Assembly (NCBI GenBank): GCA_012728895.1
Contig: JAAYEG010000069.1
Span: 1 to 64,000 of the forward strand
DNA length: 64,000 bases
Reading direction: 5' to 3'
Origin: Methanospirillum sp.
GTDB lineage: Archaea; Halobacteriota; Methanomicrobia; Methanomicrobiales; Methanospirillaceae
The notes under the pieces are model-generated. The model saw nothing but the letters and a program-made list of their open reading frames with translations, made no database searches and was not told the DNA's origin. The translations under genes were made by a program, and so were the position numbers. Each line of letters opens with the position of its first letter. Within the stretch, counting starts at the first letter, position 1. This document shows positions 1 to 64,000 of this stretch, piece by piece.

Positions 1-105
1 AAACCTCATGCCAGTTTGGACTATAAGGTGCCCGAAACGGTCTTCGTTGAACGATTGCCGCCGGAACGGATCTTCGGGTACGCACAGAGGTGGTTGTGTG
101 AGTGA
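1..105 (+). CDS. C-terminal end of an IS-family transposase (partial, runs off the window)
   Basis: The frame is open from base 1 to a TGA at 103-105 and encodes 34 residues. It begins KPHASLDYKVPE and continues LPPERIFGYAQRWLCE. The pattern (R/K)PHxSLxY followed by P-E is the usual C-terminal tail of DDE integrase-core transposases of the IS3/IS481 kind, and a PPERIxG ending is familiar from methanogen elements. Only the last part is visible, so whether the element is intact cannot be judged. I see no terminal inverted repeat just downstream. The family assignment is from memory of motifs and no search was run. Confidence 0.6.
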   Translation, partial: KPHASLDYKVPETVFVERLPPERIFGYAQRWLCE

Positions 106-204
106 AATGATTCCGAGATCCTACAACAGGGTGCATGAAAGAGAAGGGTTAATACCCGGATCCGCCCATGATATGCTGCAGAGCAATCTGTGAGAGTAAT
201 CCAA

Positions 205-393
205 ATGGATAACAGAAGGTATGGCGGGCCGCGTGGCGGTTCCAGAAATTTCGGTAGCAGCGGCCCGAGGGAGATGACCAAGACGATCTGTTCGGACTGT
301 GGTAAGGAATGCGAGGTCCCCTTCAAGCCCACGGAGGGTCGCCCCGTGTACTGCTTCGACTGTCTGCCGAAGCACAGGAAACCTCGCTTTTAA
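205..393 (+). CDS. small zinc-ribbon protein with two CxxC motifs
   Basis: This 62-residue protein has a Gly/Arg-rich N-terminus (about residues 3-20) and then a CSDCGKEC motif and a CFDC motif, which together can bind one zinc ion. The C-terminus is basic (KHRKPRF). Similar short 'CxxC...CxxC' proteins are common and uncharacterised in methanogens; a nucleic-acid-binding role is plausible because of the RGG-like basic tail. The ATG at 205 is preferred; an in-frame GTG at 190 would add five residues. The stop overlaps the convergent membrane-protein gene by a few bases. Function is not known. Confidence 0.7.
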   Translation: MDNRRYGGPRGGSRNFGSSGPREMTKTICSDCGKECEVPFKPTEGRPVYCFDCLPKHRKPRF

Positions 394-761
394 TCTGATT
401 TGGGAACTGCCGTTCTGGCATCTCCCCTTTTTTTCGAGAACGACCTGTTGAGCCGGTACACCAGGACCGTGAGGCTCGCCGCGAACAGGAGCTGCATGAG
501 GATATTCGGCTCGAGCTCGCTCGGGACGACGAAGAGGATGAGGGCGTAGAGCGGGGTGGTCAGGGAGACGATGTCCTTGCGGGGCTTCAGGAACGCGAGG
601 ACGGCGAGTAAAACCGACCCGACCACGCACCCCCACCCGAACCTCCCGGGTTCCTCGATCAGGCCCGCCGAGGCGAGGGCGAACGCGAGGGCGATCCCGC
701 CGAACGAAGCGAGCGGGACGCCGATCGAGAGCAGGAGATCCCGCTGCCTGTCTGATACCAT
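390..761 (-). CDS. small multi-spanning membrane protein, unknown function
   Basis: The protein has 123 residues. Hydrophobic stretches at roughly residues 8-32, 43-60, 68-82 and 87-102 predict three or four membrane helices. A polar C-terminus rich in Arg and Lys (residues about 103-123) is probably cytoplasmic. The ATG at 761 is chosen over an upstream in-frame TTG at 770. It converges on and slightly overlaps the zinc-ribbon gene. No catalytic motif is visible and I do not recognise the family. Confidence 0.6.
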   Translation of the reverse strand: MVSDRQRDLLLSIGVPLASFGGIALAFALASAGLIEEPGRFGWGCVVGSVLLAVLAFLKPRKDIVSLTTPLYALILFVVPSELEPNILMQLLFAASLTVLVYRLNRSFSKKRGDARTAVPKSD

Positions 762-795
762 ACGGCTCAAGATCTCGTCACGGGGAGAGAAAGGG

Positions 796-2079
796 TTATG
801 CGTCCCCGCTGTCGAGGCAGACGCGGTCTCCGAAGACCCCTTCGACCGTCTCGCCGAGCCGTTCGAGCAGCCCGGCCCGCTCCTGCGCCTTCTGCTCGGC
901 CACGCGCAGCAGCCCGGCGCGCTCGTCCTGCAGCGCCGCGGCGCCGTGCTCGAGCTGCCTGAGACGCCCGCCGAGCCGCTCCCGCTCGAGGGCGACCGGC
1001 GAGGCCGCTAAGCCCCGCTCGAGCGCCCTGGCCTCGCCCGTGACGCGGGCGTGCTCCTCGATCCGGGCCTCGATCGCGGCGACGATCGCGTCCGGGCCGT
1101 CCCGGATCGGGTCCCCCTCCTTGGGGGCGATCTCGCCGGCGTCGATCAGGGCCTGCACCGCCACGAGCCCGGCGCGGAGCTGCGCCGGGACGGCGTCCGC
1201 CCCGTCCCCGAGCGGGGCGTCGAGCAATCCCTGGAGATGGTGGAGCTGCGTGGCGACCTGGCGGTCGCCCTTCCGGGCGACCAGCCGCTCGGCCCGCTTG
1301 ATTACCCTGGCAAGCCCCGAGGCCTGGGCGCGGTGGGCGTCCTCGAGCGCCCGCGCCCGCTCCCGGAGTTTTTCAGCCGCCACCGTCTCTTCCGCGAGCG
1401 CAGCGGCCCCGGGGGAGGCGTCCAGCTCCGCCATGGCGGAGGCGACCCCGTCCCGCTCGCGGGCCAGGGTGTCGGCCCTGGCCGCCGCCTCCCCCGCCCG
1501 CCGCGACGCGTCCCGCTCCTCGCCCTCGAGCGCGGCGATCCGGTCGACCTGTCCCCGGAGGGCCCGGACGGCCCCGAGCGCCCGCTTCTCCTCCCCGAGC
1601 ACGTCGGTCATCCGGTTGACGGCCCGCCCGGCGACGTCCACGCTCTTCTTGACCGCCTTCATCTCCTCGGGGAGCACCGCGCGCAGGTACCGCCCCTGGC
1701 CCCGGAGGGCCGAGACCATGCACTTCAGCTGGGCCGTGGCCGCCGCGTAGAACTCGTGCGGCCCGTCGGGGAGCGGGCGGGCGAGGCACGCCTCCATCGC
1801 CCGGACGAAGGCCGGGAGGGTGGTCCTCGAGATCTGCTCCAGCTTCGGGTGGAGGGCCGCGTCCCAGTCGGCGCCCTCGAGCCGGACGAGGAGCGCCGAG
1901 AGGTCAGCGACGGCCCCCCGCACCTCGCGGCCCGGCTCCTCGAACGCGGGGCCGACGCGCGCGGCGATCGCGGCCTCCTCCCCGTCCAGGAGGCGGGGGA
2001 GGTCCGCGAGCCCGGCCGTGACCGCGGCATCCTCCTCTCTCCGCGAGAGCAGGCCCCGCAGGAACCGTATGGGGGCCAC
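796..2079 (-). CDS. long coiled-coil protein, unknown function
   Basis: The 427-residue protein is almost wholly helical and rich in Ala, Glu, Arg and Leu. Long charged heptad-like stretches at roughly residues 130-245 and 330-420 predict coiled coils. There is no signal peptide or membrane segment, so it is probably cytoplasmic and could be a scaffold or partner protein. The start is a GTG at 2079 with a GGAG about ten bases upstream. It lies only two bases beyond the stop of nadM, on the same strand, which suggests cotranscription with larB and nadM. No enzymatic motif was seen. Confidence 0.65.
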   Translation of the reverse strand: MAPIRFLRGLLSRREEDAAVTAGLADLPRLLDGEEAAIAARVGPAFEEPGREVRGAVADLSALLVRLEGADWDAALHPKLEQISRTTLPAFVRAMEACLARPLPDGPHEFYAAATAQLKCMVSALRGQGRYLRAVLPEEMKAVKKSVDVAGRAVNRMTDVLGEEKRALGAVRALRGQVDRIAALEGEERDASRRAGEAAARADTLARERDGVASAMAELDASPGAAALAEETVAAEKLRERARALEDAHRAQASGLARVIKRAERLVARKGDRQVATQLHHLQGLLDAPLGDGADAVPAQLRAGLVAVQALIDAGEIAPKEGDPIRDGPDAIVAAIEARIEEHARVTGEARALERGLAASPVALERERLGGRLRQLEHGAAALQDERAGLLRVAEQKAQERAGLLERLGETVEGVFGDRVCLDSGDA

Positions 2080-2081
2080 CG

Positions 2082-2588
2082 TCAGTCGCTCCTCGCGATC
2101 TCTCGGAGCCGCTCGACCCCGTCGATCTCGGCGATCACTTCCACGACAGCGGGAGGTACGAGGGGCTGCCAGGGTTCGTCCGCCAGGATCCGGCGCCGGA
2201 CCTCGGTCCCGCTCAGGCGGTCCCGCTCGTGCATGCTGTTCGACCGGACGCGGACCCCGGCCTCGGCGAAGAGGCGGAGAACGAGCGGGTTCGAGCTGTG
2301 GACGACCTGGAAGGGCGGGGTCATCGACTGGACGTGGGAGGCCCAGATGGCGTTCCGCCGGATGTCCTCGATCGGGATCACGTAGAACGGGACCCCGAGC
2401 CCCGCGAGCGAGCGGGTCAGCATCAGCACGCGCTCTCCGGCCGTGAAAGGGTTCTGGAGCTCGTGCGAGAGCTGGGCCGAGCCGATCCCGATCACGATCT
2501 CGTCCGCCTCGCGCGCGATCTCCTCGAGGACGGCCTGGTGGCCGTTGTGGTACGGCTGGAACCGGCCGATGTAGAAGACCCTCTTCAT
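2082..2588 (-). CDS. nadM: archaeal-type nicotinamide-nucleotide adenylyltransferase
   Basis: This 168-residue enzyme joins NMN (or nicotinate mononucleotide) to ATP to make NAD (or deamido-NAD). The nucleotidyltransferase signature [10 protein letters not shown] lies at residues 8-17 and the second signature SGTEVRRRI at 126-134. The length matches archaeal NadM. The open frame extends much further upstream, but that part is Arg/Pro-rich antisense-like sequence inside larB, so the start is the ATG at 2588. That ATG overlaps the larB stop by four bases (ATGA), a sign of translational coupling. The larB neighbour matters because LarB consumes nicotinic acid adenine dinucleotide. Confidence 0.93.
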
Positions 2589-3361
2589 TCTCTCTGCACC
2601 CCGTTTGCGATCCTGGCCGCGAACGCGCCCGCGACGAAGCCCGCGTCGATGTTCACGACCGCGAGCACGGCGCAGGACTGGAGCATGGCGCCGAGCGCCG
2701 CCTGCCCGGCGCCCTGGAAGCCGTAGCCGGTCGAGACGGGCACCCCGATCACGGGCCGGTCGACGAGCCCGGCCACGACCGAGGGGAGGGTTCCCTCCCG
2801 GCCGGCCGCGACCACGAAGACGTCGCAGTCGAGCAGCCCCTTCAGGGCAGGGAAGAGCCGGTGGATCCCGGCCGCGCCGACATCGTAGGCGCACCGGACA
2901 TCGCAGCCCATCTCCTCGGCCACTGCCCGGGCCTCCTCGGCGACGGGGATATCCGATGTCCCGGCGGTCACGATCCCCACGGTGCCGCCGCCGGACGGCC
3001 GGGCCCGGCCGTCCGAGACCACCAGGACGCCGGCATCCATCCGTCCCTCGACGGCGAGCCCGGCCTCTGCTGCCGCCGCGCTGAGGGCCGCCGCCTGCCC
3101 CGGCGAAGCGCGGGTCACCAGGCAGCGGCCCGAGGCCCTCGCGTGGGAGACCGCGATCTCCGCGAGCTGGGAATCCGGCTTTCCCTCAGCGAGCACGGCC
3201 TCGGGAAGGCCGCATCGGAGGGGCCGCCCGAGGTCGAGCCGGGCGAGCTCCCCCACCGCCTCGAGCCGGAGCCCCTCGATCTCCCGCGCAGCCTCCTCGA
3301 GCGGGATGATCCCTGCCCGGTAGCGGTCGAGCAGTTCCCGGAGCGCCCTGTTCGCTGGCAT
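2585..3361 (-). CDS. larB: LarB-like carboxylase of nickel-pincer nucleotide cofactor synthesis
   Basis: The 258-residue protein has an N-terminal helical region (1-120) and a PurE-like AIR-carboxylase domain (about 125-250). Recognisable blocks are [30 protein letters not shown] and [11 protein letters not shown], which are the LarB versions of the PurE fold. In Lactobacillus, LarB carboxylates and hydrolyses nicotinic acid adenine dinucleotide to pyridinium-3,5-biscarboxylate mononucleotide. The ATG at 3361 is preferred to an in-frame GTG at 3370; neither has a clear ribosome-binding site, and a TATA-like TTATTTATCC lies about 30-40 bases upstream, so a leaderless or short-leader transcript is possible. 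larC and larE are not in this window. Confidence 0.88.
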
Positions 3362-3408
3362 GATCTGCACTACAGATATGGGGGCGGGATAAATAACTGA
3401 TCCATCCG

Positions 3409-3717
3409 ATGTCGTACCTCGTCTACACCGCCTGGTTCGGGGCTGCCGTCGTCGCGTTTCTCTGGCTCCGGGACGCCCGGATCTTCTGGCGGACCGGGCT
3501 TCCCGGCTACCGGTCGGCCGCCTACCGGGGGGTGGTCTGCACGGCGCTCGCGCTCCTGGGCGTCGCGTTCACGCAGGCCTCGCGGATCGAGCTGCTGGGC
3601 CTGGGCCTGATCCTCCTGGCGCTCTATCTCCAGGGGAGGGGGGACCGGGAGAAGGTCTGGACCACGGAATCCGCCCTGGATCGCGCCACGGGAGCCGCGC
3701 CGCGGAAACAGAGATAA
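3409..3717 (+). CDS. small membrane protein, unknown function
   Basis: The 102-residue protein has three hydrophobic segments at about residues 3-20, 40-56 and 62-78 and a basic, polar tail of some 20 residues. It begins MSYLVYTAWFGAAVV. It is divergent from larB, with a shared AT-rich spacer of 47 bases, and lies 24 bases upstream of hisS on the same strand, so it may share the hisS transcript. I do not recognise the family and see no functional motif. Confidence 0.6.
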   Translation: MSYLVYTAWFGAAVVAFLWLRDARIFWRTGLPGYRSAAYRGVVCTALALLGVAFTQASRIELLGLGLILLALYLQGRGDREKVWTTESALDRATGAAPRKQR

Positions 3718-3741
3718 CGCCCGGGACCGTACCCTGTAGGG

Positions 3742-4989
3742 ATGCTGCAGCGACCGCGCGGGACGCGCGACTTCCTCCCCCACGAGATGGAGGCCCGTTC
3801 CGAGGTGGAAGGGCGGATGCGCGAGGCGGCTCGCCGGTTCGGGTACGGCCAGGTCCGGACGCCCGCCTTCGAGGAGCTCGAGCTCTTCACCCTCCGCTCG
3901 GGGCCCGGGATCGTCAACGAGATGTACTCGTTCGAGGACAAGGGGGGCAGGGCGCTCGCGCTCCGGCCCGAGCTGACGGCGCCGGCGCTCCGGCTCTTCG
4001 TGAACGAGGCCCGCGTGCTCCCGAAGCCGCTCCGCTGGTACTACGTCGACGACTGCTTCCGGTACGAGCGGCCCCAGAAGGGGCGGTACCGCCAGTTCTG
4101 GCAGTTCGGGGCCGAGCTGATCGGTGCCGACTCCGCCGCCGCCGACGCCGAGGCGGTCCTGCTCGCCGACGCCGCCCTCCGCGCGGCCGGCCTCGACTAC
4201 GAGATGAAGGTCGGGCACCTCGCCCTGCTCCGGTCCCTTCTCGCGGACCTGGACGAGGGGGCGCGCCGGAACGTGATGGCGCTCCTCGACAAGCGCGAGA
4301 TGGACGCGCTCGGAGGGGCGCTCGACGCCCTGGGGAGGGGCGACCTGCTCGGCCCGCTCCGGGAGCTCGTCTCGGCGACGACGCTCGACGAGGCGTTCGG
4401 GGTCACGGGCTCCCTCCCCGGGGAGGGGCGGCTCAGGGCGACCGCCGGGCTCCTCGAGGCGGCCGGGCTCGACTTCTCGTTCAACTTCGGGATCGTCCGG
4501 GGCCTGGATTACTACACCGGCATGGTCTTCGAGGGCTTCGCCGCGAACCTGGGGGCCGAGAACCAGGTGGTCGGCGGGGGTGCGTACCGGCTCGCCCATC
4601 TCTTCGGCGGCGAGGACACGCCCTCGGTGGGCTTCGCGATCGGGTTCGACCGCGTGATGGTCGCGCTCGGCGAGGTTCCGGTCCCGCGCCGGACCGTGGT
4701 CGCGGTCCTCTCGACCGCCGAGGGGCTGGAGGACGCGTTCCGCGCGGCCGCCGCTCTCCGGGGGGCGGGGCTCCGGGCCGAGCTCGACCTCTCGGGACGG
4801 GGGCTTGGGGCCCAGATGACCCGGGCCGCGAAGGGCGCCGACTTCGCCGTGCTGATCGGCGCCCGCGAGGCATCCGCGGGGGTCGTCGGGTTCAAAAACC
4901 TCGCGACCGGCATCCAGGAGACGCTCCCGCTCGAGGAGGCCGTCGCGCGGGCGGCCGGAAGGGAGGTGTCGGCCGCTGCCGATCGCTGA
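3742..4989 (+). CDS. hisS: histidyl-tRNA synthetase
   Basis: This 415-residue class II synthetase charges tRNA-His with histidine. The N-terminus (LQRPRGTRDFLPHEM) and motif 2 (FRYERPQKGRYRQFWQFG, about residues 105-122) are typical, and the histidine-specific loop GLDYYTGM lies at about 254-261. The last 95 residues form the anticodon-binding domain. The ATG start follows the preceding membrane-protein gene by 24 bases. Its 3' end overlaps the proposed CTG start of top6B by 14 bases, so these genes are probably co-translated. Confidence 0.95.
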   Translation: MLQRPRGTRDFLPHEMEARSEVEGRMREAARRFGYGQVRTPAFEELELFTLRSGPGIVNEMYSFEDKGGRALALRPELTAPALRLFVNEARVLPKPLRWYYVDDCFRYERPQKGRYRQFWQFGAELIGADSAAADAEAVLLADAALRAAGLDYEMKVGHLALLRSLLADLDEGARRNVMALLDKREMDALGGALDALGRGDLLGPLRELVSATTLDEAFGVTGSLPGEGRLRATAGLLEAAGLDFSFNFGIVRGLDYYTGMVFEGFAANLGAENQVVGGGAYRLAHLFGGEDTPSVGFAIGFDRVMVALGEVPVPRRTVVAVLSTAEGLEDAFRAAAALRGAGLRAELDLSGRGLGAQMTRAAKGADFAVLIGAREASAGVVGFKNLATGIQETLPLEEAVARAAGREVSAAADR

Positions 4990-6778
4990 GGACCTCGCGC
5001 GGCAGCAGCGGGCGATCTCGATCGCGGAGTTCTTCGAGAAGAACAAGCACCTGCTCGGGTTCGACTCGCCGGTCCGCGGCGTGATAACGACCGTCAAGGA
5101 GGCGGTCGACAACGCGCTCGACGCCTGCGAGGAGGCCGAGGTGCTCCCCGACATCGAGATCGCCGTGAGACGGACAGGCCCCGAGACCGTCCGGATCGCG
5201 GTCGAGGACAACGGCCCGGGGATCATGCCCGAGCACGTGCCGTTCGTCTTCGGGAAGCTCCTCTACGGCTCGCGGTTCCACCAGATCCGGCAGAGCCGGG
5301 GACAGCAGGGGATCGGGATCTCGGCGGCCGTGCTCTACGCCCAGCTGACGACCGGGCTCCCGACCGTGGTGACCACCCGGACCGGCGCGCGGGAGCCGGC
5401 GCACCGGTTCGAGCTCCGGATCCGGGTCGAGACCAACGAGCCCGAGGTGCTCTCCCACGAGGAGGTCGAGTGGGACCGGATCCACGGGACCCGGGTCGAG
5501 ATCGAGTTCCGCGCCTCGCTCGCGGCCAAGAAACGGCTGGTCGAGTACCTCAGGTCGACGGGCGTGGTGAACCCCCACGCGCGGCTCCGGGCCGAGATCG
5601 ACGGCGAGGAGTTCGTCTCGGAGCGGGTCGTCGACGAGGTGCTGGTCCCCCCGAAGGCCATCAAGCCCCACCCGCTGGGGATCGAGCTCGGACAGCTCGC
5701 CAGGCTGGTCGAGGGCGCGAAGGGGCCGCTCGCCCCGTTCCTGGTCGACAGGTTCGTCCGCGTCGGCGCGAAGACCGCGGACGAGATCTGCGCGGCGGCC
5801 GGGCTCGCATCGACGGCCCGGGTCGAGTCCCTCTCGGGCGACGACCTCTCCCGCCTGCTCGGGGCCCTCCAGTCGGTCCGGGTGCCCCCGCCGCCGACCA
5901 CGCAGTGCCTCTCGCCCATCGGCCAGGACCTGCTCGTCCGCGGGCTCTCGGCCGAATACCGGATGGACTTCGTCGTGGCCCGGACCCGTCCGAGCGCGGT
6001 CTACGGCGGCCACCCGTTCATGGTCGAGGCGGCGATCGGCTACGGGGGGAACCTCCCGGTCGAGGGGAGCGCGCACCTGATGCGCTTCGCGAACCGGGTC
6101 CCGCTGGTCTACCAGCAGGGGGCCTGCGCCGTGACCCGGTGCGTCGCAGAGGTGAACTGGAAGGCCTACGGCCTCTCGCAGGCCGGTCTCCCGCAGGGGC
6201 CGCTCCTGATCCTGGTCCACGTCGCCTCGACCAACGTGCCGTTCACCTCGGAGTCGAAGGACGCGATCGCGGCGATCCCCGAGATCGAGCGTGAGATCAC
6301 GCTCGCGCTCCGGGACCTGGGGCGGGACCTGAAGACGTTCATCTCGCGGCGCGACCGGACCCGGCAGGCCGAGGAGCGCGCGCGCGCGGTCTGCGCGATC
6401 CTCCCCGAGCTCGCTGCCAAGGTGGCCGAGGTGACCGAACGGCCGGTCCCGGACATCTCGCCGATCGAGGGGCAGATCATGCGGAAGGTGGTGGCCAAGA
6501 AGTGGACCCTGGGCGGCCGGGTCGGGATAGAAGTCCAGAACCACACCGGCCGGGAGCTCGCGCTCCAGGTCTACGAGCAGTCGGGAGACCCGGCCGGGGA
6601 CGCCGAGCCGGTGCCGGACTTCGCGACCGAGCTCGACGGGGTCGTGACCCGGGTCTGGCAGGTCTCGCTCCCGCCGGGCGGCGCCTGGCGCGCGGAGTAC
6701 ACGGGGTCGGGGAGCGGGACGATCGACCTCCGGGGCGTTGACGAGCACCGGAAAGTGGTGGTGGACCTGGATGTCTAG
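4976..6778 (+). CDS. top6B: DNA topoisomerase VI subunit B, with CTG start
   Basis: This is the ATPase subunit of the archaeal type IIB topoisomerase, which with Top6A passes one duplex through another. The 600-residue protein has a GHKL ATPase fold: [14 protein letters not shown] holds the catalytic Glu and Mg-binding Asn, followed by EDNGPGI and [11 protein letters not shown] transducer domain and a C-terminal immunoglobulin-like extension follow. The conserved beginning, [19 protein letters not shown], is encoded upstream of the first GTG (5081), which is the internal valine of VITTVKEAV. Reading back from 5081 there is no ATG, GTG or TTG in frame near the family start; a CTG at 4976 sits where Met belongs, with GGAGG nine bases before it. 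It overlaps hisS by 14 bases and top6A by 8. Confidence 0.93.
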
Positions 6779-7859
6779 GAACGACCTCGACGCGCGGGCG
6801 CGGGCGGAGCTGCTCCGGATCGCGGAGGCCTGGTACGACCAGATGCACGGCGGCGAGGTGCCGTCGATCGCGCTCCCGACCAGGACCAAGCAGAACATCG
6901 AGTACGACGACGAGTCCGAGGTCTGGAAGTACGGCGAGAAAGAGTCGCTCCGTTCCGCCCACACGGCGAAGTCGGCGCTCCACCTCCTGAAGATGGCCTG
7001 GGTGATCGGCTTTCTCAAGCAGCAGCTCGCCGAGAACCGGTCGTCGACCCTGAGAGAGCTCTACTACATCTCGGAGGGCTGGAAACGGGCGAAGTTCGGG
7101 GCGCAGGAGGAGTCGAACCTCCTGATCGAGGACCTGGAGATCCTGACCGCGCTCCAGCGCGAGGCCTTCCACCTCCGGCCCGAGGAGGACGGCGCGACGA
7201 TCTTCGGTCCGCTCCGGATCCGGGAGGCGACCCGGCGCGGCCCGCGCGAGATCCACTGCCGGGACGATGTCGGCGAGGCGGGTTACGCCATCCCGAACAC
7301 CGTCGAGGGGCTGGAATTCCTCGAGCACGACGCGAGCATGGTGGTCGCCGTCGAGACGGGCGGCATGTACGCCCGGCTCCAGGAGAACGGCTTCGACGAG
7401 GAGCACCGGGCGATCCTGGTCCACCTGAAGGGACAGCCGGCCCGCTCGACGAGGCGGGTGCTGCACATGCTGAGCGACCGGTTCGACCTCCCCGTGACGG
7501 TCTTCACCGACGGCGACCCCTGGTCCTACCGGATCTTCGCCTCGGTCGCCTACGGCTCGATCAAGGCGGCGCACATGTCCGAGCTCCTCGCCACGCCGCG
7601 GGCGCAGTTCATCGGGGTCCAGCCGACCGACATCGCCGATTACCAGCTGCCGTCCGACAAGCTGACGGACAGGGACGTGCAGGCCCTGAAGGCCGAGCTG
7701 ACCGACCCGCGGTTCGACACCGATTACTGGCGCCTCCAGATCAGACGGCAGCTCGAGCTGGGGCTCAAGACCGAGCAGCAGGCCTTCGCGGCGCGGGGGC
7801 TCGACTTCGTGACGAGGGAGTACCTCCCGGCGCGGCTGACCGAGATGGGCGTGCTCTAG
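6771..7859 (+). CDS. top6A: DNA topoisomerase VI subunit A
   Basis: This 362-residue subunit is the Spo11-like DNA-cleaving half of topoisomerase VI. A winged-helix CAP domain carries [14 protein letters not shown], with the paired tyrosines at residues 98-99, one of them the catalytic nucleophile. The Toprim domain follows, with the acidic residues of [12 protein letters not shown] and [10 protein letters not shown]. The ATG at 6771 overlaps the last eight bases of top6B; an in-frame ATG 33 bases upstream would add residues unlike the family. The 3' end overlaps by four bases the convergent sugar-epimerase gene. Confidence 0.96.
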
Positions 7860-8797
7860 CCGCCTCGCCGGCCCCGCGCGTGCGCGACCATGTCGCGGAT
7901 CGAGGTCTCGAGCGCGATCGCCGGCGCCCAGCCGACCGTCTCCCTGATCCGGGAGGTGTCGGCGGCCTGCGACGGGACGGGGTCGGGCGGGATCTCGTCC
8001 GGGAGGCGGACCGGGAGCTCGGTTCCGACGGCGCGCCCGGCGATCTCGAGGACCTCGCCCACCGAGCGCGCCGAACCCGAGCCGACGTTGAACATCCGCC
8101 CCGCGATCCGGTCGTCGAACCCGTCCGCCAGGAGGAGCCGCAGGTACGCCGCGACCGCGTCCCGGACGTCGACGAAGTCCCGGCGCGAGCCGAGCCCGGC
8201 GAGCTCGACCTCCTCCCGGCGGTGTTCCGCGACCTCGAGCGCCTGGGCCACGATCCGGCCGCAGACGTAGCTTTCGGGCTGGCCCGGCCCGACCAGGTTG
8301 AACGGGACCGCGACCGCGACGGGGAGGCGGCAGACCGCGTGGTACCGGAGTGCGAGCAGCGCCTGCGCCGCCTTGCTCACCCCGTACGGGCCGGCGGGGC
8401 GGAGCGGGGCCGTCTCGGGGACGGGGGCCTCGCCGGCGAAGCCGTACGCGGACGAGGAGCCGACCACCAGGACGCGGGCCGACGGGGCCTCCGCGACGAC
8501 CGCGTCCAGGAGGTTCCCGGTCCCGGCGACGTTCACCTCGAGCAGGTCCCGGAGAGGGCCGGCGTTCAGCCCGGCGAGGTGGAGCACGGCACCGGGAGCG
8601 GCTTCGCGGACCATCCGAACGGTCGCGCCGGCGTCCGTCAGGTCCCCCCGGACGGGGGTGACGCCCGTGCCGGGCGTGCCCTGCGGGATCGTCCGGAACG
8701 CCGTGACGACCTCCGGGCAGGGGCACCCGGGCTCGGCGAGCCGGAGGAGCAGGTGGCGCCCGGTGAAGCCCGAGGCGCCGGTGACGAGGAGCCTCAT
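7856..8797 (-). CDS. NAD(P)-dependent sugar-nucleotide epimerase/reductase (Rmd-like)
   Basis: The 313-residue protein is an extended short-chain dehydrogenase. The N-terminal nucleotide-binding motif is [10 protein letters not shown] (residues 6-15), and the catalytic Tyr-x-x-x-Lys is YGVSK in [10 protein letters not shown]. The block [14 protein letters not shown] resembles GDP-6-deoxy-mannose reductase (Rmd) enzymes, which make GDP-rhamnose. It is the last gene of the minus-strand glycan run: its ATG overlaps the stop of the nucleotidyltransferase upstream by four bases. The exact substrate cannot be decided from sequence alone; GDP- or dTDP-sugars are both possible. Confidence 0.85.
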
Positions 8798-9498
8798 CCC
8801 AGGAACCGGTCCCGGTGCTCCTCGAACTCCCGGATCGAGCGCTCGTAGTCGTCGGGCCGCCCGATGTCGAGCCAGTAGCCCTCGAACGGGTAGCTGCAGA
8901 CCGCCTCGTGCGCGCCCGTGAGCGCGTACATCAGGTCGTCGAACCCGAACGGCCCCGTCTCCGGGATGTAGCGGAAGACCTCGCGCTCCAGGACGTAGAT
9001 CCCCATGCTGACGTCGAAGTGGTAGACCGGCTTCTCGCGGAACCCGGTGATCCGGTTCTCATGGTCGCGCTCCAGGACCCCGAAGTCGATCACGGCGTCG
9101 CGCCGGTAGGTGGCGATGGTCGCGAGCGCCCCCCGCTCGCGGTGGTAGTCGAAGAGGGCCCGGTAGTCGAGGTCGGTCAGGATGTCGCCGTTCATCACCA
9201 GGAAGGTCTCCTCGAGGCCGTCGATCAGCCGGAGGGGGGCGATCGTGCCGAGCGGCTCCTCCTCGTGGCTGTAGCGGACCGGGACGTCGAGCCCGGGGCT
9301 TCCCTCCAGGTAGGCCTGGATCAGACCGTGGAGATACCCGGTGGAGATCACCACGTCGTCGAACCCGGCCCGCCGGAGCTGGCGGAGGATCACCTCCAGG
9401 ATCGGGTGGTCCCCGATCGGCATCAGGGGCTTGGGGAGGACGGTGGTGTAGGGGTAGAGCCGCCGGCCCCGCCCGCCGGCCAGGACGATCGCCTGCAT
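8794..9498 (-). CDS. NDP-sugar pyrophosphorylase (nucleotidyltransferase)
   Basis: The 234-residue protein activates a sugar 1-phosphate with a nucleoside triphosphate. The diagnostic N-terminal signature AIVLAGGRGRRLYPYT (residues 3-18) is followed by LPKPLMPIGDHPILE and an acidic metal-site region FLVMNGDILTDLD. It is a single-domain enzyme without a hexapeptide tail, similar to mannose-1-phosphate guanylyltransferase and RmlA-type enzymes. Position between a LegB-like dehydratase and an Rmd-like reductase suggests the three make one nucleotide deoxysugar. The nucleotide specificity is unknown. Confidence 0.88.
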   Translation of the reverse strand: MQAIVLAGGRGRRLYPYTTVLPKPLMPIGDHPILEVILRQLRRAGFDDVVISTGYLHGLIQAYLEGSPGLDVPVRYSHEEEPLGTIAPLRLIDGLEETFLVMNGDILTDLDYRALFDYHRERGALATIATYRRDAVIDFGVLERDHENRITGFREKPVYHFDVSMGIYVLEREVFRYIPETGPFGFDDLMYALTGAHEAVCSYPFEGYWLDIGRPDDYERSIREFEEHRDRFLG

Positions 9499-9506
9499 CC
9501 GGCTAC

Positions 9507-10502
9507 CTACACGGTGTAGACGCCGGGCTTGTAGCCGGCGATGTGGTCACGCATCCAGTCGATGGTCCTCGCGAGGCCGTCCTCGAGCGAGACGCCCGGG
9601 CGCCATCCCAGGACGTCGGCCGCTCGGGTGTTGTCGCAGACCAGCACCCGGACCTCGCTCTTCTCGGGCCGGACCCGATGGTCCTCGCAGAGGACCGTCG
9701 CGTCCGGGTTGACCTGGGCGAGGATCATCTCCGCGAGCTCGCCGATGGTGACACCGCTCCCCCGCCCGGCGTTGATCGTCTGGCCGATCGCGTCGTGGGA
9801 CTCCGCCATCCTGATGAACGCGCGGACGGTGTCCGAGACGTAGGTGAGGTCGCGCACCGGGTCGAGCGAGCCCAGGCGCACGGTCTTCGAGGTGAGCGCC
9901 TGGGTGATGATCGTCGGGATAACGGCGCGGGTCGACTGGCGGGGGCCGAAGGTGTTGAACGGGCGCAGGGTGGCCACGGGGAGCCCGAACGAGCAGAAGT
10001 AGGACTCGGCGATCTTGTCAGCGCCGATCTTGCTCGCCGAGTAGGGCGACTGCCCCTGGAGCGGGTGGCCCTCGTCGATCGGGGTGTACCGGGCTGTCCC
10101 GTAGACCTCGCTCGTCGAGGTGTGGACGACGCGCTCCACGCCGGCCATCCGGCAGGCCTCCATGACGTTCAGGGTCCCCTTCACGTTCGTGTTCACATAC
10201 GACTCGGGGGCGACGTAGGAGTACGGGATCCCGATCAGGGCGGCGAGGTGGAAGACGATTTCCCTGTCCTCGATGGCCTTCCGCACCGCGTTCCCGTCGG
10301 TGACGTCGCCGGGCACCACCGTGAGCCGTTCCTGCTCCGGCCCGAACCGCCCCTCGAGCATCCCCCAGTCGTTCCGGGCGTTGTAGTGGACGAACGCTGT
10401 GACGTCCGCCCCCCGCGCCACGAGCTCCTCGGTCAGGTGACTGCCGATGAACCCACCGGCCCCCGTCACCAGGACGCGTCTCTCTTCCCATTTCATCGGC
10501 AT
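9507..10502 (-). CDS. NAD-dependent nucleotide-sugar 4,6-dehydratase (LegB-like)
   Basis: The 331-residue extended SDR enzyme removes water from a nucleotide hexose to form a 4-keto-6-deoxy sugar. It has VLVTGAGGFIGSHL near the N-terminus, HTSTSEVYG and the catalytic YSASK within SPYSASKIGADK, then RPFNTFGPRQSTRAVIPT. This arrangement is very like LegB of the legionaminic-acid pathway and GDP-mannose dehydratases. The ATG at 10502 shares one base with the upstream glycosyltransferase stop (TGATG), which favours it over a second ATG at 10496; the frame stays open further upstream but that sequence is antisense-like. No other leg genes are obvious here. Confidence 0.87.
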   Translation of the reverse strand: MPMKWEERRVLVTGAGGFIGSHLTEELVARGADVTAFVHYNARNDWGMLEGRFGPEQERLTVVPGDVTDGNAVRKAIEDREIVFHLAALIGIPYSYVAPESYVNTNVKGTLNVMEACRMAGVERVVHTSTSEVYGTARYTPIDEGHPLQGQSPYSASKIGADKIAESYFCSFGLPVATLRPFNTFGPRQSTRAVIPTIITQALTSKTVRLGSLDPVRDLTYVSDTVRAFIRMAESHDAIGQTINAGRGSGVTIGELAEMILAQVNPDATVLCEDHRVRPEKSEVRVLVCDNTRAADVLGWRPGVSLEDGLARTIDWMRDHIAGYKPGVYTV

Positions 10503-11581
10503 CAACCTCTCCAACGGGCAACCAGTTCTCCGTATTCTTTCTCGGCGCGAGGCATTAAGGTGCACCAGTCCCCGTCCTGCACGACCCGGCGGCGGGCGCG
10601 GGCGCCCAGGGACGTCCGCAGGTCGGGGCGGGCAGCGAGGCGGAGGAGCCGGTCGGCCAGCGCGGCGGAATCCCCGGGCGGGATTAGGAGCCCGTCCTCG
10701 CCGTCCTCGATCCACTCGGGGACGCCCCCGACGCGCGTCGCGACGCACGGCAGTCCCGCGGACATCGCCTCCAGGAGCGAGACGGGCGTGCCGTCGGAGC
10801 GGGCGGCGGAGACCCAGATCTCCGCCTCCCGGTAGTCCCGCGGCACCTCGCCGTGCGGGGACCGGCCGGGAAACGAGACGACCCCGTCCAGCCCGAGCGA
10901 GTGGACCAGGTCGCGCGTCCCGGCCCTGAGCGGGCCGTCGCCCTTCATGACCAGACGGAGCCGGGAGTCCTGCCGGTACGCCGCCGAGAAGCCCTCGACG
11001 ACGGTCTTCGCGTCGTAGACGGGGTCGAAACCCCGGTTGGAGAGGACCCTGACAGTCCCCGGATCACCCTCCGGGGCGGGGGGCGGTGCGAAGAGCCGGG
11101 TGTCGACCCCGAACGGCAGGTACCGCACCTTCTCCTCCGGGATGCCGAAGTCTTCGACGATCCGGTCGCGGATGTTCTGCGAGACCGCCCAGACCAGGTC
11201 CGCGTGTTCGAGCACCCGCCGGGTGAAGGCGGCGATCAGCCGGCTTTTCCGCGGGAGGACCAGGATGTCGTCTCCCCAGGCCGAGACGACGGCCGGCCGG
11301 ACGTCCAGGAACGGGAGGTGGAACCCGTACTTGGCGATGAAGTGGGCGTGGACGAGGTCGGGCTTCACCTGCCTGATGATTTTCGTTACCCGGAGGTGGC
11401 GGGGCCAGAACGCGAGGTAGAGGTTCCGGCCGGGCGAGCCGACCACGTGCTCGGTGACGCCGTCGATCGGCCGGCCCACCGGGTCGTAGGTGACCAGGTG
11501 GACCTCGTGCCGGCCGGCGAAGTACTCGCACCACCGCTGGGTGTGGATGCTCCTGCCGTCGGCGACAAAGCAGAGTTTCAC
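10502..11581 (-). CDS. glycosyltransferase family 4 protein
   Basis: The 359-residue protein has the two Rossmann halves of a GT-B enzyme. The C-terminal donor-binding region contains ARSDGTPVSLLEAMSAGLP followed by CVATRVGGVPEWI, typical of GT4 enzymes. It would transfer a sugar from a nucleotide donor to a growing lipid-linked or surface glycan on the cytoplasmic face. The start is a GTG at 11581 giving VKLCFVADGRSIHTQRW; GGAG sits just upstream. The open frame extends beyond it into Arg/Pro-rich sequence not belonging to the family. It is translationally linked to the dehydratase downstream. Confidence 0.87.
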   Translation of the reverse strand: MKLCFVADGRSIHTQRWCEYFAGRHEVHLVTYDPVGRPIDGVTEHVVGSPGRNLYLAFWPRHLRVTKIIRQVKPDLVHAHFIAKYGFHLPFLDVRPAVVSAWGDDILVLPRKSRLIAAFTRRVLEHADLVWAVSQNIRDRIVEDFGIPEEKVRYLPFGVDTRLFAPPPAPEGDPGTVRVLSNRGFDPVYDAKTVVEGFSAAYRQDSRLRLVMKGDGPLRAGTRDLVHSLGLDGVVSFPGRSPHGEVPRDYREAEIWVSAARSDGTPVSLLEAMSAGLPCVATRVGGVPEWIEDGEDGLLIPPGDSAALADRLLRLAARPDLRTSLGARARRRVVQDGDWCTLMPRAEKEYGELVARWRG

Positions 11582-11740
11582 GTCTCCGGACCTTCCCGGT
11601 TCATCGTACCCGTGATCATGGGCACTGACGCGTGATAATGCCCGTCGCACTCCCGGGGCGCCCCGACGCGGACGGACACCCCTCGCGGGGACGGGCGGCA
11701 TCCCCGCCCGGCGGAGCGCGAAGCACGCGGGCGGGGCGCA

Positions 11741-13057
11741 TCAGGGGGTTTCCAGTTCACTCGAGCGGAGCCTCTCGAAGACGGCGGCGAGCTCGCGGGT
11801 CCTGTTGAGGACCGAGTACCGCTCGCGGAACCGGAGGGTTCGCCCGGAGGGCTCCAGCGGGAGGGTCCCCGCCTTCCACCGCGCGTGCGCGTCCAGGATC
11901 GCCTCGCAGATCTCTTCGACATCCCCGGACGGGACGATGTACGCGGTCTCCGCGTACTCCTCGACCATTCTTTTCGCATCCCCGTCGGGCATCAGGCCCA
12001 GGATCGGCCGGCCCGAAGCGAGGTACGGGAAGATCTTTCCCGTCAGCACCTGCCGGTCCGTCCCCTCCTCGACCTCGGCGAACGGGAGGAGAAAGAGGAG
12101 GTGCGAGCGGTAGAGGAGCGCGTCCGCGTCGGCCTTCGTGAGCAGGCCCAGGTACTCGACGATCGGCTCGACCCCCTCCCGGCGGACCAGGTCGAGCACG
12201 AACGGCGCCGGCCGGCCGGCCCAGGCGAACCGGATCTCGTCCGCGGGGATCAGCCCCTCCCGGTGGATCCGGCCGAGGGCCGCGAGGAACCGCCCGGGGG
12301 AGCGCGCGCCGTAGAAGAACCCGGTGTACGCGATCGTGAACCGCGGGAACGGCTCGACCGGCGGGGGGATGTCGTCGGGGTCGAACCCGTTCAGGACCGT
12401 GGAGGACCGGTCCCGGACCGACGGGTACTTCCCGATGTAGGCGTCGCGGATCCCGGGGGTCGCCGTGACGATCCAGTCGGCCGAGGCGATGGCCCGGGCC
12501 TCCAGCCGCTCGTCGCGACGTCCCAGCGACGGGTGGATGTAGGGGGTGGGGTGGGGGCCGGGGGTCCATGCGTCGCGCAGGTCGAGCACGAACGGCACCC
12601 CCGTCCTCTCCTTCAGCCCGACGCCGATCCGGGCGGCCGAGAACGGGGGGCACGTGACCCAGACGAGATCGATCGCCTCATCCTCGATGATCCTGGCCCC
12701 CGCCCTGATCGCCGGGGAGGCCCACCCCAGGAAGACGTCGGGCCCGAAGACGCGCCGCTCCACCCCGAGCCGCCGGAGACCACCCTCGACCACGGAGAGG
12801 TTGTTGAGCGGGTTTGTCGCCCGGTGCACCGTGACCGGGGGCGGGACGGGGTCGCCGCCCGTCGTGGTGTAGAACCGGTCGGGGTTCCGGACCGTGAGGA
12901 CGTGGACCTCCCAGCCGAACCGCGGCAGGTACTTCGAGAACTTGAGGGGGCGGACCATACCCGTCCCCCCGATCGGCGGGTACTCGTAGGCGACGAGGAG
13001 GACGCGCCTGTCAGGCGGGTCGGGGGGCGTGCCGGTCGAGGTCTTCCAGGATTCCAT
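11741..13057 (-). CDS. glycosyltransferase family 4-like protein
   Basis: The 438-residue protein starts with a disordered Pro-rich stretch and then VLLVAYEYPPIGGTGMVRP, the usual GT4 N-terminal strand-loop that binds the acceptor. The C-terminal half has a donor-site region around YLASGRPILGLMPDGDA. It resembles the long GT4 proteins found in archaeal and bacterial exopolysaccharide loci. The ATG at 13057 lies within the 3' end of the upstream glycosyltransferase, giving an overlap of 47 bases. A spacer of 159 bases with strong GC palindromes separates it from the next gene downstream. Confidence 0.85.
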   Translation of the reverse strand: MESWKTSTGTPPDPPDRRVLLVAYEYPPIGGTGMVRPLKFSKYLPRFGWEVHVLTVRNPDRFYTTTGGDPVPPPVTVHRATNPLNNLSVVEGGLRRLGVERRVFGPDVFLGWASPAIRAGARIIEDEAIDLVWVTCPPFSAARIGVGLKERTGVPFVLDLRDAWTPGPHPTPYIHPSLGRRDERLEARAIASADWIVTATPGIRDAYIGKYPSVRDRSSTVLNGFDPDDIPPPVEPFPRFTIAYTGFFYGARSPGRFLAALGRIHREGLIPADEIRFAWAGRPAPFVLDLVRREGVEPIVEYLGLLTKADADALLYRSHLLFLLPFAEVEEGTDRQVLTGKIFPYLASGRPILGLMPDGDAKRMVEEYAETAYIVPSGDVEEICEAILDAHARWKAGTLPLEPSGRTLRFRERYSVLNRTRELAAVFERLRSSELETP

Positions 13058-14153
13058 CCAGTATCTCCAGGTTCTTCTCCGACGAGAGGACGGAAGCGGC
13101 CCGGTGGGACTGCCGCTTGTAGTGTTCGATCTCCTCGACCGTGAGCCCTCCGATCCTGTCGGCCATCGCTTCGGGAGAGAAGGTCTCGGCGACGACCCCG
13201 AGGTCGTGCTCTCTCACGACCCGGGCCATCTCGACGGAGGGGCCGATCGCAATCGCGAGCCTGGCCTGGACGAACTCGAAGAGCTTGTTCGGCAGGGCGT
13301 GCCGCTCGTTGAACGTGGACGGCTCCAGGATGTAGAGCCCGATGTCGTAGGCGTTGATGGCCGACGCGATCTCCCCCATCGGTACGGGCGGGACGATCCT
13401 GACGTCGGGGCGCCCGGCGGCGAGCGCACGGAGCCTGTCGAAGTACGCCGCGTGGCGCGGGGAGGAGACCAGCATCAGGTCGAGGGAGAACCGTTCGTCC
13501 AGGTGGTCCATCATCTCGATCATCCGCTCCAGCCGGCGCTGGGGGTTCACGCCGCCGTGGTGGACGAGCCTGATATGGTCAGGGTCCACCGGGCCCGGGG
13601 CCAGGGCCCGGTACTCGGACGCGTTCGTCATGACGGTCGGGCGTACACCGAACTCCCGCCCGATCTCCTCCGCGATCCCGTCGCTCACCGTCAGGACCCG
13701 GTCGCACCCGCCGAGGTACCGGCGGTAGAGATGCCGCTGGTAGCCCTGGAAGAGGAGCCGCCACGAGAGGGAGTGCTCGAACTCCCTCGGCGCGTACTCG
13801 TGCGCGTCGAAGACCAGCCTCGCGCCGTTCCTGACCGCGCTGGCAAACGAGAGCGTGTCGGTGTCGTTCGCGATGATCAGGTCGAAGCGGCGGCCGCGGA
13901 ACTCGCTCCGGAGCCTCTGGAGCGAGGGGCTGGTCGTCGAGAGCAGCCGGTACCGGCGCAGGAGCAGCAGCAGACCGTTGAACGCCGTCGACCAGGCGGG
14001 GTTCCCGGGAATCCGGTGGAACGCCACCCCCGGGACCCCCGGGTCCTCAAGGCCGATGCAGGTGACCTCGTGCTTTCTGCCCAGGTGGCGGATCTGGCGG
14101 TTGACGCGCGGGTCCCGCCCGAGGTCGCTGACGGAGATGACCAGGATCCTCAT
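13011..14153 (-). CDS. glycosyltransferase family 4-like protein
   Basis: The 380-residue protein begins MRILVISVSDLGRDPRVNRQ, which with DPRV is characteristic of a GT4-like subfamily. FDAHEYAPREF is the acceptor-side motif, and the donor-side region includes LPNKLFEFVQARLAIAIGPS, with the usual LPNKxFE block. The start ATG at 14153 overlaps the asparagine-synthase stop by four bases; open sequence further upstream lies antisense-like within that gene. It is the second gene of the minus-strand glycan operon. Sugar specificity cannot be read from the sequence. Confidence 0.88.
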   Translation of the reverse strand: MRILVISVSDLGRDPRVNRQIRHLGRKHEVTCIGLEDPGVPGVAFHRIPGNPAWSTAFNGLLLLLRRYRLLSTTSPSLQRLRSEFRGRRFDLIIANDTDTLSFASAVRNGARLVFDAHEYAPREFEHSLSWRLLFQGYQRHLYRRYLGGCDRVLTVSDGIAEEIGREFGVRPTVMTNASEYRALAPGPVDPDHIRLVHHGGVNPQRRLERMIEMMDHLDERFSLDLMLVSSPRHAAYFDRLRALAAGRPDVRIVPPVPMGEIASAINAYDIGLYILEPSTFNERHALPNKLFEFVQARLAIAIGPSVEMARVVREHDLGVVAETFSPEAMADRIGGLTVEEIEHYKRQSHRAASVLSSEKNLEILDGILEDLDRHAPRPA

Positions 14154-16162
14154 CGTCCACCCTCTTCCCTCGGCGCGACCCCGAATACCTCCATCCAGCG
14201 CGAGAAGCTGATCCAGCGCCAGATATCCGGGGAATAGGGACTGTTCCCCTGGACGATCCCGTCGAACTGTTCGAGCGCCGCCGGCGACAGGATCCCTTGC
14301 GACCGGTCGACGGCCCGGGCGACGAGGTCGCGAAGGCGTCCGGAGTCGCTCCCGGTCACCCATTCCTCCTCCGCCGTCGTGAAACCCATCTTGTCGCGCC
14401 GGGTCCGGATCGTCTCCGGGAGGACGCCCCGCATCCCCTCCCTGAGGACCCGTTTCGTCTCGCAGTCCAGGAGGCGGTACTCCGTCGGCAGGCCGGTCAC
14501 GAACTCGACTACCCGGTAGTCGAGGAAGGGGACCCGGGCCTCGACCGAGTGGGCCATCGAGTTCCGGTCCTCCCAGTGGAGAAGGGCCGGCAGGCTCGTG
14601 TGGAGGAGCTGGACCCGCGCGGCGTCGGCGACCGTGTGGACGGCCGGGACGGATGACTCGATCGTCCCGGGGTTCCCCAGTCTCGTCGTGTCGATCCACG
14701 GCGGGCGGACCATCGGCGAGAAGATCGTTTTCTGCACGAAACGCCGGAGCCAGTCGGGGAACAGGTAGAACGCCGTCTCGAGGAGCATCTCGCGCGCCGG
14801 CAGGCCGAACAGGTCTCTCGCCTGCCGGATCTCGCCGAGGCAGCGGAGCCACGCACCGCTCCGGACGAGATCGGCGTACCGGACGGGGAAGAACGTGTGG
14901 TAGCCGCAGAGCTGCTCGTCGGCGCCCTGCCCGTCGAGCATCACCCTGATCCCGGACTGGGCGGCAAGCCGGAAGACGTTCCACTGCGCGTACATGCTGG
15001 TGGACACGAAGGGTTCGTCCTGGTGCCAGACGAGCCGGTCCAGCTCCTCGAGGAAGCAATCGATCGACGGGTAGTCGTAGTGCGCCTCGATCGCCCTGCC
15101 CGCGACGACCTCCTCCACGAATCTTTTCTCGTCGTACCGCGGGTTCAACGAGCACGCGGAGAAGGTCTGCTGCATCCTCTCCTCCCGCCCGGTTCCCAGC
15201 AGCGAGTCGACCGCGCAGACGATCGAGGACGAGTCCAGGCCGCCCGAGAGGCAGGAGCCGACGGGGACGTCCGCCCGGAGGCGGAGGCGGACGGCGTCGA
15301 AGAGGAGCCTGCGGAAGCGCTCGCAGGCCCGGGAAAAACTCGCCTTCGTCGTCTCCGGCTCGAGGGTGTAGTAGGTGAAGGGCCCGACGATCCCGGACCC
15401 GTCCAGGTCGACCTCGACCGCCTCGCCGCCGCGCAGCTGGTAGACACCGTCGAACAGGGTCTCGCGGGTGTGGTCCACCAGGGAGTAGGCGAGGAAGTCG
15501 AAGGCCCGCTGGCGGTTGAGGCGTGGCTCCCAGCCCGGGAGCACCGTGAACTGCTTGATCTCGGACGCGAGGGCGATGAATCCGGCGGGCGAGCGCCAGT
15601 AGTAGAGCGGCTTGACTCCGAAGCGGTCTCGCGCGGCGAAGATTTTTTGCGACTCGCGGTCGAGGACCGCGAACGCGAACATCCCGTTGAATCGGGAGAG
15701 ACAGTCCCGTCCCCACTCGGCGAAGGCGTGGAGGACGACCTCGGTGTCGGTCCCCGTCCGGAATGTGTGCCCGAGGGCCGAGAGCTCGTCCCGGAGCTCG
15801 GGGTAGTTGTAGACCTCCCCGTTGTAGACGATCCAGTACCGCCGGTCGGGCGTGCACATCGGCTGGTGGCCGGCCGGGGAGAGGTCGAGGATGGAGAGCC
15901 GGCGGTGACCGAACGCAACCCGAACCCCATCATCCGTGCCCGCCCGGGGGTCCCGGACGATTGGGGAATACGCGTGACCGGATGCCAGAACGTTCTCCGG
16001 CGTATCCATCCCCCCGAAAAGCACCGGTTCCCCCTCGCCGAACAGCGCATACCCTTCGTCGTCCGGGCCCCGGTGGCGGATGGAGGCATTCATTGCCCTG
16101 ATCCAATAACCGGATCCGGGTATGCCCCCGCCAGCTGATATGATCGCCGAGATGCCGCACAT
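14150..16162 (-). CDS. asnB: glutamine-hydrolysing asparagine synthase-type amidotransferase
   Basis: The 670-residue protein begins MCGISAII, so Cys2 is the class II glutaminase nucleophile. The ATP-pyrophosphatase motif SGGLDSSS lies at about residue 305, and YNGEVYNYPELR is the typical N-domain block. Family members make asparagine, but those inside glycan loci often amidate sugar carboxyl groups or are of unknown role; both readings are open here. It is the first gene of the minus-strand glycan run, so transcription probably starts in the divergent spacer 16163-16305, where a TTAATC element lies about 25 bases upstream of the ATG. Confidence 0.9.
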   Translation of the reverse strand: MCGISAIISAGGGIPGSGYWIRAMNASIRHRGPDDEGYALFGEGEPVLFGGMDTPENVLASGHAYSPIVRDPRAGTDDGVRVAFGHRRLSILDLSPAGHQPMCTPDRRYWIVYNGEVYNYPELRDELSALGHTFRTGTDTEVVLHAFAEWGRDCLSRFNGMFAFAVLDRESQKIFAARDRFGVKPLYYWRSPAGFIALASEIKQFTVLPGWEPRLNRQRAFDFLAYSLVDHTRETLFDGVYQLRGGEAVEVDLDGSGIVGPFTYYTLEPETTKASFSRACERFRRLLFDAVRLRLRADVPVGSCLSGGLDSSSIVCAVDSLLGTGREERMQQTFSACSLNPRYDEKRFVEEVVAGRAIEAHYDYPSIDCFLEELDRLVWHQDEPFVSTSMYAQWNVFRLAAQSGIRVMLDGQGADEQLCGYHTFFPVRYADLVRSGAWLRCLGEIRQARDLFGLPAREMLLETAFYLFPDWLRRFVQKTIFSPMVRPPWIDTTRLGNPGTIESSVPAVHTVADAARVQLLHTSLPALLHWEDRNSMAHSVEARVPFLDYRVVEFVTGLPTEYRLLDCETKRVLREGMRGVLPETIRTRRDKMGFTTAEEEWVTGSDSGRLRDLVARAVDRSQGILSPAALEQFDGIVQGNSPYSPDIWRWISFSRWMEVFGVAPREEGGR

Positions 16163-16305
16163 ACGATTGAAGAACGTTGATTAAGCCCGAGATCGATTAT
16201 TCACGAAGAGATGCAAGTAGTGTGTCTCCTCGCGAGTCTTAATCTGATCCCGCGGAGGCAACCGCTCGTCTTGTTGACCAGGGGCCCGTAAGTGCCAGAG
16301 AGGAA
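16163..16305. promoter_or_regulatory. divergent promoter spacer of the glycan locus
   Basis: The spacer separates the minus-strand asnB operon from a plus-strand glycosyltransferase gene and is more AT-rich than its surroundings. On the minus strand GGCTTAATCAAC lies about 20-30 bases before the asnB ATG and could be the TATA element of a leaderless or short-leader transcript. No clear inverted repeat for a regulator was seen. Confidence 0.4.
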
Positions 16306-17547
16306 GTGTGTCACTCTAGCCCGATGCTCCGAGACAGCCACAAGTGTGACGGTTCCCAGGTGAATACGTGCCGACCGAAGGTAATCTTCGTCGCGAGCTG
16401 GTACCCCAACGAGGACCACCCCCTCAACGGCATCTTCATCCAGCGCCACGCCCGTGCGATCCTTCCGTGGTGCGATGTCGGGGTGGTCTACGTCCACCAG
16501 AGCCTCGGCCGTACCTGGAGCGAGAGGGAGGTGCTGGTGACCGAAGAGGATGGCATCAAAACGGTGCGGGTCTACCTGTCCCGGTCTCCGTTCGGGAAGA
16601 TCCCCCTCAACCTGGTCTTCGAGCGGACGGTGAACTCCCCTCTCCTTCACGCCGTCCGGGGGATCGGGCACATGGTCCGCGAGCTCGGCGGCGTGGACCT
16701 CATCCACCTGAACGTCGTTCCACACCTGGGACTGGCGGCCGCCCTCGCGGCGCGGTACCTCGCCGTCCCGCTGGTCACCTCGGAACACTCGAGCCACTAC
16801 CACAACGCACCCCCCGAAGGGCTGCAGCGCAGGATCGGCAGGTGGGTCCTGGAATCGAGCCGGGTCGTACTCCCCGTCTCGCGGGCCCTCGCACGGGATC
16901 TAGGCGCGATCGCGCCCGGCGCCCGCTTCCGGATCGTCCCGAACATCGTGGACACGTCGTTCTTCGTGCCCCCCCGGGGGTCCAGGGCGGTTCCCGTGAA
17001 AAGGATGATCCATGTCTCCCTGCTGCGGGACAGCGACAAGAACGTCTCGGGACTGCTCGCCGCCACCCGGCAATTGAAAGAGAGGAGGAAGGATTTCGAG
17101 CTGCATATCGTCGGCGACGGCCCGGACAGGAGCCGGCTCGAAGACCTCTCCCGGGCCCTCGACCTCTCGGATGTCACGGTGTTCCACGGCAGGGTCGACT
17201 CCCCCGGGCTCCGTGACCTGCTGCAGCAGTCCCACGTCTTCGTGCTGAACAGCCGCTATGAGACCTTCTCGATCGTGGGCGCCGAAGCGCTTGCGTGCGG
17301 AGTCCCGGTCGTATCGACACGGTGCGGCGGGCCGGAGGACTACCTGGATGGCAGCAACGGGATCCTGATCGATGTCGGTGACACCGACGGGCTGGTTGCA
17401 GCGATGGACCGGATGCTCGATTCCTGGGACAGGTACGACGGAGAAGCCCTTCACGCATCGATCGCCGAGAAGTACTCCGCAGAGTCCGTCGGGCAGCAGC
17501 TGGTCTCCGTGTACGACGAGGTCATCGGTCTGTCGCCTGGGGACTGA
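16306..17547 (+). CDS. glycosyltransferase family 4 protein
   Basis: The 413-residue protein has the GT-B layout. VIFVASWYPNEDHPLNGIF is the N-terminal motif of GT4 enzymes that act on polysaccharide acceptors, and NSRYETFSIVGAEALACGVP followed by VVSTRCGGPEDYL is the donor-binding block with the EX7E pattern. The start is uncertain: a GTG at 16306 follows a GAGAGG-like sequence, an ATG lies at 16324 and a GTG at 16359; the conserved part begins soon after 16370. It opens the plus-strand half of the glycan locus. Confidence 0.87.
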   Translation: MCHSSPMLRDSHKCDGSQVNTCRPKVIFVASWYPNEDHPLNGIFIQRHARAILPWCDVGVVYVHQSLGRTWSEREVLVTEEDGIKTVRVYLSRSPFGKIPLNLVFERTVNSPLLHAVRGIGHMVRELGGVDLIHLNVVPHLGLAAALAARYLAVPLVTSEHSSHYHNAPPEGLQRRIGRWVLESSRVVLPVSRALARDLGAIAPGARFRIVPNIVDTSFFVPPRGSRAVPVKRMIHVSLLRDSDKNVSGLLAATRQLKERRKDFELHIVGDGPDRSRLEDLSRALDLSDVTVFHGRVDSPGLRDLLQQSHVFVLNSRYETFSIVGAEALACGVPVVSTRCGGPEDYLDGSNGILIDVGDTDGLVAAMDRMLDSWDRYDGEALHASIAEKYSAESVGQQLVSVYDEVIGLSPGD

Positions 17548-17617
17548 TGGGCAACGCAGACCCAGTCCAACAATCTCGACTGAATTATCTATCTTCGTGA
17601 TCAAGAAGTGACAAGGA

Positions 17618-18253
17618 ATGAAACGGACATGGCTGGTTGGACAGGGAGGTCACTCGATAGAAATCGATCCAGACTGGTTAGTCCTGGATCTCGGCAGTGG
17701 CCATAACCCTCATCCAAGGGCCGATATTCTAGTGGATCGGGAGCTCGAAGCATCCACACATCGGGGGGGAGTGCCGGCAGCGATACCGGAAGGAAAGACA
17801 CTGGTTATCGCAGACGCATCCATCGGCCTCCCTTTTAAAAATAAAACCGTGGATTTCCTAATAGCCAGCCATGTCGCCGAACACGTTGACAATCCAGCTT
17901 TGTTCATCCAAGAACTCACACGAATATCGCATAGAGGGTATATCGAAACGCCTGGTATACTCTCCGATATATTCCTGAACGAACCGTTTCACCCGTGGCG
18001 GGTGTGCCGCTCAGGCAACGTTCTCGTGTTTCGACGCAAGCGTTTTTTCCGACCGCTTTCAACTCTTTTTTACCGAATATTCTATTACGACCAGACGCGG
18101 CCGGGTCACATAACCGAGCCCTTCGACATCGCGATCGTTGACCGTACTGCCCGAAGATTACGAGGTTTTTTGAATGGCAAATGGTCACGGATTCCAGGTA
18201 CGTATATGATTTTTTCATGGGAAAACCGTGTCAATCTGAAGGTAATCGAATGA
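17618..18253 (+). CDS. class I SAM-dependent methyltransferase, AT-rich
   Basis: The 211-residue protein has a methyltransferase-11-like core: motif I is LDLGSGHNPHPRADI, then VIADASIGLPF (acidic loop) and FLIASHVAEHVDNP (motif II). It is short for the family, ending soon after the core sheet. Base use is visibly more AT-rich than the rest of the window (runs such as CTTTTAAAAATAAAACC), so recent transfer is likely. It lies between a glycosyltransferase and the flippase and may methylate a sugar or a lipid carrier. The start ATG follows AAGGA closely. Confidence 0.75.
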   Translation: MKRTWLVGQGGHSIEIDPDWLVLDLGSGHNPHPRADILVDRELEASTHRGGVPAAIPEGKTLVIADASIGLPFKNKTVDFLIASHVAEHVDNPALFIQELTRISHRGYIETPGILSDIFLNEPFHPWRVCRSGNVLVFRRKRFFRPLSTLFYRIFYYDQTRPGHITEPFDIAIVDRTARRLRGFLNGKWSRIPGTYMIFSWENRVNLKVIE

Positions 18254-18312
18254 CTCGAAACTCACGTTTACCTTTTTATTCAAGTATCCCGTCGTCACTC
18301 TCTTGAGGATAC

Positions 18313-19605
18313 ATGGCTTTACTGAGAAACATCATCCTCACCCTTGGCTCGAGGATCTTGATCACCGTCATCGGGTTTGCGGTGCTGCTCCTCACAACGC
18401 GGTACCTCGGCGCCGAGGGCACGGGGGTCATCGGGCTGATCAGCGCGTCGGTCAGCCTGATCGCGATCTTCTCCGGTTTTATCGGCGGGAGCTCCCTCGT
18501 TTACCTCATCCCCCGCCATAAATTCTCGATCCTGCTCGTCCCCAGCTATCTCTGGGCCGTCCTCATGGTGATGGCCGGATCGGTGGTCCTCTCGGTCTTC
18601 AACCTGGTCCCGGTCGAGGTGATACCTCCGATCGCGATTCTCGGGGTCCTCTCGAGCATCGGTTCCATCAACCTGATCGCCCTCGTGGCGAAGGAGAGGA
18701 TCGCGACCAACAATTCGCTCAGCGTTCTCCAGGCCCTGCTGAACATATCGCTCCTCTCCGTCTTCTTCCTCGTTCTCCAGACGCCAACCGTGGAGAAGTA
18801 CCTCTACGCGATGTACATCTCCGGGGCGGTGCTGCTGGTCCTCGAATTCCTGCTGATACGGCGGTATTTCGACAGGTTGAGGGGGACCATGGGCGAGGTG
18901 CGGGAGACCATCCGCTCCATCCTGCAGTACGGTTTTCTCTGCCAGCTCGGGAACGTGGTCCAGTACCTCAACTACCGTGTCAGTTTCTATCTCCTGAATT
19001 ACTTCGCCGGCGTTGCGGCCGTCGGGATCTATTCCGTCGGGGTGACCCTGTCCGAGAGCATCTGGATCGTGGGAAAATCTATCGCCCTCGTGCAGTACGC
19101 ACGGATAGCGAACACCGACGACCTCGAATATTCCCGTGTCCTCACCCTCCGGCTCGCGAAGGCCGGGCTGCTCGCAACCACGGTTCTCGTGGGGGTGCTT
19201 CTGGTGATCCCGCCGGGTTTATTCGGGACGATCTTCGGGCCCGACTTCTCCCAGGTGTACTTCGTGATCGCCTCCATGGCGGTCGGGAACATCGCGTTCG
19301 GATACACGATGATGATCAGCCATTACTTCGCCGGGCTCGGCCGGTACCACGTCAACACCTTCGCGTCGGCCTGCGGGCTCGTGGCGACTGGTGTGCTGAG
19401 CGTCGCCCTGATCCCGGCGTTCGGGTACATCGGCGCCGGGATCACGGCCAGCATCTCGTACGGGCTCACCTCCCTGGTGCAGATCTGGTTTTTCGTCCGC
19501 CAGTCGGGGACGCCGGTCCGGGAGCTCCTGCCGAACCGCTCGGACGCCGTCTTTATCCGGTCGCTGGTCCGGGATCTCCTGGCACAGTATCTCGAGAAGC
19601 GTTGA
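18313..19605 (+). CDS. oligosaccharide flippase (Wzx/MATE-like polysaccharide exporter)
   Basis: The 430-residue protein is almost all hydrophobic, with about 12 predicted membrane helices. The N-terminus MALLRNIILTLGSRI with TTRYLGAEGTGVIGLI in the first loop is the standard opening of polysaccharide-synthesis (PST/Wzx) exporters. It would turn lipid-linked glycan from the cytoplasmic to the outer leaflet. A GAGG lies four bases before the ATG. The last 387 bases are antisense to the extended frame of the epimerase gene, an overlap most easily explained by loss of the epimerase stop. Confidence 0.88.
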   Translation: MALLRNIILTLGSRILITVIGFAVLLLTTRYLGAEGTGVIGLISASVSLIAIFSGFIGGSSLVYLIPRHKFSILLVPSYLWAVLMVMAGSVVLSVFNLVPVEVIPPIAILGVLSSIGSINLIALVAKERIATNNSLSVLQALLNISLLSVFFLVLQTPTVEKYLYAMYISGAVLLVLEFLLIRRYFDRLRGTMGEVRETIRSILQYGFLCQLGNVVQYLNYRVSFYLLNYFAGVAAVGIYSVGVTLSESIWIVGKSIALVQYARIANTDDLEYSRVLTLRLAKAGLLATTVLVGVLLVIPPGLFGTIFGPDFSQVYFVIASMAVGNIAFGYTMMISHYFAGLGRYHVNTFASACGLVATGVLSVALIPAFGYIGAGITASISYGLTSLVQIWFFVRQSGTPVRELLPNRSDAVFIRSLVRDLLAQYLEKR

Positions 19606-20682
19606 GCCGCCGGGCAGCTTCAGAGAAAAAAAGTCCGCGATCGCTGCCACGACCTTCCCGGACGCCCGCCCGTCCCCGTACACGGGCATCCGCGGCCCGG
19701 TGGGCTCGGGCCGGCCGATGCCGGCGAGGATCGCCCCGCGGTCCGTTCCGGCCAGGACGTTCCAGCCGAGCTCGACCGTCTCCACCCACTCGGTCGTGTC
19801 GCGGAGCGTGACGCAGGGGACGCCGAGCACGAACGCCTCCTTCTGCATCCCGCCCGAGTCGGTCAGGAGCCGGCGGGCGGACCCGAGGAGCCGGAGCATG
19901 TCGAGGTACCCGAGCGGCTCCACGGCCAGGATGTTCGCGGGGAGCGCGAGCCCGTGCGCCGCCATCGCCTGCCGCGTCCGCGGGTGGACGGGGAAGACCA
20001 CCGGGAGGCCCGCCTCGCCGACGGCCCCGAGGATCGCGCCGAGCATCGCGGGGTCGTCGGTGTTCGAGGCCCGGTGGACCGTCATCACCGCGTACTTTCC
20101 GGCAGCGAGCCCGAACCTCTCCATCACGTCGGATTGCTCGTCCGCGAGGACCCGGTTGAACTCCACGGCGTCGACCATGACGTCGCCCGTGACCCGGACC
20201 CCGTCCCGGATCCCCTCGCGCTCCAGGTTCTCGACCGCCGTCCTAGTCGGGCAGAAGAGGAGGCTCGAGACATGGTCGACGACCACGCGGTTCACCTCCT
20301 CGGGCATGGCCCGGTCGAACGACCGGAGGCCGGCCTCGACGTGGGCCACCGGGACGTGGAGCTTCGCTGCCGCGAGAGCGCCTGCGAGCGTCGAGTTCGT
20401 GTCGCCGTAGACCAGCACCAGGTCCGGAACCTCGGACTGCAGGACCTCCTCGATGCGGGCGAGCATCGCTCCTGTCTGTGCCGCGTGCATCCCCGACCCG
20501 ACGCCCAGGTGGTAATCCGGCCGGGGGATCTGGAGCTCCTCGAAGAAGACGTCCGACATCCCCGCGTCGTAGTGCTGGCCCGTGTGGACCAGGACCTCGT
20601 CGAAGCGCCGCCGGATCTCGCGGGAGAGGGGGGCGCACTTGATGAACTGCGGCCGCGCCCCCACGACCGAGAGCACCTTCAC
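19219..20682 (-). CDS. wecB: UDP-N-acetylglucosamine 2-epimerase, with an abnormal C-terminal extension
   Basis: The enzyme interconverts UDP-GlcNAc and UDP-ManNAc (non-hydrolysing type). VVGARPQFIKCAPL, VYGDTNSTLAG, HVEAGLRSFDRAMPEEVNR and LTDSGGMQKEAF are the family's conserved blocks. The GTG start at 20682 follows GGGGAGG by eight bases. The family-length domain ends near residue 357 (VVAAIADFF), but the frame continues about 130 residues, all antisense to the flippase gene. At 19626-19632 there is a T7 tract (minus strand); with six Ts the frame would read FF-Leu-stop, the expected terminus. A sequencing error, a phase-variable tract or a recent frameshift are all possible. Confidence 0.88.
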   Translation of the reverse strand: MKVLSVVGARPQFIKCAPLSREIRRRFDEVLVHTGQHYDAGMSDVFFEELQIPRPDYHLGVGSGMHAAQTGAMLARIEEVLQSEVPDLVLVYGDTNSTLAGALAAAKLHVPVAHVEAGLRSFDRAMPEEVNRVVVDHVSSLLFCPTRTAVENLEREGIRDGVRVTGDVMVDAVEFNRVLADEQSDVMERFGLAAGKYAVMTVHRASNTDDPAMLGAILGAVGEAGLPVVFPVHPRTRQAMAAHGLALPANILAVEPLGYLDMLRLLGSARRLLTDSGGMQKEAFVLGVPCVTLRDTTEWVETVELGWNVLAGTDRGAILAGIGRPEPTGPRMPVYGDGRASGKVVAAIADFFSLKLPGGSTLLEILCQEIPDQRPDKDGVRAVRQELPDRRPRLADEKPDLHQGGEPVRDAGRDPGADVPERRDQGDAQHTSRHEPAGRREGVDVVPAEPGEVMADHHRVSERDVPDRHGGDHEVHLGEVGPEDRPE

Positions 20683-20822
20683 CGGGCGGACCTCCCCGGT
20701 CCCTGGGCGTTCATCCTCTCCAGGGTTCGCGGTGCTGCGGGAAAAGGGTTGGTCTCGGGGATTCCCGGGAGGGGCCGGCCTGCGGGTCCCGGAAATGCCG
20801 GAGGTGCGCTGGCAGCCCCTCT

Positions 20823-22928
20823 TCAGGCGGGGCTCCGCCCTTCGAGCGCCGCGAGCACCGCCGCCGGGTCCGTCATGGGCAGCCCGCACGCGTGACCGCT
20901 GCAGACGTACGCGGTCGCCCTCCCGTCCACCATCGCCATCTCCTCGGTGAACGGCGCGAGCCGGCGCGCCGCCTCCCCCCGCTCCCCGATCGAGACGAAG
21001 AGCACGTTCGCCGAGGGGAGGTACGCGCGCTGCAGCGCCCCGAGCATGGCCGCCGTGTCGGGGGCGCCGTCCGCCCCGACCACCACGACCTCCTGCGACG
21101 GGCCGACGGCGAGGTCGAGGCCGCAGAGGAAGAGCGTCGCGGACGAGGGCGAGACCTCGAGGATGGGCGGATAGAGCCGCGCGACACCCGCCGCCCGCTC
21201 CTCGTACGACGGGTCGCCGAGGAGGCGCGAGAGCCGGAGGAGGCAGAGGTGCGCGACCGAGTTCGCCGACGGGTACGCGCCGTCCTGGACCTCCTTCGGC
21301 CGTACCGGGAGATCGGCCGCCTCCTCTCCGGCCAGGAAGAATCCCCCCGCACCGTCGTCCCAGAAGTCGCCGATCATCCGGTCGGCCAGCGCCTTCGCGG
21401 TGGCGAGCCGGAACGGGTCGAAGGTCGCCCCGTAGACCTCGAGCAGGCCCCAGACCAGGAAGGCGTAGTCCTCGGCCAGCCCCGCGATCCCCGCCTCCCC
21501 GTCGCGGTAGCGGTGGAGGAGCCGGTTGTCGGGGGTCCTGAGGCGGGAAAGCAGGAAGTCCAGCGCGCGGCAGGCTGCGTCCACGTACGCCGTGTTACCG
21601 AAGGTCCGCCCCGCTGCCGCGAGCGCCGCGATCGCGAGCCCGTTCCAGCTCGCGAGCACCTTGTCGTCGATCGCCGGCTTCGTCCGCTCCTCCCGCGCCG
21701 CGAAGAGTGTGTCGCGCGCGGACGCCGCGAGGGCCGCGACCTCCGGTGCCGGTCGGCCCAGCCCGGCGGCCACGTCGTCGACGGGCGATGCCAGGTGAAG
21801 GACGTTGTTCCCGTGCGCGCCGGGGTGGAACGGGTCGATGAAATTCCCCTCGGGCCGGACCCCGTAGACCCGGCGGAACACGTCTGCCTCGTCCGGGGAG
21901 AGGACCCGGTCGATCTCCCCCGACGTCCAGAGGTAGAACCGCCCCTCCTCCCCCTCCGAGTCGGCGTCCAGGGCCGAGAAGAAGCCGCCTTCGGGAGAGG
22001 AGAGGTCGCGGAGGACCCAGGCGATCGTGTCCTCGGCCATCCGCCGGCAGGCTTCGCGCCCCGTCGCCTGGTAGGCCTCGACGCAGGCGATGACCAGGAG
22101 GGCCTGGTCGTAGAGCATCTTCTCGAAGTGCGGGACCAGCCAGCGCGCGTCGGTCGAGTAGCGGTGGATCCCGTAACCGAGCTGGTCGTAGACCCCGCCC
22201 TGCCGGATCGCCGCGAGCGTTCGCTCCACCATCTCGAGCGCGTGAGGTTCGCCCGTTCGCCGCCAGTGCCGGAGCAGGAAGAGCAGGTGGTGGGACATAG
22301 GGAACTTCGGCGGTCTGCCGAACCCGCCGTGGACCGGGTCGAACTGGACGGCGAGTGCCCGGTACCCGGCCTCGAGGGTGTCGGGACCGATCCCGTCCCC
22401 GGAGCGGCTGCCGGCCGCGATCGCGAGCGACGACGTGATCGAGTCGGCCGCCTCGACGAGCGAGCCGCGGCTGTCGCGCCAGAGGCCGGCGATCCGCGGG
22501 ACGAGGTCGCGCATCCCGGTCGCCCCTGGACGGGTCTCGCGGGGAAAGTAGGTCCCCGCGAAGAACGGGCGCCGGTCTGGGGTCAGGACCACCGTAAGGG
22601 GCCACCCGCCCGAGCCGGTCAGGAGCTGGCAGACGGTCATGTAGACCTGGTCCACGTCGGGCCGCTCCTCGCGGTCGACCTTGACGCAGACGAAGGTCTC
22701 GTTCAGTAACCGTGCGATCTCCGGGTCCTCGAACGACTCGCGCGCCATCACGTGGCACCAGTGGCAGGTCGCGTACCCGATCGAGAGGAAGACCGGGCGG
22801 TCGAGCGTCCTCGCCCGCTCGAAGGCCTCGTCGCCCCAGGGGTACCAGTCGACGGGCTGGCGGGCGTGGGCGAGAAGGTACGGGCTCTTCTCGTGGATCA
22901 GCCGGTTCGTGTGGCCATCGTCGGTCAT
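20823..22928 (-). CDS. thioredoxin-domain protein of the YyaL/DUF255 (SPATA20-like) family
   Basis: The 701-residue protein starts with a thioredoxin-like domain (about 1-160) that has [38 protein letters not shown] and [16 protein letters not shown], all family hallmarks; the CHWC pair is the thioredoxin-position CxxC. The remaining 500 residues form an alpha/alpha toroid like that of N-acylglucosamine epimerases and glycoside hydrolases. The biochemical role of the family is not established. The ATG at 22928 is chosen; open sequence beyond it is not family-like. A CTAAATA element some 40 bases upstream may be its TATA box. Confidence 0.92.
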
Positions 22929-23152
22929 CGCGAATCCTCGTCGCCCGCGTTGGGCGCGTCGGTATTTAGGGATAGCGGGTGACCGCGGCGACGGCCCGGG
23001 GGGCCGTCCCGCCTCCGCCGGGCAGGATTCGCGGGCCGGGTGCGGATGGACCCCGCCCCACCGGGACGCCGAACGCCGGACGTCGCCGGCGAGAAGTGCG
23101 GTGCCGGCGGGGTCGAACCGGCCCTCGCCCCCGGTCGAACTCTGCACGGCCA

Positions 23153-23170
23153 GACCCCGCGCACGGGGTC
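23153..23170 (-). terminator. stem-loop at the end of the histidine-kinase gene
   Basis: A perfect seven-base-pair stem (GACCCCG / CGGGGTC) with a CGCA loop begins at the stop codon of the kinase gene. There is no following T-tract, so it may protect the mRNA end or aid termination; the function is inferred only from position. Confidence 0.35.
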
Positions 23171-25427
23171 AGGGGCCGGGGGAGGGGAGGGTGAAGAAGA
23201 AGGTCGACCCCGTGCCCGGAGCCGAGACCGCCCAGATCCGACCGCCGTGCCGCCGGACGATCCGCTCCACCGTCGCGAGGCCGATCCCGTGCCCCTCGTA
23301 CTCGTCCGCCCCGTGCAGGCGCTGGAACGGCCGGAAGAGGTTGCCGGCCTGGGCCATCTCGAACCCGACCCCGTTGTCGCGGACGAAGTAGGCGATCTCT
23401 GTCCCCTCGTTCGTCGCACCGATCTCGATCTCCGGTTCCGCAGCATGGCGCGTGAACTTCACGGCGTTGCCGAGCAGGTTCGCGAAGACCTGGCGGAGCA
23501 TCGACCGGTCCGCGCAGCACGGCGGCAGTTCCCCGACGGTCACCGAGACCTCCCGGGAGGGGTCCTGGTCGATCACGACCGAGACCACCTCCATGACGAG
23601 CGGGGTCGGAGAGAAGCGTTCGGGGTTGAACTCCTGCCGGTCGAGCCGGGAGAGCGCGAGGAGGCCGTCGATCAGTCCGGCCATCTGCCGCACGGTCTGG
23701 CGGATCTCGTCGAGGTAGTGCCGGTCCCGGTCCTCCAGCCGCGGGCCGGCCGTCTCGGCCAGGATCGCGGAGTAACCGTCGATTGCCCGGAGCGGCGCCC
23801 GGAGGTCGTGCGAGACCGAGTAGGTGAACGCCCTGAGCTCGCCGACGGCCTCCTCGAGCTGGCGCGTCCGCTCCTCCACCCGCGCCTCGAGCGCGGCGTT
23901 CAGCTGCCGGACCTCCGCCTCGACCTGCTTCAACCGGCTGATCTCCACGATACCACCCCGGATCCCCGCGACGCCGCCGTCCTCCAGCCGCTGCGCGGAG
24001 TACACCAGGGCAGGGAACCCGGTCCCGTCGGCGCGCAGGCACAGAAACTCGGACCCGGACGTCTTCCCGCCGCCGAGAATCAGGTGGAACGCCTGCTCCA
24101 CCCGTCCCCGATCCACGGGGGCGATCACCGAGAAGATCGTGACCCCCCGCGCGAGGTCGTCCTCGCCGAGCCCGAACGCCTCGAGGGCGGCGGGGTTGGC
24201 GAAGGTCACGGTCCCGTCACGGTCGGTCTCGAAGACCCCCTGCGGCAGGAGCTGGACCAGGTCGACAAACCGCTGCTCGGACGCCTCGCGCTGCCGAATC
24301 TGCTCCTTGAGCCGGTCGACCATGACCGCGGTCTTCCCGGCGAGGGTCGAGAACTCGTACCAGGTCGCGGGCCGGATCGCGTGGTCCAGGTCCCCGCCCG
24401 CGACGGCGTCGACGTCCTCCACGAGCTGCTGGATCGGCCGCGCCATCTTTCGCGAGACCGTGATCGAGAGGAACGCGCCAGTGAGGATCACGAGCACGGC
24501 AGCGAGCCCGTGGAGCGATCCGACCCGGTCCTGCTCGTCGGCGAGCAGGTTGTCGTTGTAGGTGAGCTTGGCGAAGATGCTCATGTCCGCGGAATAGGTC
24601 GGATCACGGAGGTCGATCGGCAACCACACGACCGTCCTGCCCGCGCCTGGGCCCGCGACGACCTGCTTCGTCCGGTTCTCCCAGAGGAGGTAGTCGAGCA
24701 TGGCGGACTCCTCCGGCGTCGGGACATAGCTCGTGTTGTAGACCAGCCGCTTCTGTTTCTGGAACAGAAGCACCTCCTCGAGGTACGGGTCGAACGCCCT
24801 CACCTCGTCCACGACGTCGCTGTACTGGAGCTCCATCCGCTCCCGCTCGAACCGCTCCGAGACGAGCCCGAGCTCGATAACGTAGCGGTGGTCGGGAGTG
24901 GGCATGTAGCTGAACTTCGTGAGCGTCCCGTTGATCCAGTCCTGGATGACGCGATCGGGGTAGAACCCCGAGGTGTTGCGGATCCCGTCCAGGTAGGCGG
25001 TGAAGTCGGGGTAGATGACCCGGAAGTCCAGACCGACGTCGCTCTGCTTGGTGGTGTGGTCGATGACGCAGCGCTCGTCGATCGTGTAGATGTCCATGCC
25101 CCCGATCTGGCTCTTCAGCCCCGCTAGATCCATCCGGGACGGGTCGCCCCCGGCCCGCTCGTACTCCGCCATGACGGGGACGAAGGCTTCCTGCATCTCC
25201 TCGTTGTAGGTGCTGTCGTAGATCTTGAGCCCGGTGTCGATCAGGCGGAACGAGTTGTCGATGTGCGCCTCGGTCATGTTCCGGAGCCGCTCCTTGTTCG
25301 ACCCGAGGCTGTTCATCGAGGTCTCGTAGCTGGACCAGATCCCGGCGAGCACGGCGGAGATGATGATCAGGAAGAGGACCCCCATCATCAGGTAGGAGAA
25401 TCGCAGTTCTCCGCCGGCAGATCGCAT
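23169..25427 (-). CDS. membrane sensor histidine kinase with HAMP and PAS domains
   Basis: The 752-residue protein has a membrane helix at about 13-33, an extracytoplasmic Cache-like region (about 35-300), a second helix at about 304-325, a HAMP linker, a PAS domain (about 390-500), then HisKA with SVSHDLRAPLRA (phospho-acceptor His540). The HATPase domain has NLLGNAVK (N box), DNGVGF and GHGIGLATV. It would phosphorylate a partner in response to an external ligand or a cofactor in the PAS domain. No response regulator is adjacent; the nearest is at 42960-43604. Bacterial-type kinases of this kind are common in methanogens. Confidence 0.92.
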   Translation of the reverse strand: MRSAGGELRFSYLMMGVLFLIIISAVLAGIWSSYETSMNSLGSNKERLRNMTEAHIDNSFRLIDTGLKIYDSTYNEEMQEAFVPVMAEYERAGGDPSRMDLAGLKSQIGGMDIYTIDERCVIDHTTKQSDVGLDFRVIYPDFTAYLDGIRNTSGFYPDRVIQDWINGTLTKFSYMPTPDHRYVIELGLVSERFERERMELQYSDVVDEVRAFDPYLEEVLLFQKQKRLVYNTSYVPTPEESAMLDYLLWENRTKQVVAGPGAGRTVVWLPIDLRDPTYSADMSIFAKLTYNDNLLADEQDRVGSLHGLAAVLVILTGAFLSITVSRKMARPIQQLVEDVDAVAGGDLDHAIRPATWYEFSTLAGKTAVMVDRLKEQIRQREASEQRFVDLVQLLPQGVFETDRDGTVTFANPAALEAFGLGEDDLARGVTIFSVIAPVDRGRVEQAFHLILGGGKTSGSEFLCLRADGTGFPALVYSAQRLEDGGVAGIRGGIVEISRLKQVEAEVRQLNAALEARVEERTRQLEEAVGELRAFTYSVSHDLRAPLRAIDGYSAILAETAGPRLEDRDRHYLDEIRQTVRQMAGLIDGLLALSRLDRQEFNPERFSPTPLVMEVVSVVIDQDPSREVSVTVGELPPCCADRSMLRQVFANLLGNAVKFTRHAAEPEIEIGATNEGTEIAYFVRDNGVGFEMAQAGNLFRPFQRLHGADEYEGHGIGLATVERIVRRHGGRIWAVSAPGTGSTFFFTLPSPGP

Positions 25428-25484
25428 CCGCTCCTCCCGAACTACTCACGGCCCTATAGGGGTCCAACAAGATAAAGCTATACC

Positions 25485-26384
25485 TTACGAGACCTTCAGT
25501 ACCCGGGGATCGCCCGTTGCGAGCGCGAGCGCCCGGAGCGCGCTCGCCTCCTTGTCCTTGATCTCGAGCATCAGGTCAAGGTCGCGGCCGGCGCTCGCGG
25601 CGAGGAACCGGGCGAAGTCCTCGTCGTCGAGCGACTCGGCGTGCGTCCCGCGCCGCCGCCCGGGCGCCTGGGAGGCGTAGTCGACCATCGGGGGGCCGTC
25701 GGCAGGCTTCCAGGTCGAGGCGACCTCGTCGAGGAGGGGGCCGATCAACCGTCCGTCGCCGTGGACGGCGTGGTGGAAGACGTCGAGCACGACCGGGACG
25801 CCGCAGGCGCCCGAGACGGCGAGGCAGTCTCTGGCCGTGTAACGGCCGTCGTCGTTCTCGATCGCGAGCCGCCGGCGGAGACGGGGATCCAGCGTGCCGT
25901 GTGTCTCCACGAAACGGGCCATCGCGCTCTCGCGGTCGCCGTAGACGCCGCCGACGTGGACCTGGATCTTCGCGTCCGGGCCGAGCCCGAGGAGGTCGAG
26001 CACCTCCGCGTGGTACATCAGCTCCGTGACCGTCCTCTCGACGATCGCGGGGTCCTTCGCGTTCAACAGGTTGAACTGGTCGGGGTGCATCGAGATGCGG
26101 AGCGCATGTTTCCGGGCGAACGCCCCGATCGCGGCGAACCGGTCCGAGAACTCCTCCTGCCACGGCGCCGTGCAGACCGGGTGCGAGGCGAACGGGACGA
26201 GCCCGGAGCCGATTCGGAACGAGAGGATGCCGCGGTCCACGTTCCAGGAGAGCACCCGCTCCAGGCAGTCGAGGTTGTCGCCGACGGTCCTGAGAAGCCG
26301 CCCGTCGGAGTACGATGCGAGCCGGAAGGTGTGGTTCGCCGTGCAGCCGATCGCGCGGTTGATGCACGGGTACCCGATCCGCAT
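25485..26384 (-). CDS. uvsE: UV damage endonuclease UvdE/UvsE
   Basis: The 299-residue TIM-barrel protein nicks DNA 5' to UV photoproducts, a repair route separate from nucleotide excision. MRIGYPCINRAIG at the N-terminus, ISMHPDQFNLLN, the Glu of AIENDDGRYT and DVFHHAVHGD are the family's metal-site blocks. The gene is about the usual size (Thermus UVDE is near 300). It is divergent from the MutY-like glycosylase with a 68-base spacer, so two base/UV repair genes share one control region. Confidence 0.92.
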   Translation of the reverse strand: MRIGYPCINRAIGCTANHTFRLASYSDGRLLRTVGDNLDCLERVLSWNVDRGILSFRIGSGLVPFASHPVCTAPWQEEFSDRFAAIGAFARKHALRISMHPDQFNLLNAKDPAIVERTVTELMYHAEVLDLLGLGPDAKIQVHVGGVYGDRESAMARFVETHGTLDPRLRRRLAIENDDGRYTARDCLAVSGACGVPVVLDVFHHAVHGDGRLIGPLLDEVASTWKPADGPPMVDYASQAPGRRRGTHAESLDDEDFARFLAASAGRDLDLMLEIKDKEASALRALALATGDPRVLKVS

Positions 26385-26452
26385 GCAGGTGGAGGTGGTC
26401 GCCGCGTGTATTTATCTGCAGGGTTATCGGCCATGGCGACCATACTCTCCTG
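26385..26452. promoter_or_regulatory. divergent promoter of uvsE and the MutY-like gene
   Basis: The 68-base spacer contains GTGTATTTATCTG near its left end, an AT-rich TATA-like element that could serve the plus-strand glycosylase gene, and on the other strand an AAATA element for uvsE. No regulator site is clear. Confidence 0.35.
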
Positions 26453-27367
26453 GTGGACAGCCAGAGCACGCTCGCGGACGGGGATCGCGGGGAACGGGCG
26501 CTCCGGGAGCTCCTGGACACCGAGGGACCGAGTGACCGCGCGATCCTCCTCTTCCGCCGGATCGTCCTCGATCACTACCGGGAATCCGGCCGGCGGATGC
26601 CCTGGCGTGAGACGACCGACCCGTACCGCGTCCTGGTCTCCGAGGTGATGCTCCAGCAGACCCAGGTCGACCGGGTCCGCCCGAAGTACGCCGGGTTCCT
26701 GGAGGCCTTTCCCGATCCCGCGGCGCTCGCCCGCGCCCAAGCGGCGGACGTTCTCCGCGCCTGGCAGGGGCTCGGGTACAACCGCCGGGCCCTCGCGCTG
26801 CAGCGAGCCGCCGCCCGTATCGTCACCGAGTTCGGCGGGCGGGTCCCCGACGACCCCGACGTCCTGGAGACCCTGCCCGGGATCGGACCCGCCACAGCCG
26901 CGGCGATCGCCGTGTACGCGTTCGGCCGGCCGGTCGCCTTCATCGAGACCAACGTGAGGCGGGTCTTCCTCCACTTCTTCTTCCGGGGCATCAGCGGCGT
27001 CACGGACGCCGAGATCCGCCCGCTCGTCGAGCGGGCGCTCGACCGGGAGCGTCCCCGCGAGTGGTACTGGGCGCTCATGGACTACGGCACCCTGCTCGCC
27101 AGGACCGTGCCGAACCCGAACCGGCGCTCCGCTCACCACGCCGTCCAGTCGCGGTTCGAGGGGTCGGCCCGCCAGCTGAGGGGCCGGGTCCTTCGGGCGC
27201 TCGTCGAGGCGGGACCCCTCTCGAGCGCGGAACTCGCGTCCCGGACGGGCGCCGATCCCGCGAGGCTAACGGAGATCCTCGGAAAACTCCGGAGCGAGGG
27301 CTTCGTCGCCGAGGAAGGCCCGGTCTACCGGATCCGCGACACTCCCCCGACCGAGCAATTCAAGTAG
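26453..27367 (+). CDS. MutY-like DNA glycosylase without Fe-S cluster, with winged-helix tail
   Basis: The 304-residue protein has a HhH-GPD fold: RMPWRETTDPYRVLVSEVML with QQTQVDRV carries the catalytic Glu position of MutY, and LETLPGIGPATAAAI is the helix-hairpin-helix. The usual four Cys of the [4Fe-4S] cluster are missing; the whole protein has no cysteine at all, and the corresponding segment reads NPNRRSAHHAVQSRFEGS. The catalytic-Asp position appears to be Glu (FIETNVRRV). Residues about 245-300 look like a winged helix in place of the MutT-like domain. Similar cluster-free proteins exist elsewhere. The start is a GTG without clear ribosome-binding site; substrate is inferred only as a damaged or mispaired base. 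Confidence 0.82.
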   Translation: MDSQSTLADGDRGERALRELLDTEGPSDRAILLFRRIVLDHYRESGRRMPWRETTDPYRVLVSEVMLQQTQVDRVRPKYAGFLEAFPDPAALARAQAADVLRAWQGLGYNRRALALQRAAARIVTEFGGRVPDDPDVLETLPGIGPATAAAIAVYAFGRPVAFIETNVRRVFLHFFFRGISGVTDAEIRPLVERALDRERPREWYWALMDYGTLLARTVPNPNRRSAHHAVQSRFEGSARQLRGRVLRALVEAGPLSSAELASRTGADPARLTEILGKLRSEGFVAEEGPVYRIRDTPPTEQFK

Positions 27368-27388
27368 GTGCGCCCTCGAATCTCTAAT

Positions 27389-28177
27389 GTGGACAGGAAA
27401 CGGGTCAAGGACTACATGACCTACGATGTCGTCACGGTGGACGTCGGGGGGACCGTCCTGGACGTCTTCGAACGGATCAAGACCACCCTCCACGACGGCT
27501 TCCCGGTCGTCGATCACGGCGACGAGGTCGTCGGCTACATCGCCGCCCGCGACCTCCTCTTCGTCCCCCCGTCCACCCCGATCTCCGAGGTGATGTCGAG
27601 CCACCTGATCGTCGCCGACCCCGAGATGAGCATCAGCGATGCGGCGCGCGTCATCTTCCGGTCCGGGATCCAGAAACTCCCGGTCGTCGACGAGAAGAAC
27701 CGGCTCGTGGGGATCGTCTCGAATTCGGATGTCATCAGGTCGCAGATCGAGCATGTCTCCCCCGAGAAGGTCTTCAACTTCATCACGACGCTCAAGAAGC
27801 TCTACGGGATCGAGCCGGGCCTCCGGCGGGGCTCGGTCCCGATCGCCGGGCTGCTGCCGACCCAGTCCAAGATCTACGAGGACGAGCTCGAGGGGCGGGT
27901 CTACGAGCTCCGCAAGGGACTGGCCGAGCCGCTGATCGTGGTGCAGCGCCCGGGCCGGTTCATCCTGGTCGACGGTCACCACCGGGCGATCGCCGCGAAA
28001 CGGCTCGGGATCGAGCACCTGGACGCCTACATCATCGAGGTCGACGAGGACGTCGAACTCGGCATGGAACGGACGGCCCGCTCGATGCACCTCGACTCCC
28101 TCGACGACATCCAGGTGCTCGACTACGCCCGCCACCCGCTCGTCGCCCTGACGCACCGGCTCGTGAAAAGGGTCTAG
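27389..28177 (+). CDS. CBS-pair protein with a ParB-like C-terminal domain
   Basis: The 262-residue protein has two CBS motifs (VKDYMTYDVVTVD... and EVMSSHLIVADPEMS..., about residues 5-120) that form an adenosyl-nucleotide-binding module. They are followed by a ParB/sulfiredoxin-like domain (about 145-235) with FILVDGHHRAIAAKRLG. This domain combination is common in methanogens, where its role is unknown; a nucleotide-controlled regulator is likely. The GTG at 27389 is chosen because it places Met just before the CBS block; a GTG at 27368 is also open and directly follows the upstream stop. Confidence 0.82.
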   Translation: MDRKRVKDYMTYDVVTVDVGGTVLDVFERIKTTLHDGFPVVDHGDEVVGYIAARDLLFVPPSTPISEVMSSHLIVADPEMSISDAARVIFRSGIQKLPVVDEKNRLVGIVSNSDVIRSQIEHVSPEKVFNFITTLKKLYGIEPGLRRGSVPIAGLLPTQSKIYEDELEGRVYELRKGLAEPLIVVQRPGRFILVDGHHRAIAAKRLGIEHLDAYIIEVDEDVELGMERTARSMHLDSLDDIQVLDYARHPLVALTHRLVKRV

Positions 28178-28183
28178 GGCCGT

Positions 28184-29362
28184 TCACGACCCCTCGCAAC
28201 GCGAGTCGAAGCGGTCGTTCAGGACGTGCTCCTTCACGACCGTTCCCTCGGGCACGATCACCTCTGGCCAGAGGCGAGTCTTGGAGTGGATCACGACTCC
28301 GCGCTGGAGCATGGTGCGGGGCCCAATCACCGTGTCGTTCTCGATCGAGCAGCACTCGCGGATCACCGTGTCGTTGTCGATGATCGACCCGGAGACGGTG
28401 CTGTTCGGACCGACCATGATCCGGTCGTAGAGCGAGGAGCTGAAGATCTTCGCGTTGGCCTTGATCGCGCAGTCGTCGCCGATTGAGGTGTACGGGCCGA
28501 TCAGGGCGTTCTCCTCGATGATGGTCCCCGACCCGATGGAGACGGGGCCGATGACCTTCGCGTTGTTACCGAGCGAGATCGAGTCCCCGAGCAGGACCGG
28601 GCCCAGGATCTGCGCCCCCTTCATCGAGAGATTGCCGCTGATGTTCGTGACCGAGAGGCGCTGCAGGATCCAGCGCTCCGCTGCCCGGAGGGACGACGGG
28701 CTTCCGACGTCGGTCCAGTTGCCCCGGGCGAGCCAGCCCTTGAGGCTCGCCCCGTTCTCCATCAGCCCCGGGAACAGGTCCTTGGCGAAGTCGAACTTTA
28801 TCCCCGGGGGGATATAGTCGAAGATCTCGGGATCGCAGACATACATCCCGGTGGAGGCCAGGTTGCTGAAGATCTCGCCCGGGCCGGGCTTCTCCTTGAA
28901 CCGGAGGATGTCGTAGTTGGCGTCGATCTCGGCGATCCCGTACTCAGACGGATCGTCGATCGAGATCAGCCCGATCGAGACGATCCCGTCACTCCGCCGG
29001 TGTTCGCGGTAGAACTCGAGCACGTTCAGGTCGGTCACGTGGTCGCCCCCGACGACCAGGAACGGCGACCCGTCCAGGTACTCCTGGGCGTTCTTGACCG
29101 ACCCGGCCGTCCCCATCTTGACCTCCTCGCGGACGTAGGTGATGTCGACCCCGAAGAGCGACCCGTCCCCGAGGGCCTCCTCGATCGAGGACCCGAGGTA
29201 ACCGAGCGTGATCACGATCTCGTTGAAGCCCATCGTCGAGAGGTGGGCCACCAGGTGTTCGATCGAGGGACGGTTCACGATCGGAATGCAGGGTTTCGGA
29301 CGCTCAAAGGTCAGGGGGCGGAGGCGGGTCCCCTCGCCTCCGCACATGATGCAGACCTTCAT
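28184..29362 (-). CDS. sugar-phosphate nucleotidyltransferase with left-handed beta-helix tail
   Basis: The 392-residue protein has the pyrophosphorylase signature CIMCGGEGTRLRPLTFERP (residues 4-22), then FLVVGGDHVTDLNVL. Residues about 250-370 contain hexapeptide repeats ((I/V/L)Gxxxx), predicting a left-handed beta-helix as in GlmU and mannose-1-phosphate guanylyltransferases of archaea. It makes UDP- or GDP-sugars for glycan synthesis. Several start codons are open (29362, 29365, 29383); 29362 fits the family. A TTAAAC element at about 29390 lies at TATA distance, so a short or absent leader is likely. It converges on the CBS gene with six bases between stops. Confidence 0.88.
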   Translation of the reverse strand: MKVCIMCGGEGTRLRPLTFERPKPCIPIVNRPSIEHLVAHLSTMGFNEIVITLGYLGSSIEEALGDGSLFGVDITYVREEVKMGTAGSVKNAQEYLDGSPFLVVGGDHVTDLNVLEFYREHRRSDGIVSIGLISIDDPSEYGIAEIDANYDILRFKEKPGPGEIFSNLASTGMYVCDPEIFDYIPPGIKFDFAKDLFPGLMENGASLKGWLARGNWTDVGSPSSLRAAERWILQRLSVTNISGNLSMKGAQILGPVLLGDSISLGNNAKVIGPVSIGSGTIIEENALIGPYTSIGDDCAIKANAKIFSSSLYDRIMVGPNSTVSGSIIDNDTVIRECCSIENDTVIGPRTMLQRGVVIHSKTRLWPEVIVPEGTVVKEHVLNDRFDSRCEGS

Positions 29363-29706
29363 CATCACGAGATGAGCCTTCATCGGGTTTAAGGGTGCTG
29401 AAGGGGCCCCGGGCAGGGAACTCGGACCGGATCCCCGGATAAACCCGGGACGGAGCGCGATCCGGTCGACGGGACGGGAAATGTTTAATAACATCCTTTG
29501 GCGTCGAGGGACCCGGACCGCTGAAAAAAGAGGGGAACGATACCGTTCGCCGGCCCGGACACTGTTTATTCTTCGATGCCCAATCCAGGCCTGAATATGA
29601 CGTTAGGAGACCTTTTTCCGGATAAATTCGCGAGAACAGAAAAGGAATATTTATTTGAACTGGTGAGATATAGTGTAGGAAGATAAATTTATTGATAGTG
29701 CCTCTG
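29363..29706. promoter_or_regulatory. intergenic region with divergent AT-rich promoters
   Basis: The 344-base gap holds no gene that I can support. On the right, GAATATTTATTTG (about 29646-29658) is a good TATA candidate for the large helical protein. On the left a TTAAAC element serves the nucleotidyltransferase. A further AT-rich patch at 29476-29497 has no assigned purpose. Confidence 0.45.
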
Positions 29707-32700
29707 ATGCAAAATCAACAGAGTCCCGTCGACCCGCTGAGAACGGCCGTCCAGGCCCGGAATCCGGCAGCTGCCGGAGAGATCGTCCGCGGTTTTTCGG
29801 GGATCCAGAAACGGAAGGAACGGGCGAACCGGATCCGCGAGGGCAACTCGGTCCTGGTCGAGGCAGCCCTCGTGCAGGAGGAACCGGCATACCTCGAGCA
29901 CCTGCAGGAGCTCGAGAAAGAGGAGGTGGATCTCCTGATCGAGCGCCTGACCGGTCACTACCTCGCCAAAGAGGACGAGCGCTGGATCGATGCGATCCTG
30001 GGGATCACGGGGCAGCTCGATCGGAAGAGCCACCAGTCCCGCCTCCTGTCGCAGGTCTCCCGCACCCTGGTCGAGTCCGGGGTCCGCGAGCGCAAGCAGG
30101 TTCTGATCGATCGGGGCGTGGAGCTGTTCTCCAGGGTCGGTTTTCGCAAGTACCGTTCTGCCCTCTTCATCGAGGTGCTGCCGTCCCTGATCGCGTGGGG
30201 CGTCACAACGCGCCGCATCGAGTACCTCCGGCATGCCCTCGACCTGGTGCCCGAGGTCAACGACGTCTCCGAGCGGGCGAACCTTCACTGCGACATCGTG
30301 ACCGCGATGGTCTCGATCGGGATCGCCGGGCGGGAGATCGAGGTCGTTTTCGAGGCACTCCGCTCCGCGAGCGTGATCCTGCAGAAATTACGCCGGATTC
30401 ACTGCACCTCTTCGATCGTCCAGATGGTCTGGCGTTCCGGGCTCTCCCGGGAGATCGCGGACATCAGGACGGTCATGGGCGCTCTCGCCGACGTGCCCGA
30501 GCCCCAGCGGGTCGAAATCTACGGGTGCCTCGTGCAGGAGCTGCTCGAACAGGTCCGGGACCGGTCCCAGCTCTACTCGATCCTCCTCTCGCTCGAGCGG
30601 GACTCGCCCGAGCTCCGCAGCCACCTGGTGATCCGCCTCCTCAACAAGGCCGAGACCTCGGGCGACTACTGGTTCATCAAGAAGGCGCTCGAGTTCAACG
30701 GTCGGATCACCGACACGGCGCAGGTCCCCGTCCGGGAGATCGTCCACTCGGGGATCCTGATCGCCGAGAAGACCCGGAACGCCGAGATCCTCATGGCGGT
30801 CCTGCCGCTCGTCGACCGGCTCTACGACCCCGAGGCGCTGACGCGGACCTACCTCCAGTTCACGAACACCCTGCTGAGAACCGGACAGTTCTACGACGCC
30901 ATCGAGACCCAAGCGAGGGTGGATGTACGCGACAAGCACCACCGGCACCAGATCGAGGAGACGAGCGTCCGCCTCCTCAAGGAGGCGATCCTCCGCGACG
31001 AGATCGACCTGGTCAACTCCCGTGTGCTCTCGATACTCGCCCCCGAACAGGCAGAGGCAGCGATCTATCGCGCCGTGTTCGAGTTCTGCAAGGAGCGCCC
31101 GTTTGCCGAGATGGCGGGCCAGGTCGGTGCGATCGGGGGCCTCGCCGCGCTCCACCCGCAGGCGGACCGGCTCCTGCTCGACTCGATAGAGGTCCTGATC
31201 GAGCACGGGTTCCTGGAAGAGGGTGACCCCGAGGTATTACTCAGGCTCACCGAGGGGATCCTCGAGGACGAGGCCCGGGAGGGCGCGATCGCCCACGTCA
31301 TCCGGAACCTGACCGCGATCGGGGTCGAGAAGCGGAGCCGGGACTACATCCAGCGCGGGATCGGGCTCGCGTCGAACATCGGGGGGCAGCACACGCGCTC
31401 GGAGGCCCTCTTCGCGGTGATCGAAGCCGCATCGCAGCTCGCGGTCGACCAGTCCGACCTCGACCTCCTGCGGCGTATGAAGTCCTGGTCGACCTCCCTC
31501 CTCGCGAAGGAGTACGCGACCGCCGCCATCGGGAAGATCGTGCAGGGGATGATCCGGTACGCGATGACCGAGAAGACGCCGTACGCGCTGGATGAGGCGG
31601 ACCGGATGCTCGGGATGGTGGACGATGCCCGACTCCAGCGCGAGCTGCGCGACCGGGTGATCGAGACCTACATCCGGGTCGGCTGCCTCCGCCTGGTAGG
31701 TGGGACCGCCGCCAACCAGTCGCCCGACTTCGAGGACGAGGTGCAGCCCTTCCGGCAGGCGCTCGCGCTGATCCGTCAGCACGCGGCGCCGGACCAGGTC
31801 TCGCTCAGGCTCGCGGGGGCGATCGATATCGTCCTCTCGTACGCGGAGCGGTCGAACTCGTCCGCCTTCTTCGTGCCGCTCGCCCTCTTCTCGCTCGAGA
31901 TCGAGAATCCGCTCGAGCGGGACGCGATGATCACGCGGATCGCGGCAGACCTGCGCGAGATCGTGGAACTCCTCGACTCGACCGACCCGTACGAGGTGCT
32001 CACCTACCTGCTGATGCAGCTCGATCAGGCCGAGACCTCGCCGCTGATCATGGACCTCGCGAGCCAGCTCAACGGGCAGGTCAAGGACCCGTACACCCGG
32101 CTCTCCGGGATGGCGACGCTGGCCGATATCCTGGTGCGGCAGGACCGCCAGGAGCAGGGCCTCCGGCTGATCGACGGGATCCTGGCCAGGCTCGACCGGC
32201 TCCCCCACCGATTCCAGCGGATCCTGATCCTTGCCGATATCGCAACCCTGCTCGTCGCCACGGACGAAGCCCGCGCCAGGGACTGCCTGGAGCGGGCGAT
32301 CGGGCTGCTCGACGAGATCGAACCCGACCGGGCATCGTTCGTCCGTGTCCAGCTCGTCCTCTCGATCGTGAGTATCAACGCGGTCAACCGCACCCCGGAC
32401 CACGTCCCGCGGGCGATGGCGATCATCGAGGGGATCGAGAGCCCCGCCGACTACATCGAGGCCCTGATCGCTGTCTCGAACATGGTCCGCGAGAACGCGG
32501 GGGCCTGCCGCGAGATCCTCCGCCTCGTCTCGCGCTCGATCGAGGCGATCCCGAGCCCGTACGAGCGGGGGACCGCGCTGCTGAACGTGATCCCGATCGC
32601 CGAGGTCTGCGGTGAGACCTCGTACGTCGAGGTCTTCCTGGGCGAGGTGGAGCATGCCATGGGCCAGATCAACATCCCGTTCATCGTCGCGGTTCTGAAA

Positions 32701-33276
32701 CGGGCGCTCATCCAGCGGCTGGTGGCGATCGCCCAGCGGCGGGACTCCGAGCGTTTCACGGCGAGAGCGATCGAGGTCGCCCGGGGAATCGAGGACGATG
32801 ACGTCCGGCACGAGGCCCTCCGAAGGCTCGGCGCCGACCAGATTCCCCAGGTCCCCGACAGCGTCCAGGGGGCCGTCCTGGACGCGAAGCGGCGGATCTA
32901 CACGGGCGAGTTCTCGAAGAGCATGATCGCCTCCGTCGACCGAACCCTGCACGCGCTCCAGGACCGGGCGCTCCAGGCGAGGTATTACACAGAGCTCTTC
33001 GTCGCAGCTAAGGAATCGGGCCAGGAGAACCTGGCCGAGAAGTTTCTCAGGTCGGCGATCAATGCTGCAGAGATCATCCGGCCGCTCCCGCGCCGGGTCT
33101 ACGTGCTGGGTAACATGGCGCTCAAGGTCTTCGCGGCCCGGGACGAGACCCGGTCGAGTGACATCATGGACATGGCCGGAGAGGCCGCGACGAACATCCG
33201 GGAGTACCGCCAGCGGGACCAGATCTTCGACGAGCTCGCGATGGTGATCCGGGTCATGCAGGAGCTGCGGGTATGA
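29707..33276 (+). CDS. very long helical-repeat protein, unknown function
   Basis: The 1189-residue protein is predicted to be almost entirely alpha-helical, with paired amphipathic helices of about 35-45 residues repeated along the chain, in the manner of TPR/ARM/HEAT solenoids. Repeats are degenerate, for example around RHALDLVPEVNDVSERANLH and RLIDGILARLDRLPHRFQR. There is no signal peptide, membrane segment or enzymatic motif, so it is likely a cytoplasmic scaffold. The ATG at 29707 is used; TTG 29692 and GTG 29698 are also open. Its stop overlaps the acylphosphatase start by four bases (ATGA). Family not recognised. Confidence 0.75.
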   Translation: MQNQQSPVDPLRTAVQARNPAAAGEIVRGFSGIQKRKERANRIREGNSVLVEAALVQEEPAYLEHLQELEKEEVDLLIERLTGHYLAKEDERWIDAILGITGQLDRKSHQSRLLSQVSRTLVESGVRERKQVLIDRGVELFSRVGFRKYRSALFIEVLPSLIAWGVTTRRIEYLRHALDLVPEVNDVSERANLHCDIVTAMVSIGIAGREIEVVFEALRSASVILQKLRRIHCTSSIVQMVWRSGLSREIADIRTVMGALADVPEPQRVEIYGCLVQELLEQVRDRSQLYSILLSLERDSPELRSHLVIRLLNKAETSGDYWFIKKALEFNGRITDTAQVPVREIVHSGILIAEKTRNAEILMAVLPLVDRLYDPEALTRTYLQFTNTLLRTGQFYDAIETQARVDVRDKHHRHQIEETSVRLLKEAILRDEIDLVNSRVLSILAPEQAEAAIYRAVFEFCKERPFAEMAGQVGAIGGLAALHPQADRLLLDSIEVLIEHGFLEEGDPEVLLRLTEGILEDEAREGAIAHVIRNLTAIGVEKRSRDYIQRGIGLASNIGGQHTRSEALFAVIEAASQLAVDQSDLDLLRRMKSWSTSLLAKEYATAAIGKIVQGMIRYAMTEKTPYALDEADRMLGMVDDARLQRELRDRVIETYIRVGCLRLVGGTAANQSPDFEDEVQPFRQALALIRQHAAPDQVSLRLAGAIDIVLSYAERSNSSAFFVPLALFSLEIENPLERDAMITRIAADLREIVELLDSTDPYEVLTYLLMQLDQAETSPLIMDLASQLNGQVKDPYTRLSGMATLADILVRQDRQEQGLRLIDGILARLDRLPHRFQRILILADIATLLVATDEARARDCLERAIGLLDEIEPDRASFVRVQLVLSIVSINAVNRTPDHVPRAMAIIEGIESPADYIEALIAVSNMVRENAGACREILRLVSRSIEAIPSPYERGTALLNVIPIAEVCGETSYVEVFLGEVEHAMGQINIPFIVAVLKRALIQRLVAIAQRRDSERFTARAIEVARGIEDDDVRHEALRRLGADQIPQVPDSVQGAVLDAKRRIYTGEFSKSMIASVDRTLHALQDRALQARYYTELFVAAKESGQENLAEKFLRSAINAAEIIRPLPRRVYVLGNMALKVFAARDETRSSDIMDMAGEAATNIREYRQRDQIFDELAMVIRVMQELRV

Positions 33277-33548
33277 GGACGGTTGAGGTCCTGATCTCGG
33301 GCCGCGTCCAGGGGGTCGGCTTCCGGGCGTGCGCGAAGAGGATCGCCGACAGCCTGAGCGTGGTGGGAGAGGTGATGAACCTCGCAGACGGGCGCGTCCG
33401 GCTCGTGGTGACGACCGAGGAGATGGTCCTGGAGAAGCTGGTCTCGATGCTCTACGGTTGCCCGCGGGCGATCGTGCGGGAGGTCCGGGTCGTGGAGAGC
33501 GAACCGCTCGCCTTCGCGGACTTCTCGGTCCGGAAGGGGCGTCTCTAG
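33273..33548 (+). CDS. acyP: acylphosphatase
   Basis: The 91-residue protein hydrolyses acyl phosphates such as acetyl phosphate or carbamoyl phosphate. The signature GRVQGVGFRACAKRIAD gives the phosphate-binding loop and catalytic Arg19, and the catalytic Asn is Asn37 in GEVMNLADGRV. The size is typical. The ATG overlaps the helical-repeat gene's stop, so the two are probably coupled. It converges with the Cas1-like gene, overlapping it by four bases at the 3' ends. Confidence 0.92.
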   Translation: MRTVEVLISGRVQGVGFRACAKRIADSLSVVGEVMNLADGRVRLVVTTEEMVLEKLVSMLYGCPRAIVREVRVVESEPLAFADFSVRKGRL

Positions 33549-34459
33549 ACGATCGCAAACTCGCCTTCGCGCTCCAGGGCTTTCACGAACCTCTGGACCT
33601 GCAGGTCGATCCTGGCCCGGTCGATCGAGCCGCGGAGGCGCGCCGAGGTCTCGCGGACGAGGTCGTCGGCCAGGTGGCAACGGTCGGCGGTCCGCTCGAA
33701 CGCGGCCGGGTCGAGCCCCTCGCGCAGGAGGGCGAAGACCGGCCTGTCAACCATCTCGGTCCTGAAGCACTCGGAGAGGTCGAGAACGAGTCCCCTGTCG
33801 CCTGCGGAGAGGATACCGACGGAGGGGTCAAGCCGGGCGCCGATGCAGGCGTGCAGGACGGCGACCGATAGGTAGCCGTACGAGAGAGTGAGAAGGGCGT
33901 TCACCGGGTCGTGGTGCGGGCGGTGCGTCCTTCTTTTAAAGCCGAGCCCGGGGGGGAGGGTCCGCGACATGATCTCGTAGTACATGTCGCCGATCATCCG
34001 GTGAACACGGCGGAGCTCCTGGAGCAGGACGAGGTTGGGCAGCTCCGCGAGAAGACCCCGGACCAGCTCGAGTTCTCCCTCGTAGAGGTTCGCCTTCGCC
34101 TCGTCCAGGAGCCCGAGCCGTGCGTGGGCGGCGAACGTGACGATGGTCGTCGCGACGTTGTGCATCGGCATCGTCTCCTGCAGCCGGCGCATCCGCTCGT
34201 CGTCGCGGTCGCCGAACGGACGGACGACCGCGACCGGTTCGCCGTCGGGCTCGAGAAAGGTGACCCGGATGCCCTCCCGGACCAGCCGGTCGACGGTCCC
34301 GGTCTGGATCGTGTGGCGGCCCTGGAGCAGGAGGTGCCGGAACCCCTCGAGCGGATGATCGGTGACGACCGACCCCTGGCTGACGATCAGGCGGCCCGGG
34401 GCCGAGCGTATGTGCGCGCCGGACCCCCGGACGACGAGCCAGTCCATGCCCTCGGTCAC
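33545..34459 (-). CDS. stand-alone Cas1-like protein, catalytic site degenerate
   Basis: The 304-residue protein matches Cas1 in order of blocks: an N-terminal beta domain (about 1-85), then the helical domain with YYEIMSRTLP (160-169), HRPHHDPVNALLTLSYGYL (179-197), ARLDPSVGILS (208-218) and LVLDLSECFR (224-233). Active Cas1 has a Glu-His-Asp/Glu set. Here D227 and E230 remain, but the His of the GFLH motif is Ser218 and the Glu expected seven residues before the YY pair is His153. No cas2, other cas gene or repeat array is near. The GTG at 34459 has GGAG four bases before it; ATG 34447 is an alternative. It lies 51 bases after nusA on the same strand. Confidence 0.83.
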   Translation of the reverse strand: MTEGMDWLVVRGSGAHIRSAPGRLIVSQGSVVTDHPLEGFRHLLLQGRHTIQTGTVDRLVREGIRVTFLEPDGEPVAVVRPFGDRDDERMRRLQETMPMHNVATTIVTFAAHARLGLLDEAKANLYEGELELVRGLLAELPNLVLLQELRRVHRMIGDMYYEIMSRTLPPGLGFKRRTHRPHHDPVNALLTLSYGYLSVAVLHACIGARLDPSVGILSAGDRGLVLDLSECFRTEMVDRPVFALLREGLDPAAFERTADRCHLADDLVRETSARLRGSIDRARIDLQVQRFVKALEREGEFAIV

Positions 34460-34510
34460 GGTACTCCAGATGTCGTGCCGGCAGGAGAAGAAGGTTGTTG
34501 AAAGGGGGGG

Positions 34511-34957
34511 TCAGGAGGCGCTGGGCTGCCCGAGCAGCACATCCTGGATGTTGTGCTGCCTGTTCGAGAGCTTCTTCGCCTTGAAGATGTTCTTGCCCTC
34601 CTTCCCGATCGCGATCCCGCGGTCCTCGTCGCGGACGTCGACGTGGGCCACGAGGCCCCGCTCCGATTCCTCGAAGTCGACCTCGAGTACCTGGGCCGGG
34701 AGGAAGCAGTTCTTGACGAACTGCTCGGCGCTGTCCGAGTACTCGACGACCTCGATCCTCTTGCCCATCGCGTCCGAGGCCTTCTTGATCGAGGCTCCCT
34801 TCTTGCCGATCGCCAGCCCCATCTCGCCGGGGTTGACCACGAAGATGATCCGGCTGTTGCGCTCGTCGATGACGCAGTCGCGCGAGGATGCGCCGGTGAG
34901 ACTCTCGAACTCGGCGATCAGGCGCATGCAGTCCTCGGTCAGAACGATGTCGGTCAT
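34511..34957 (-). CDS. nusA: archaeal NusA-like transcription factor (two KH domains)
   Basis: The 148-residue protein consists of two KH RNA-binding domains, with GLAIGKKGASIKKA (GxxG loop) in the first and GIAIGKEGKNIFKAKKL in the second. It lacks the N-terminal RNAP-binding and S1 domains of bacterial NusA, as archaeal proteins do. It is thought to act in transcription elongation or RNA binding. The start is the ATG at 34957, two bases after the rpl30e stop. It is the last recognisable member of the RNA polymerase operon. Confidence 0.92.
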   Translation of the reverse strand: MTDIVLTEDCMRLIAEFESLTGASSRDCVIDERNSRIIFVVNPGEMGLAIGKKGASIKKASDAMGKRIEVVEYSDSAEQFVKNCFLPAQVLEVDFEESERGLVAHVDVRDEDRGIAIGKEGKNIFKAKKLSNRQHNIQDVLLGQPSAS

Positions 34958-34959
34958 GG

Positions 34960-35250
34960 TCAGGTCCTCTTCAGGCTGATGATGTCCGACTCGCCGGGGT
35001 TGACGACCGCGAGCGCGCTCACCATGTGCGGTTTGCCGCAGGCCTTGCCGAGCTGGACCGACGAACCGTCGAAGGTATAGACGAAGACTTCCGACTCGCT
35101 CGTCAAACTGTCCCGGTACGCCTCGGGGCAGTTCTTTGCTACGACGACCATGCTGGCCTCGCCGTCCATGACACACCGCTCGGTCTCGTGCTGACCGAGC
35201 ACCACCTTCCCAGTCTTGATGGCTTTTCGAAGGGATACGTTGAATTCCAT
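34960..35250 (-). CDS. rpl30e: ribosomal protein L30e
   Basis: The 96-residue protein is an L7Ae/L30e-fold RNA-binding protein of the large subunit. SLRKAIKTGKVVLGQHET at the N-terminus and MVVVAKNCPEAYRDSL are the conserved L30e blocks. It lies between rpoA2 and nusA, its usual place in methanogens, with gaps of ten and two bases, so it belongs to the same transcript. Confidence 0.94.
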   Translation of the reverse strand: MEFNVSLRKAIKTGKVVLGQHETERCVMDGEASMVVVAKNCPEAYRDSLTSESEVFVYTFDGSSVQLGKACGKPHMVSALAVVNPGESDIISLKRT

Positions 35251-35260
35251 TGAATTTCCT

Positions 35261-36427
35261 CTACGTTCTCGACTTGGCGACCAGCTTGACGTCGCCCGTT
35301 CCGAGCTGGATCGGCTGGCCGACGATCACGTTCTCGGTCACGCCGTTCAGCTCGTCGATCTCGTTCGCGACGGCCGCGTCGAGCAGGTGGTTGACCGTGA
35401 CCTCGAACGCAGCGCGCGAGAGGACCGACTCCTTCTCGCCGGCGATGCCGTGACGGCCGATCTGCTTGACCTCGCCGTCCATGCACATCATGTCGGCGAC
35501 GAGCATGATGTGCCGCACGTCGACCTTGATCCCCTGCTCACCGAGGGTCGCGAGGGCCTCGGCCATGATCGCGTTCCGTGCGGCCTCGATGCCGAGGACC
35601 TGGGCGATCTCGCTGATGTTGTTGGTCCGGGTCCGAACGGTATCGACGCCGGGGACCTCGAAGACGTCCTTTAGGTTGGAGCCTTCAGTATAAAGTATGT
35701 ACTCACCGCTCTCTTTCCGGACAACGACCCGCTCGATATCGTCGATCCCCTGCACGATCACGTTCCGGACGTGCTCGGCGAGCTGGAAGAGGTTCTGATA
35801 TTTCTCCTGGTCTTTCGGCGTGAAGATGATGACGTGGTTCTCGGGATCGGCCTCGACCTCGAAGTCGCGATAGTGGCGTCGATCGCGGATCTTTTTCTGC
35901 GCCGTCTCGACGATCATCTCCATCGAGATCTTGCGCTTGGCGAGCACGGCCTGGTTGACAGCCACGAGCACCTGCATGTTCTCCATGTCGGTCGTGATGT
36001 CGCCGAACTCGTGGAGCGGGGCCGCCTCGATCTGCCACGAGACCATCCGCGCCCGGTCACGGTCCTCGTTGAACTCGGACGAGAGGTAGATGGTCATGGT
36101 GGGGGTCGAGGGCTCCTTGCGGGCGTCCATGATCTCGATCAGCCGCGGCAGGCCGAGCGTGACATTGATCTCTGCCACGCCGGCGTAGTGGAAGGTCCGC
36201 ATCGTCATCTGCGTCCCCGGCTCACCGATCGACTGGGCCGCGATCACCCCTACCGCCTCGAGCGGCTCGATCCGGGTCTCTTCGAACTCGTTCTGGACCG
36301 CCTCCAGGATCTCCTCGAACTGTTCCTCGGAGAACTCCTTGTCTCCCAGCGAGTCCAGGAGCTGCTGACGTGTTAGCGGCGGGAAGTCGGACGACTCGAT
36401 CCGGTCGCGCATCGCGTCGGTCAGCAT
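35261..36427 (-). CDS. rpoA2: DNA-directed RNA polymerase subunit A''
   Basis: The 388-residue protein is the C-terminal part of the split largest subunit, forming part of the jaw, the cleft and the trigger-loop region. [20 protein letters not shown] is the invariant bridge/trigger-loop block, followed by [20 protein letters not shown]. It pairs with A' to give the equivalent of bacterial beta'. The start shares one base with the rpoA1 stop (TGATG). Confidence 0.97.
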
Positions 36428-39072
36428 CAGACCTCCTCCTTGAGCACGGACTCGACGATCCCCTTCACGTCGACGGGGTCCCCGAACGAGCCCTTCATCG
36501 GGTCGGTCCCGTCCTCGCCGTAGTGGTACTGGATGATCCGCCCCATCGTGGTCCGGACCGTGCCGTCGTACGCGACCTTCAGGTCCTGGAGCGCATTGAT
36601 CAGGCGCCGCTGGAGGTAGCCCGACTGGGATGTCCGGACGGCCGTATCAACTAGGCCCTCGCGCCCGCCGATCGCGTGGAAGAAGAATTCGGTCGGGGAG
36701 AGCCCCTCCTTGTAGGAGTGCAGGATGAACCCGTGGGCGTCCGCCCCGCGGTCTCTCCGCCGGTAGTGGGGCAGGGTCCGCTCCTCGTACCCGCGCATGA
36801 TCCTCTCACCGCGGACAGACTGCTGGCCGATGCAGCCCGCCATCTGGGTCAGGTTCAGCATCGAGCCGCGGGCGCCCGAGACGGCCATCAGCACGGCGGA
36901 GTTCCCGAGCCCGAGGTGCCGGCCCGCGATCTCGCCCGTCCGGTCTCGGGCCTTGCCGAGCACCTGCATGATCTGCATCTCGAGCGTCTCCTCGGGCGTC
37001 CGCCCGGGCATCGGCTCGAGCTGTCCCTCCTCGAAGATCCTTATCCTCCGTTCGACGTCGTCCTTCGCCCGCGCGAGCTCCTCCTCGATCTGGCCGTGCT
37101 CGGTTCTGGAGAGGTCCTCGTCATCGATCCCGAACGAGAAGCCGTCGATCATGATCGCGCGGATCGAGAGCTTGGTCACGTCGTCGATGAACCGGCTCGC
37201 CCGGTCCATGCCGAAACGCCGGATGATGCGGTTCAGGATCGCCCCGTCAAAGGCGCCGATCGCCTTCTTGTCGACCGTGCCGGAGACGAGCTGTCCGTCG
37301 ACGATCCGCACGTAGGCGTCACGCTCGCAGTCCACGTGACGGCACTCGTCGCAGTTCACGCAGGACGAGGCGCGGAAGACCATGTTCAGGTCCGAGGGCA
37401 GGATCATCGAGAAGACCTGCTTGTTCGACCAGCGTGGAGTGCCGTCCTCGTCGATCCTGCCGGGCTCCGGCAGGTGATCGATCTCGCCGTACTTGAGGAG
37501 GTAGAGGACCTCGGACTTAGTGAACCAGCGCAGGTCGTGGGTCAGCATGAAGATCCCCGAGATGTGATCGTGGATTCCCCCGATGATGGGGCCGCCGAAC
37601 CTGGGCGAGAGGATGTTCTCCTGGACCGCGATCAGGATCGCGGCCTCAGCCCTCGCCTCCTCGGTCTGCGGCACGTGGAGGTTCATCTCGTCCCCGTCGA
37701 AGTCGGCGTTGTACGGCGGGCAGACGGCGGGGTTCAGCCTGAACGTCTTGCCGTCCATCACCTTGATCCGGTGGGCCATGATCGACATCCGGTGGAGCGA
37801 CGGCTGCCGGTTGAAGAGGACGATGTCCCCGTCGCGCAGCTGCCGCTCCACCGTGTAGCCCGGCTCGAGCTGCTCGGCGATCGTCTCCAGGTTGTCACCC
37901 CCGAGCCGTAACCGCCGTTTGTCGGGCCGGATCACGTAGTTCGCGCCGCAGGGATCCCTGAGCGTCCGCCTCTCGGGGCCCCGGAGCACGAACTCCCTCA
38001 TCTCCTCCAGGTTGTGGGTCGTCACCCTCACCGGCACCGTCATCTCGACGGCGATCGAGAGCGGGACGCCTACCTCGGTCACCGAGAGGTTCGGGTTCGG
38101 GGAGATCACCGTGCGGGCCGAGAAGTTGACCCGCTTGCCCGACAGCGAACCGCGGAACCGGCCGTCCTTGCCCTTGAGCCGCTGCGAGAGGGTCTTGAGC
38201 GGCCTGCCCGAGCGGTGGCGCGCCGGCGGGCAGCCGGCCACCTCATTGTCCAGGTAGGTCGTGACGTGGTATTGCAGCAGCTCCCAGAGGTCCTCGATGA
38301 TCAGCTGGGGGGCGCCCGCGTCCTGGTTCTCCTTGAACCGCTGGTTGATCCGGATGATGTCGACGAGCTTGTGCGTGAGATCGTCCTCGGATCTCTGGCC
38401 GTTCTCCAGGATGATCGAGGGGCGCATCGTGACCGGCGGCACCGGCAGCACGGTCAATACGGTCCACTCGGGCCGCGCGACATCCGGGTTGATCCCGAGC
38501 AGGCGCAGGTCCGAGGGGGGGATCCGCTCGAGCCGGGCGCGGATATCGGCCGGCGTCAGCTTGTGCTCGCTCTTCCTGCCTTCCTCGAGCAGCACCTCCG
38601 AGAAGGTGGTCGGCTTCTCGAAGTTCACCTTGAGCTGGAGTTCCCCGCAGTGCGGGCACGCCCGCTCCTTCTTGATGTCCTTCTCGGTCAGAACTTCCCC
38701 GCCGAGCTCGTCATCCGCCGTGAGCGAGACCTTCTGGATCTCGTCGGGCGAGAGGAGGAGCCGGCCGCAGGACCGGCAGGTGACCCGGAGCAGCTTCCGG
38801 ATCAGGCGCGTGTACCCGACGTGGATGACAGGCTTCGCGAGCTCGATGTGGCCGAAGTGGCCCGGGCAGTCCGCGGCCTTCTGGTCGCAGGTCTTGCAGC
38901 GCAGCCCGGGATCGATCACCCCGAGCGCGAGGTCCATCAGTCCCTGGGGGTACGGGAACCCGTCGTCGTCGTAGGTATCCGCCCAGATGATCTTCCTGAC
39001 GGACATGGTCCGGATCTCCTTGGGCGAGAGAAGGCCGAACGTGATCTTTCCGATGCGTTTTGGACTCGGCAT
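36427..39072 (-). CDS. rpoA1: DNA-directed RNA polymerase subunit A'
   Basis: The 881-residue protein is the larger half of the split largest subunit and carries the active-site metal loop [10 protein letters not shown]. The N-terminal zinc site is [18 protein letters not shown] (about residues 58-75). The length is usual for archaeal A'. It follows rpoB1 by seven bases and is translationally coupled to rpoA2. Confidence 0.98.
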
Positions 39073-39079
39073 GTGTCGA

Positions 39080-40894
39080 TTACACCTGGTCCTCGAGGAC
39101 CATCCTGGGGGCGATCCCCATACTCTTCATCTCGTCGAGCAGGAGCTTGAACGCGTAGCTCATCTCGACGAGGTAGATGTCGGTCTCGGCGCCACAGACG
39201 AGGCAGCGGGTCGTGTTCCGCTTCCGGTCGAGCATGGCGACCATGCCGCACTTGGCACAGACGTACTGCTGGACCTTGTCGGACTCGTCGAGAAGGCGCT
39301 CCTTCAGGGCCATCGCGGCCCCGTGTCCGATCATCACGTCGCGCTCCATCTCGCCGAACCGCAGACCGCCCTCTCGGGCGCGCCCCTCGGTCGGTTGCCG
39401 GGTCAGGACCTGCACCGGCCCGCGCGAACGCGCGTGCATCTTTGACGAGACCATGTGGTAGAGCTTCTGGTAGTAGATGACGCCGATATAGATGTCGGCC
39501 ACGAACGATTTGCCGGTGATCCCGTCGTACATCACCTCGCGCCCGGTGGGAGCGAAGCCGAACTGCATCAGCTCCGCGCGGAGGTCGGCCTCCCGTTCGC
39601 CCGAGAACGCGGTCGCGTCGATCCTGCGCCCCTCGAGCGAGCCCACCTTCCCGCCGATCATCTCGAGCATGTGCCCGATCGTCATACGGGAGGGGATCGC
39701 GTGGGGGTTGATGACCAGGTCCGGGACCTGGCCGCCCTCGGTGAACGGCAGGTCCTCGGGAGCCGAGATCAGGCCGATCACCCCTTTCTGCCCGTGGCGG
39801 GAGGCGAACTTGTCCCCCACCTCGGGCACGCGAAGGTCCCGCGTCCGGACCTTGACGAGCCGGGACGAGTTCTCGCCCTCGGTGATGATCACGGTATCGA
39901 CGATCCCCCGCTCGTTCGAGCGCATCGTGACCGAGGTGTCGCGCCGCTTCTCGACCGTGATCAGGTCGGAGGTCGGCTCCTCGAGGAACCGGGGAGGCGA
40001 GGTCTTGCCGATGAGCACGTCCTTCTCGCTGACGATCGTCTCGGGGTTGATGATGCCGTCGTCGTCGAGGTTCACGTAGAACTCCTCGCCGTGGGCGCCG
40101 GTCACCTCCGAGTCGGGTATCTCGATCCGGTCGACCTGCCCGCCGGGATACCGCCGCTCCTCCCCCTCGTAGGTGCGGAAGAAGTGAGAGCGCCCGAGCC
40201 CGCGGTCGATCGAGGCTCGGTTGAAGATGAGCGCGTCCTCAATGTTGAATCCCTCGTACGAGAGGATCGCCACCACGAAATTCTGACCGGCAGGCCGGTC
40301 GTCCGACCCGATCACCTCGTTGGTCTGGGTGCGGACGAGCGGCTTCTGGACATAGTGGAGCTGGTGGCCGCGCGTGTCCGGCCGGAGCTTCAGGTTGGCC
40401 GAGCTGAACCCGAGCGCCTGCTTCACCATCCCCGCGCCCATCGTGACCCGCGGGCTCGCATTGTGCTCCGGGAACGGCACGTGGGCCGCGCCGAGGCCCA
40501 GGATCAGGGACGGGTCGATCTCAAGGTGGGTGTGTTCGGGCGTCAGCTCCTCCTCTCGGATCGCGATGAAGAGGTCCTCCTCCTCCTCGGCGTCGATGAA
40601 CTCGACGAGCCCCTGGCGGACCAGGTCAGCGAACTCGATCTCGTTCTGCTCGAGCCGCACCAGGTCCTCGTTCGTCAGCACGGGCCGCCCGTTCTCGACC
40701 ACGATCAGCGGCCGGCGGGCGCGACCCCGGTCCGTGTGGACGATCACGTCGCCGTTGTACGGCTTGTACGAGGCGTTGACCTCGGTCGAGAGCGCCCCGC
40801 ACCGGCGCATCCGCCGGATCTCCCCGACCAGGGTCTCCGGGTTCTCGACGAGCCCGATCAGGGCCCCGTCGACGAAGACCCTCGACTTCTTCAT
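39080..40894 (-). CDS. rpoB1: DNA-directed RNA polymerase subunit B'
   Basis: The 604-residue protein is the C-terminal half of the split second-largest subunit. [19 protein letters not shown], the lysine-containing RHGQKGVIG and [19 protein letters not shown] are hallmark blocks. A C-terminal zinc site is formed by CAKCG and CLVCG. A split B subunit is typical of methanogens and halophiles. The start overlaps the rpoB2 stop by four bases. Confidence 0.98.
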
Positions 40895-42453
40895 CTGACC
40901 GCCTCCCCCTTGAGCCCCTCGACACCCATCGCGTACAGTGCCGAGAGCACCTCGTCATCGATTTGGACCCCCTTCGAGATCTCGACGAGCTGGGCGAAGT
41001 TCTTCACCAGGCCGCAGTTCGGCCCCTCCGGGGTCTCGCTCGGGCAGATCCTGCCCCACTGGGTCGGGTGCAGGTCGCGGGCCTCGAAGTGGGGCTGAGA
41101 CCGCGAGAGCGGCGAGATGACCCGGCGCAGGTGCGAGAGCACCGCCATGTGGTCTACACGGTCCAGGAGCTGGGAGACGCCGGTCCGGCCGCCGACCCAG
41201 TTCCCGGTCGCGAGCGGATGGAGCAGCCGCTCGGTCAGGACGTCGGCTCGGACGGCCGTCCCGATCGAGAGGTCGCGGTGGCGCATCGAGGCGCGCTCGA
41301 GCTGGTACTTGACGTCACGGGTCAGGCGGTTGAGCGAGATCCGAAAGAGATCCTCCATCAGGTCGCCCGCGAGCTTGAGCCGCTTGTTCGAGTAGTGGTC
41401 CTTGTCGTCGATCCGTCGCTTGTCGAGCACGAGGTCGAAGCAGGCCTCGGCCATCCGCCCGAGGAAGTGGGCCTTCGCCAGGCGGACACCCCGGACCGCC
41501 TCCAGGTAGCCGTCGTCCTCCTCGTTCAATCCGAACGGCATCAGGTAGTTGAGGTGGGGCAGCAGGTAGTTGTCGAGCACGAACTCGGCCCGCTTCCGCT
41601 GGTAGTCTCGCGTCTGGTTCGGCGCGAGCTTCTTGCCCACGTACATGATCCCGCAGTCGACCGAGTCGCACGCGGACTCCTCGAGGTTCTGCATCATGAA
41701 GGTCAGGATATCCTCCTCGGTCGAGACCGCCTCGACGACCGCGTGGTCCGAGTCCAGCCCCAGCGCGCGCATCAGGTCGACGAACTTGAGATGGCCGGCC
41801 ACCGACGGGAACGAGACCTCGAGCAGGTTCTTCTTGTTTCGCTCGACCACGACCAGGGCCCGGTACCCGCGGTACTGCGAGAAGACCTTCGCGACGTAGA
41901 TCCGCTCGTTGTAGCGCTCGGTGAACTCGGTCATGATCTTGTTCGAGGCGAGGTCCTCGAGGGTCATCAGCACCCGCTCGGTCCCGTTCACGACGAAGTA
42001 GCCCCCGGGATCGAGCGGGTCCTCGCCGTGCGAGGTCCGCTCGTCGTCGTTCATCCCGAAGAGGTTGCAGGCCGTCGACCCGACCATGATCGGGAGCTGC
42101 CCGATCGTGGTGACCACGGGTTCCTGCCGCTCCCCGCTGGTGACCAGGGTCATATCGAGCTGCATCGGGGCCGCGTAGGTGAGGTTACGGAGGCGCGCCT
42201 CGCTGGGAAAGAGATCCCCCTGCGAGCCGTCGGCCTCCCGCACGAGCGGCTTCATGATACGGACCTGGCCGAGCTCGACCCAGACGGGCTCGTTGGACTT
42301 GCCGCGGTTCTCGATGTCGGTCTCGATGACCCGCTGTTCGTCCACGACCTTCTGGAGGTTGTGGGCGAGAAAATGGTTGAACGAGTCCAGTTGATGTCTC
42401 GCCACGTGCTCGTGTGAGAAGTAGGCCTTCGATAATATGCTTCTGTCTAACAG
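40891..42453 (-). CDS. rpoB2: DNA-directed RNA polymerase subunit B'', with CTG start
   Basis: The 520-residue protein is the N-terminal half of the split second-largest subunit (protrusion, lobe and fork). [22 protein letters not shown] and [18 protein letters not shown] are conserved. A GTG at 42405 would start at [11 protein letters not shown], but the 16 codons before it encode [15 protein letters not shown], which is family-like sequence. In that extension no ATG, GTG or TTG is in frame; an in-frame TAA lies ten codons further up, and a CTG at 42453 stands where Met belongs, with GGGG eight bases upstream. The gene follows rpoH by 21 bases. Confidence 0.95.
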
Positions 42454-42474
42454 AAAATCAACCCCGGAATTGGT

Positions 42475-42726
42475 TTATTTCTTGGGACGCCTGATCACGA
42501 GCCTGTAGGCCTCCGCAATCCCCGCGGTCTGGCTCTGCCGGATGACTCGGATGACGTCGCCGACCTTGCCCCCGATCTGCTTCACGGCCGCATCGTCGTG
42601 GTAGATCTTCGGCAGCTGTTCAAAGGTGATGGAATAGCGCTCGAGGAGGGCCTGCACCTCGTCCGCGCTCATGACCTGATGATCGGGGACCATGACATGG
42701 TCCAGCACATTCAACTTGATACTCAT
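42475..42726 (-). CDS. rpoH: DNA-directed RNA polymerase subunit H
   Basis: The 83-residue protein matches the C-terminal domain of eukaryotic Rpb5. [31 protein letters not shown] and [14 protein letters not shown] are conserved. The ATG at 42726 has an excellent GGAGGGG sequence six bases upstream; a longer open frame runs into the tRNA gene and is not real. It is the first protein gene of the polymerase operon, as is usual in methanogens. Confidence 0.96.
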
Positions 42727-42803
42727 CTGCCCCTCCCGCCCCGGGACGACTGCACGTTTGGTCTGCATCGCCAGATCAAAAACCGGAGTCGCCTCGGTGG
42801 AAA

Positions 42804-42877
42804 CGGGCCCGGAGGGATTTGAACCCCCGACCACCTGGTTAAAAGCCAGGCGCTCTGCCAGACTGAGCTACGAGCCC
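42804..42877 (-). tRNA. tRNA-Lys (anticodon TTT)
   Basis: The 74-base sequence folds as a full cloverleaf: acceptor GGGCTCG / CGGGCCC, D arm GCTC/GAGC, anticodon stem CCTGG/CCAGG with loop CTTTTAA, and T arm GGGGG-TTCAAAT-CCCTC. The anticodon is TTT and the discriminator base is G. The 3' CCA is not encoded. It lies 77 bases upstream of rpoH on the same strand. An ATTTATCT element about 45 bases upstream could be its TATA box. Confidence 0.97.
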
Positions 42878-42959
42878 TTCCGTTCCTGCGACACAGCATT
42901 AAGAAAATGCGGGATTAGGAGATAAATGTTGGGACCGTGACGCCCCGACCCGGTCGGGG

Positions 42960-43604
42960 TCACACCGTCCCCGGTTCGTTCAGGGAGAGCGTCATCCGGT
43001 CGCGGAGCTCGCGCAGCCGTTCCTCCTGGAACGCGATGTTCGTGTTCATCGAACGGATCGCCAGCGCAAGCTCCTCGCTCACCCGGACGTGTGCGTCGGA
43101 GAGGTTGTACGTCGACTCGAGAAGGGACATCAGCCGGCGGTTCACCTCGATGGTCTTCGCGAGCCGGGTGTACTCCTCGACCACCGGTTCGTCGATGCCC
43201 GCGTCGCGGGCCGCCTGGACGTCCCCCCGAATGCGGTTGGTCCGGTCCAGGACATGCTCGATCACGTCGTAGAGCTCGCGGTGGGTGATCGGCTTCATCA
43301 CGTAGTCCTCGACGTAGATCGCGTACTCCTGGGCCTCCTCTGGGGTGAGCTGCTTGGCGGTCAGCATCATGACCGGGATGTCCCGGGTATCGGGGTTCGT
43401 CTTTATCCGCTCCAGGGTCTCGCGCCCGTCCATCGGCTCCATCATGATGTCAAGCAGGATCAGGTCCGGTCGCTCGGTCCGGAGCAGGTCAAGGCACTCC
43501 TGTCCGCTGTACGCCTGAAGCGTCCGGTACTCACCGCGCTCGAGCATCGTCACGAAGACATCGACGATGAAGGTCGAGTCGTCGACGACCATGATGGTGT
43601 GCAT
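42960..43604 (-). CDS. response regulator with REC domain and helical tail
   Basis: The 214-residue protein has a receiver domain (1-125): VVDDSTFIVDVF gives the acidic pair, LILLDIMMEPMDG holds the phosphorylated Asp, MMLTAK the Thr and DYVMKPI the Lys. The remaining 90 residues are helical and lack a DNA-binding motif, so it probably acts through protein contacts. Its start shares one base with the upstream roadblock gene stop, so both are made together. No histidine kinase is adjacent; the kinase at 23169-25427 is a candidate partner only by presence in the window. Confidence 0.9.
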   Translation of the reverse strand: MHTIMVVDDSTFIVDVFVTMLERGEYRTLQAYSGQECLDLLRTERPDLILLDIMMEPMDGRETLERIKTNPDTRDIPVMMLTAKQLTPEEAQEYAIYVEDYVMKPITHRELYDVIEHVLDRTNRIRGDVQAARDAGIDEPVVEEYTRLAKTIEVNRRLMSLLESTYNLSDAHVRVSEELALAIRSMNTNIAFQEERLRELRDRMTLSLNEPGTV

Positions 43605-43966
43605 CAGAGTGCCTCCCCGATCCTCCTGGCGATCTCTCCGACCTGCGGGTCGATTGCCGACGGATCGGCCCCCTCGGCGAGAACGGACGCGATCAGCACC
43701 TTCTCGCCCGCATCGTGGAGGAGGACGCATCGACCCGGATCGGAGGAGATCTGGACGGTGACCGGTGGCGGAAGACCGACGATTCCGGCGGCGGACTCGG
43801 CCGAAGCGAGCACCGACGCGGTCATCGCGGCGAACCACCGCTCCTGGATCTCCCCGGGAAAGGACCTGCCGATCATGATGCCGTCCTTGGTGACCAGCGC
43901 GCAGCCCTCGACCCCGTCGATGGCCCTGACCTCGATCATGTATGCCGCAATTCGCTCCTTCAACAT
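43604..43966 (-). CDS. roadblock/LC7-domain protein
   Basis: The 120-residue protein has one roadblock/LC7 fold, with GVEGCALVTKDGIMIGRSFP as the characteristic hairpin and a helix rich in Ala and Ser after it. Such proteins regulate small GTPases (MglB) or signalling partners in archaea. The ATG at 43966 gives the normal domain length; a TTG start at 44011 would add 15 residues. The AT-rich element AATATATAAATATAAATT just upstream (about 44018-44036) is a strong promoter candidate. Confidence 0.88.
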   Translation of the reverse strand: MLKERIAAYMIEVRAIDGVEGCALVTKDGIMIGRSFPGEIQERWFAAMTASVLASAESAAGIVGLPPPVTVQISSDPGRCVLLHDAGEKVLIASVLAEGADPSAIDPQVGEIARRIGEAL

Positions 43967-44474
43967 GGTATCTGCCTTCAACGCCCGGGGGAGTCTGGTT
44001 TGAGTGTACAAGAGGTTGAATTTATATTTATATATTCCTCAACGACAATCCTGTTAGTGCCGCTTCTATTCATTAAATTCTGGAAAGTACGGCGCAGACC
44101 GAAAAAACGTGCACATTATCCTCGCATCAAGGATTTCGCTGCCGGCCGATCGTGGAGGATCTCCTCGACACCTGACCCCCTGAGAAGGGGCTGTGTGATC
44201 TCTCCTGGTGCTGCTGATCCCGCGTCCATCGTCTCCGGGTATCATGGCAAAAAGCAAGGCTTCCGTCCGCACGCGGGGCCGTTAACCTGATCGACGGCGT
44301 GGCGGGGCCGGTACAGTGTACCGCCGGCCAGACTTTTTAAGGAAGAAGGTCGCGGTGTGAAAGCAAGAGGAGGGCGTTCGGGATGCACAGCGTTGAGCGG
44401 CGGGGCCTGCCGTGTGGACGACCGGGGCATGGCTCGCCGCGGGTACAGCCGTGCCTCGCCCGTCCGGGGGGCTC
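43967..44474. promoter_or_regulatory. intergenic region with divergent promoters
   Basis: At 44018-44036 a run of alternating A and T (TTTATATTTATATATT on the plus strand) is a TATA element for the minus-strand roadblock-regulator operon. At 44331-44340 CTTTTTAAGG may be the TATA element for the plus-strand methyltransferase, leaving a long leader of more than 100 bases. Between them no gene can be supported. Confidence 0.5.
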
Positions 44475-45185
44475 ATGCACCTGAGGCCCCCGAGCCGCGA
44501 ACATGCCGATGGCTACGACGACGAGGCCGAGAGGTGCGGCTGGCTCGGCCCTGCCGTGACGTTCGGTCTTGCCTTCATGCACATCGAGCCCGGCTGGTCT
44601 GTCCTCGATCTCGGTATCGGGACCGGTCTGGGCTCCGCACCCTTCCACCGGGCCGGGTGCCGGGTGACCGGCATGGACATCTCGGAGGAGATGCTGGGCG
44701 CGTGCAGAACGAAGGGGTGGGCGGCGCAGCTTGTCCGTCACGACCTTGCCGTGACACCCTACCCGTTTCAGGACGCCTCCTTCGATTGCGTGGTCTCGAC
44801 GGGTGTCTTCCAGTTCTTCCGGGACCTCGCGCCGATCTTCCGGGAGGTGAGCCGTCTCCTGCGGGACGGGGGCGTCTTCGCATTCGTCACGGGTGACCGC
44901 GCGCGCGGAAAGGAGCAGACGGTGGTCGTCGGCCCCGGGTTCACGGGCACCGGTTTATCCGTCACCATGTATTGTCACGCGATCGGCGAGGTGGCCGGGT
45001 GGCTCGAGACGAGCGGGCTCCGCCCGGTCGATACGCTCGAGTTCACGGCCTGGATGGATCCGGAGCGTTCCCTGCGCTTTCCCGTGCGCGCCTATCTCGC
45101 GCGAAAGGAACGGTCCGTGCGAGCAGGCCCCCCGGGAGTGCGCCCGGAGGGACCTCCGGGCGCACCTGGAGAGCGGGAGGGGTGA
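44475..45185 (+). CDS. class I SAM-dependent methyltransferase
   Basis: The 236-residue protein has motif I WSVLDLGIGTGLGSAPF, the acidic residue in VTGMDISEEML, and motif II-like FDCVVSTGVFQFF, as in Methyltransf_11/25 families. The substrate is unknown; UbiE/CrcB-like metabolite methyltransferases share this layout. The ATG at 44475 with GGGGGG four bases upstream is preferred to an open GTG 63 bases earlier. The C-terminal 25 residues are Pro/Gly-rich and probably disordered. Confidence 0.83.
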   Translation: MHLRPPSREHADGYDDEAERCGWLGPAVTFGLAFMHIEPGWSVLDLGIGTGLGSAPFHRAGCRVTGMDISEEMLGACRTKGWAAQLVRHDLAVTPYPFQDASFDCVVSTGVFQFFRDLAPIFREVSRLLRDGGVFAFVTGDRARGKEQTVVVGPGFTGTGLSVTMYCHAIGEVAGWLETSGLRPVDTLEFTAWMDPERSLRFPVRAYLARKERSVRAGPPGVRPEGPPGAPGEREG

Positions 45186-45350
45186 CAGGCGCCGGTATCC
45201 GGCGGTCGCACCGTGCACGGGAGATCGGCGTCCTTCTCGTCCGGATTGTCCCGCGGGACCATCAACCGCTGGAATATCCCGATGACGCGGGAACACATAC
45301 CCTGAGTTTTTAACCTGCAGAGCCGATATCTCGCCAGGGGCTGGGGCTCG

Positions 45351-46553
45351 ATGAAAAACGGACGGGATACGGACGCCGGGATCCTCTTCAGGGTGGCGCT
45401 CGTCTCGATGCTGGTCAACATCGGGCTGGTGCTGGTCAAGCTCCTCCTCTCGTCTTCCACGGGGAGCCTCTCGCTCAGGGCCGACGCTGTCCACTCGTTC
45501 ATCGATCTCTTCGGATCGGCGGCGCTCATCCTCGGGCTCGTCATCTCCCGGAGAGAGAGCAGCGAGTTTCCCTACGGTCTCTACAAGGTGGAGAACATCG
45601 TCGCCGTCGTCATCTCGTTCCTGCTCTTCGGGACAGCGTACGAGATCGCGCTCCAGGCGATCTTCGCCGCGCCGGAGGTCCGGGAGATCAGCGGATGGGT
45701 CCTCGCCCTCACCGCCTCCCTGATCCTGGTCCCCTATCTCTTCGGGCGATACGAGGTCCGGATGGGAACCCGGTACAATTCCCCGGGCCTCGTCGCGGAC
45801 GGGAAGAACTTCACCGCCGACGTCCTCTCGTCGATGGTCGTCTTCCTCGGGCTCCTGGGCCAGTACCTGCAGTTCCCCGTCGACCGGCTGGCCGCGATCA
45901 TCGTCGCCGTCTTCATCGTCATCTCCGGCTGGCAGATCCTCGTGGGCGGCATGAAGGTGCTGCTCGATGCCTCGATCGACCACGCGACCCTGGAGAGAAT
46001 TCGATCGGTAATCATCAGGGATCCCGCCGTCGTCGGCGTGAAGAGCCTCAGGGGGAGAAACTCAGGGAGATACGTCTTCGTCGAGGCCGACATTCTGCTC
46101 CGGGCCCTGAACCTCGAACAGGCGCACCGGGTCAGCCAGCGAATCGAGCAGGAGATACTGCGAGCCGTCCCGAACGTCGATCATCCCGTAATCCACTACG
46201 AGCCCTGGCACACCACGAAGATCAGGTATGCCGTTCCGCTCGCGGACTACGACGGGGCGATCAGCGGCCATTTCGGCGAGGCTCCGTTCTTCGCCCTGCT
46301 GGATATCGACATCCCGTCGAAGAGCGTCGAACGGACGGAAGTCGTCGCGAACCCGCACCGGGACCTGGCGAAGGGAAAGGGCCTCGCCGTGGCGAACTTC
46401 ATCCTGACGTTCAAACCAGCCGCCGTCGCGACGCGGGAGGAGATCGCCGGGAAGGGACCGGGCTACGTCTTCGTGGAGGCGGGACTCGAGACCGTCAGGA
46501 CAGACGCCGAAGACCTGGGTTCGTTTATCCGGGACAGGCTCGAGAGCCTGTAG
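45351..46553 (+). CDS. cation diffusion facilitator fused to a NifX/NifB-like domain
   Basis: The 400-residue protein has a CDF transporter core (about 1-285) with six membrane helices; the metal site is read as ADAVHSFIDLFG in helix 2 and DGKNFTADVLSS in helix 5. CDF proteins export Zn, Fe or other divalent ions in exchange for protons. Residues about 290-400 form a dinitrogenase iron-molybdenum cofactor (NifX/NifB-C) domain, with VPLADYDGAISGHFGEAPFF. Such fusions occur in archaea; the extra domain may bind a metal cluster and gate transport. The start is the ATG at 45351 following a GGGGCT sequence. Confidence 0.9.
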   Translation: MKNGRDTDAGILFRVALVSMLVNIGLVLVKLLLSSSTGSLSLRADAVHSFIDLFGSAALILGLVISRRESSEFPYGLYKVENIVAVVISFLLFGTAYEIALQAIFAAPEVREISGWVLALTASLILVPYLFGRYEVRMGTRYNSPGLVADGKNFTADVLSSMVVFLGLLGQYLQFPVDRLAAIIVAVFIVISGWQILVGGMKVLLDASIDHATLERIRSVIIRDPAVVGVKSLRGRNSGRYVFVEADILLRALNLEQAHRVSQRIEQEILRAVPNVDHPVIHYEPWHTTKIRYAVPLADYDGAISGHFGEAPFFALLDIDIPSKSVERTEVVANPHRDLAKGKGLAVANFILTFKPAAVATREEIAGKGPGYVFVEAGLETVRTDAEDLGSFIRDRLESL

Positions 46554-46901
46554 TTTCCTCCCATCACGAAGAGACCAGGTTCCTGCCGGCACCCCGTCAG
46601 GCGCACCCGTGCTGCGAAGCCGGAGGTGGCCCCAGCCAGGGCACCGTGCTCGTTAGGGATGAGAGAAGGGCATCCCTTGACCCGATTAAAACGGGACTTA
46701 TCACGAGATCTCGGGTTTCCTGCCCGTGGCGGACCCACCCACGGTCCCGGGCAATCCTGCCACAGGGGGAGGAACGACGGGCGATTGCTCCCGTGAGACC
46801 GCCGGCACAGTGCGGCTCCTCGGAAGAAGGGGCGCGTGTGCCTCCGGGGGGAGACTGTTCTCGCTAGGGGGGGACGCGAACCTCCCCCGCTGCCCGGGGT
46901 T
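46554..46901. other. intergenic region without a supported gene
   Basis: After the transporter gene there are 348 bases in which no convincing coding frame or RNA gene is seen. Near the right end a stem CCCCG/CGGGG followed by TTTT (46885-46903, plus strand) could end the transporter transcript. Confidence 0.4.
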
Positions 46902-46903
46902 TT
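46885..46903 (+). terminator. stem-loop with TTTT, possible plus-strand terminator
   Basis: Stem CCCCG (46885-46889) and CGGGG (46895-46899) with loop CTGCC is followed directly by TTTT. It faces the end of the zinc-ribbon gene on the other strand and would stop plus-strand transcription from the transporter gene. Confidence 0.35.
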
Positions 46904-47060
46904 ATCTCCCCGCCAGGGGGACACCGCAGTCGGGACATGTCTGACTCCGGCACGGAGTCCCCCGTGTCTTCGGGAACTCTTTGTTACACTCCGGACAGAA
47001 GCATGCGTCCGGGGGTGTACCCCTCCGCCTCATCCCCATGCCCGGCCCTGCGGTCGTCAT
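46902..47060 (-). CDS. 52-residue zinc-ribbon protein (small gene in the spacer)
   Basis: Translation on the minus strand gives a Gly/Met/Arg-rich start (MTTAGPGMGMRRRG) and then CFCPECNKEFPKTRGTPC and CPDCGVPL. The pattern CPxC...RGxPC...CPxCG matches a family of tiny zinc-ribbon proteins that accompany Mrp/NBP35 ATPases and NifX-like proteins in archaea and sulfate reducers. The ATG at 47060 is preceded by GGAGATCAC, an almost perfect ribosome-binding site, eight bases away. The gene is short but its codons, motif and leader agree. Its neighbours here, a NifX-tailed CDF transporter and an Mrp ATPase 2.6 kb away, fit the family's usual company. Role: presumed metal or Fe-S cofactor handling. 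Confidence 0.82.
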   Translation of the reverse strand: MTTAGPGMGMRRRGTPPDACFCPECNKEFPKTRGTPCRSQTCPDCGVPLAGR

Positions 47061-47092
47061 GATGTGATCTCCGGCTGATCATTCGTGCGACC

Positions 47093-47120
47093 AAAAAAAA
47101 GGATGGTCCGGTTCACGGAC
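47093..47120 (-). terminator. stem-loop with T8 tract
   Basis: On the minus strand GTCCG-TGAAC-CGGAC is a perfect five-base-pair stem, followed after five bases by eight Ts. It lies just upstream of the zinc-ribbon gene and would end a transcript coming from higher coordinates. Confidence 0.55.
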
Positions 47121-47391
47121 AGGACGATGCGTCGCGCGGCCTTCTCCCGAGGGGCGGCGATCCGGAAGAGGTACAGCCGGTCGCCGTGCCCAGCGTCGAT
47201 CTCCCCGACGTGGCGGCCCGTTGTCGATAGCCGTCTCTCCGTCGAGGGCGTTCAGCCCCCGCACCCGGGGTATGATCCCGTCGACCTTCCGGAGGTCGGC
47301 GATCGAGATCGCCTCTCAACGAAGAGTGGAGATCCGGCAGGAGGAACCTGTCAATCGATGAGGTATGATCCACCGGGGAGTCAGGCACCGG

Positions 47392-47418
47392 AAAAAAAGC
47401 GGGGACTACCCTACCCCC
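47392..47418 (-). terminator. stem-loop with T7 tract
   Basis: On the minus strand GGGG and CCCC close a stem with a nine- or ten-base loop, followed by GC and seven Ts. It directly follows the stop of a short frame without a start codon, so it suggests that a gene once ended here. Confidence 0.5.
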
Positions 47419-47822
47419 TGTTCTGCCCACCTGTCCCGGATCAACCTTCCCTCGTTCTTCCAGTGGTCTACGGCATACGTTGTTACCACTTCGACGGTTC
47501 CCGAAACTGCCTCCGGGGCACCCCGTATGAGAGCCCGACAAATCCATTTCCGGTCTAAAAGCCCCCTTTTCGGATAATTCCAGTCTCATCTGTCTCTGTC
47601 ATTCAACACCGTTCAGGGAGGTGCCCGGCGACGAGCTCTTATCACCGGCCGGGTGCCGCGAACAGCGGCAATCGGAACGGACGACGATCGGAGAGACATC
47701 GGGAGCACCGACGTTTTCCGGTATTCGGACGACACAGCCTCTCGCAGTGACGACGTCGACGATGCCTTCTGATCACGAACCCCTCTCGAGGATACGGGGG
47801 CGGGGAGGAAATGACGCTGTAT

Positions 47823-47835
47823 AAAAAAGGCGAGA
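47823..47835 (-). terminator. T-tract after gdhA
   Basis: Immediately beyond the gdhA stop the minus strand reads TCTCGCCTTTTTTATA. Archaeal polymerases can stop at such T-tracts without a stem; none is obvious here. Confidence 0.35.
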
Positions 47836-49669
<1,834 letters not shown>

Positions 49670-50572
49670 TCAGTCCTCTTCCACGCTCCGTATCAGGTTC
49701 TCCATCACCTGGTCGACCGCCTTCCACGTGGGATCGTCGGAGCCCTTGCGGATCACGGCTGGACGGCCCTCGTCGCCCGCTTCCCGCATGTCGATGTCGA
49801 GCGGGATGGACCCGAGGTACGGCACGCCGAGCTTCTCGGCCATCCTCTTCCCTCCCCCGCGTCCGAAAACATCGATCTCGGCGTGGCAGTGGGGGCAGAC
49901 CATCCCGCTCATGTTCTCGATCACGCCGAGCACGGGGAGCTCCAGCTTCTGAGCGAAGCGAACGGCCTTGCTGGTCTCGAGCGTGGCTACCTCCTGGGGC
50001 GTGGTCACGATCACGGCGCCGCGGACGTTCGGCGCGAGCTGGGCGATCGTGAGCGCCTCGTCCCCCGTCCCCGGGGGCAGGTCGACCACCAGGAAGTCAA
50101 GCGAGCCCCAGTTGACATCGTTGAGGAACTGGCCGATCGCCGACATCTTCATGGGGCCGCGCCAGATGACCGGAGTCGAGGTTTCTGGGAGCAGGAATGC
50201 CATCGAGATCGCCGAGAGCGTCCCCGTCACGCGGATGGGCTCGATCTTATCGCCGATGGTCTGGAGCCTGGAGCCATCGATCCCCAGCATCTTCGGGACG
50301 CTCGGCCCGTGGAGGTCGAGGTCGAGGATGCCGGTGTTGTACCCATGGCTCGAGAGCGCGTGCGCCAGGTTCACTGCCACCGTCGATTTCCCGACGCCTC
50401 CTTTTCCCGAGAGGACCAGGATGACGTGACGGACGTCTATCGATGCCTTTTCGGGCAGCCCGGCTCCCTTTCCGTGCACGCTGGCGCTCGGGCACGTCTC
50501 GCACTCGCCGCTGCAGGTCTCTTTCTTCTCGGGGTCGGTGCAGACGTAGGGTTCGGTCGAATTCTCCTCCAT
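49670..50572 (-). CDS. Mrp/NBP35-family iron-sulfur carrier ATPase
   Basis: The 300-residue P-loop protein carries and delivers Fe-S clusters to apo-proteins. The deviant Walker A motif SGKGGVGKST lies at residues 56-65, DLPPGTGDEALTI holds the Walker B-like Asp, and CPHC at about 224-227 is the cluster-binding dimer pair. The N-terminus has four further Cys (11, 20, 24, 27), as in NBP35-like proteins, where they bind a second cluster. The start ATG at 50572 leads a 148-base spacer, divergent from the glucan synthase gene. Confidence 0.94.
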   Translation of the reverse strand: MEENSTEPYVCTDPEKKETCSGECETCPSASVHGKGAGLPEKASIDVRHVILVLSGKGGVGKSTVAVNLAHALSSHGYNTGILDLDLHGPSVPKMLGIDGSRLQTIGDKIEPIRVTGTLSAISMAFLLPETSTPVIWRGPMKMSAIGQFLNDVNWGSLDFLVVDLPPGTGDEALTIAQLAPNVRGAVIVTTPQEVATLETSKAVRFAQKLELPVLGVIENMSGMVCPHCHAEIDVFGRGGGKRMAEKLGVPYLGSIPLDIDMREAGDEGRPAVIRKGSDDPTWKAVDQVMENLIRSVEED

Positions 50573-50720
50573 GATACGTTCCCGTTCACGATGAATCGGA
50601 TAGTATATTAAGGTAGAGACTACGGCACCGGGTGCCGCCGATCCCGTTGTTCCACGACAAAGGGAATAAGACAGGAAAGAGACACGTTAAGCAGCACCCG
50701 GGGGACCGGAGGACGAGACG

Positions 50721-53700
50721 GTGAAGAACGGGATCGATTCGCTGCACCGGGACGTGACGCGATTCCGGGAACGTGTGGCCGAGGCGAGGAGCACGGGCTC
50801 CGTGCCGAGGGATACGCAGCCCCTCAGGAGCGAGCTCCTCTCGACCGAGCAGCTCTCGGCCCACGCCGCGGATATGGCAGGCTGGTACAGGGTCGACCTG
50901 GCCGGCGGTGAAGACCGGCTCCTCCCGCGCCTCGCCGAGAACGAGAAGATCCTCGTCGAGACCTTCTCTCTCATCACGGCCGCGCTGGAAAAAAACCGCC
51001 GTATCGCCCCTGCCGGAGAGTGGCTCCTCGACAACTTCTACCTGGTCGAGGAGCAGATCCGGACTGCCCGCCGTCACCTGCCGCTCGGGTACAGCCGGCG
51101 GCTTCCCCGCCTCGAGAACGGACCGCTCGCCGGGTATCCCCGTGTCTACTTCATCGCGCGCGAGCTGATCGCACACACCGACGGCCAGGTCGAGCTCGAT
51201 GTGCTGAGCGCGTTCGTCGATGCCTATCAGTCCGAGGTGCCGCTGCGGCTTGGCGAGCTCTGGGCTGTTCCGATCATGCTCCGGCTCGCCCTGATCGAGA
51301 ACCTCCGGCGGGTCGCGATCAGGATCCGGGCGGACAGGATCGACTCGGACTGCGCCTCGACCTGGGCGGACCGGATGATCGAGGTCGCCGAGAAGGACCC
51401 GAAAAACATGATCCTGCTCGTGGCCGAGCTCGCCCGGTCCAGACCTCGATTGACCAGCGCGTTCGTGGCCGAGCTCGCCCGTCAGCTCCGGGGGCGATCG
51501 CCCGCCCTTTCGCTCGCCCTGACCTGGATCGAACAGCAGCTCTCCGAGACGAGCTCGTCGATCGAGCAGATGGTCCAGCTCGAGACCAGGGCGCAGGCCG
51601 CCGATCAGGTCTCTATCGGCAACTCGATCACCTCTCTGCGGACTCTCGAGGGGATCGACTGGCGCGAGTTCGTCGAGCGTCTCTCGGTCGTCGAGCGGGC
51701 CCTCCGGTCCAATCCCCAGGACCCGTATGCCCAGATGGATTTCGCGACGCGGGACCGGTACCGGCACGTGGTCGAACGGCTCGCGCGCAGCTCCTCTCTC
51801 TCGGAGGAGGATGTCGCCCTCCGGGCGATGGAGCTCGCGGTCGCTCAGCGTATCCGGCTCGGCGGCGCCGACCGTTCGGCCCACGTGGGCTATTTCCTGG
51901 TCGACCGGGGTCTGCCCGAGCTCGAGCGGGAGATAGAGTATGCCCCCTCGCTCTCGGAGAGGTTTCGTCGAATCGGGCGACGGGCTCCACTCGCCCTCTT
52001 CCTGAGCGGGATCCTGCTGATCGCGAGCGCCATCACCGTGCTCGGCGCGGTCTCGGCCGCCCTGGGTGGGCTGCCGCTCGCGGTATTTCCCCTGTTCGTG
52101 ACTGTCCTATTCCTCGCCGCGAGCCAGACCGCGGTCTCGCTCGTGAACTGGATGGTGATGGTGACCGCGAAGCCGAAGATCCTGCCGCGGCTCGACTTCG
52201 AGACCGGTGTCCCCATCGAGTGCCGGACCCTCGTGGTCGTCCCGACCGTCATCTCGAGCCCCGACGACGTCGATAGGCTGCTCGAGATGCTCGAGGTCCG
52301 GTACCTCGGCAACCGGGACCCCCAGCTCTCGTTCGCGCTCCTCACGGACCTGCCGGGCGCCGACGCGGGGGTCATGCCGGGCGACGAGGCGCTGATCGCG
52401 CGGGCCGTCGCCGGAACCGAGGAGCTCAACTCGCGGCACGTCGCCTCGGGTCGGTCGCCGTTTCTCCTCCTGCACCGCCCGCGCCGTTGGAACCCGCGGG
52501 AGGGGCGGTTCATGGGATTCGAGCGGAAGCGCGGCGCCATCGAGGACCTGAACAGGTTGCTGATCGAGGGGAAGACCGAACCGTTCGAGGTCATCGTCGG
52601 GGACCTCGAATTCCTCGCAGGCACGCGGTACGTGATCACGCTGGACGCCGACACCGGGCTGCCCCGGGATGCGGCTCGAAAGCTGATCGGGACCGCCGCG
52701 CACCCGCTCAACCGGCCCGTGGTGGATACCGACCTCGGGCGCGTGGTGGAGGGCTACGGCGTTCTTCAGCCCCGGATCGGCCTGTCCCTGACCGACGCGG
52801 CACGCTCGATGTACGTGCGGATCTTCGGCGACGAGCCCGGTATCGATCCGTACACCCGCGCGGTCTCGGACGTCTACCAGGACCTCTTCAAGGAAGCCTC
52901 GTTCATCGGGAAGGGCCTCTACGACCTGGAGGCCTTCGGGGCGACGCTCGGCGAACGGTTCCCGGAGAACCGTGTCCTCTCTCACGACCTGATCGAAGGG
53001 TCGTACGCGAGGGTCGCGCTCGTGACCGACGTCGTGCTCTTCGAGGACTCCCCCTCCCGGTACCTGCCCGACATCTCGCGCCGGCACCGCTGGATCCGGG
53101 GAGACTGGCAGATCGGCTCGTGGAGCCTGCCGCTGGTCCCCGGTCCCGACGGCGGGCGACGGCGCAACACCCTCTCGGCGCTCTCCCGCTGGAAGGTCCT
53201 CGATAACCTGAGGCGCAGCCTGGTCGCTCCTGCCGAACTGGTCCTGCTCCTCCTCGCCTGGCTCCTCCTCCCTGCCCCCGTCGCCTGGACCGGGGCCGTC
53301 GCCGCCCTCGTCTTCGCGCCCCCCGTCATCACGTTCCTCTATCGGCTCGTCCAGGTGCCGCAGGACCAGAGTCTCCGGCTCCACCTGCAGGACATGGCCC
53401 GGTCCCTCCGCCGCTCCTTCGCCAGGCCCGTGCTGTCGTTCATCTTCCTTCCTTTCGAGGCCGGAGTCGCCGCCGACGCGGTGCTCAAAACCCTCTTCCG
53501 GCTTCTCGTGACCCGGCGCCACCTCCTCGAGTGGACCACGTCGCGCGACGCCGGCCGGACCGTGCACGCCCTCGTGGGGCATTACCGGCGGATGTGGCCG
53601 TCAGTCGCCCTCGGGACGGTCTCCGGCGTGCTCGTCGGGTTGCTCCGGCCCGAGGCGCTTCCGGCGACCATCCCGATCGTCGGCCTCTGGGTCGCGTCGC

Positions 53701-56700
53701 CGGCCGTTGCCTGGTACCTCAGCACCCCCCTGATCCCGGTGGTCCCTGTCCTGGAGGCAGACGAGATCCGGTTCCTGCGGTCGGTCGCGCGGAGGACCTG
53801 GCGCTACTTCGAGGTCTTCGTCGGGCCCGAAGAGAACTGGCTCCCGCCGGACAACTACCAGGAGATCCCGGTCGAGCGGACCGCGCACCGGACCTCCCCC
53901 ACGGATATCGGTCTCGCCCTCCTCTCGACCCTCGGCGCACTGGATCTGGGGTACCTCTCGCCACGGCGCTGTGCCGAGCGGCTTGAGCAATCATTCGAGA
54001 CCATGACCCGGCTCGAACGCTACGAGGGCCACCTGTTGAACTGGTACGATACGGTGACCCTGAGCCCCCTGAACCCGCACTATGTCTCGACGGTGGACTC
54101 CGGTAACCTGATCGGCCTGCTCATCACGCTCCGGTCCGGCGTTGCCGAGCTTGCGCGCACCCCGATACTCCCGGAATCGGCGCTCGACGGGCTGCTCGAC
54201 ACGGTCCGGGAACTCCGCGGAGCCGTCAGAGACGCAGAATCCGACCATGACGAGGCGACCTACGTCTCTCCAAGCGTCTCGGCGCGGATCGCCGCCCTCG
54301 AGGAGTTGCTGGCCGTTCCGACCCTCTCCTTCGCCGATCGCTTCTCGGTCCTGGCCCGATGCTCGGACGAGGCGGCCCGGATAGCGGGGGATCTCCGGAC
54401 GAATTCCGACGAGGAGGTCCGGTGGTGGGCCCTCGCCCTCGATGTAGGGTCTCACGACCTGACGGAGTACGTCGACGACCTCCTGGGTTGGTGGTCGGTC
54501 ATTCGCCGGGACCCCGGGTTCCTGGACCGGCTGGAAACGGTCGGGTCAGACGAGGTCCAGGCCGTCAGGAGCATCCTCGATGATTTCGACGAAGAGCCCC
54601 CCAGCCTGATCCGTGTACGCCAGCTGCACGCCGACCTCCTGCCTTCGATCGACCGTCTTCTCACCCGGATGATGGGCTCCGGCTGGGACTCCGGGGATGG
54701 CAGGGCGGACGGCAGGGCGCTGATGCAGGCCCGGGAGCTTCTCCGGCACGCCGACGCCGTCGCCGCCCAGATCCTGAACCAGCTCGACCGAATCGGGTCG
54801 TACGCGAGCGATTTCATCCGGGTCGAGGGGGATTTCCTCTACGATTCTGCCCGGGACCTCCTCGCCATCGGTTACACTGTCTCGGACATGCGGCGGGACG
54901 CCTCGTTCTACGACCTGCTCGCCTCGGAGGCCCGCCTCGCCTCGTTCGTCGGAATCTCGAATGGCGTTCTGCCCCAGGCCCACTGGTTCGCTCTCGGCCG
55001 GCAGCTGACGACGAGCGGGTCCGGCCCCCTCCTCCTCTCCTGGTCGGGGTCGATGTTCGAGTACCTCATGCCGCTGCTCGTGATGCCCAGCTACCCCGAG
55101 ACGCTGCTGGACCAGACCTGCAGGACGGCGGTCCACCGCCAGATCGAGTACGGCCGGCTGCGCGGGGTGCCGTGGGGCATCTCGGAGTCGGGCTACAACC
55201 TGACCGATGCGAACCTGAACTACCAGTACCGGGCCTTCGGAGTGCCCGGTCTCGGGTTAAAACGCGGGCTGGGCGACGACCTGGTCGTCGCCCCCTACGC
55301 GACCGCTCTCGCCCTGCTCGTCATGCCGGTCGAGGCCACCGGGAACCTCCGAAAGATGGCCGACGCCGGGTTCTTTGGACGATACGGGTTCTACGAGGCG
55401 GCGGACTACACCCCCTCCCGGGTCTCGCGCGGCCAGAAGTACTCCCTCGTCCGCTCGTTCATGGTCCATCACCAGGGCATGACCCTGCTCTCGCTGGTCG
55501 CCCTGCTCCGGGACCGCCCGATGCAGCGCCGGTTCACGGGCGTCCCCGAGGTCCGCGCCACCGACCTGCTGCTGCAGGAGCGGATACCGAAGGTGACTCC
55601 GTTCTACCCGCACGCGGTGGAGATGGACGGTCTCCTCCGCCGGGGCGGAGAGGGCGAGACGATGATGAGGATCTACTCGACCCCCGACCTCCCGAGGCCC
55701 GAGGTCCACCTCCTCTCCAACGGCAGGTACCACGTGATGATCAACAACGCCGGCTCGGGCTACTCCCGCTGGCGCGATCATGAGGTGACCCGGTGGCGCG
55801 AGGACCCTGTCGCCGACGGACACGGGATCTTCTGCTACGTGAGGGACCTCGAGAACGGGAGCGTCTGGTCGACCTGTTTTCAGCCGACGCTCCGGACGTC
55901 GGGGCACTACGAGGTGATCTTCCAGCAGTCCAGGGCCGAGTTCCGGCGCAGGGACGAGGACCTCGATATCCACACCGAGTGCATGGTCTCCCCGGAGGAC
56001 GACCTCGAGCTCCGGCGCATCCGGATCATGAACCGGTCGTGGCGGACCCGCCAGATCGAGCTGACGAGCTATGCCGAGGTCGTGATCGCGCCGTCCGGGC
56101 ACGACGCCGCCCACCCGGCTTTCTCGAACCTCTTCGTGACCACCAGCCTGCTCCGCGACCGGAATGCCATCCTCGCGACGCGGCGTCCCCGTTCTGGGGG
56201 GGAGCGCCCCCCGTGGCTCGTCCACATGATGGTCGTCGACGCCCCGCTCGTCCGCCCGACCTCGTTCGAGACCGACCGGGTTCGTTTCATCGGCAGGGGG
56301 CGCTCCCTCGCCAGCCCGGCGGCGATGGACGATTCGGCGCCTCTCTCGGATACCGAGGGCTCCGTCCTGGACCCGATCGTCTCCATGAGATGTTCGTTCG
56401 AGATCAAGCCGCACGAGACGGTGACGGTTCACATGTACCTCGGCGTCGGCGAGGACCGGGACGAAGCGATCGGGCTGGTGGAGAAGTACCAGGACCGGCG
56501 CATGGGAGACCGTGTCGCCGAGCTGGCCTGGACACACGCCCAGGTGACCCTCCGGCAGCTCAACGCGACCGAGCTGGACGCGCGTGTCTTCGCCCGCCTC
56601 GCGTCGCCCATCATCTACCCGAACCCTGCCCGGCGCGCCGTCCCCGAGATCATCGCCCGGAACCGCCGCGGCCAGAGCGGCCTCTGGGGATTCGGCATCT

Positions 56701-59525
56701 CGGGGGACCACCCGATCGTGCTGGTCCGTGTCGAGGACAAGACGCAGACCGCGTTCGTGAAGCAGGTGATCCAGGCCCATGCGTACTGGCGTCGCAAGGG
56801 GTTGGTGGCCGACCTCCTTTTCTGGAACGAGGACACCTCGGGGTACCGGCAGGAACTCACCGACGATATCATCCGGCAGGTCTCGCTCGGACCGGATCCC
56901 GGCCTGATCGATCGGCCCGGCGGGGTCTTCGTGAGGCGGTTCGACCAGATCCCCGAAGAGGACAGGCTCCTGATGCAGGCTGTTGCCAGGGTGATCCTGG
57001 CCGATCGCGACGGCCCGCTCGTCGAACAGATCGAGCGGGTCCGCTGGATCGATCCCCAGATCCCCCGCCTGGTCCCCCAGCGACAGCGGCCGGAGGTGAA
57101 GACGCTGCCGCCTTCGGGGGGCGCGGTCCTCGATTACTACAACGGTATCGGCGGATTCACGGTGGACGGGCGGGAGTACGTGATCGAGAGCCGATCCGAC
57201 CAGGTGACACCGGCGCCATGGGTCAACGTGCTCGCGAACTCCACCTTCGGGACGGTCGTGAGCGAGAGCGGCGGGTCGTACACCTGGGCCGAGAACGCCC
57301 ACGAGTTCCGGCTCAGCCCGTGGTGGAACGACCCCGTCACGGACAGGACGGGCGAGGCATTCTATCTCCGCGACGAGGAGACCGGGGCGTTCTGGTCGCT
57401 CTCCCCCCTCCCGGCCCGGGGAACAGGGTCGTACGTGGCCCGCCACGGGTTCGGGTACTCGGTCTTCGAGCACGCCGAGGACGGCCTCTCGACCTCGATG
57501 ACGATCCACGTCCCCGTCGACGCGCAGGTGAAGGTCTGGCACGTGCGGGTCAGGAACAGGTCGGGGAGGGCACGGACCGTCTCGATCACCGGGTACATCG
57601 AGTGGGTCCTCGGCTCGCTCCGCCCGGAGACCGCGATGCACGTGGTGACCGAGATCGATCCCGTCACCGGAGCACTCCTGGCCAGGAATTCGTACAGCGC
57701 CGAGTTTTCCGATCGCGTCGCGTTCTTCGACGTGAACGAGCTGACCCGGACGGTCACCTGCGATCGGCACGAGTTTCTGGGCCGGAACGGGACGCTCGTC
57801 CACCCGGCCGCGATGGACCGGATCCGCCTCTCCGGCCGGTCCGGCGCGGGGCTCGACCCGTGCGGTGCGATCCAGGTCTCCGTCGAGCTCGCCGACGGCC
57901 AGGAGAGCGACGTCGTCTTCACGCTCGGTGTCGGGCGTGGGCCTGAAGAGGCGAAGAACCTGGCGAGGCGCTTCCGGGGCATCGCGACGGCCCGCGCGAG
58001 CCTCGAGTCGGTCCGAAAGTACTGGGACTGGACCCTCTCGTCGGTGACGGTCGAGACGCCCGACCGCTCGATAGACCTCCTCGTGAACGGGTGGCTCCTC
58101 TACCAGGTGATCTCCTCGCGGCTCTGGGGCCGCTCCGGGTATTACCAGTCCGGCGGGGCGTTCGGGTTCCGCGACCAGCTCCAGGACGTACTCGCCCTGC
58201 TCCACACGGAGCCCCGCCTGATCCGCATGCACCTGCTGCTCGCGGCCGGCCACCAGTTCGTGGAGGGGGATGTCCAGCACTGGTGGCACCCGCCATCGGA
58301 CCGGGGAGTGCGGACCCGTTGCTCGGACGACTATCTCTGGCTGCCGTTCGCCACCTGCCGGTACGTCCTCTCGACCCGCGATACCGGAGTCCTGTCGGAA
58401 CGCGTCCGCTACCTCGAGGGGCGGCAGCTGAACCCCGACGAGGAGGCGTATTACGACCTGCCGGTCGTCTCGGAACAGCAGGGAACCCTGTACGAGCACT
58501 GCGTCCGGGCGATCGAGTACGGCCTCCGCTTCGGGGCGCACGGCCTGCCCCTGATGGGGTCGGGCGACTGGAACGACGGGATGAACCTGGTGGGCATCCA
58601 GGGCCGTGGAGAGTCGGTCTGGCTCGGATTTTTCCTCTACACCATCCTGATCCAGTTCTCGGGAGTAGCGCGAGCCCGGGGAGACGAACCGTTCGCCGAA
58701 CGCTGCATGGCCGAGGCGGAACACCTGGCGGCAAACCTGGAGCGGGTGGGATGGGACGGCGAGTGGTACCGCCGCGCCTTCTTCGACGACGGCACCCCGC
58801 TCGGCTCCGCCGAGAACGATGAGTGCCGGATCGACTCGGTCGCCCAGTCGTGGGCCGTTCTCTCCGGTGTTGCCGGTTCGGCCCGGGCCCGGTCGGCGAT
58901 GGACGCGGTGGACCGTCACCTGGTCCAGCGCGACGTGGGCCTGATCGCGCTCCTCACACCCCCCTTCGACCACGCAGATCCGTCCCCTGGCTACATCCAA
59001 GGCTATGTCCCGGGCGTTCGTGAGAATGGGGGCCAGTATACCCACGCGGCGATCTGGGCGATAATGGCATTTGCCGCCCTCGGGGACCGCGAGCGGGCCT
59101 GGGAACTGTTCAACCTGATTAACCCGATCCACCACGGGCAGAGCCGGGACGGTGTCGCGGTGTACCGCGTCGAACCCTATGTCCTCGCCGCCGACGTCTA
59201 CGGGGTCGAACCCCACGAGGGCCGGGGCGGCTGGACGTGGATGACGGGTTCGGCCGGGTGGGCCTACCAGCTGCTCGTCGAGTCGCTGATCGGAGTCCGG
59301 TTCGACGCGGATACGCTCCGGTTCGCGCCCTGCCCACCACCGGGATGGGACCGCTTCACGCTCCGCTACCGCTTCAGGGAGACCGTGTACCGCTGCACCA
59401 TCACCGCGAGCGGGACGGGATGCGGGGTCCGGTCGGTCGTTGTCGACGGGGTCGAGCAGCCCGACAGGGCCGTTCACCTGGTCAACGACCTCCGCGAGCA
59501 CGAGGTCGCGGTCCAGCTCGGGTGA
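50721..59525 (+). CDS. giant cyclic beta-1,2-glucan synthase-like protein (GT84/GH94)
   Basis: The 2934-residue protein has the full layout of NdvB/ChvB. An N-terminal helical region (1-410) is followed by membrane helices at about 421-475, a GT84 domain (about 490-800) with YVITLDADTGLPRD (from about 637), EASFIGKGLYDLEAF and HDLIEGSYARVALV, and more membrane helices at about 830-1000. A glycoamylase-like domain (about 1330-1540) has SNGVLPQAHWFALGR. The C-terminal half holds GH94 phosphorylase-type domains with GSGDWNDGMNLVG (D2616, D2619). In bacteria the GT part builds linear beta-1,2-glucan and the GH94 part sets chain length. Start GTG 50721 with GGAGG eight bases before. Confidence 0.92.
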   Translation: MKNGIDSLHRDVTRFRERVAEARSTGSVPRDTQPLRSELLSTEQLSAHAADMAGWYRVDLAGGEDRLLPRLAENEKILVETFSLITAALEKNRRIAPAGEWLLDNFYLVEEQIRTARRHLPLGYSRRLPRLENGPLAGYPRVYFIARELIAHTDGQVELDVLSAFVDAYQSEVPLRLGELWAVPIMLRLALIENLRRVAIRIRADRIDSDCASTWADRMIEVAEKDPKNMILLVAELARSRPRLTSAFVAELARQLRGRSPALSLALTWIEQQLSETSSSIEQMVQLETRAQAADQVSIGNSITSLRTLEGIDWREFVERLSVVERALRSNPQDPYAQMDFATRDRYRHVVERLARSSSLSEEDVALRAMELAVAQRIRLGGADRSAHVGYFLVDRGLPELEREIEYAPSLSERFRRIGRRAPLALFLSGILLIASAITVLGAVSAALGGLPLAVFPLFVTVLFLAASQTAVSLVNWMVMVTAKPKILPRLDFETGVPIECRTLVVVPTVISSPDDVDRLLEMLEVRYLGNRDPQLSFALLTDLPGADAGVMPGDEALIARAVAGTEELNSRHVASGRSPFLLLHRPRRWNPREGRFMGFERKRGAIEDLNRLLIEGKTEPFEVIVGDLEFLAGTRYVITLDADTGLPRDAARKLIGTAAHPLNRPVVDTDLGRVVEGYGVLQPRIGLSLTDAARSMYVRIFGDEPGIDPYTRAVSDVYQDLFKEASFIGKGLYDLEAFGATLGERFPENRVLSHDLIEGSYARVALVTDVVLFEDSPSRYLPDISRRHRWIRGDWQIGSWSLPLVPGPDGGRRRNTLSALSRWKVLDNLRRSLVAPAELVLLLLAWLLLPAPVAWTGAVAALVFAPPVITFLYRLVQVPQDQSLRLHLQDMARSLRRSFARPVLSFIFLPFEAGVAADAVLKTLFRLLVTRRHLLEWTTSRDAGRTVHALVGHYRRMWPSVALGTVSGVLVGLLRPEALPATIPIVGLWVASPAVAWYLSTPLIPVVPVLEADEIRFLRSVARRTWRYFEVFVGPEENWLPPDNYQEIPVERTAHRTSPTDIGLALLSTLGALDLGYLSPRRCAERLEQSFETMTRLERYEGHLLNWYDTVTLSPLNPHYVSTVDSGNLIGLLITLRSGVAELARTPILPESALDGLLDTVRELRGAVRDAESDHDEATYVSPSVSARIAALEELLAVPTLSFADRFSVLARCSDEAARIAGDLRTNSDEEVRWWALALDVGSHDLTEYVDDLLGWWSVIRRDPGFLDRLETVGSDEVQAVRSILDDFDEEPPSLIRVRQLHADLLPSIDRLLTRMMGSGWDSGDGRADGRALMQARELLRHADAVAAQILNQLDRIGSYASDFIRVEGDFLYDSARDLLAIGYTVSDMRRDASFYDLLASEARLASFVGISNGVLPQAHWFALGRQLTTSGSGPLLLSWSGSMFEYLMPLLVMPSYPETLLDQTCRTAVHRQIEYGRLRGVPWGISESGYNLTDANLNYQYRAFGVPGLGLKRGLGDDLVVAPYATALALLVMPVEATGNLRKMADAGFFGRYGFYEAADYTPSRVSRGQKYSLVRSFMVHHQGMTLLSLVALLRDRPMQRRFTGVPEVRATDLLLQERIPKVTPFYPHAVEMDGLLRRGGEGETMMRIYSTPDLPRPEVHLLSNGRYHVMINNAGSGYSRWRDHEVTRWREDPVADGHGIFCYVRDLENGSVWSTCFQPTLRTSGHYEVIFQQSRAEFRRRDEDLDIHTECMVSPEDDLELRRIRIMNRSWRTRQIELTSYAEVVIAPSGHDAAHPAFSNLFVTTSLLRDRNAILATRRPRSGGERPPWLVHMMVVDAPLVRPTSFETDRVRFIGRGRSLASPAAMDDSAPLSDTEGSVLDPIVSMRCSFEIKPHETVTVHMYLGVGEDRDEAIGLVEKYQDRRMGDRVAELAWTHAQVTLRQLNATELDARVFARLASPIIYPNPARRAVPEIIARNRRGQSGLWGFGISGDHPIVLVRVEDKTQTAFVKQVIQAHAYWRRKGLVADLLFWNEDTSGYRQELTDDIIRQVSLGPDPGLIDRPGGVFVRRFDQIPEEDRLLMQAVARVILADRDGPLVEQIERVRWIDPQIPRLVPQRQRPEVKTLPPSGGAVLDYYNGIGGFTVDGREYVIESRSDQVTPAPWVNVLANSTFGTVVSESGGSYTWAENAHEFRLSPWWNDPVTDRTGEAFYLRDEETGAFWSLSPLPARGTGSYVARHGFGYSVFEHAEDGLSTSMTIHVPVDAQVKVWHVRVRNRSGRARTVSITGYIEWVLGSLRPETAMHVVTEIDPVTGALLARNSYSAEFSDRVAFFDVNELTRTVTCDRHEFLGRNGTLVHPAAMDRIRLSGRSGAGLDPCGAIQVSVELADGQESDVVFTLGVGRGPEEAKNLARRFRGIATARASLESVRKYWDWTLSSVTVETPDRSIDLLVNGWLLYQVISSRLWGRSGYYQSGGAFGFRDQLQDVLALLHTEPRLIRMHLLLAAGHQFVEGDVQHWWHPPSDRGVRTRCSDDYLWLPFATCRYVLSTRDTGVLSERVRYLEGRQLNPDEEAYYDLPVVSEQQGTLYEHCVRAIEYGLRFGAHGLPLMGSGDWNDGMNLVGIQGRGESVWLGFFLYTILIQFSGVARARGDEPFAERCMAEAEHLAANLERVGWDGEWYRRAFFDDGTPLGSAENDECRIDSVAQSWAVLSGVAGSARARSAMDAVDRHLVQRDVGLIALLTPPFDHADPSPGYIQGYVPGVRENGGQYTHAAIWAIMAFAALGDRERAWELFNLINPIHHGQSRDGVAVYRVEPYVLAADVYGVEPHEGRGGWTWMTGSAGWAYQLLVESLIGVRFDADTLRFAPCPPPGWDRFTLRYRFRETVYRCTITASGTGCGVRSVVVDGVEQPDRAVHLVNDLREHEVAVQLG

Positions 59526-61252
59526 CCCGATCAGAGAAAGCGCCGCCGGGGGCCCGGGTCGCGCCGGCACCAGGTATGCCTGCCACCGCAAGGTCTCCCG
59601 CCGCGTCGTCGGCGCGAGATCCCGGCGGTCCCGGTTCGGAAGCACGCGGTCTCTTTGAAGCCGGATGAAGCCTCTCTCCCCCTGACTCCAGGACTTCCCG
59701 GGAAGATGACTCCTCTGCTGGGGGAAACCCCCCGGTCCTCCAACCCCCTGAGCACCAGCTGCACCAACAGCTCCCGGTAGGATGCCATGGGCTTCCGTCG
59801 CCCTCTTCTCCTGCAACCTCCTCCCCCCCCTCCAACCGTCCCCCGGGCATCCCCACTCGAGATCCATGGCCCAGGAGCACGGTCTTCCCCACGCCGGCGG
59901 GTATGGCGCGCAGCACCACGCGACCCGCTCCCTCGAGACTCCGCCGGAGCGGGTTCCGAGTCTATCCCCGGTGCGGCAACTTCTCGCCAATCTCTCCATG
60001 GAGAACTCCGGACGCAGGAGAACAGCCGTTCCATACCACGTGGCACCCCTCCTTCCCGGCGCCCGAGGTGGTGCATGCCGGCCCCGTCGTTCTCGCGAAC
60101 GGGCGGTTCGCCGGGGTGGTCCGGGCCAGCGAGGGTTCGCATCGTCCGGAGGTGCTGGACGACCTCTGCCGGCGATCTCTCTCCGTGCGCGACGGTGTGT
60201 ACGATCACCTGGAACCGCGAGGTGACCCCGGCGTTCCGTCCCCAAACGGAGGGGCACCCCCATGGACGCGAGTGTCATCCGGTCCTCGTACGCCGAAAAC
60301 TCCGGGCCGGCCCGGGAAACCGGGCACGCTGGCTCGACCCCGGGCACCCCGCACGCACGGCCCCCACCGCTCCCGCATCCGGTGAAAAATTCCCCATCGC
60401 ACTCGCGAGCGACGGTCCACCTCCAGGGCGGGTCGGAACCGCTGTCCGACGAGCCGGTCACCCGGGCAGGGCCCCGCTTACCCGATGGGCGGCATCCATG
60501 CGATCCCAGCGATGGGAGCACGCGGAAGGCACGGGTCGGGGAGATCCCGGTTCTGTCGCGGACGGTGTACCGCGGAGTCACGGAGAGACCACGAGACGTG
60601 CCGATCTCGATGCGCCTGCGAGTCACCGTGCCCGATGGGCAACACGGTATCACCCCGAATCATGACACGATCTCGGGTGATCCGCCACCCCCTTACTCTT
60701 CCTTCCTTTTTTCGGGAGAGCCAGGGTGTTCCTGCCCCCGACCCGGTTACCGCCCGTGACGACCGGGCCCGGGCCATCGCGATGCGTGGGTTCCGGTCGG
60801 GTCGATCTCGGCCGTTCACCGGGAAACGCCGCGATCGTCCCGGGAGCTGGTGAAGCAGAGTCACGGTCCCGGGCACGGAAGGCCGTTCGGAAGCGGGGGC
60901 CGCCGATGGAGGGATGATGCCAGGATGATCGCCTGCGACCTCACCTCCCGAAGTCGCGACGAGCCAACTCCAGCTGCCGATCCCGATGAGAGCAGGAGAC
61001 GCGCACCTGCCGGCTTGGTCGGGAAGACCTCCTCGTTCCGGTCATGGGTCTGCCCTGCCAGGGGCCTGATGGGGGACCGCCCGGATCGGTCCCAGGAGCC
61101 ACCCGTCACCCGGTCACCCCTTCGATCATGGCGAGCGGGACAGACCGCGTCTCACTTTTTTCCTCCGATTGCCCCTCCTTCCATGCCATTTCGCCCCCAT
61201 AAAACTCAGGGGATCACATTATTGACCTCCGAACCCCAATATCAGTGAGACT
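59526..61252. other. 1.7-kb region without supported genes, possibly decayed
   Basis: Open frames occur on both strands but are Pro/Arg-rich, lack ribosome-binding sites and do not show conserved motifs. A plus-strand stretch at about 60020-60215 reads SFPAPEVVHAGPVVLANGRF and continues for some 45 residues in a way that recalls a Cache-type sensor domain; the similarity is weak. The last 60 bases are AT-richer and probably hold the promoter of the family-2 glycosyltransferase gene. Confidence 0.45.
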
Positions 61253-62191
61253 ATGCCGACGGTACTGGACGCTCCGACTGTCAGTGTCGTGCTCCCGACG
61301 TACAACCGCGCGCCACTCCTGCCCAGGGCTATCGAGAGCGTGCTCGTCCAGACCTGGACCGACTTTGAGCTGATCGTCGTCGATGACGGTTCGAGCGACG
61401 ACACGGCGTCCGTCATGGCCTCTTTCACCGACGCGCGGGTCCGGTACGTCCGTTACGAGGAGAACCGCGGGGCGAACCACGCCAGGAACGTCGGCATCCG
61501 CGAGGCGAGGGGCCGGTACATCGCCTTCCAAGACTCGGACGACGACTGGTTCCCCGAGAAGCTCAAGAAGAACATGGCCGTCTTCACCTCGTCCGGCCCG
61601 GAGGTCGGTGTCGTCTACTCGGGGTACTGGAAGTATGTCGATTCGCACGAGAACCGGATCTACATCCCGCTCCCCTGGGTGAAGCGGCGCGACGGCTGGA
61701 TCCATGAAGAGCTGCTCCGCAACAACTTCGTGACCACCCAGGCGGCAGTCGTCCGGCGCGAGTGTTTCGAGACGTCGGGGTTCTGGCTCGAGGGCCTTCC
61801 CGGCAAGCAGGAGTGGGAGCTCTTTCTCAGGATCTCGCGGGACTACCAGTTCCGGTTCATCGACGAACCGCTCCTCAACTCGCGCTTCACCGAGGGCGGC
61901 ATCTCCAACAACTGCCTGGGCATCTACCACTCGATGGAGCGGATCCTCGAGCTCCACCAGGACGAGTTCGCGGACCACCCCGCGATCCTCGCCGAGCACT
62001 ACGTCCGTCTCGGCCTCCAGTATGCGCAGGCAGGCGAGTTCGAGAAGGGCCGGGACTACCTCCGCCGGGGAGCGAACCTGCAGCCCGGCAACTGGAAGTA
62101 CCAGGCAGCGGCCTTTGCGTCGACGTTCGGCCCGGGGATCTTCAACCGCCTTGCCGACGCCTACCTCGCGCGCGACGCCCAGGTCGTCTAG
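61253..62191 (+). CDS. glycosyltransferase family 2 protein
   Basis: The 312-residue GT-A enzyme has VSVVLPTYNRAPLLPRAIES at the N-terminus, VVDDGSSDDT for the nucleotide and AFQDSDDDWFP as the DxD-containing metal site. Residues about 240-290 look TPR-like (LAEHYVRLGLQYAQAGEFEK), and no membrane helix is present. It would transfer a sugar to a lipid, protein or glycan acceptor. The ATG at 61253 is the first after an AT-richer spacer. Its stop shares a base with the next gene's GTG (TAGTG). Confidence 0.9.
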   Translation: MPTVLDAPTVSVVLPTYNRAPLLPRAIESVLVQTWTDFELIVVDDGSSDDTASVMASFTDARVRYVRYEENRGANHARNVGIREARGRYIAFQDSDDDWFPEKLKKNMAVFTSSGPEVGVVYSGYWKYVDSHENRIYIPLPWVKRRDGWIHEELLRNNFVTTQAAVVRRECFETSGFWLEGLPGKQEWELFLRISRDYQFRFIDEPLLNSRFTEGGISNNCLGIYHSMERILELHQDEFADHPAILAEHYVRLGLQYAQAGEFEKGRDYLRRGANLQPGNWKYQAAAFASTFGPGIFNRLADAYLARDAQVV

Positions 62192-63507
62192 TGGCCGGGA
62201 TGACCGGCGGATCCGAACCGTCCGCGCCCGGCGATCTCAGGCGTTTCTTCTCGTTCCTCGACGAGGGTCGCCTGCCCGCCGCACTCGAGGCGCTGATAGA
62301 GGGGTATATCCAGGTGAAGACCGGAAAACCGTTCGGCGACCCCATGGTCCTCGCGCGGCTCAGGCGGGCTATCGTGGCACAGAAGCGCGTCTACTGGAGA
62401 TCCGGCACCGATCGGAGCATCTCGTACCGCTCCGGCTACTCGGTCCTCGCCTACCTGGCGTACCAGTTTCCGGTCTATTACTTCCAGTCCTGCCGCATCC
62501 TCGGACAGATGGCCTCCCGGGGTGAGCTCGCCGGGGAGATCCGGGCTGTGGACCTCGGCACCGGGCCCGGGGTGATCCCACTGGCGTTGATCACGCTCGC
62601 GCGGTACCTCCCCGGGTTCTCTGCCGGGGTACTGGCGGTCGAGCCCTCCGCAGAGCATCGCGAAGCCTTTGACTACCTGGTCAACGGTTTCACCGAGCCC
62701 GGCGACACCGTCCGCGTGCGCTCCGTCCTCGCCGCCGACGCCAGGACCGTCCCCGACGAGCAGATCCCCGCAGGGATCGACCTCCTGGTTCTCTCGAACG
62801 TGCTGAACGAGCTCCCCGGCGACGCTGCGACCCGCTCCCGGTTCGTCATGCGCTGGCTCACGCACCTCGGCGAGGAGGGGACGGCCCTCCTGGTCGAGCC
62901 GGCCGACCTCAGGAACTCGACCGCGCTGCGCGAAGTCCAGCGCGAGCTGGTCCGGGAAGGGTTCCACGTCCACCACCCGTGCCGGTCCGTCTGGGGTTCC
63001 ACCTGTGGTCCGGTCCCGTGCTGGTCGTTCGAGGAAGCACCTCCAGTCCGGGAGACACGGCTCCAGGAAGCGCTCGCCGCCGGCTCGCTGGAGCCGTTCC
63101 GGTACCGCAACACGGACATCAAGTTCTCTTCCGCCGTCCTCCGGCGAGCGCCCCCGCCCAGGATCCCGTGCCAAGGTCTCGATCGCAGGCGCCTCTCCCC
63201 GCTCTCCCAGCTCCCCCGGCACCTCGGACGCCGGATCGCGTGCCTGGCGTCCGTGATGTCGGGAGAGCTCGGGGATTATAGGTCGCATGTGCGGAAGCTC
63301 TGCGACGGCACGGCACGCAGTCCGGTCTTCGCAGTCCTCCCGGCGTTCCATGTCACCCCGGAGAACCGGGCGGTACTCGACGCGCCCTACGGGACGGTCC
63401 TCCACCTGCGCGGCGTGCTGGTGCGCAGGAATCCCAGGACCAGGGCCTTCAACCTGCTCGTCAGCCGCGTCTCGACCGCCGCGCCCTGCAGGGAACAGCA
63501 ACTCTGA
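62191..63507 (+). CDS. Rsm22-family ribosomal small-subunit methyltransferase-like protein
   Basis: The 438-residue protein has a class I methyltransferase core with IRAVDLGTGPGVIPLALI (motif I) and DLLVLSNVLNELPGD. Rsm22/METTL17 proteins associate with the small ribosomal subunit. A cysteine set in HPCRSVWGSTCGPVPCWSF plus a fourth Cys about 50 residues later (RIPCQG) resembles the Fe-S site reported for METTL17, though spacings differ. The GTG at 62191 overlaps the upstream stop (TAGTG) with AGGT six bases before it; an ATG at 62200 is an alternative. Methyltransferase target is inferred from family. Confidence 0.82.
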   Translation: MAGMTGGSEPSAPGDLRRFFSFLDEGRLPAALEALIEGYIQVKTGKPFGDPMVLARLRRAIVAQKRVYWRSGTDRSISYRSGYSVLAYLAYQFPVYYFQSCRILGQMASRGELAGEIRAVDLGTGPGVIPLALITLARYLPGFSAGVLAVEPSAEHREAFDYLVNGFTEPGDTVRVRSVLAADARTVPDEQIPAGIDLLVLSNVLNELPGDAATRSRFVMRWLTHLGEEGTALLVEPADLRNSTALREVQRELVREGFHVHHPCRSVWGSTCGPVPCWSFEEAPPVRETRLQEALAAGSLEPFRYRNTDIKFSSAVLRRAPPPRIPCQGLDRRRLSPLSQLPRHLGRRIACLASVMSGELGDYRSHVRKLCDGTARSPVFAVLPAFHVTPENRAVLDAPYGTVLHLRGVLVRRNPRTRAFNLLVSRVSTAAPCREQQL

Positions 63508-63534
63508 AGTCCCGCCCCGCCGAGATACCTGTCG

Positions 63535-64000
63535 ATGGTGATCCACTCCCTCGTTCTCCGGAACTTCCGCTCCTTTCGCGACACGGAGCTCCGGCTCCGT
63601 CCTTTCGTCCTGCTCATCGGGAGGAACGCGGCCGGCAAATCGAACCTTATCCACGGGTTCACCTTCCTTCGCGACATCGCCCGGTCCGGTCTCGCGAACT
63701 CGATCTCACGCCAGGGCGGGCTCACCTACCTCCAGAACGCTGCACTCGCCTGCGGGAGGAACCTCGAGGTCGAGGTCGAGCTCACCCTGCCAACCGTCGA
63801 ATCGGAACTCGCGCTCCCGGACGGCCGGCAGCTCGGGATCAGGCCCGGGGTGTGCACCTATTCGTTCGCTCTCGCGTGCAATGAACGCCCGGAGGTACGA
63901 AAGGACCGGTTCCTCATGAACTTCACGGTGACGGCGCCCGACGGGGGACCTGTCTCGGGATCGGTGGAACTCGTCCACGTGGGAGACCGCGTCCAGTACG
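63535..64000 (+). CDS. AAA-family ATPase of the RecF/AAA_21 type (5' part, runs off the window)
   Basis: The visible 155 residues begin MVIHSLVLRNFRSFRDTEL, the typical opening of RecF/SMC-like ATPases, with the Walker A motif LLIGRNAAGKSNLI at about residues 27-40. Later motifs (Walker B, signature) would lie beyond the window. Such proteins include DNA-repair factors and parts of nuclease-linked defence systems; the downstream gene would decide. The ATG at 63535 lies 27 bases after the Rsm22-like gene and has no strong ribosome-binding site. Confidence 0.88.
   Translation, partial: MVIHSLVLRNFRSFRDTELRLRPFVLLIGRNAAGKSNLIHGFTFLRDIARSGLANSISRQGGLTYLQNAALACGRNLEVEVELTLPTVESELALPDGRQLGIRPGVCTYSFALACNERPEVRKDRFLMNFTVTAPDGGPVSGSVELVHVGDRVQY

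Follow-up and report, generated by a model that had tools for sequence, protein, structure and literature searches.

What does a Cas1 protein do once its active site is incomplete and it stands apart from any CRISPR-Cas locus? The question is raised by a gene in a 64-kb stretch of Methanospirillum sp. DNA, referred to here as the window. The standard example of a mobile-element gene taken into CRISPR is the recruitment of a casposase as Cas1. In Methanomicrobiales events seem to have run the other way, with a gene of immunity becoming a core gene of the whole order. Published accounts set this group of proteins aside as inactive or vestigial, and its retention, along with the new residues fixed within it, reopens the question of what a dead Cas1 does.

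Cas1 identity and distribution of the gene

A preliminary description of the window proposed a stand-alone Cas1-like protein at 33545–34459. The reading frame is real, and to that description can be added that it lies on the minus strand (Table 1). Cas1 profile searches gave strong matches: Pfam Cas_Cas1 (PF01867), with a cut-off of 22.3, scores 150.9 bits, TIGR00287 scores 110.1 bits against 71.7, and the PADLOC Cas1 score is 136 bits. Homology to Cas1 spans nearly the whole length of the protein, and its best PDB relative by profile is the A. fulgidus Cas1 (PDB 4n06).

Table 1. Features of the cas1-solo locus, in window coordinates
Feature	Position	Strand	Description
1194-aa helical protein gene	29692..33276	+	No Pfam family; upstream of and overlapping the acylphosphatase gene (start-stop overlap)
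Acylphosphatase gene, convergent	33273..33548	+	PF00708, 61.8 bits; its stop overlaps the solo stop at CTAG 33545-33548
cas1-solo gene	33545..34459	-	304 aa, GTG start, TAG stop; PF01867 and TIGR00287 matches
Asp227-Glu230 codons	33770..33781	-	Retained acidic pair D-x-x-E; D227 in 73/75 solo proteins, acid at 230 in 71/75
Ser218 codon (TCC)	33806..33808	-	Catalytic His column (E. coli H208); H in 42/42 canonical, 34/75 solo
Codons of residues 146-168	33956..34024	-	Former catalytic-Glu helix; holds family-invariant E148, R151, Y160, Y161, E162, R166
His153 codon (CAC)	34001..34003	-	Catalytic Glu column (E. coli E141); E in 42/42 canonical, 4/75 solo
Archaeal nusA	34511..34957	-	TIGR01952, 161.2 bits; 51 bases between nusA stop and solo gene
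L30e-family gene and RNA polymerase subunit genes A'', A', B', B''	34960..42405	-	B' and B'' assigned by position and sequence

The predicted structure agrees with this assignment. An AlphaFold model built on a shallow alignment of 17 sequences (the window protein, one partial ortholog and 15 Cas1 proteins from viral contigs) has a Cas1 fold with a pLDDT of 79.7 and a pTM of 0.71, as the preliminary description had anticipated in proposing a retained fold; a single-sequence prediction, with a pLDDT of 42.8, was unusable. All fifty displayed matches of the model in a Foldseek search of the PDB are Cas1 proteins or casposases, with TM-scores mostly of 0.6–0.68 and high rmsd. The relative placement of the two domains in the model does not appear to be reliable and, because its alignment consists mostly of canonical Cas1, the model cannot display the peculiarities of the solo family.

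The gene is nearly universal in its order. A protein search (E below 1e-10) found a solo ortholog in 217 of 232 Methanomicrobiales genomes, among them 133 of the 135 good ones, and in 38 of 40 genera. A family profile (A1) run across 394 genomes of the phylum scores 356–464 bits inside the order. In the approximately 300 genomes outside it no score exceeds 158 bits, and the best match there is an ordinary Cas1 whose active site is intact; no solo ortholog was found outside Methanomicrobiales among these sampled genomes. The class-level comparison covers the order Methanomicrobiales only. A search of viral contigs found no member of the family, and a scan of genome contigs returned a single relative, from a Methanomicrobiales archaeon. 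The two good genomes that lack the gene (G161 and G093) are assembled in 70 and 190 contigs, and its absence there may be an assembly gap. One genome (G144) has two copies on different contigs (C67 and C101), each approximately 42% identical to the query, possibly from a strain mixture.

In a tree with 43 canonical Cas1 proteins, the 75 solo proteins, which do not include the published group 1 sequences, are monophyletic with a support of 0.84. Within the solo gene tree, rooted with family f3, most genera and the families f1, f5 and f6 are monophyletic, and f2 and f4 are not. The gene evolves under purifying selection: pairwise dN/dS values range from 0.07 to 0.39, the highest being found in the window's own genus, and the frames are open, with no internal stops, among the solo matches listed.

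The window locus is a new member of the Cas1-solo group 1 family, reportedly first described by Makarova in 2013, which supports the earlier suggestion that the protein belongs to an archaeal family of stand-alone Cas1. Krupovic (2014) treated "Cas1-solo group 1", the Methanomicrobiales family, as probably inactive and set it aside; the traits published for it are confinement to Methanomicrobiales, no link to CRISPR-cas, its own clade in the Cas1 tree and no sign of horizontal transfer (PMC4046053). The group was later labelled probably vestigial (PMC9755687), and the literature searched, which left out most subscription papers, assigns it no function. The window protein resembles the published group in being restricted to the order, lying outside CRISPR-cas loci, having an incomplete active site and falling in a clade of its own. 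Two differences stand out. The published accounts give the group no member with a complete site, whereas one protein here (L040) carries the full E-H-D-E set, and what has been called probably vestigial is, in the present data, a conserved core gene. New with respect to the published accounts are the near-universal retention, the persistence in genomes without other Cas1 or Cas2, the invariant residues specific to the family, the single member whose active site is complete, and the acylphosphatase gene as a conserved neighbor in convergent orientation.

Active site and proposed function

The catalytic positions were compared in an alignment of the 75 solo orthologs with the genome's own Cas1e and 42 intact Cas1 proteins, of which almost all come from Methanomicrobiales. 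The intact proteins have Glu, His, Asp and Glu (Asp in Cas1e) at the four catalytic columns without exception, and at the same columns the window protein has His153, Ser218, Asp227 and Glu230 (H-S-D-E). Both the codons and the alignment thus confirm the initial observation that the metal-binding His is replaced by Ser218 and the expected Glu by His153, while Asp227 and Glu230 are retained. Across the family, the catalytic Glu is missing in 71 of the 75 proteins, with His at position 153 in most members, and the catalytic His is missing in 41; the combination H-H-D plus an acid occurs in 22. The set is incomplete in 74 proteins. The single complete set is found in genome G126 (L040, 5992–6915, minus strand), and its genus sister (L030) has E-N-D-E. 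The conservation of D227 and of an acid at 230, while the positions of the catalytic Glu and His drift, indicates that acidic residues there still matter.

The likeness to CRISPR-associated Cas1 extends over almost the whole length of the protein and includes the predicted fold and residues Y160, R177, D184, N187, D227 and D238. In contrast, the window protein has no catalytic Glu, no catalytic His, no Cas2 and no nearby array. In 71 of the 75 solo proteins the loop that leads from the His motif to the Asp motif, before D227, is three residues shorter than in canonical Cas1; the C-terminal tail beyond position 270 is shorter as well, with a median of 36 residues against 53. R177, D184 and N187 are kept in 74 of the 75 solo proteins, and D238 is also retained.

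Other residues are fixed in the solo family itself. Twelve columns (W7, G14, G47, G128, E129, E148, R151, Y160, Y161, E162, R166 and D238) are invariant among 44 diverse members that are 29–64% identical to the window protein, and approximately 20 positions, including H16, H42, H49, E129, R151, E162, R166, R176, R260 and C261, are at least 90% conserved in solo proteins yet rare in canonical Cas1. The helix formed by residues 146–165 in the predicted model is the one that bears the catalytic Glu in active Cas1. Since this former catalytic helix carries several of the family-fixed residues, the loss of catalysis was accompanied by a rebuilding of the region and not by decay.

The reading preferred here, tentatively and as somewhat short of probable, is that solo Cas1 is a nuclease-dead, nucleic-acid-binding housekeeping protein derived from a captured CRISPR-type Cas1. 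The capture would have taken place in the ancestor of Methanomicrobiales, after which the protein would have parted from Cas2 and ceased to act as an integrase, its gene being passed on vertically as part of the core set of the order. It would probably be dimeric, as are other Cas1 proteins. Cas1 proteins act on branched DNA, and the fold together with Y160, R177, D184, N187 and D238 may allow the solo protein to bind branched or forked DNA, while the remodelled helix at the former active site (E148, R151, Y160–E162 and R166) may provide a new contact, structural or with a partner. The protein would then protect or remodel intermediates of replication or repair, or recruit partners to them, without cutting. 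The DNA-binding or structural job that the preliminary description had suggested remains putative. The near-universal retention of the gene, even where the CRISPR genes that write memory are lacking, means that it was most likely recruited for an everyday job in the cell. Counted against the preferred reading are the E-H-D-E set of L040 and, for a role in repair, the lack of a conserved operon partner, the gene standing mostly alone beside the convergent acylphosphatase gene. A broader formulation is rather unlikely: the CRISPR integrase would now be an indispensable housekeeping protein with a rebuilt site (R151, E148, E162, R166 and D227/E230), whose new chemistry or branched-DNA job is unrelated to immunity.

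Haloferax volcanii Cas1 takes part in DNA repair, a role that needs the active-site Glu, as the E158A variant fails to rescue (PMC9051519). As is proposed for the solo protein, an archaeal Cas1 here functions beyond immunity. However, the Haloferax protein belongs to a type I-B locus and depends on E158, whereas the Glu is lost in the window protein, and the parallel is therefore only partial. Replacement of the flap nuclease Fen1 by solo Cas1 was also considered and rejected, since the 16 genomes tested all encode Fen1 and thus lack no flap nuclease that the solo protein could replace.

The main rival to a nuclease-dead binding protein is a new enzyme, in which the old metal site would have decayed and a new catalytic center would have arisen on the Cas1 fold from invariant polar residues. 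Candidates are H42, H49, E129, E148, R151, E162, R166, R176, R260 and C261, together with D227 and E/D230. Many of the invariant polar residues are indeed specific to the solo family, the acids at 227 and 230 persist despite the drift at 153 and 218, and the prevalence of His153, along with the H-H-D-plus-acid set in part of the family, could represent a metal site. The invariant residues could, however, be structural or contact a partner, and the candidate metal ligands at 153 and 218 vary freely, the window protein itself having H-S-D-E. A new enzyme is judged unlikely.

Still less likely is a protein–protein scaffold, in which the Cas1 fold would be kept as an assembly module that makes no nucleic-acid contact. 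The lost catalysis, the fixed, family-specific charged residues and the shortened C-terminal tail speak for such a module. Against it stand the retention of R177, D184 and N187, which the family has in common with DNA-binding Cas1, and the lack of any conserved operon partner.

Genomic neighborhood

The preliminary description places the gene 51 bases after nusA, with both on one strand, just beyond the RNA polymerase operon. The spacing is correct, with nusA ending at 34511, and the placement holds in the window. It does not hold as a conserved context: when the nusA-cas1 order was looked for in related genomes, just two genera out of 36, the window's own and its sister in the gene tree, had nusA upstream of the solo gene, so that the location after the polymerase genes reflects a local rearrangement. 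The conserved neighbor is instead the acylphosphatase gene, which adjoins the solo gene tail-to-tail in 31 of the 36 genera with a typical gap of approximately 11 bases, although this conserved convergence need not imply a common function. Orthologs of the 1194-aa protein are found at the same place in 15 of the 36 genera; the PDB matches of this protein are designed helical repeats, and these matches are probably compositional. In other genera the upstream neighbor is often a divergent pair of AMP-binding enzymes, and the solo gene is often a single-gene unit. A simple pattern search around the window gene found no TATA-like motif.

These comparisons bear on the idea that the protein is a factor that acts in transcription or translation together with NusA and the RNA polymerase operon. 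In the two sister genera the solo gene follows nusA on the same strand and, with the short spacing seen in the window, the two are probably cotranscribed. Yet no nusA is nearby in the remaining genera, and even in these two the acylphosphatase, 1194-aa, transferase and CBS genes also adjoin the solo gene, leaving such a factor improbable.

The neighborhood also separates the gene from casposases. The casposase (Cas1-solo group 2; PDB 6opm) is a stand-alone Cas1 homolog, likewise found in methanogens, and matches the predicted fold, but casposases have an intact active site, whereas that of the window protein is degenerate, and they are accompanied by family B polymerase and HNH genes and by terminal inverted repeats. 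No PolB, HNH or HTH gene stands beside the solo gene, whose neighbors encode RNA polymerase, L30e, NusA, acylphosphatase and the 1194-aa protein, and a search for terminal inverted repeats around it gave only chance-like inverted repeats of 70–79%. A casposon is rejected on the lack of PolB and of terminal inverted repeats. Elsewhere in the window, genes for a UV endonuclease (UvdE) and an HhH-GPD glycosylase are found at 25485–27367, approximately 6–8 kb from the solo gene.

Relation to CRISPR-Cas

The preliminary description reported no cas2, other cas gene or repeat array in the 64 kb, and this was borne out: no CRISPR-like array was seen in the window, and none of the window neighbors examined is a cas gene. 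The neighbors identified at 39 solo loci include no cas genes either. The genome from which the window comes (G000) does contain a complete type I-E CRISPR-Cas locus on another contig (C17; L036, 1140–10769), consisting of cas3, cse1, cse2, cas7, cas5, cas6, cas1e and cas2e. Its cas1e is intact (TIGR03638, 373.8 bits), and its array has at least 11 repeats with a period of 61 bases and reaches the end of the contig. As this array has its own cas1e-cas2e pair, it can be accounted for without the solo gene. The strong profile match, the degenerate site and an array elsewhere with its own cas1e-cas2e together leave the initial reading standing.

Separation from CRISPR is clearest where the solo gene is the only Cas1. 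By PF01867 counts, 46 of the 135 good genomes carry it and no other Cas1, and Cas2 of either Pfam family was found in none of these 46, compared with 12 of 12 control relatives that have a canonical Cas1. Seven of the 46 are assembled in one or two contigs, and missing sequence is therefore not the cause of the absence of Cas1 and Cas2. Service to the genome's own CRISPR array is thus rejected, given the intact cas1e-cas2e of the type I-E locus and the 46 genomes that have neither gene.

The intact type I-E pair and array of the window genome would offer a modulator of CRISPR adaptation something to act on; it could, for example, join the cell's intact Cas1 as a dominant-negative subunit. This role is highly improbable, as the 46 genomes, including the seven in one or two contigs, hold no other Cas1 or Cas2 to modulate, and the CRISPR types of the hosts differ across the order. 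Least probable of all is a vestigial gene in slow decay, as the literature suggests for the group and as the lost catalytic residues might imply, which is rejected by the near-universal retention with open frames in the matches listed, the dN/dS values and the 12 invariant columns. A further weak protein match in the window's own genome (G000:C49:53871-54119, L002; E 2.5e-5) lies inside a 936-aa open frame, is missed by the Cas1 family model and is probably due to chance.
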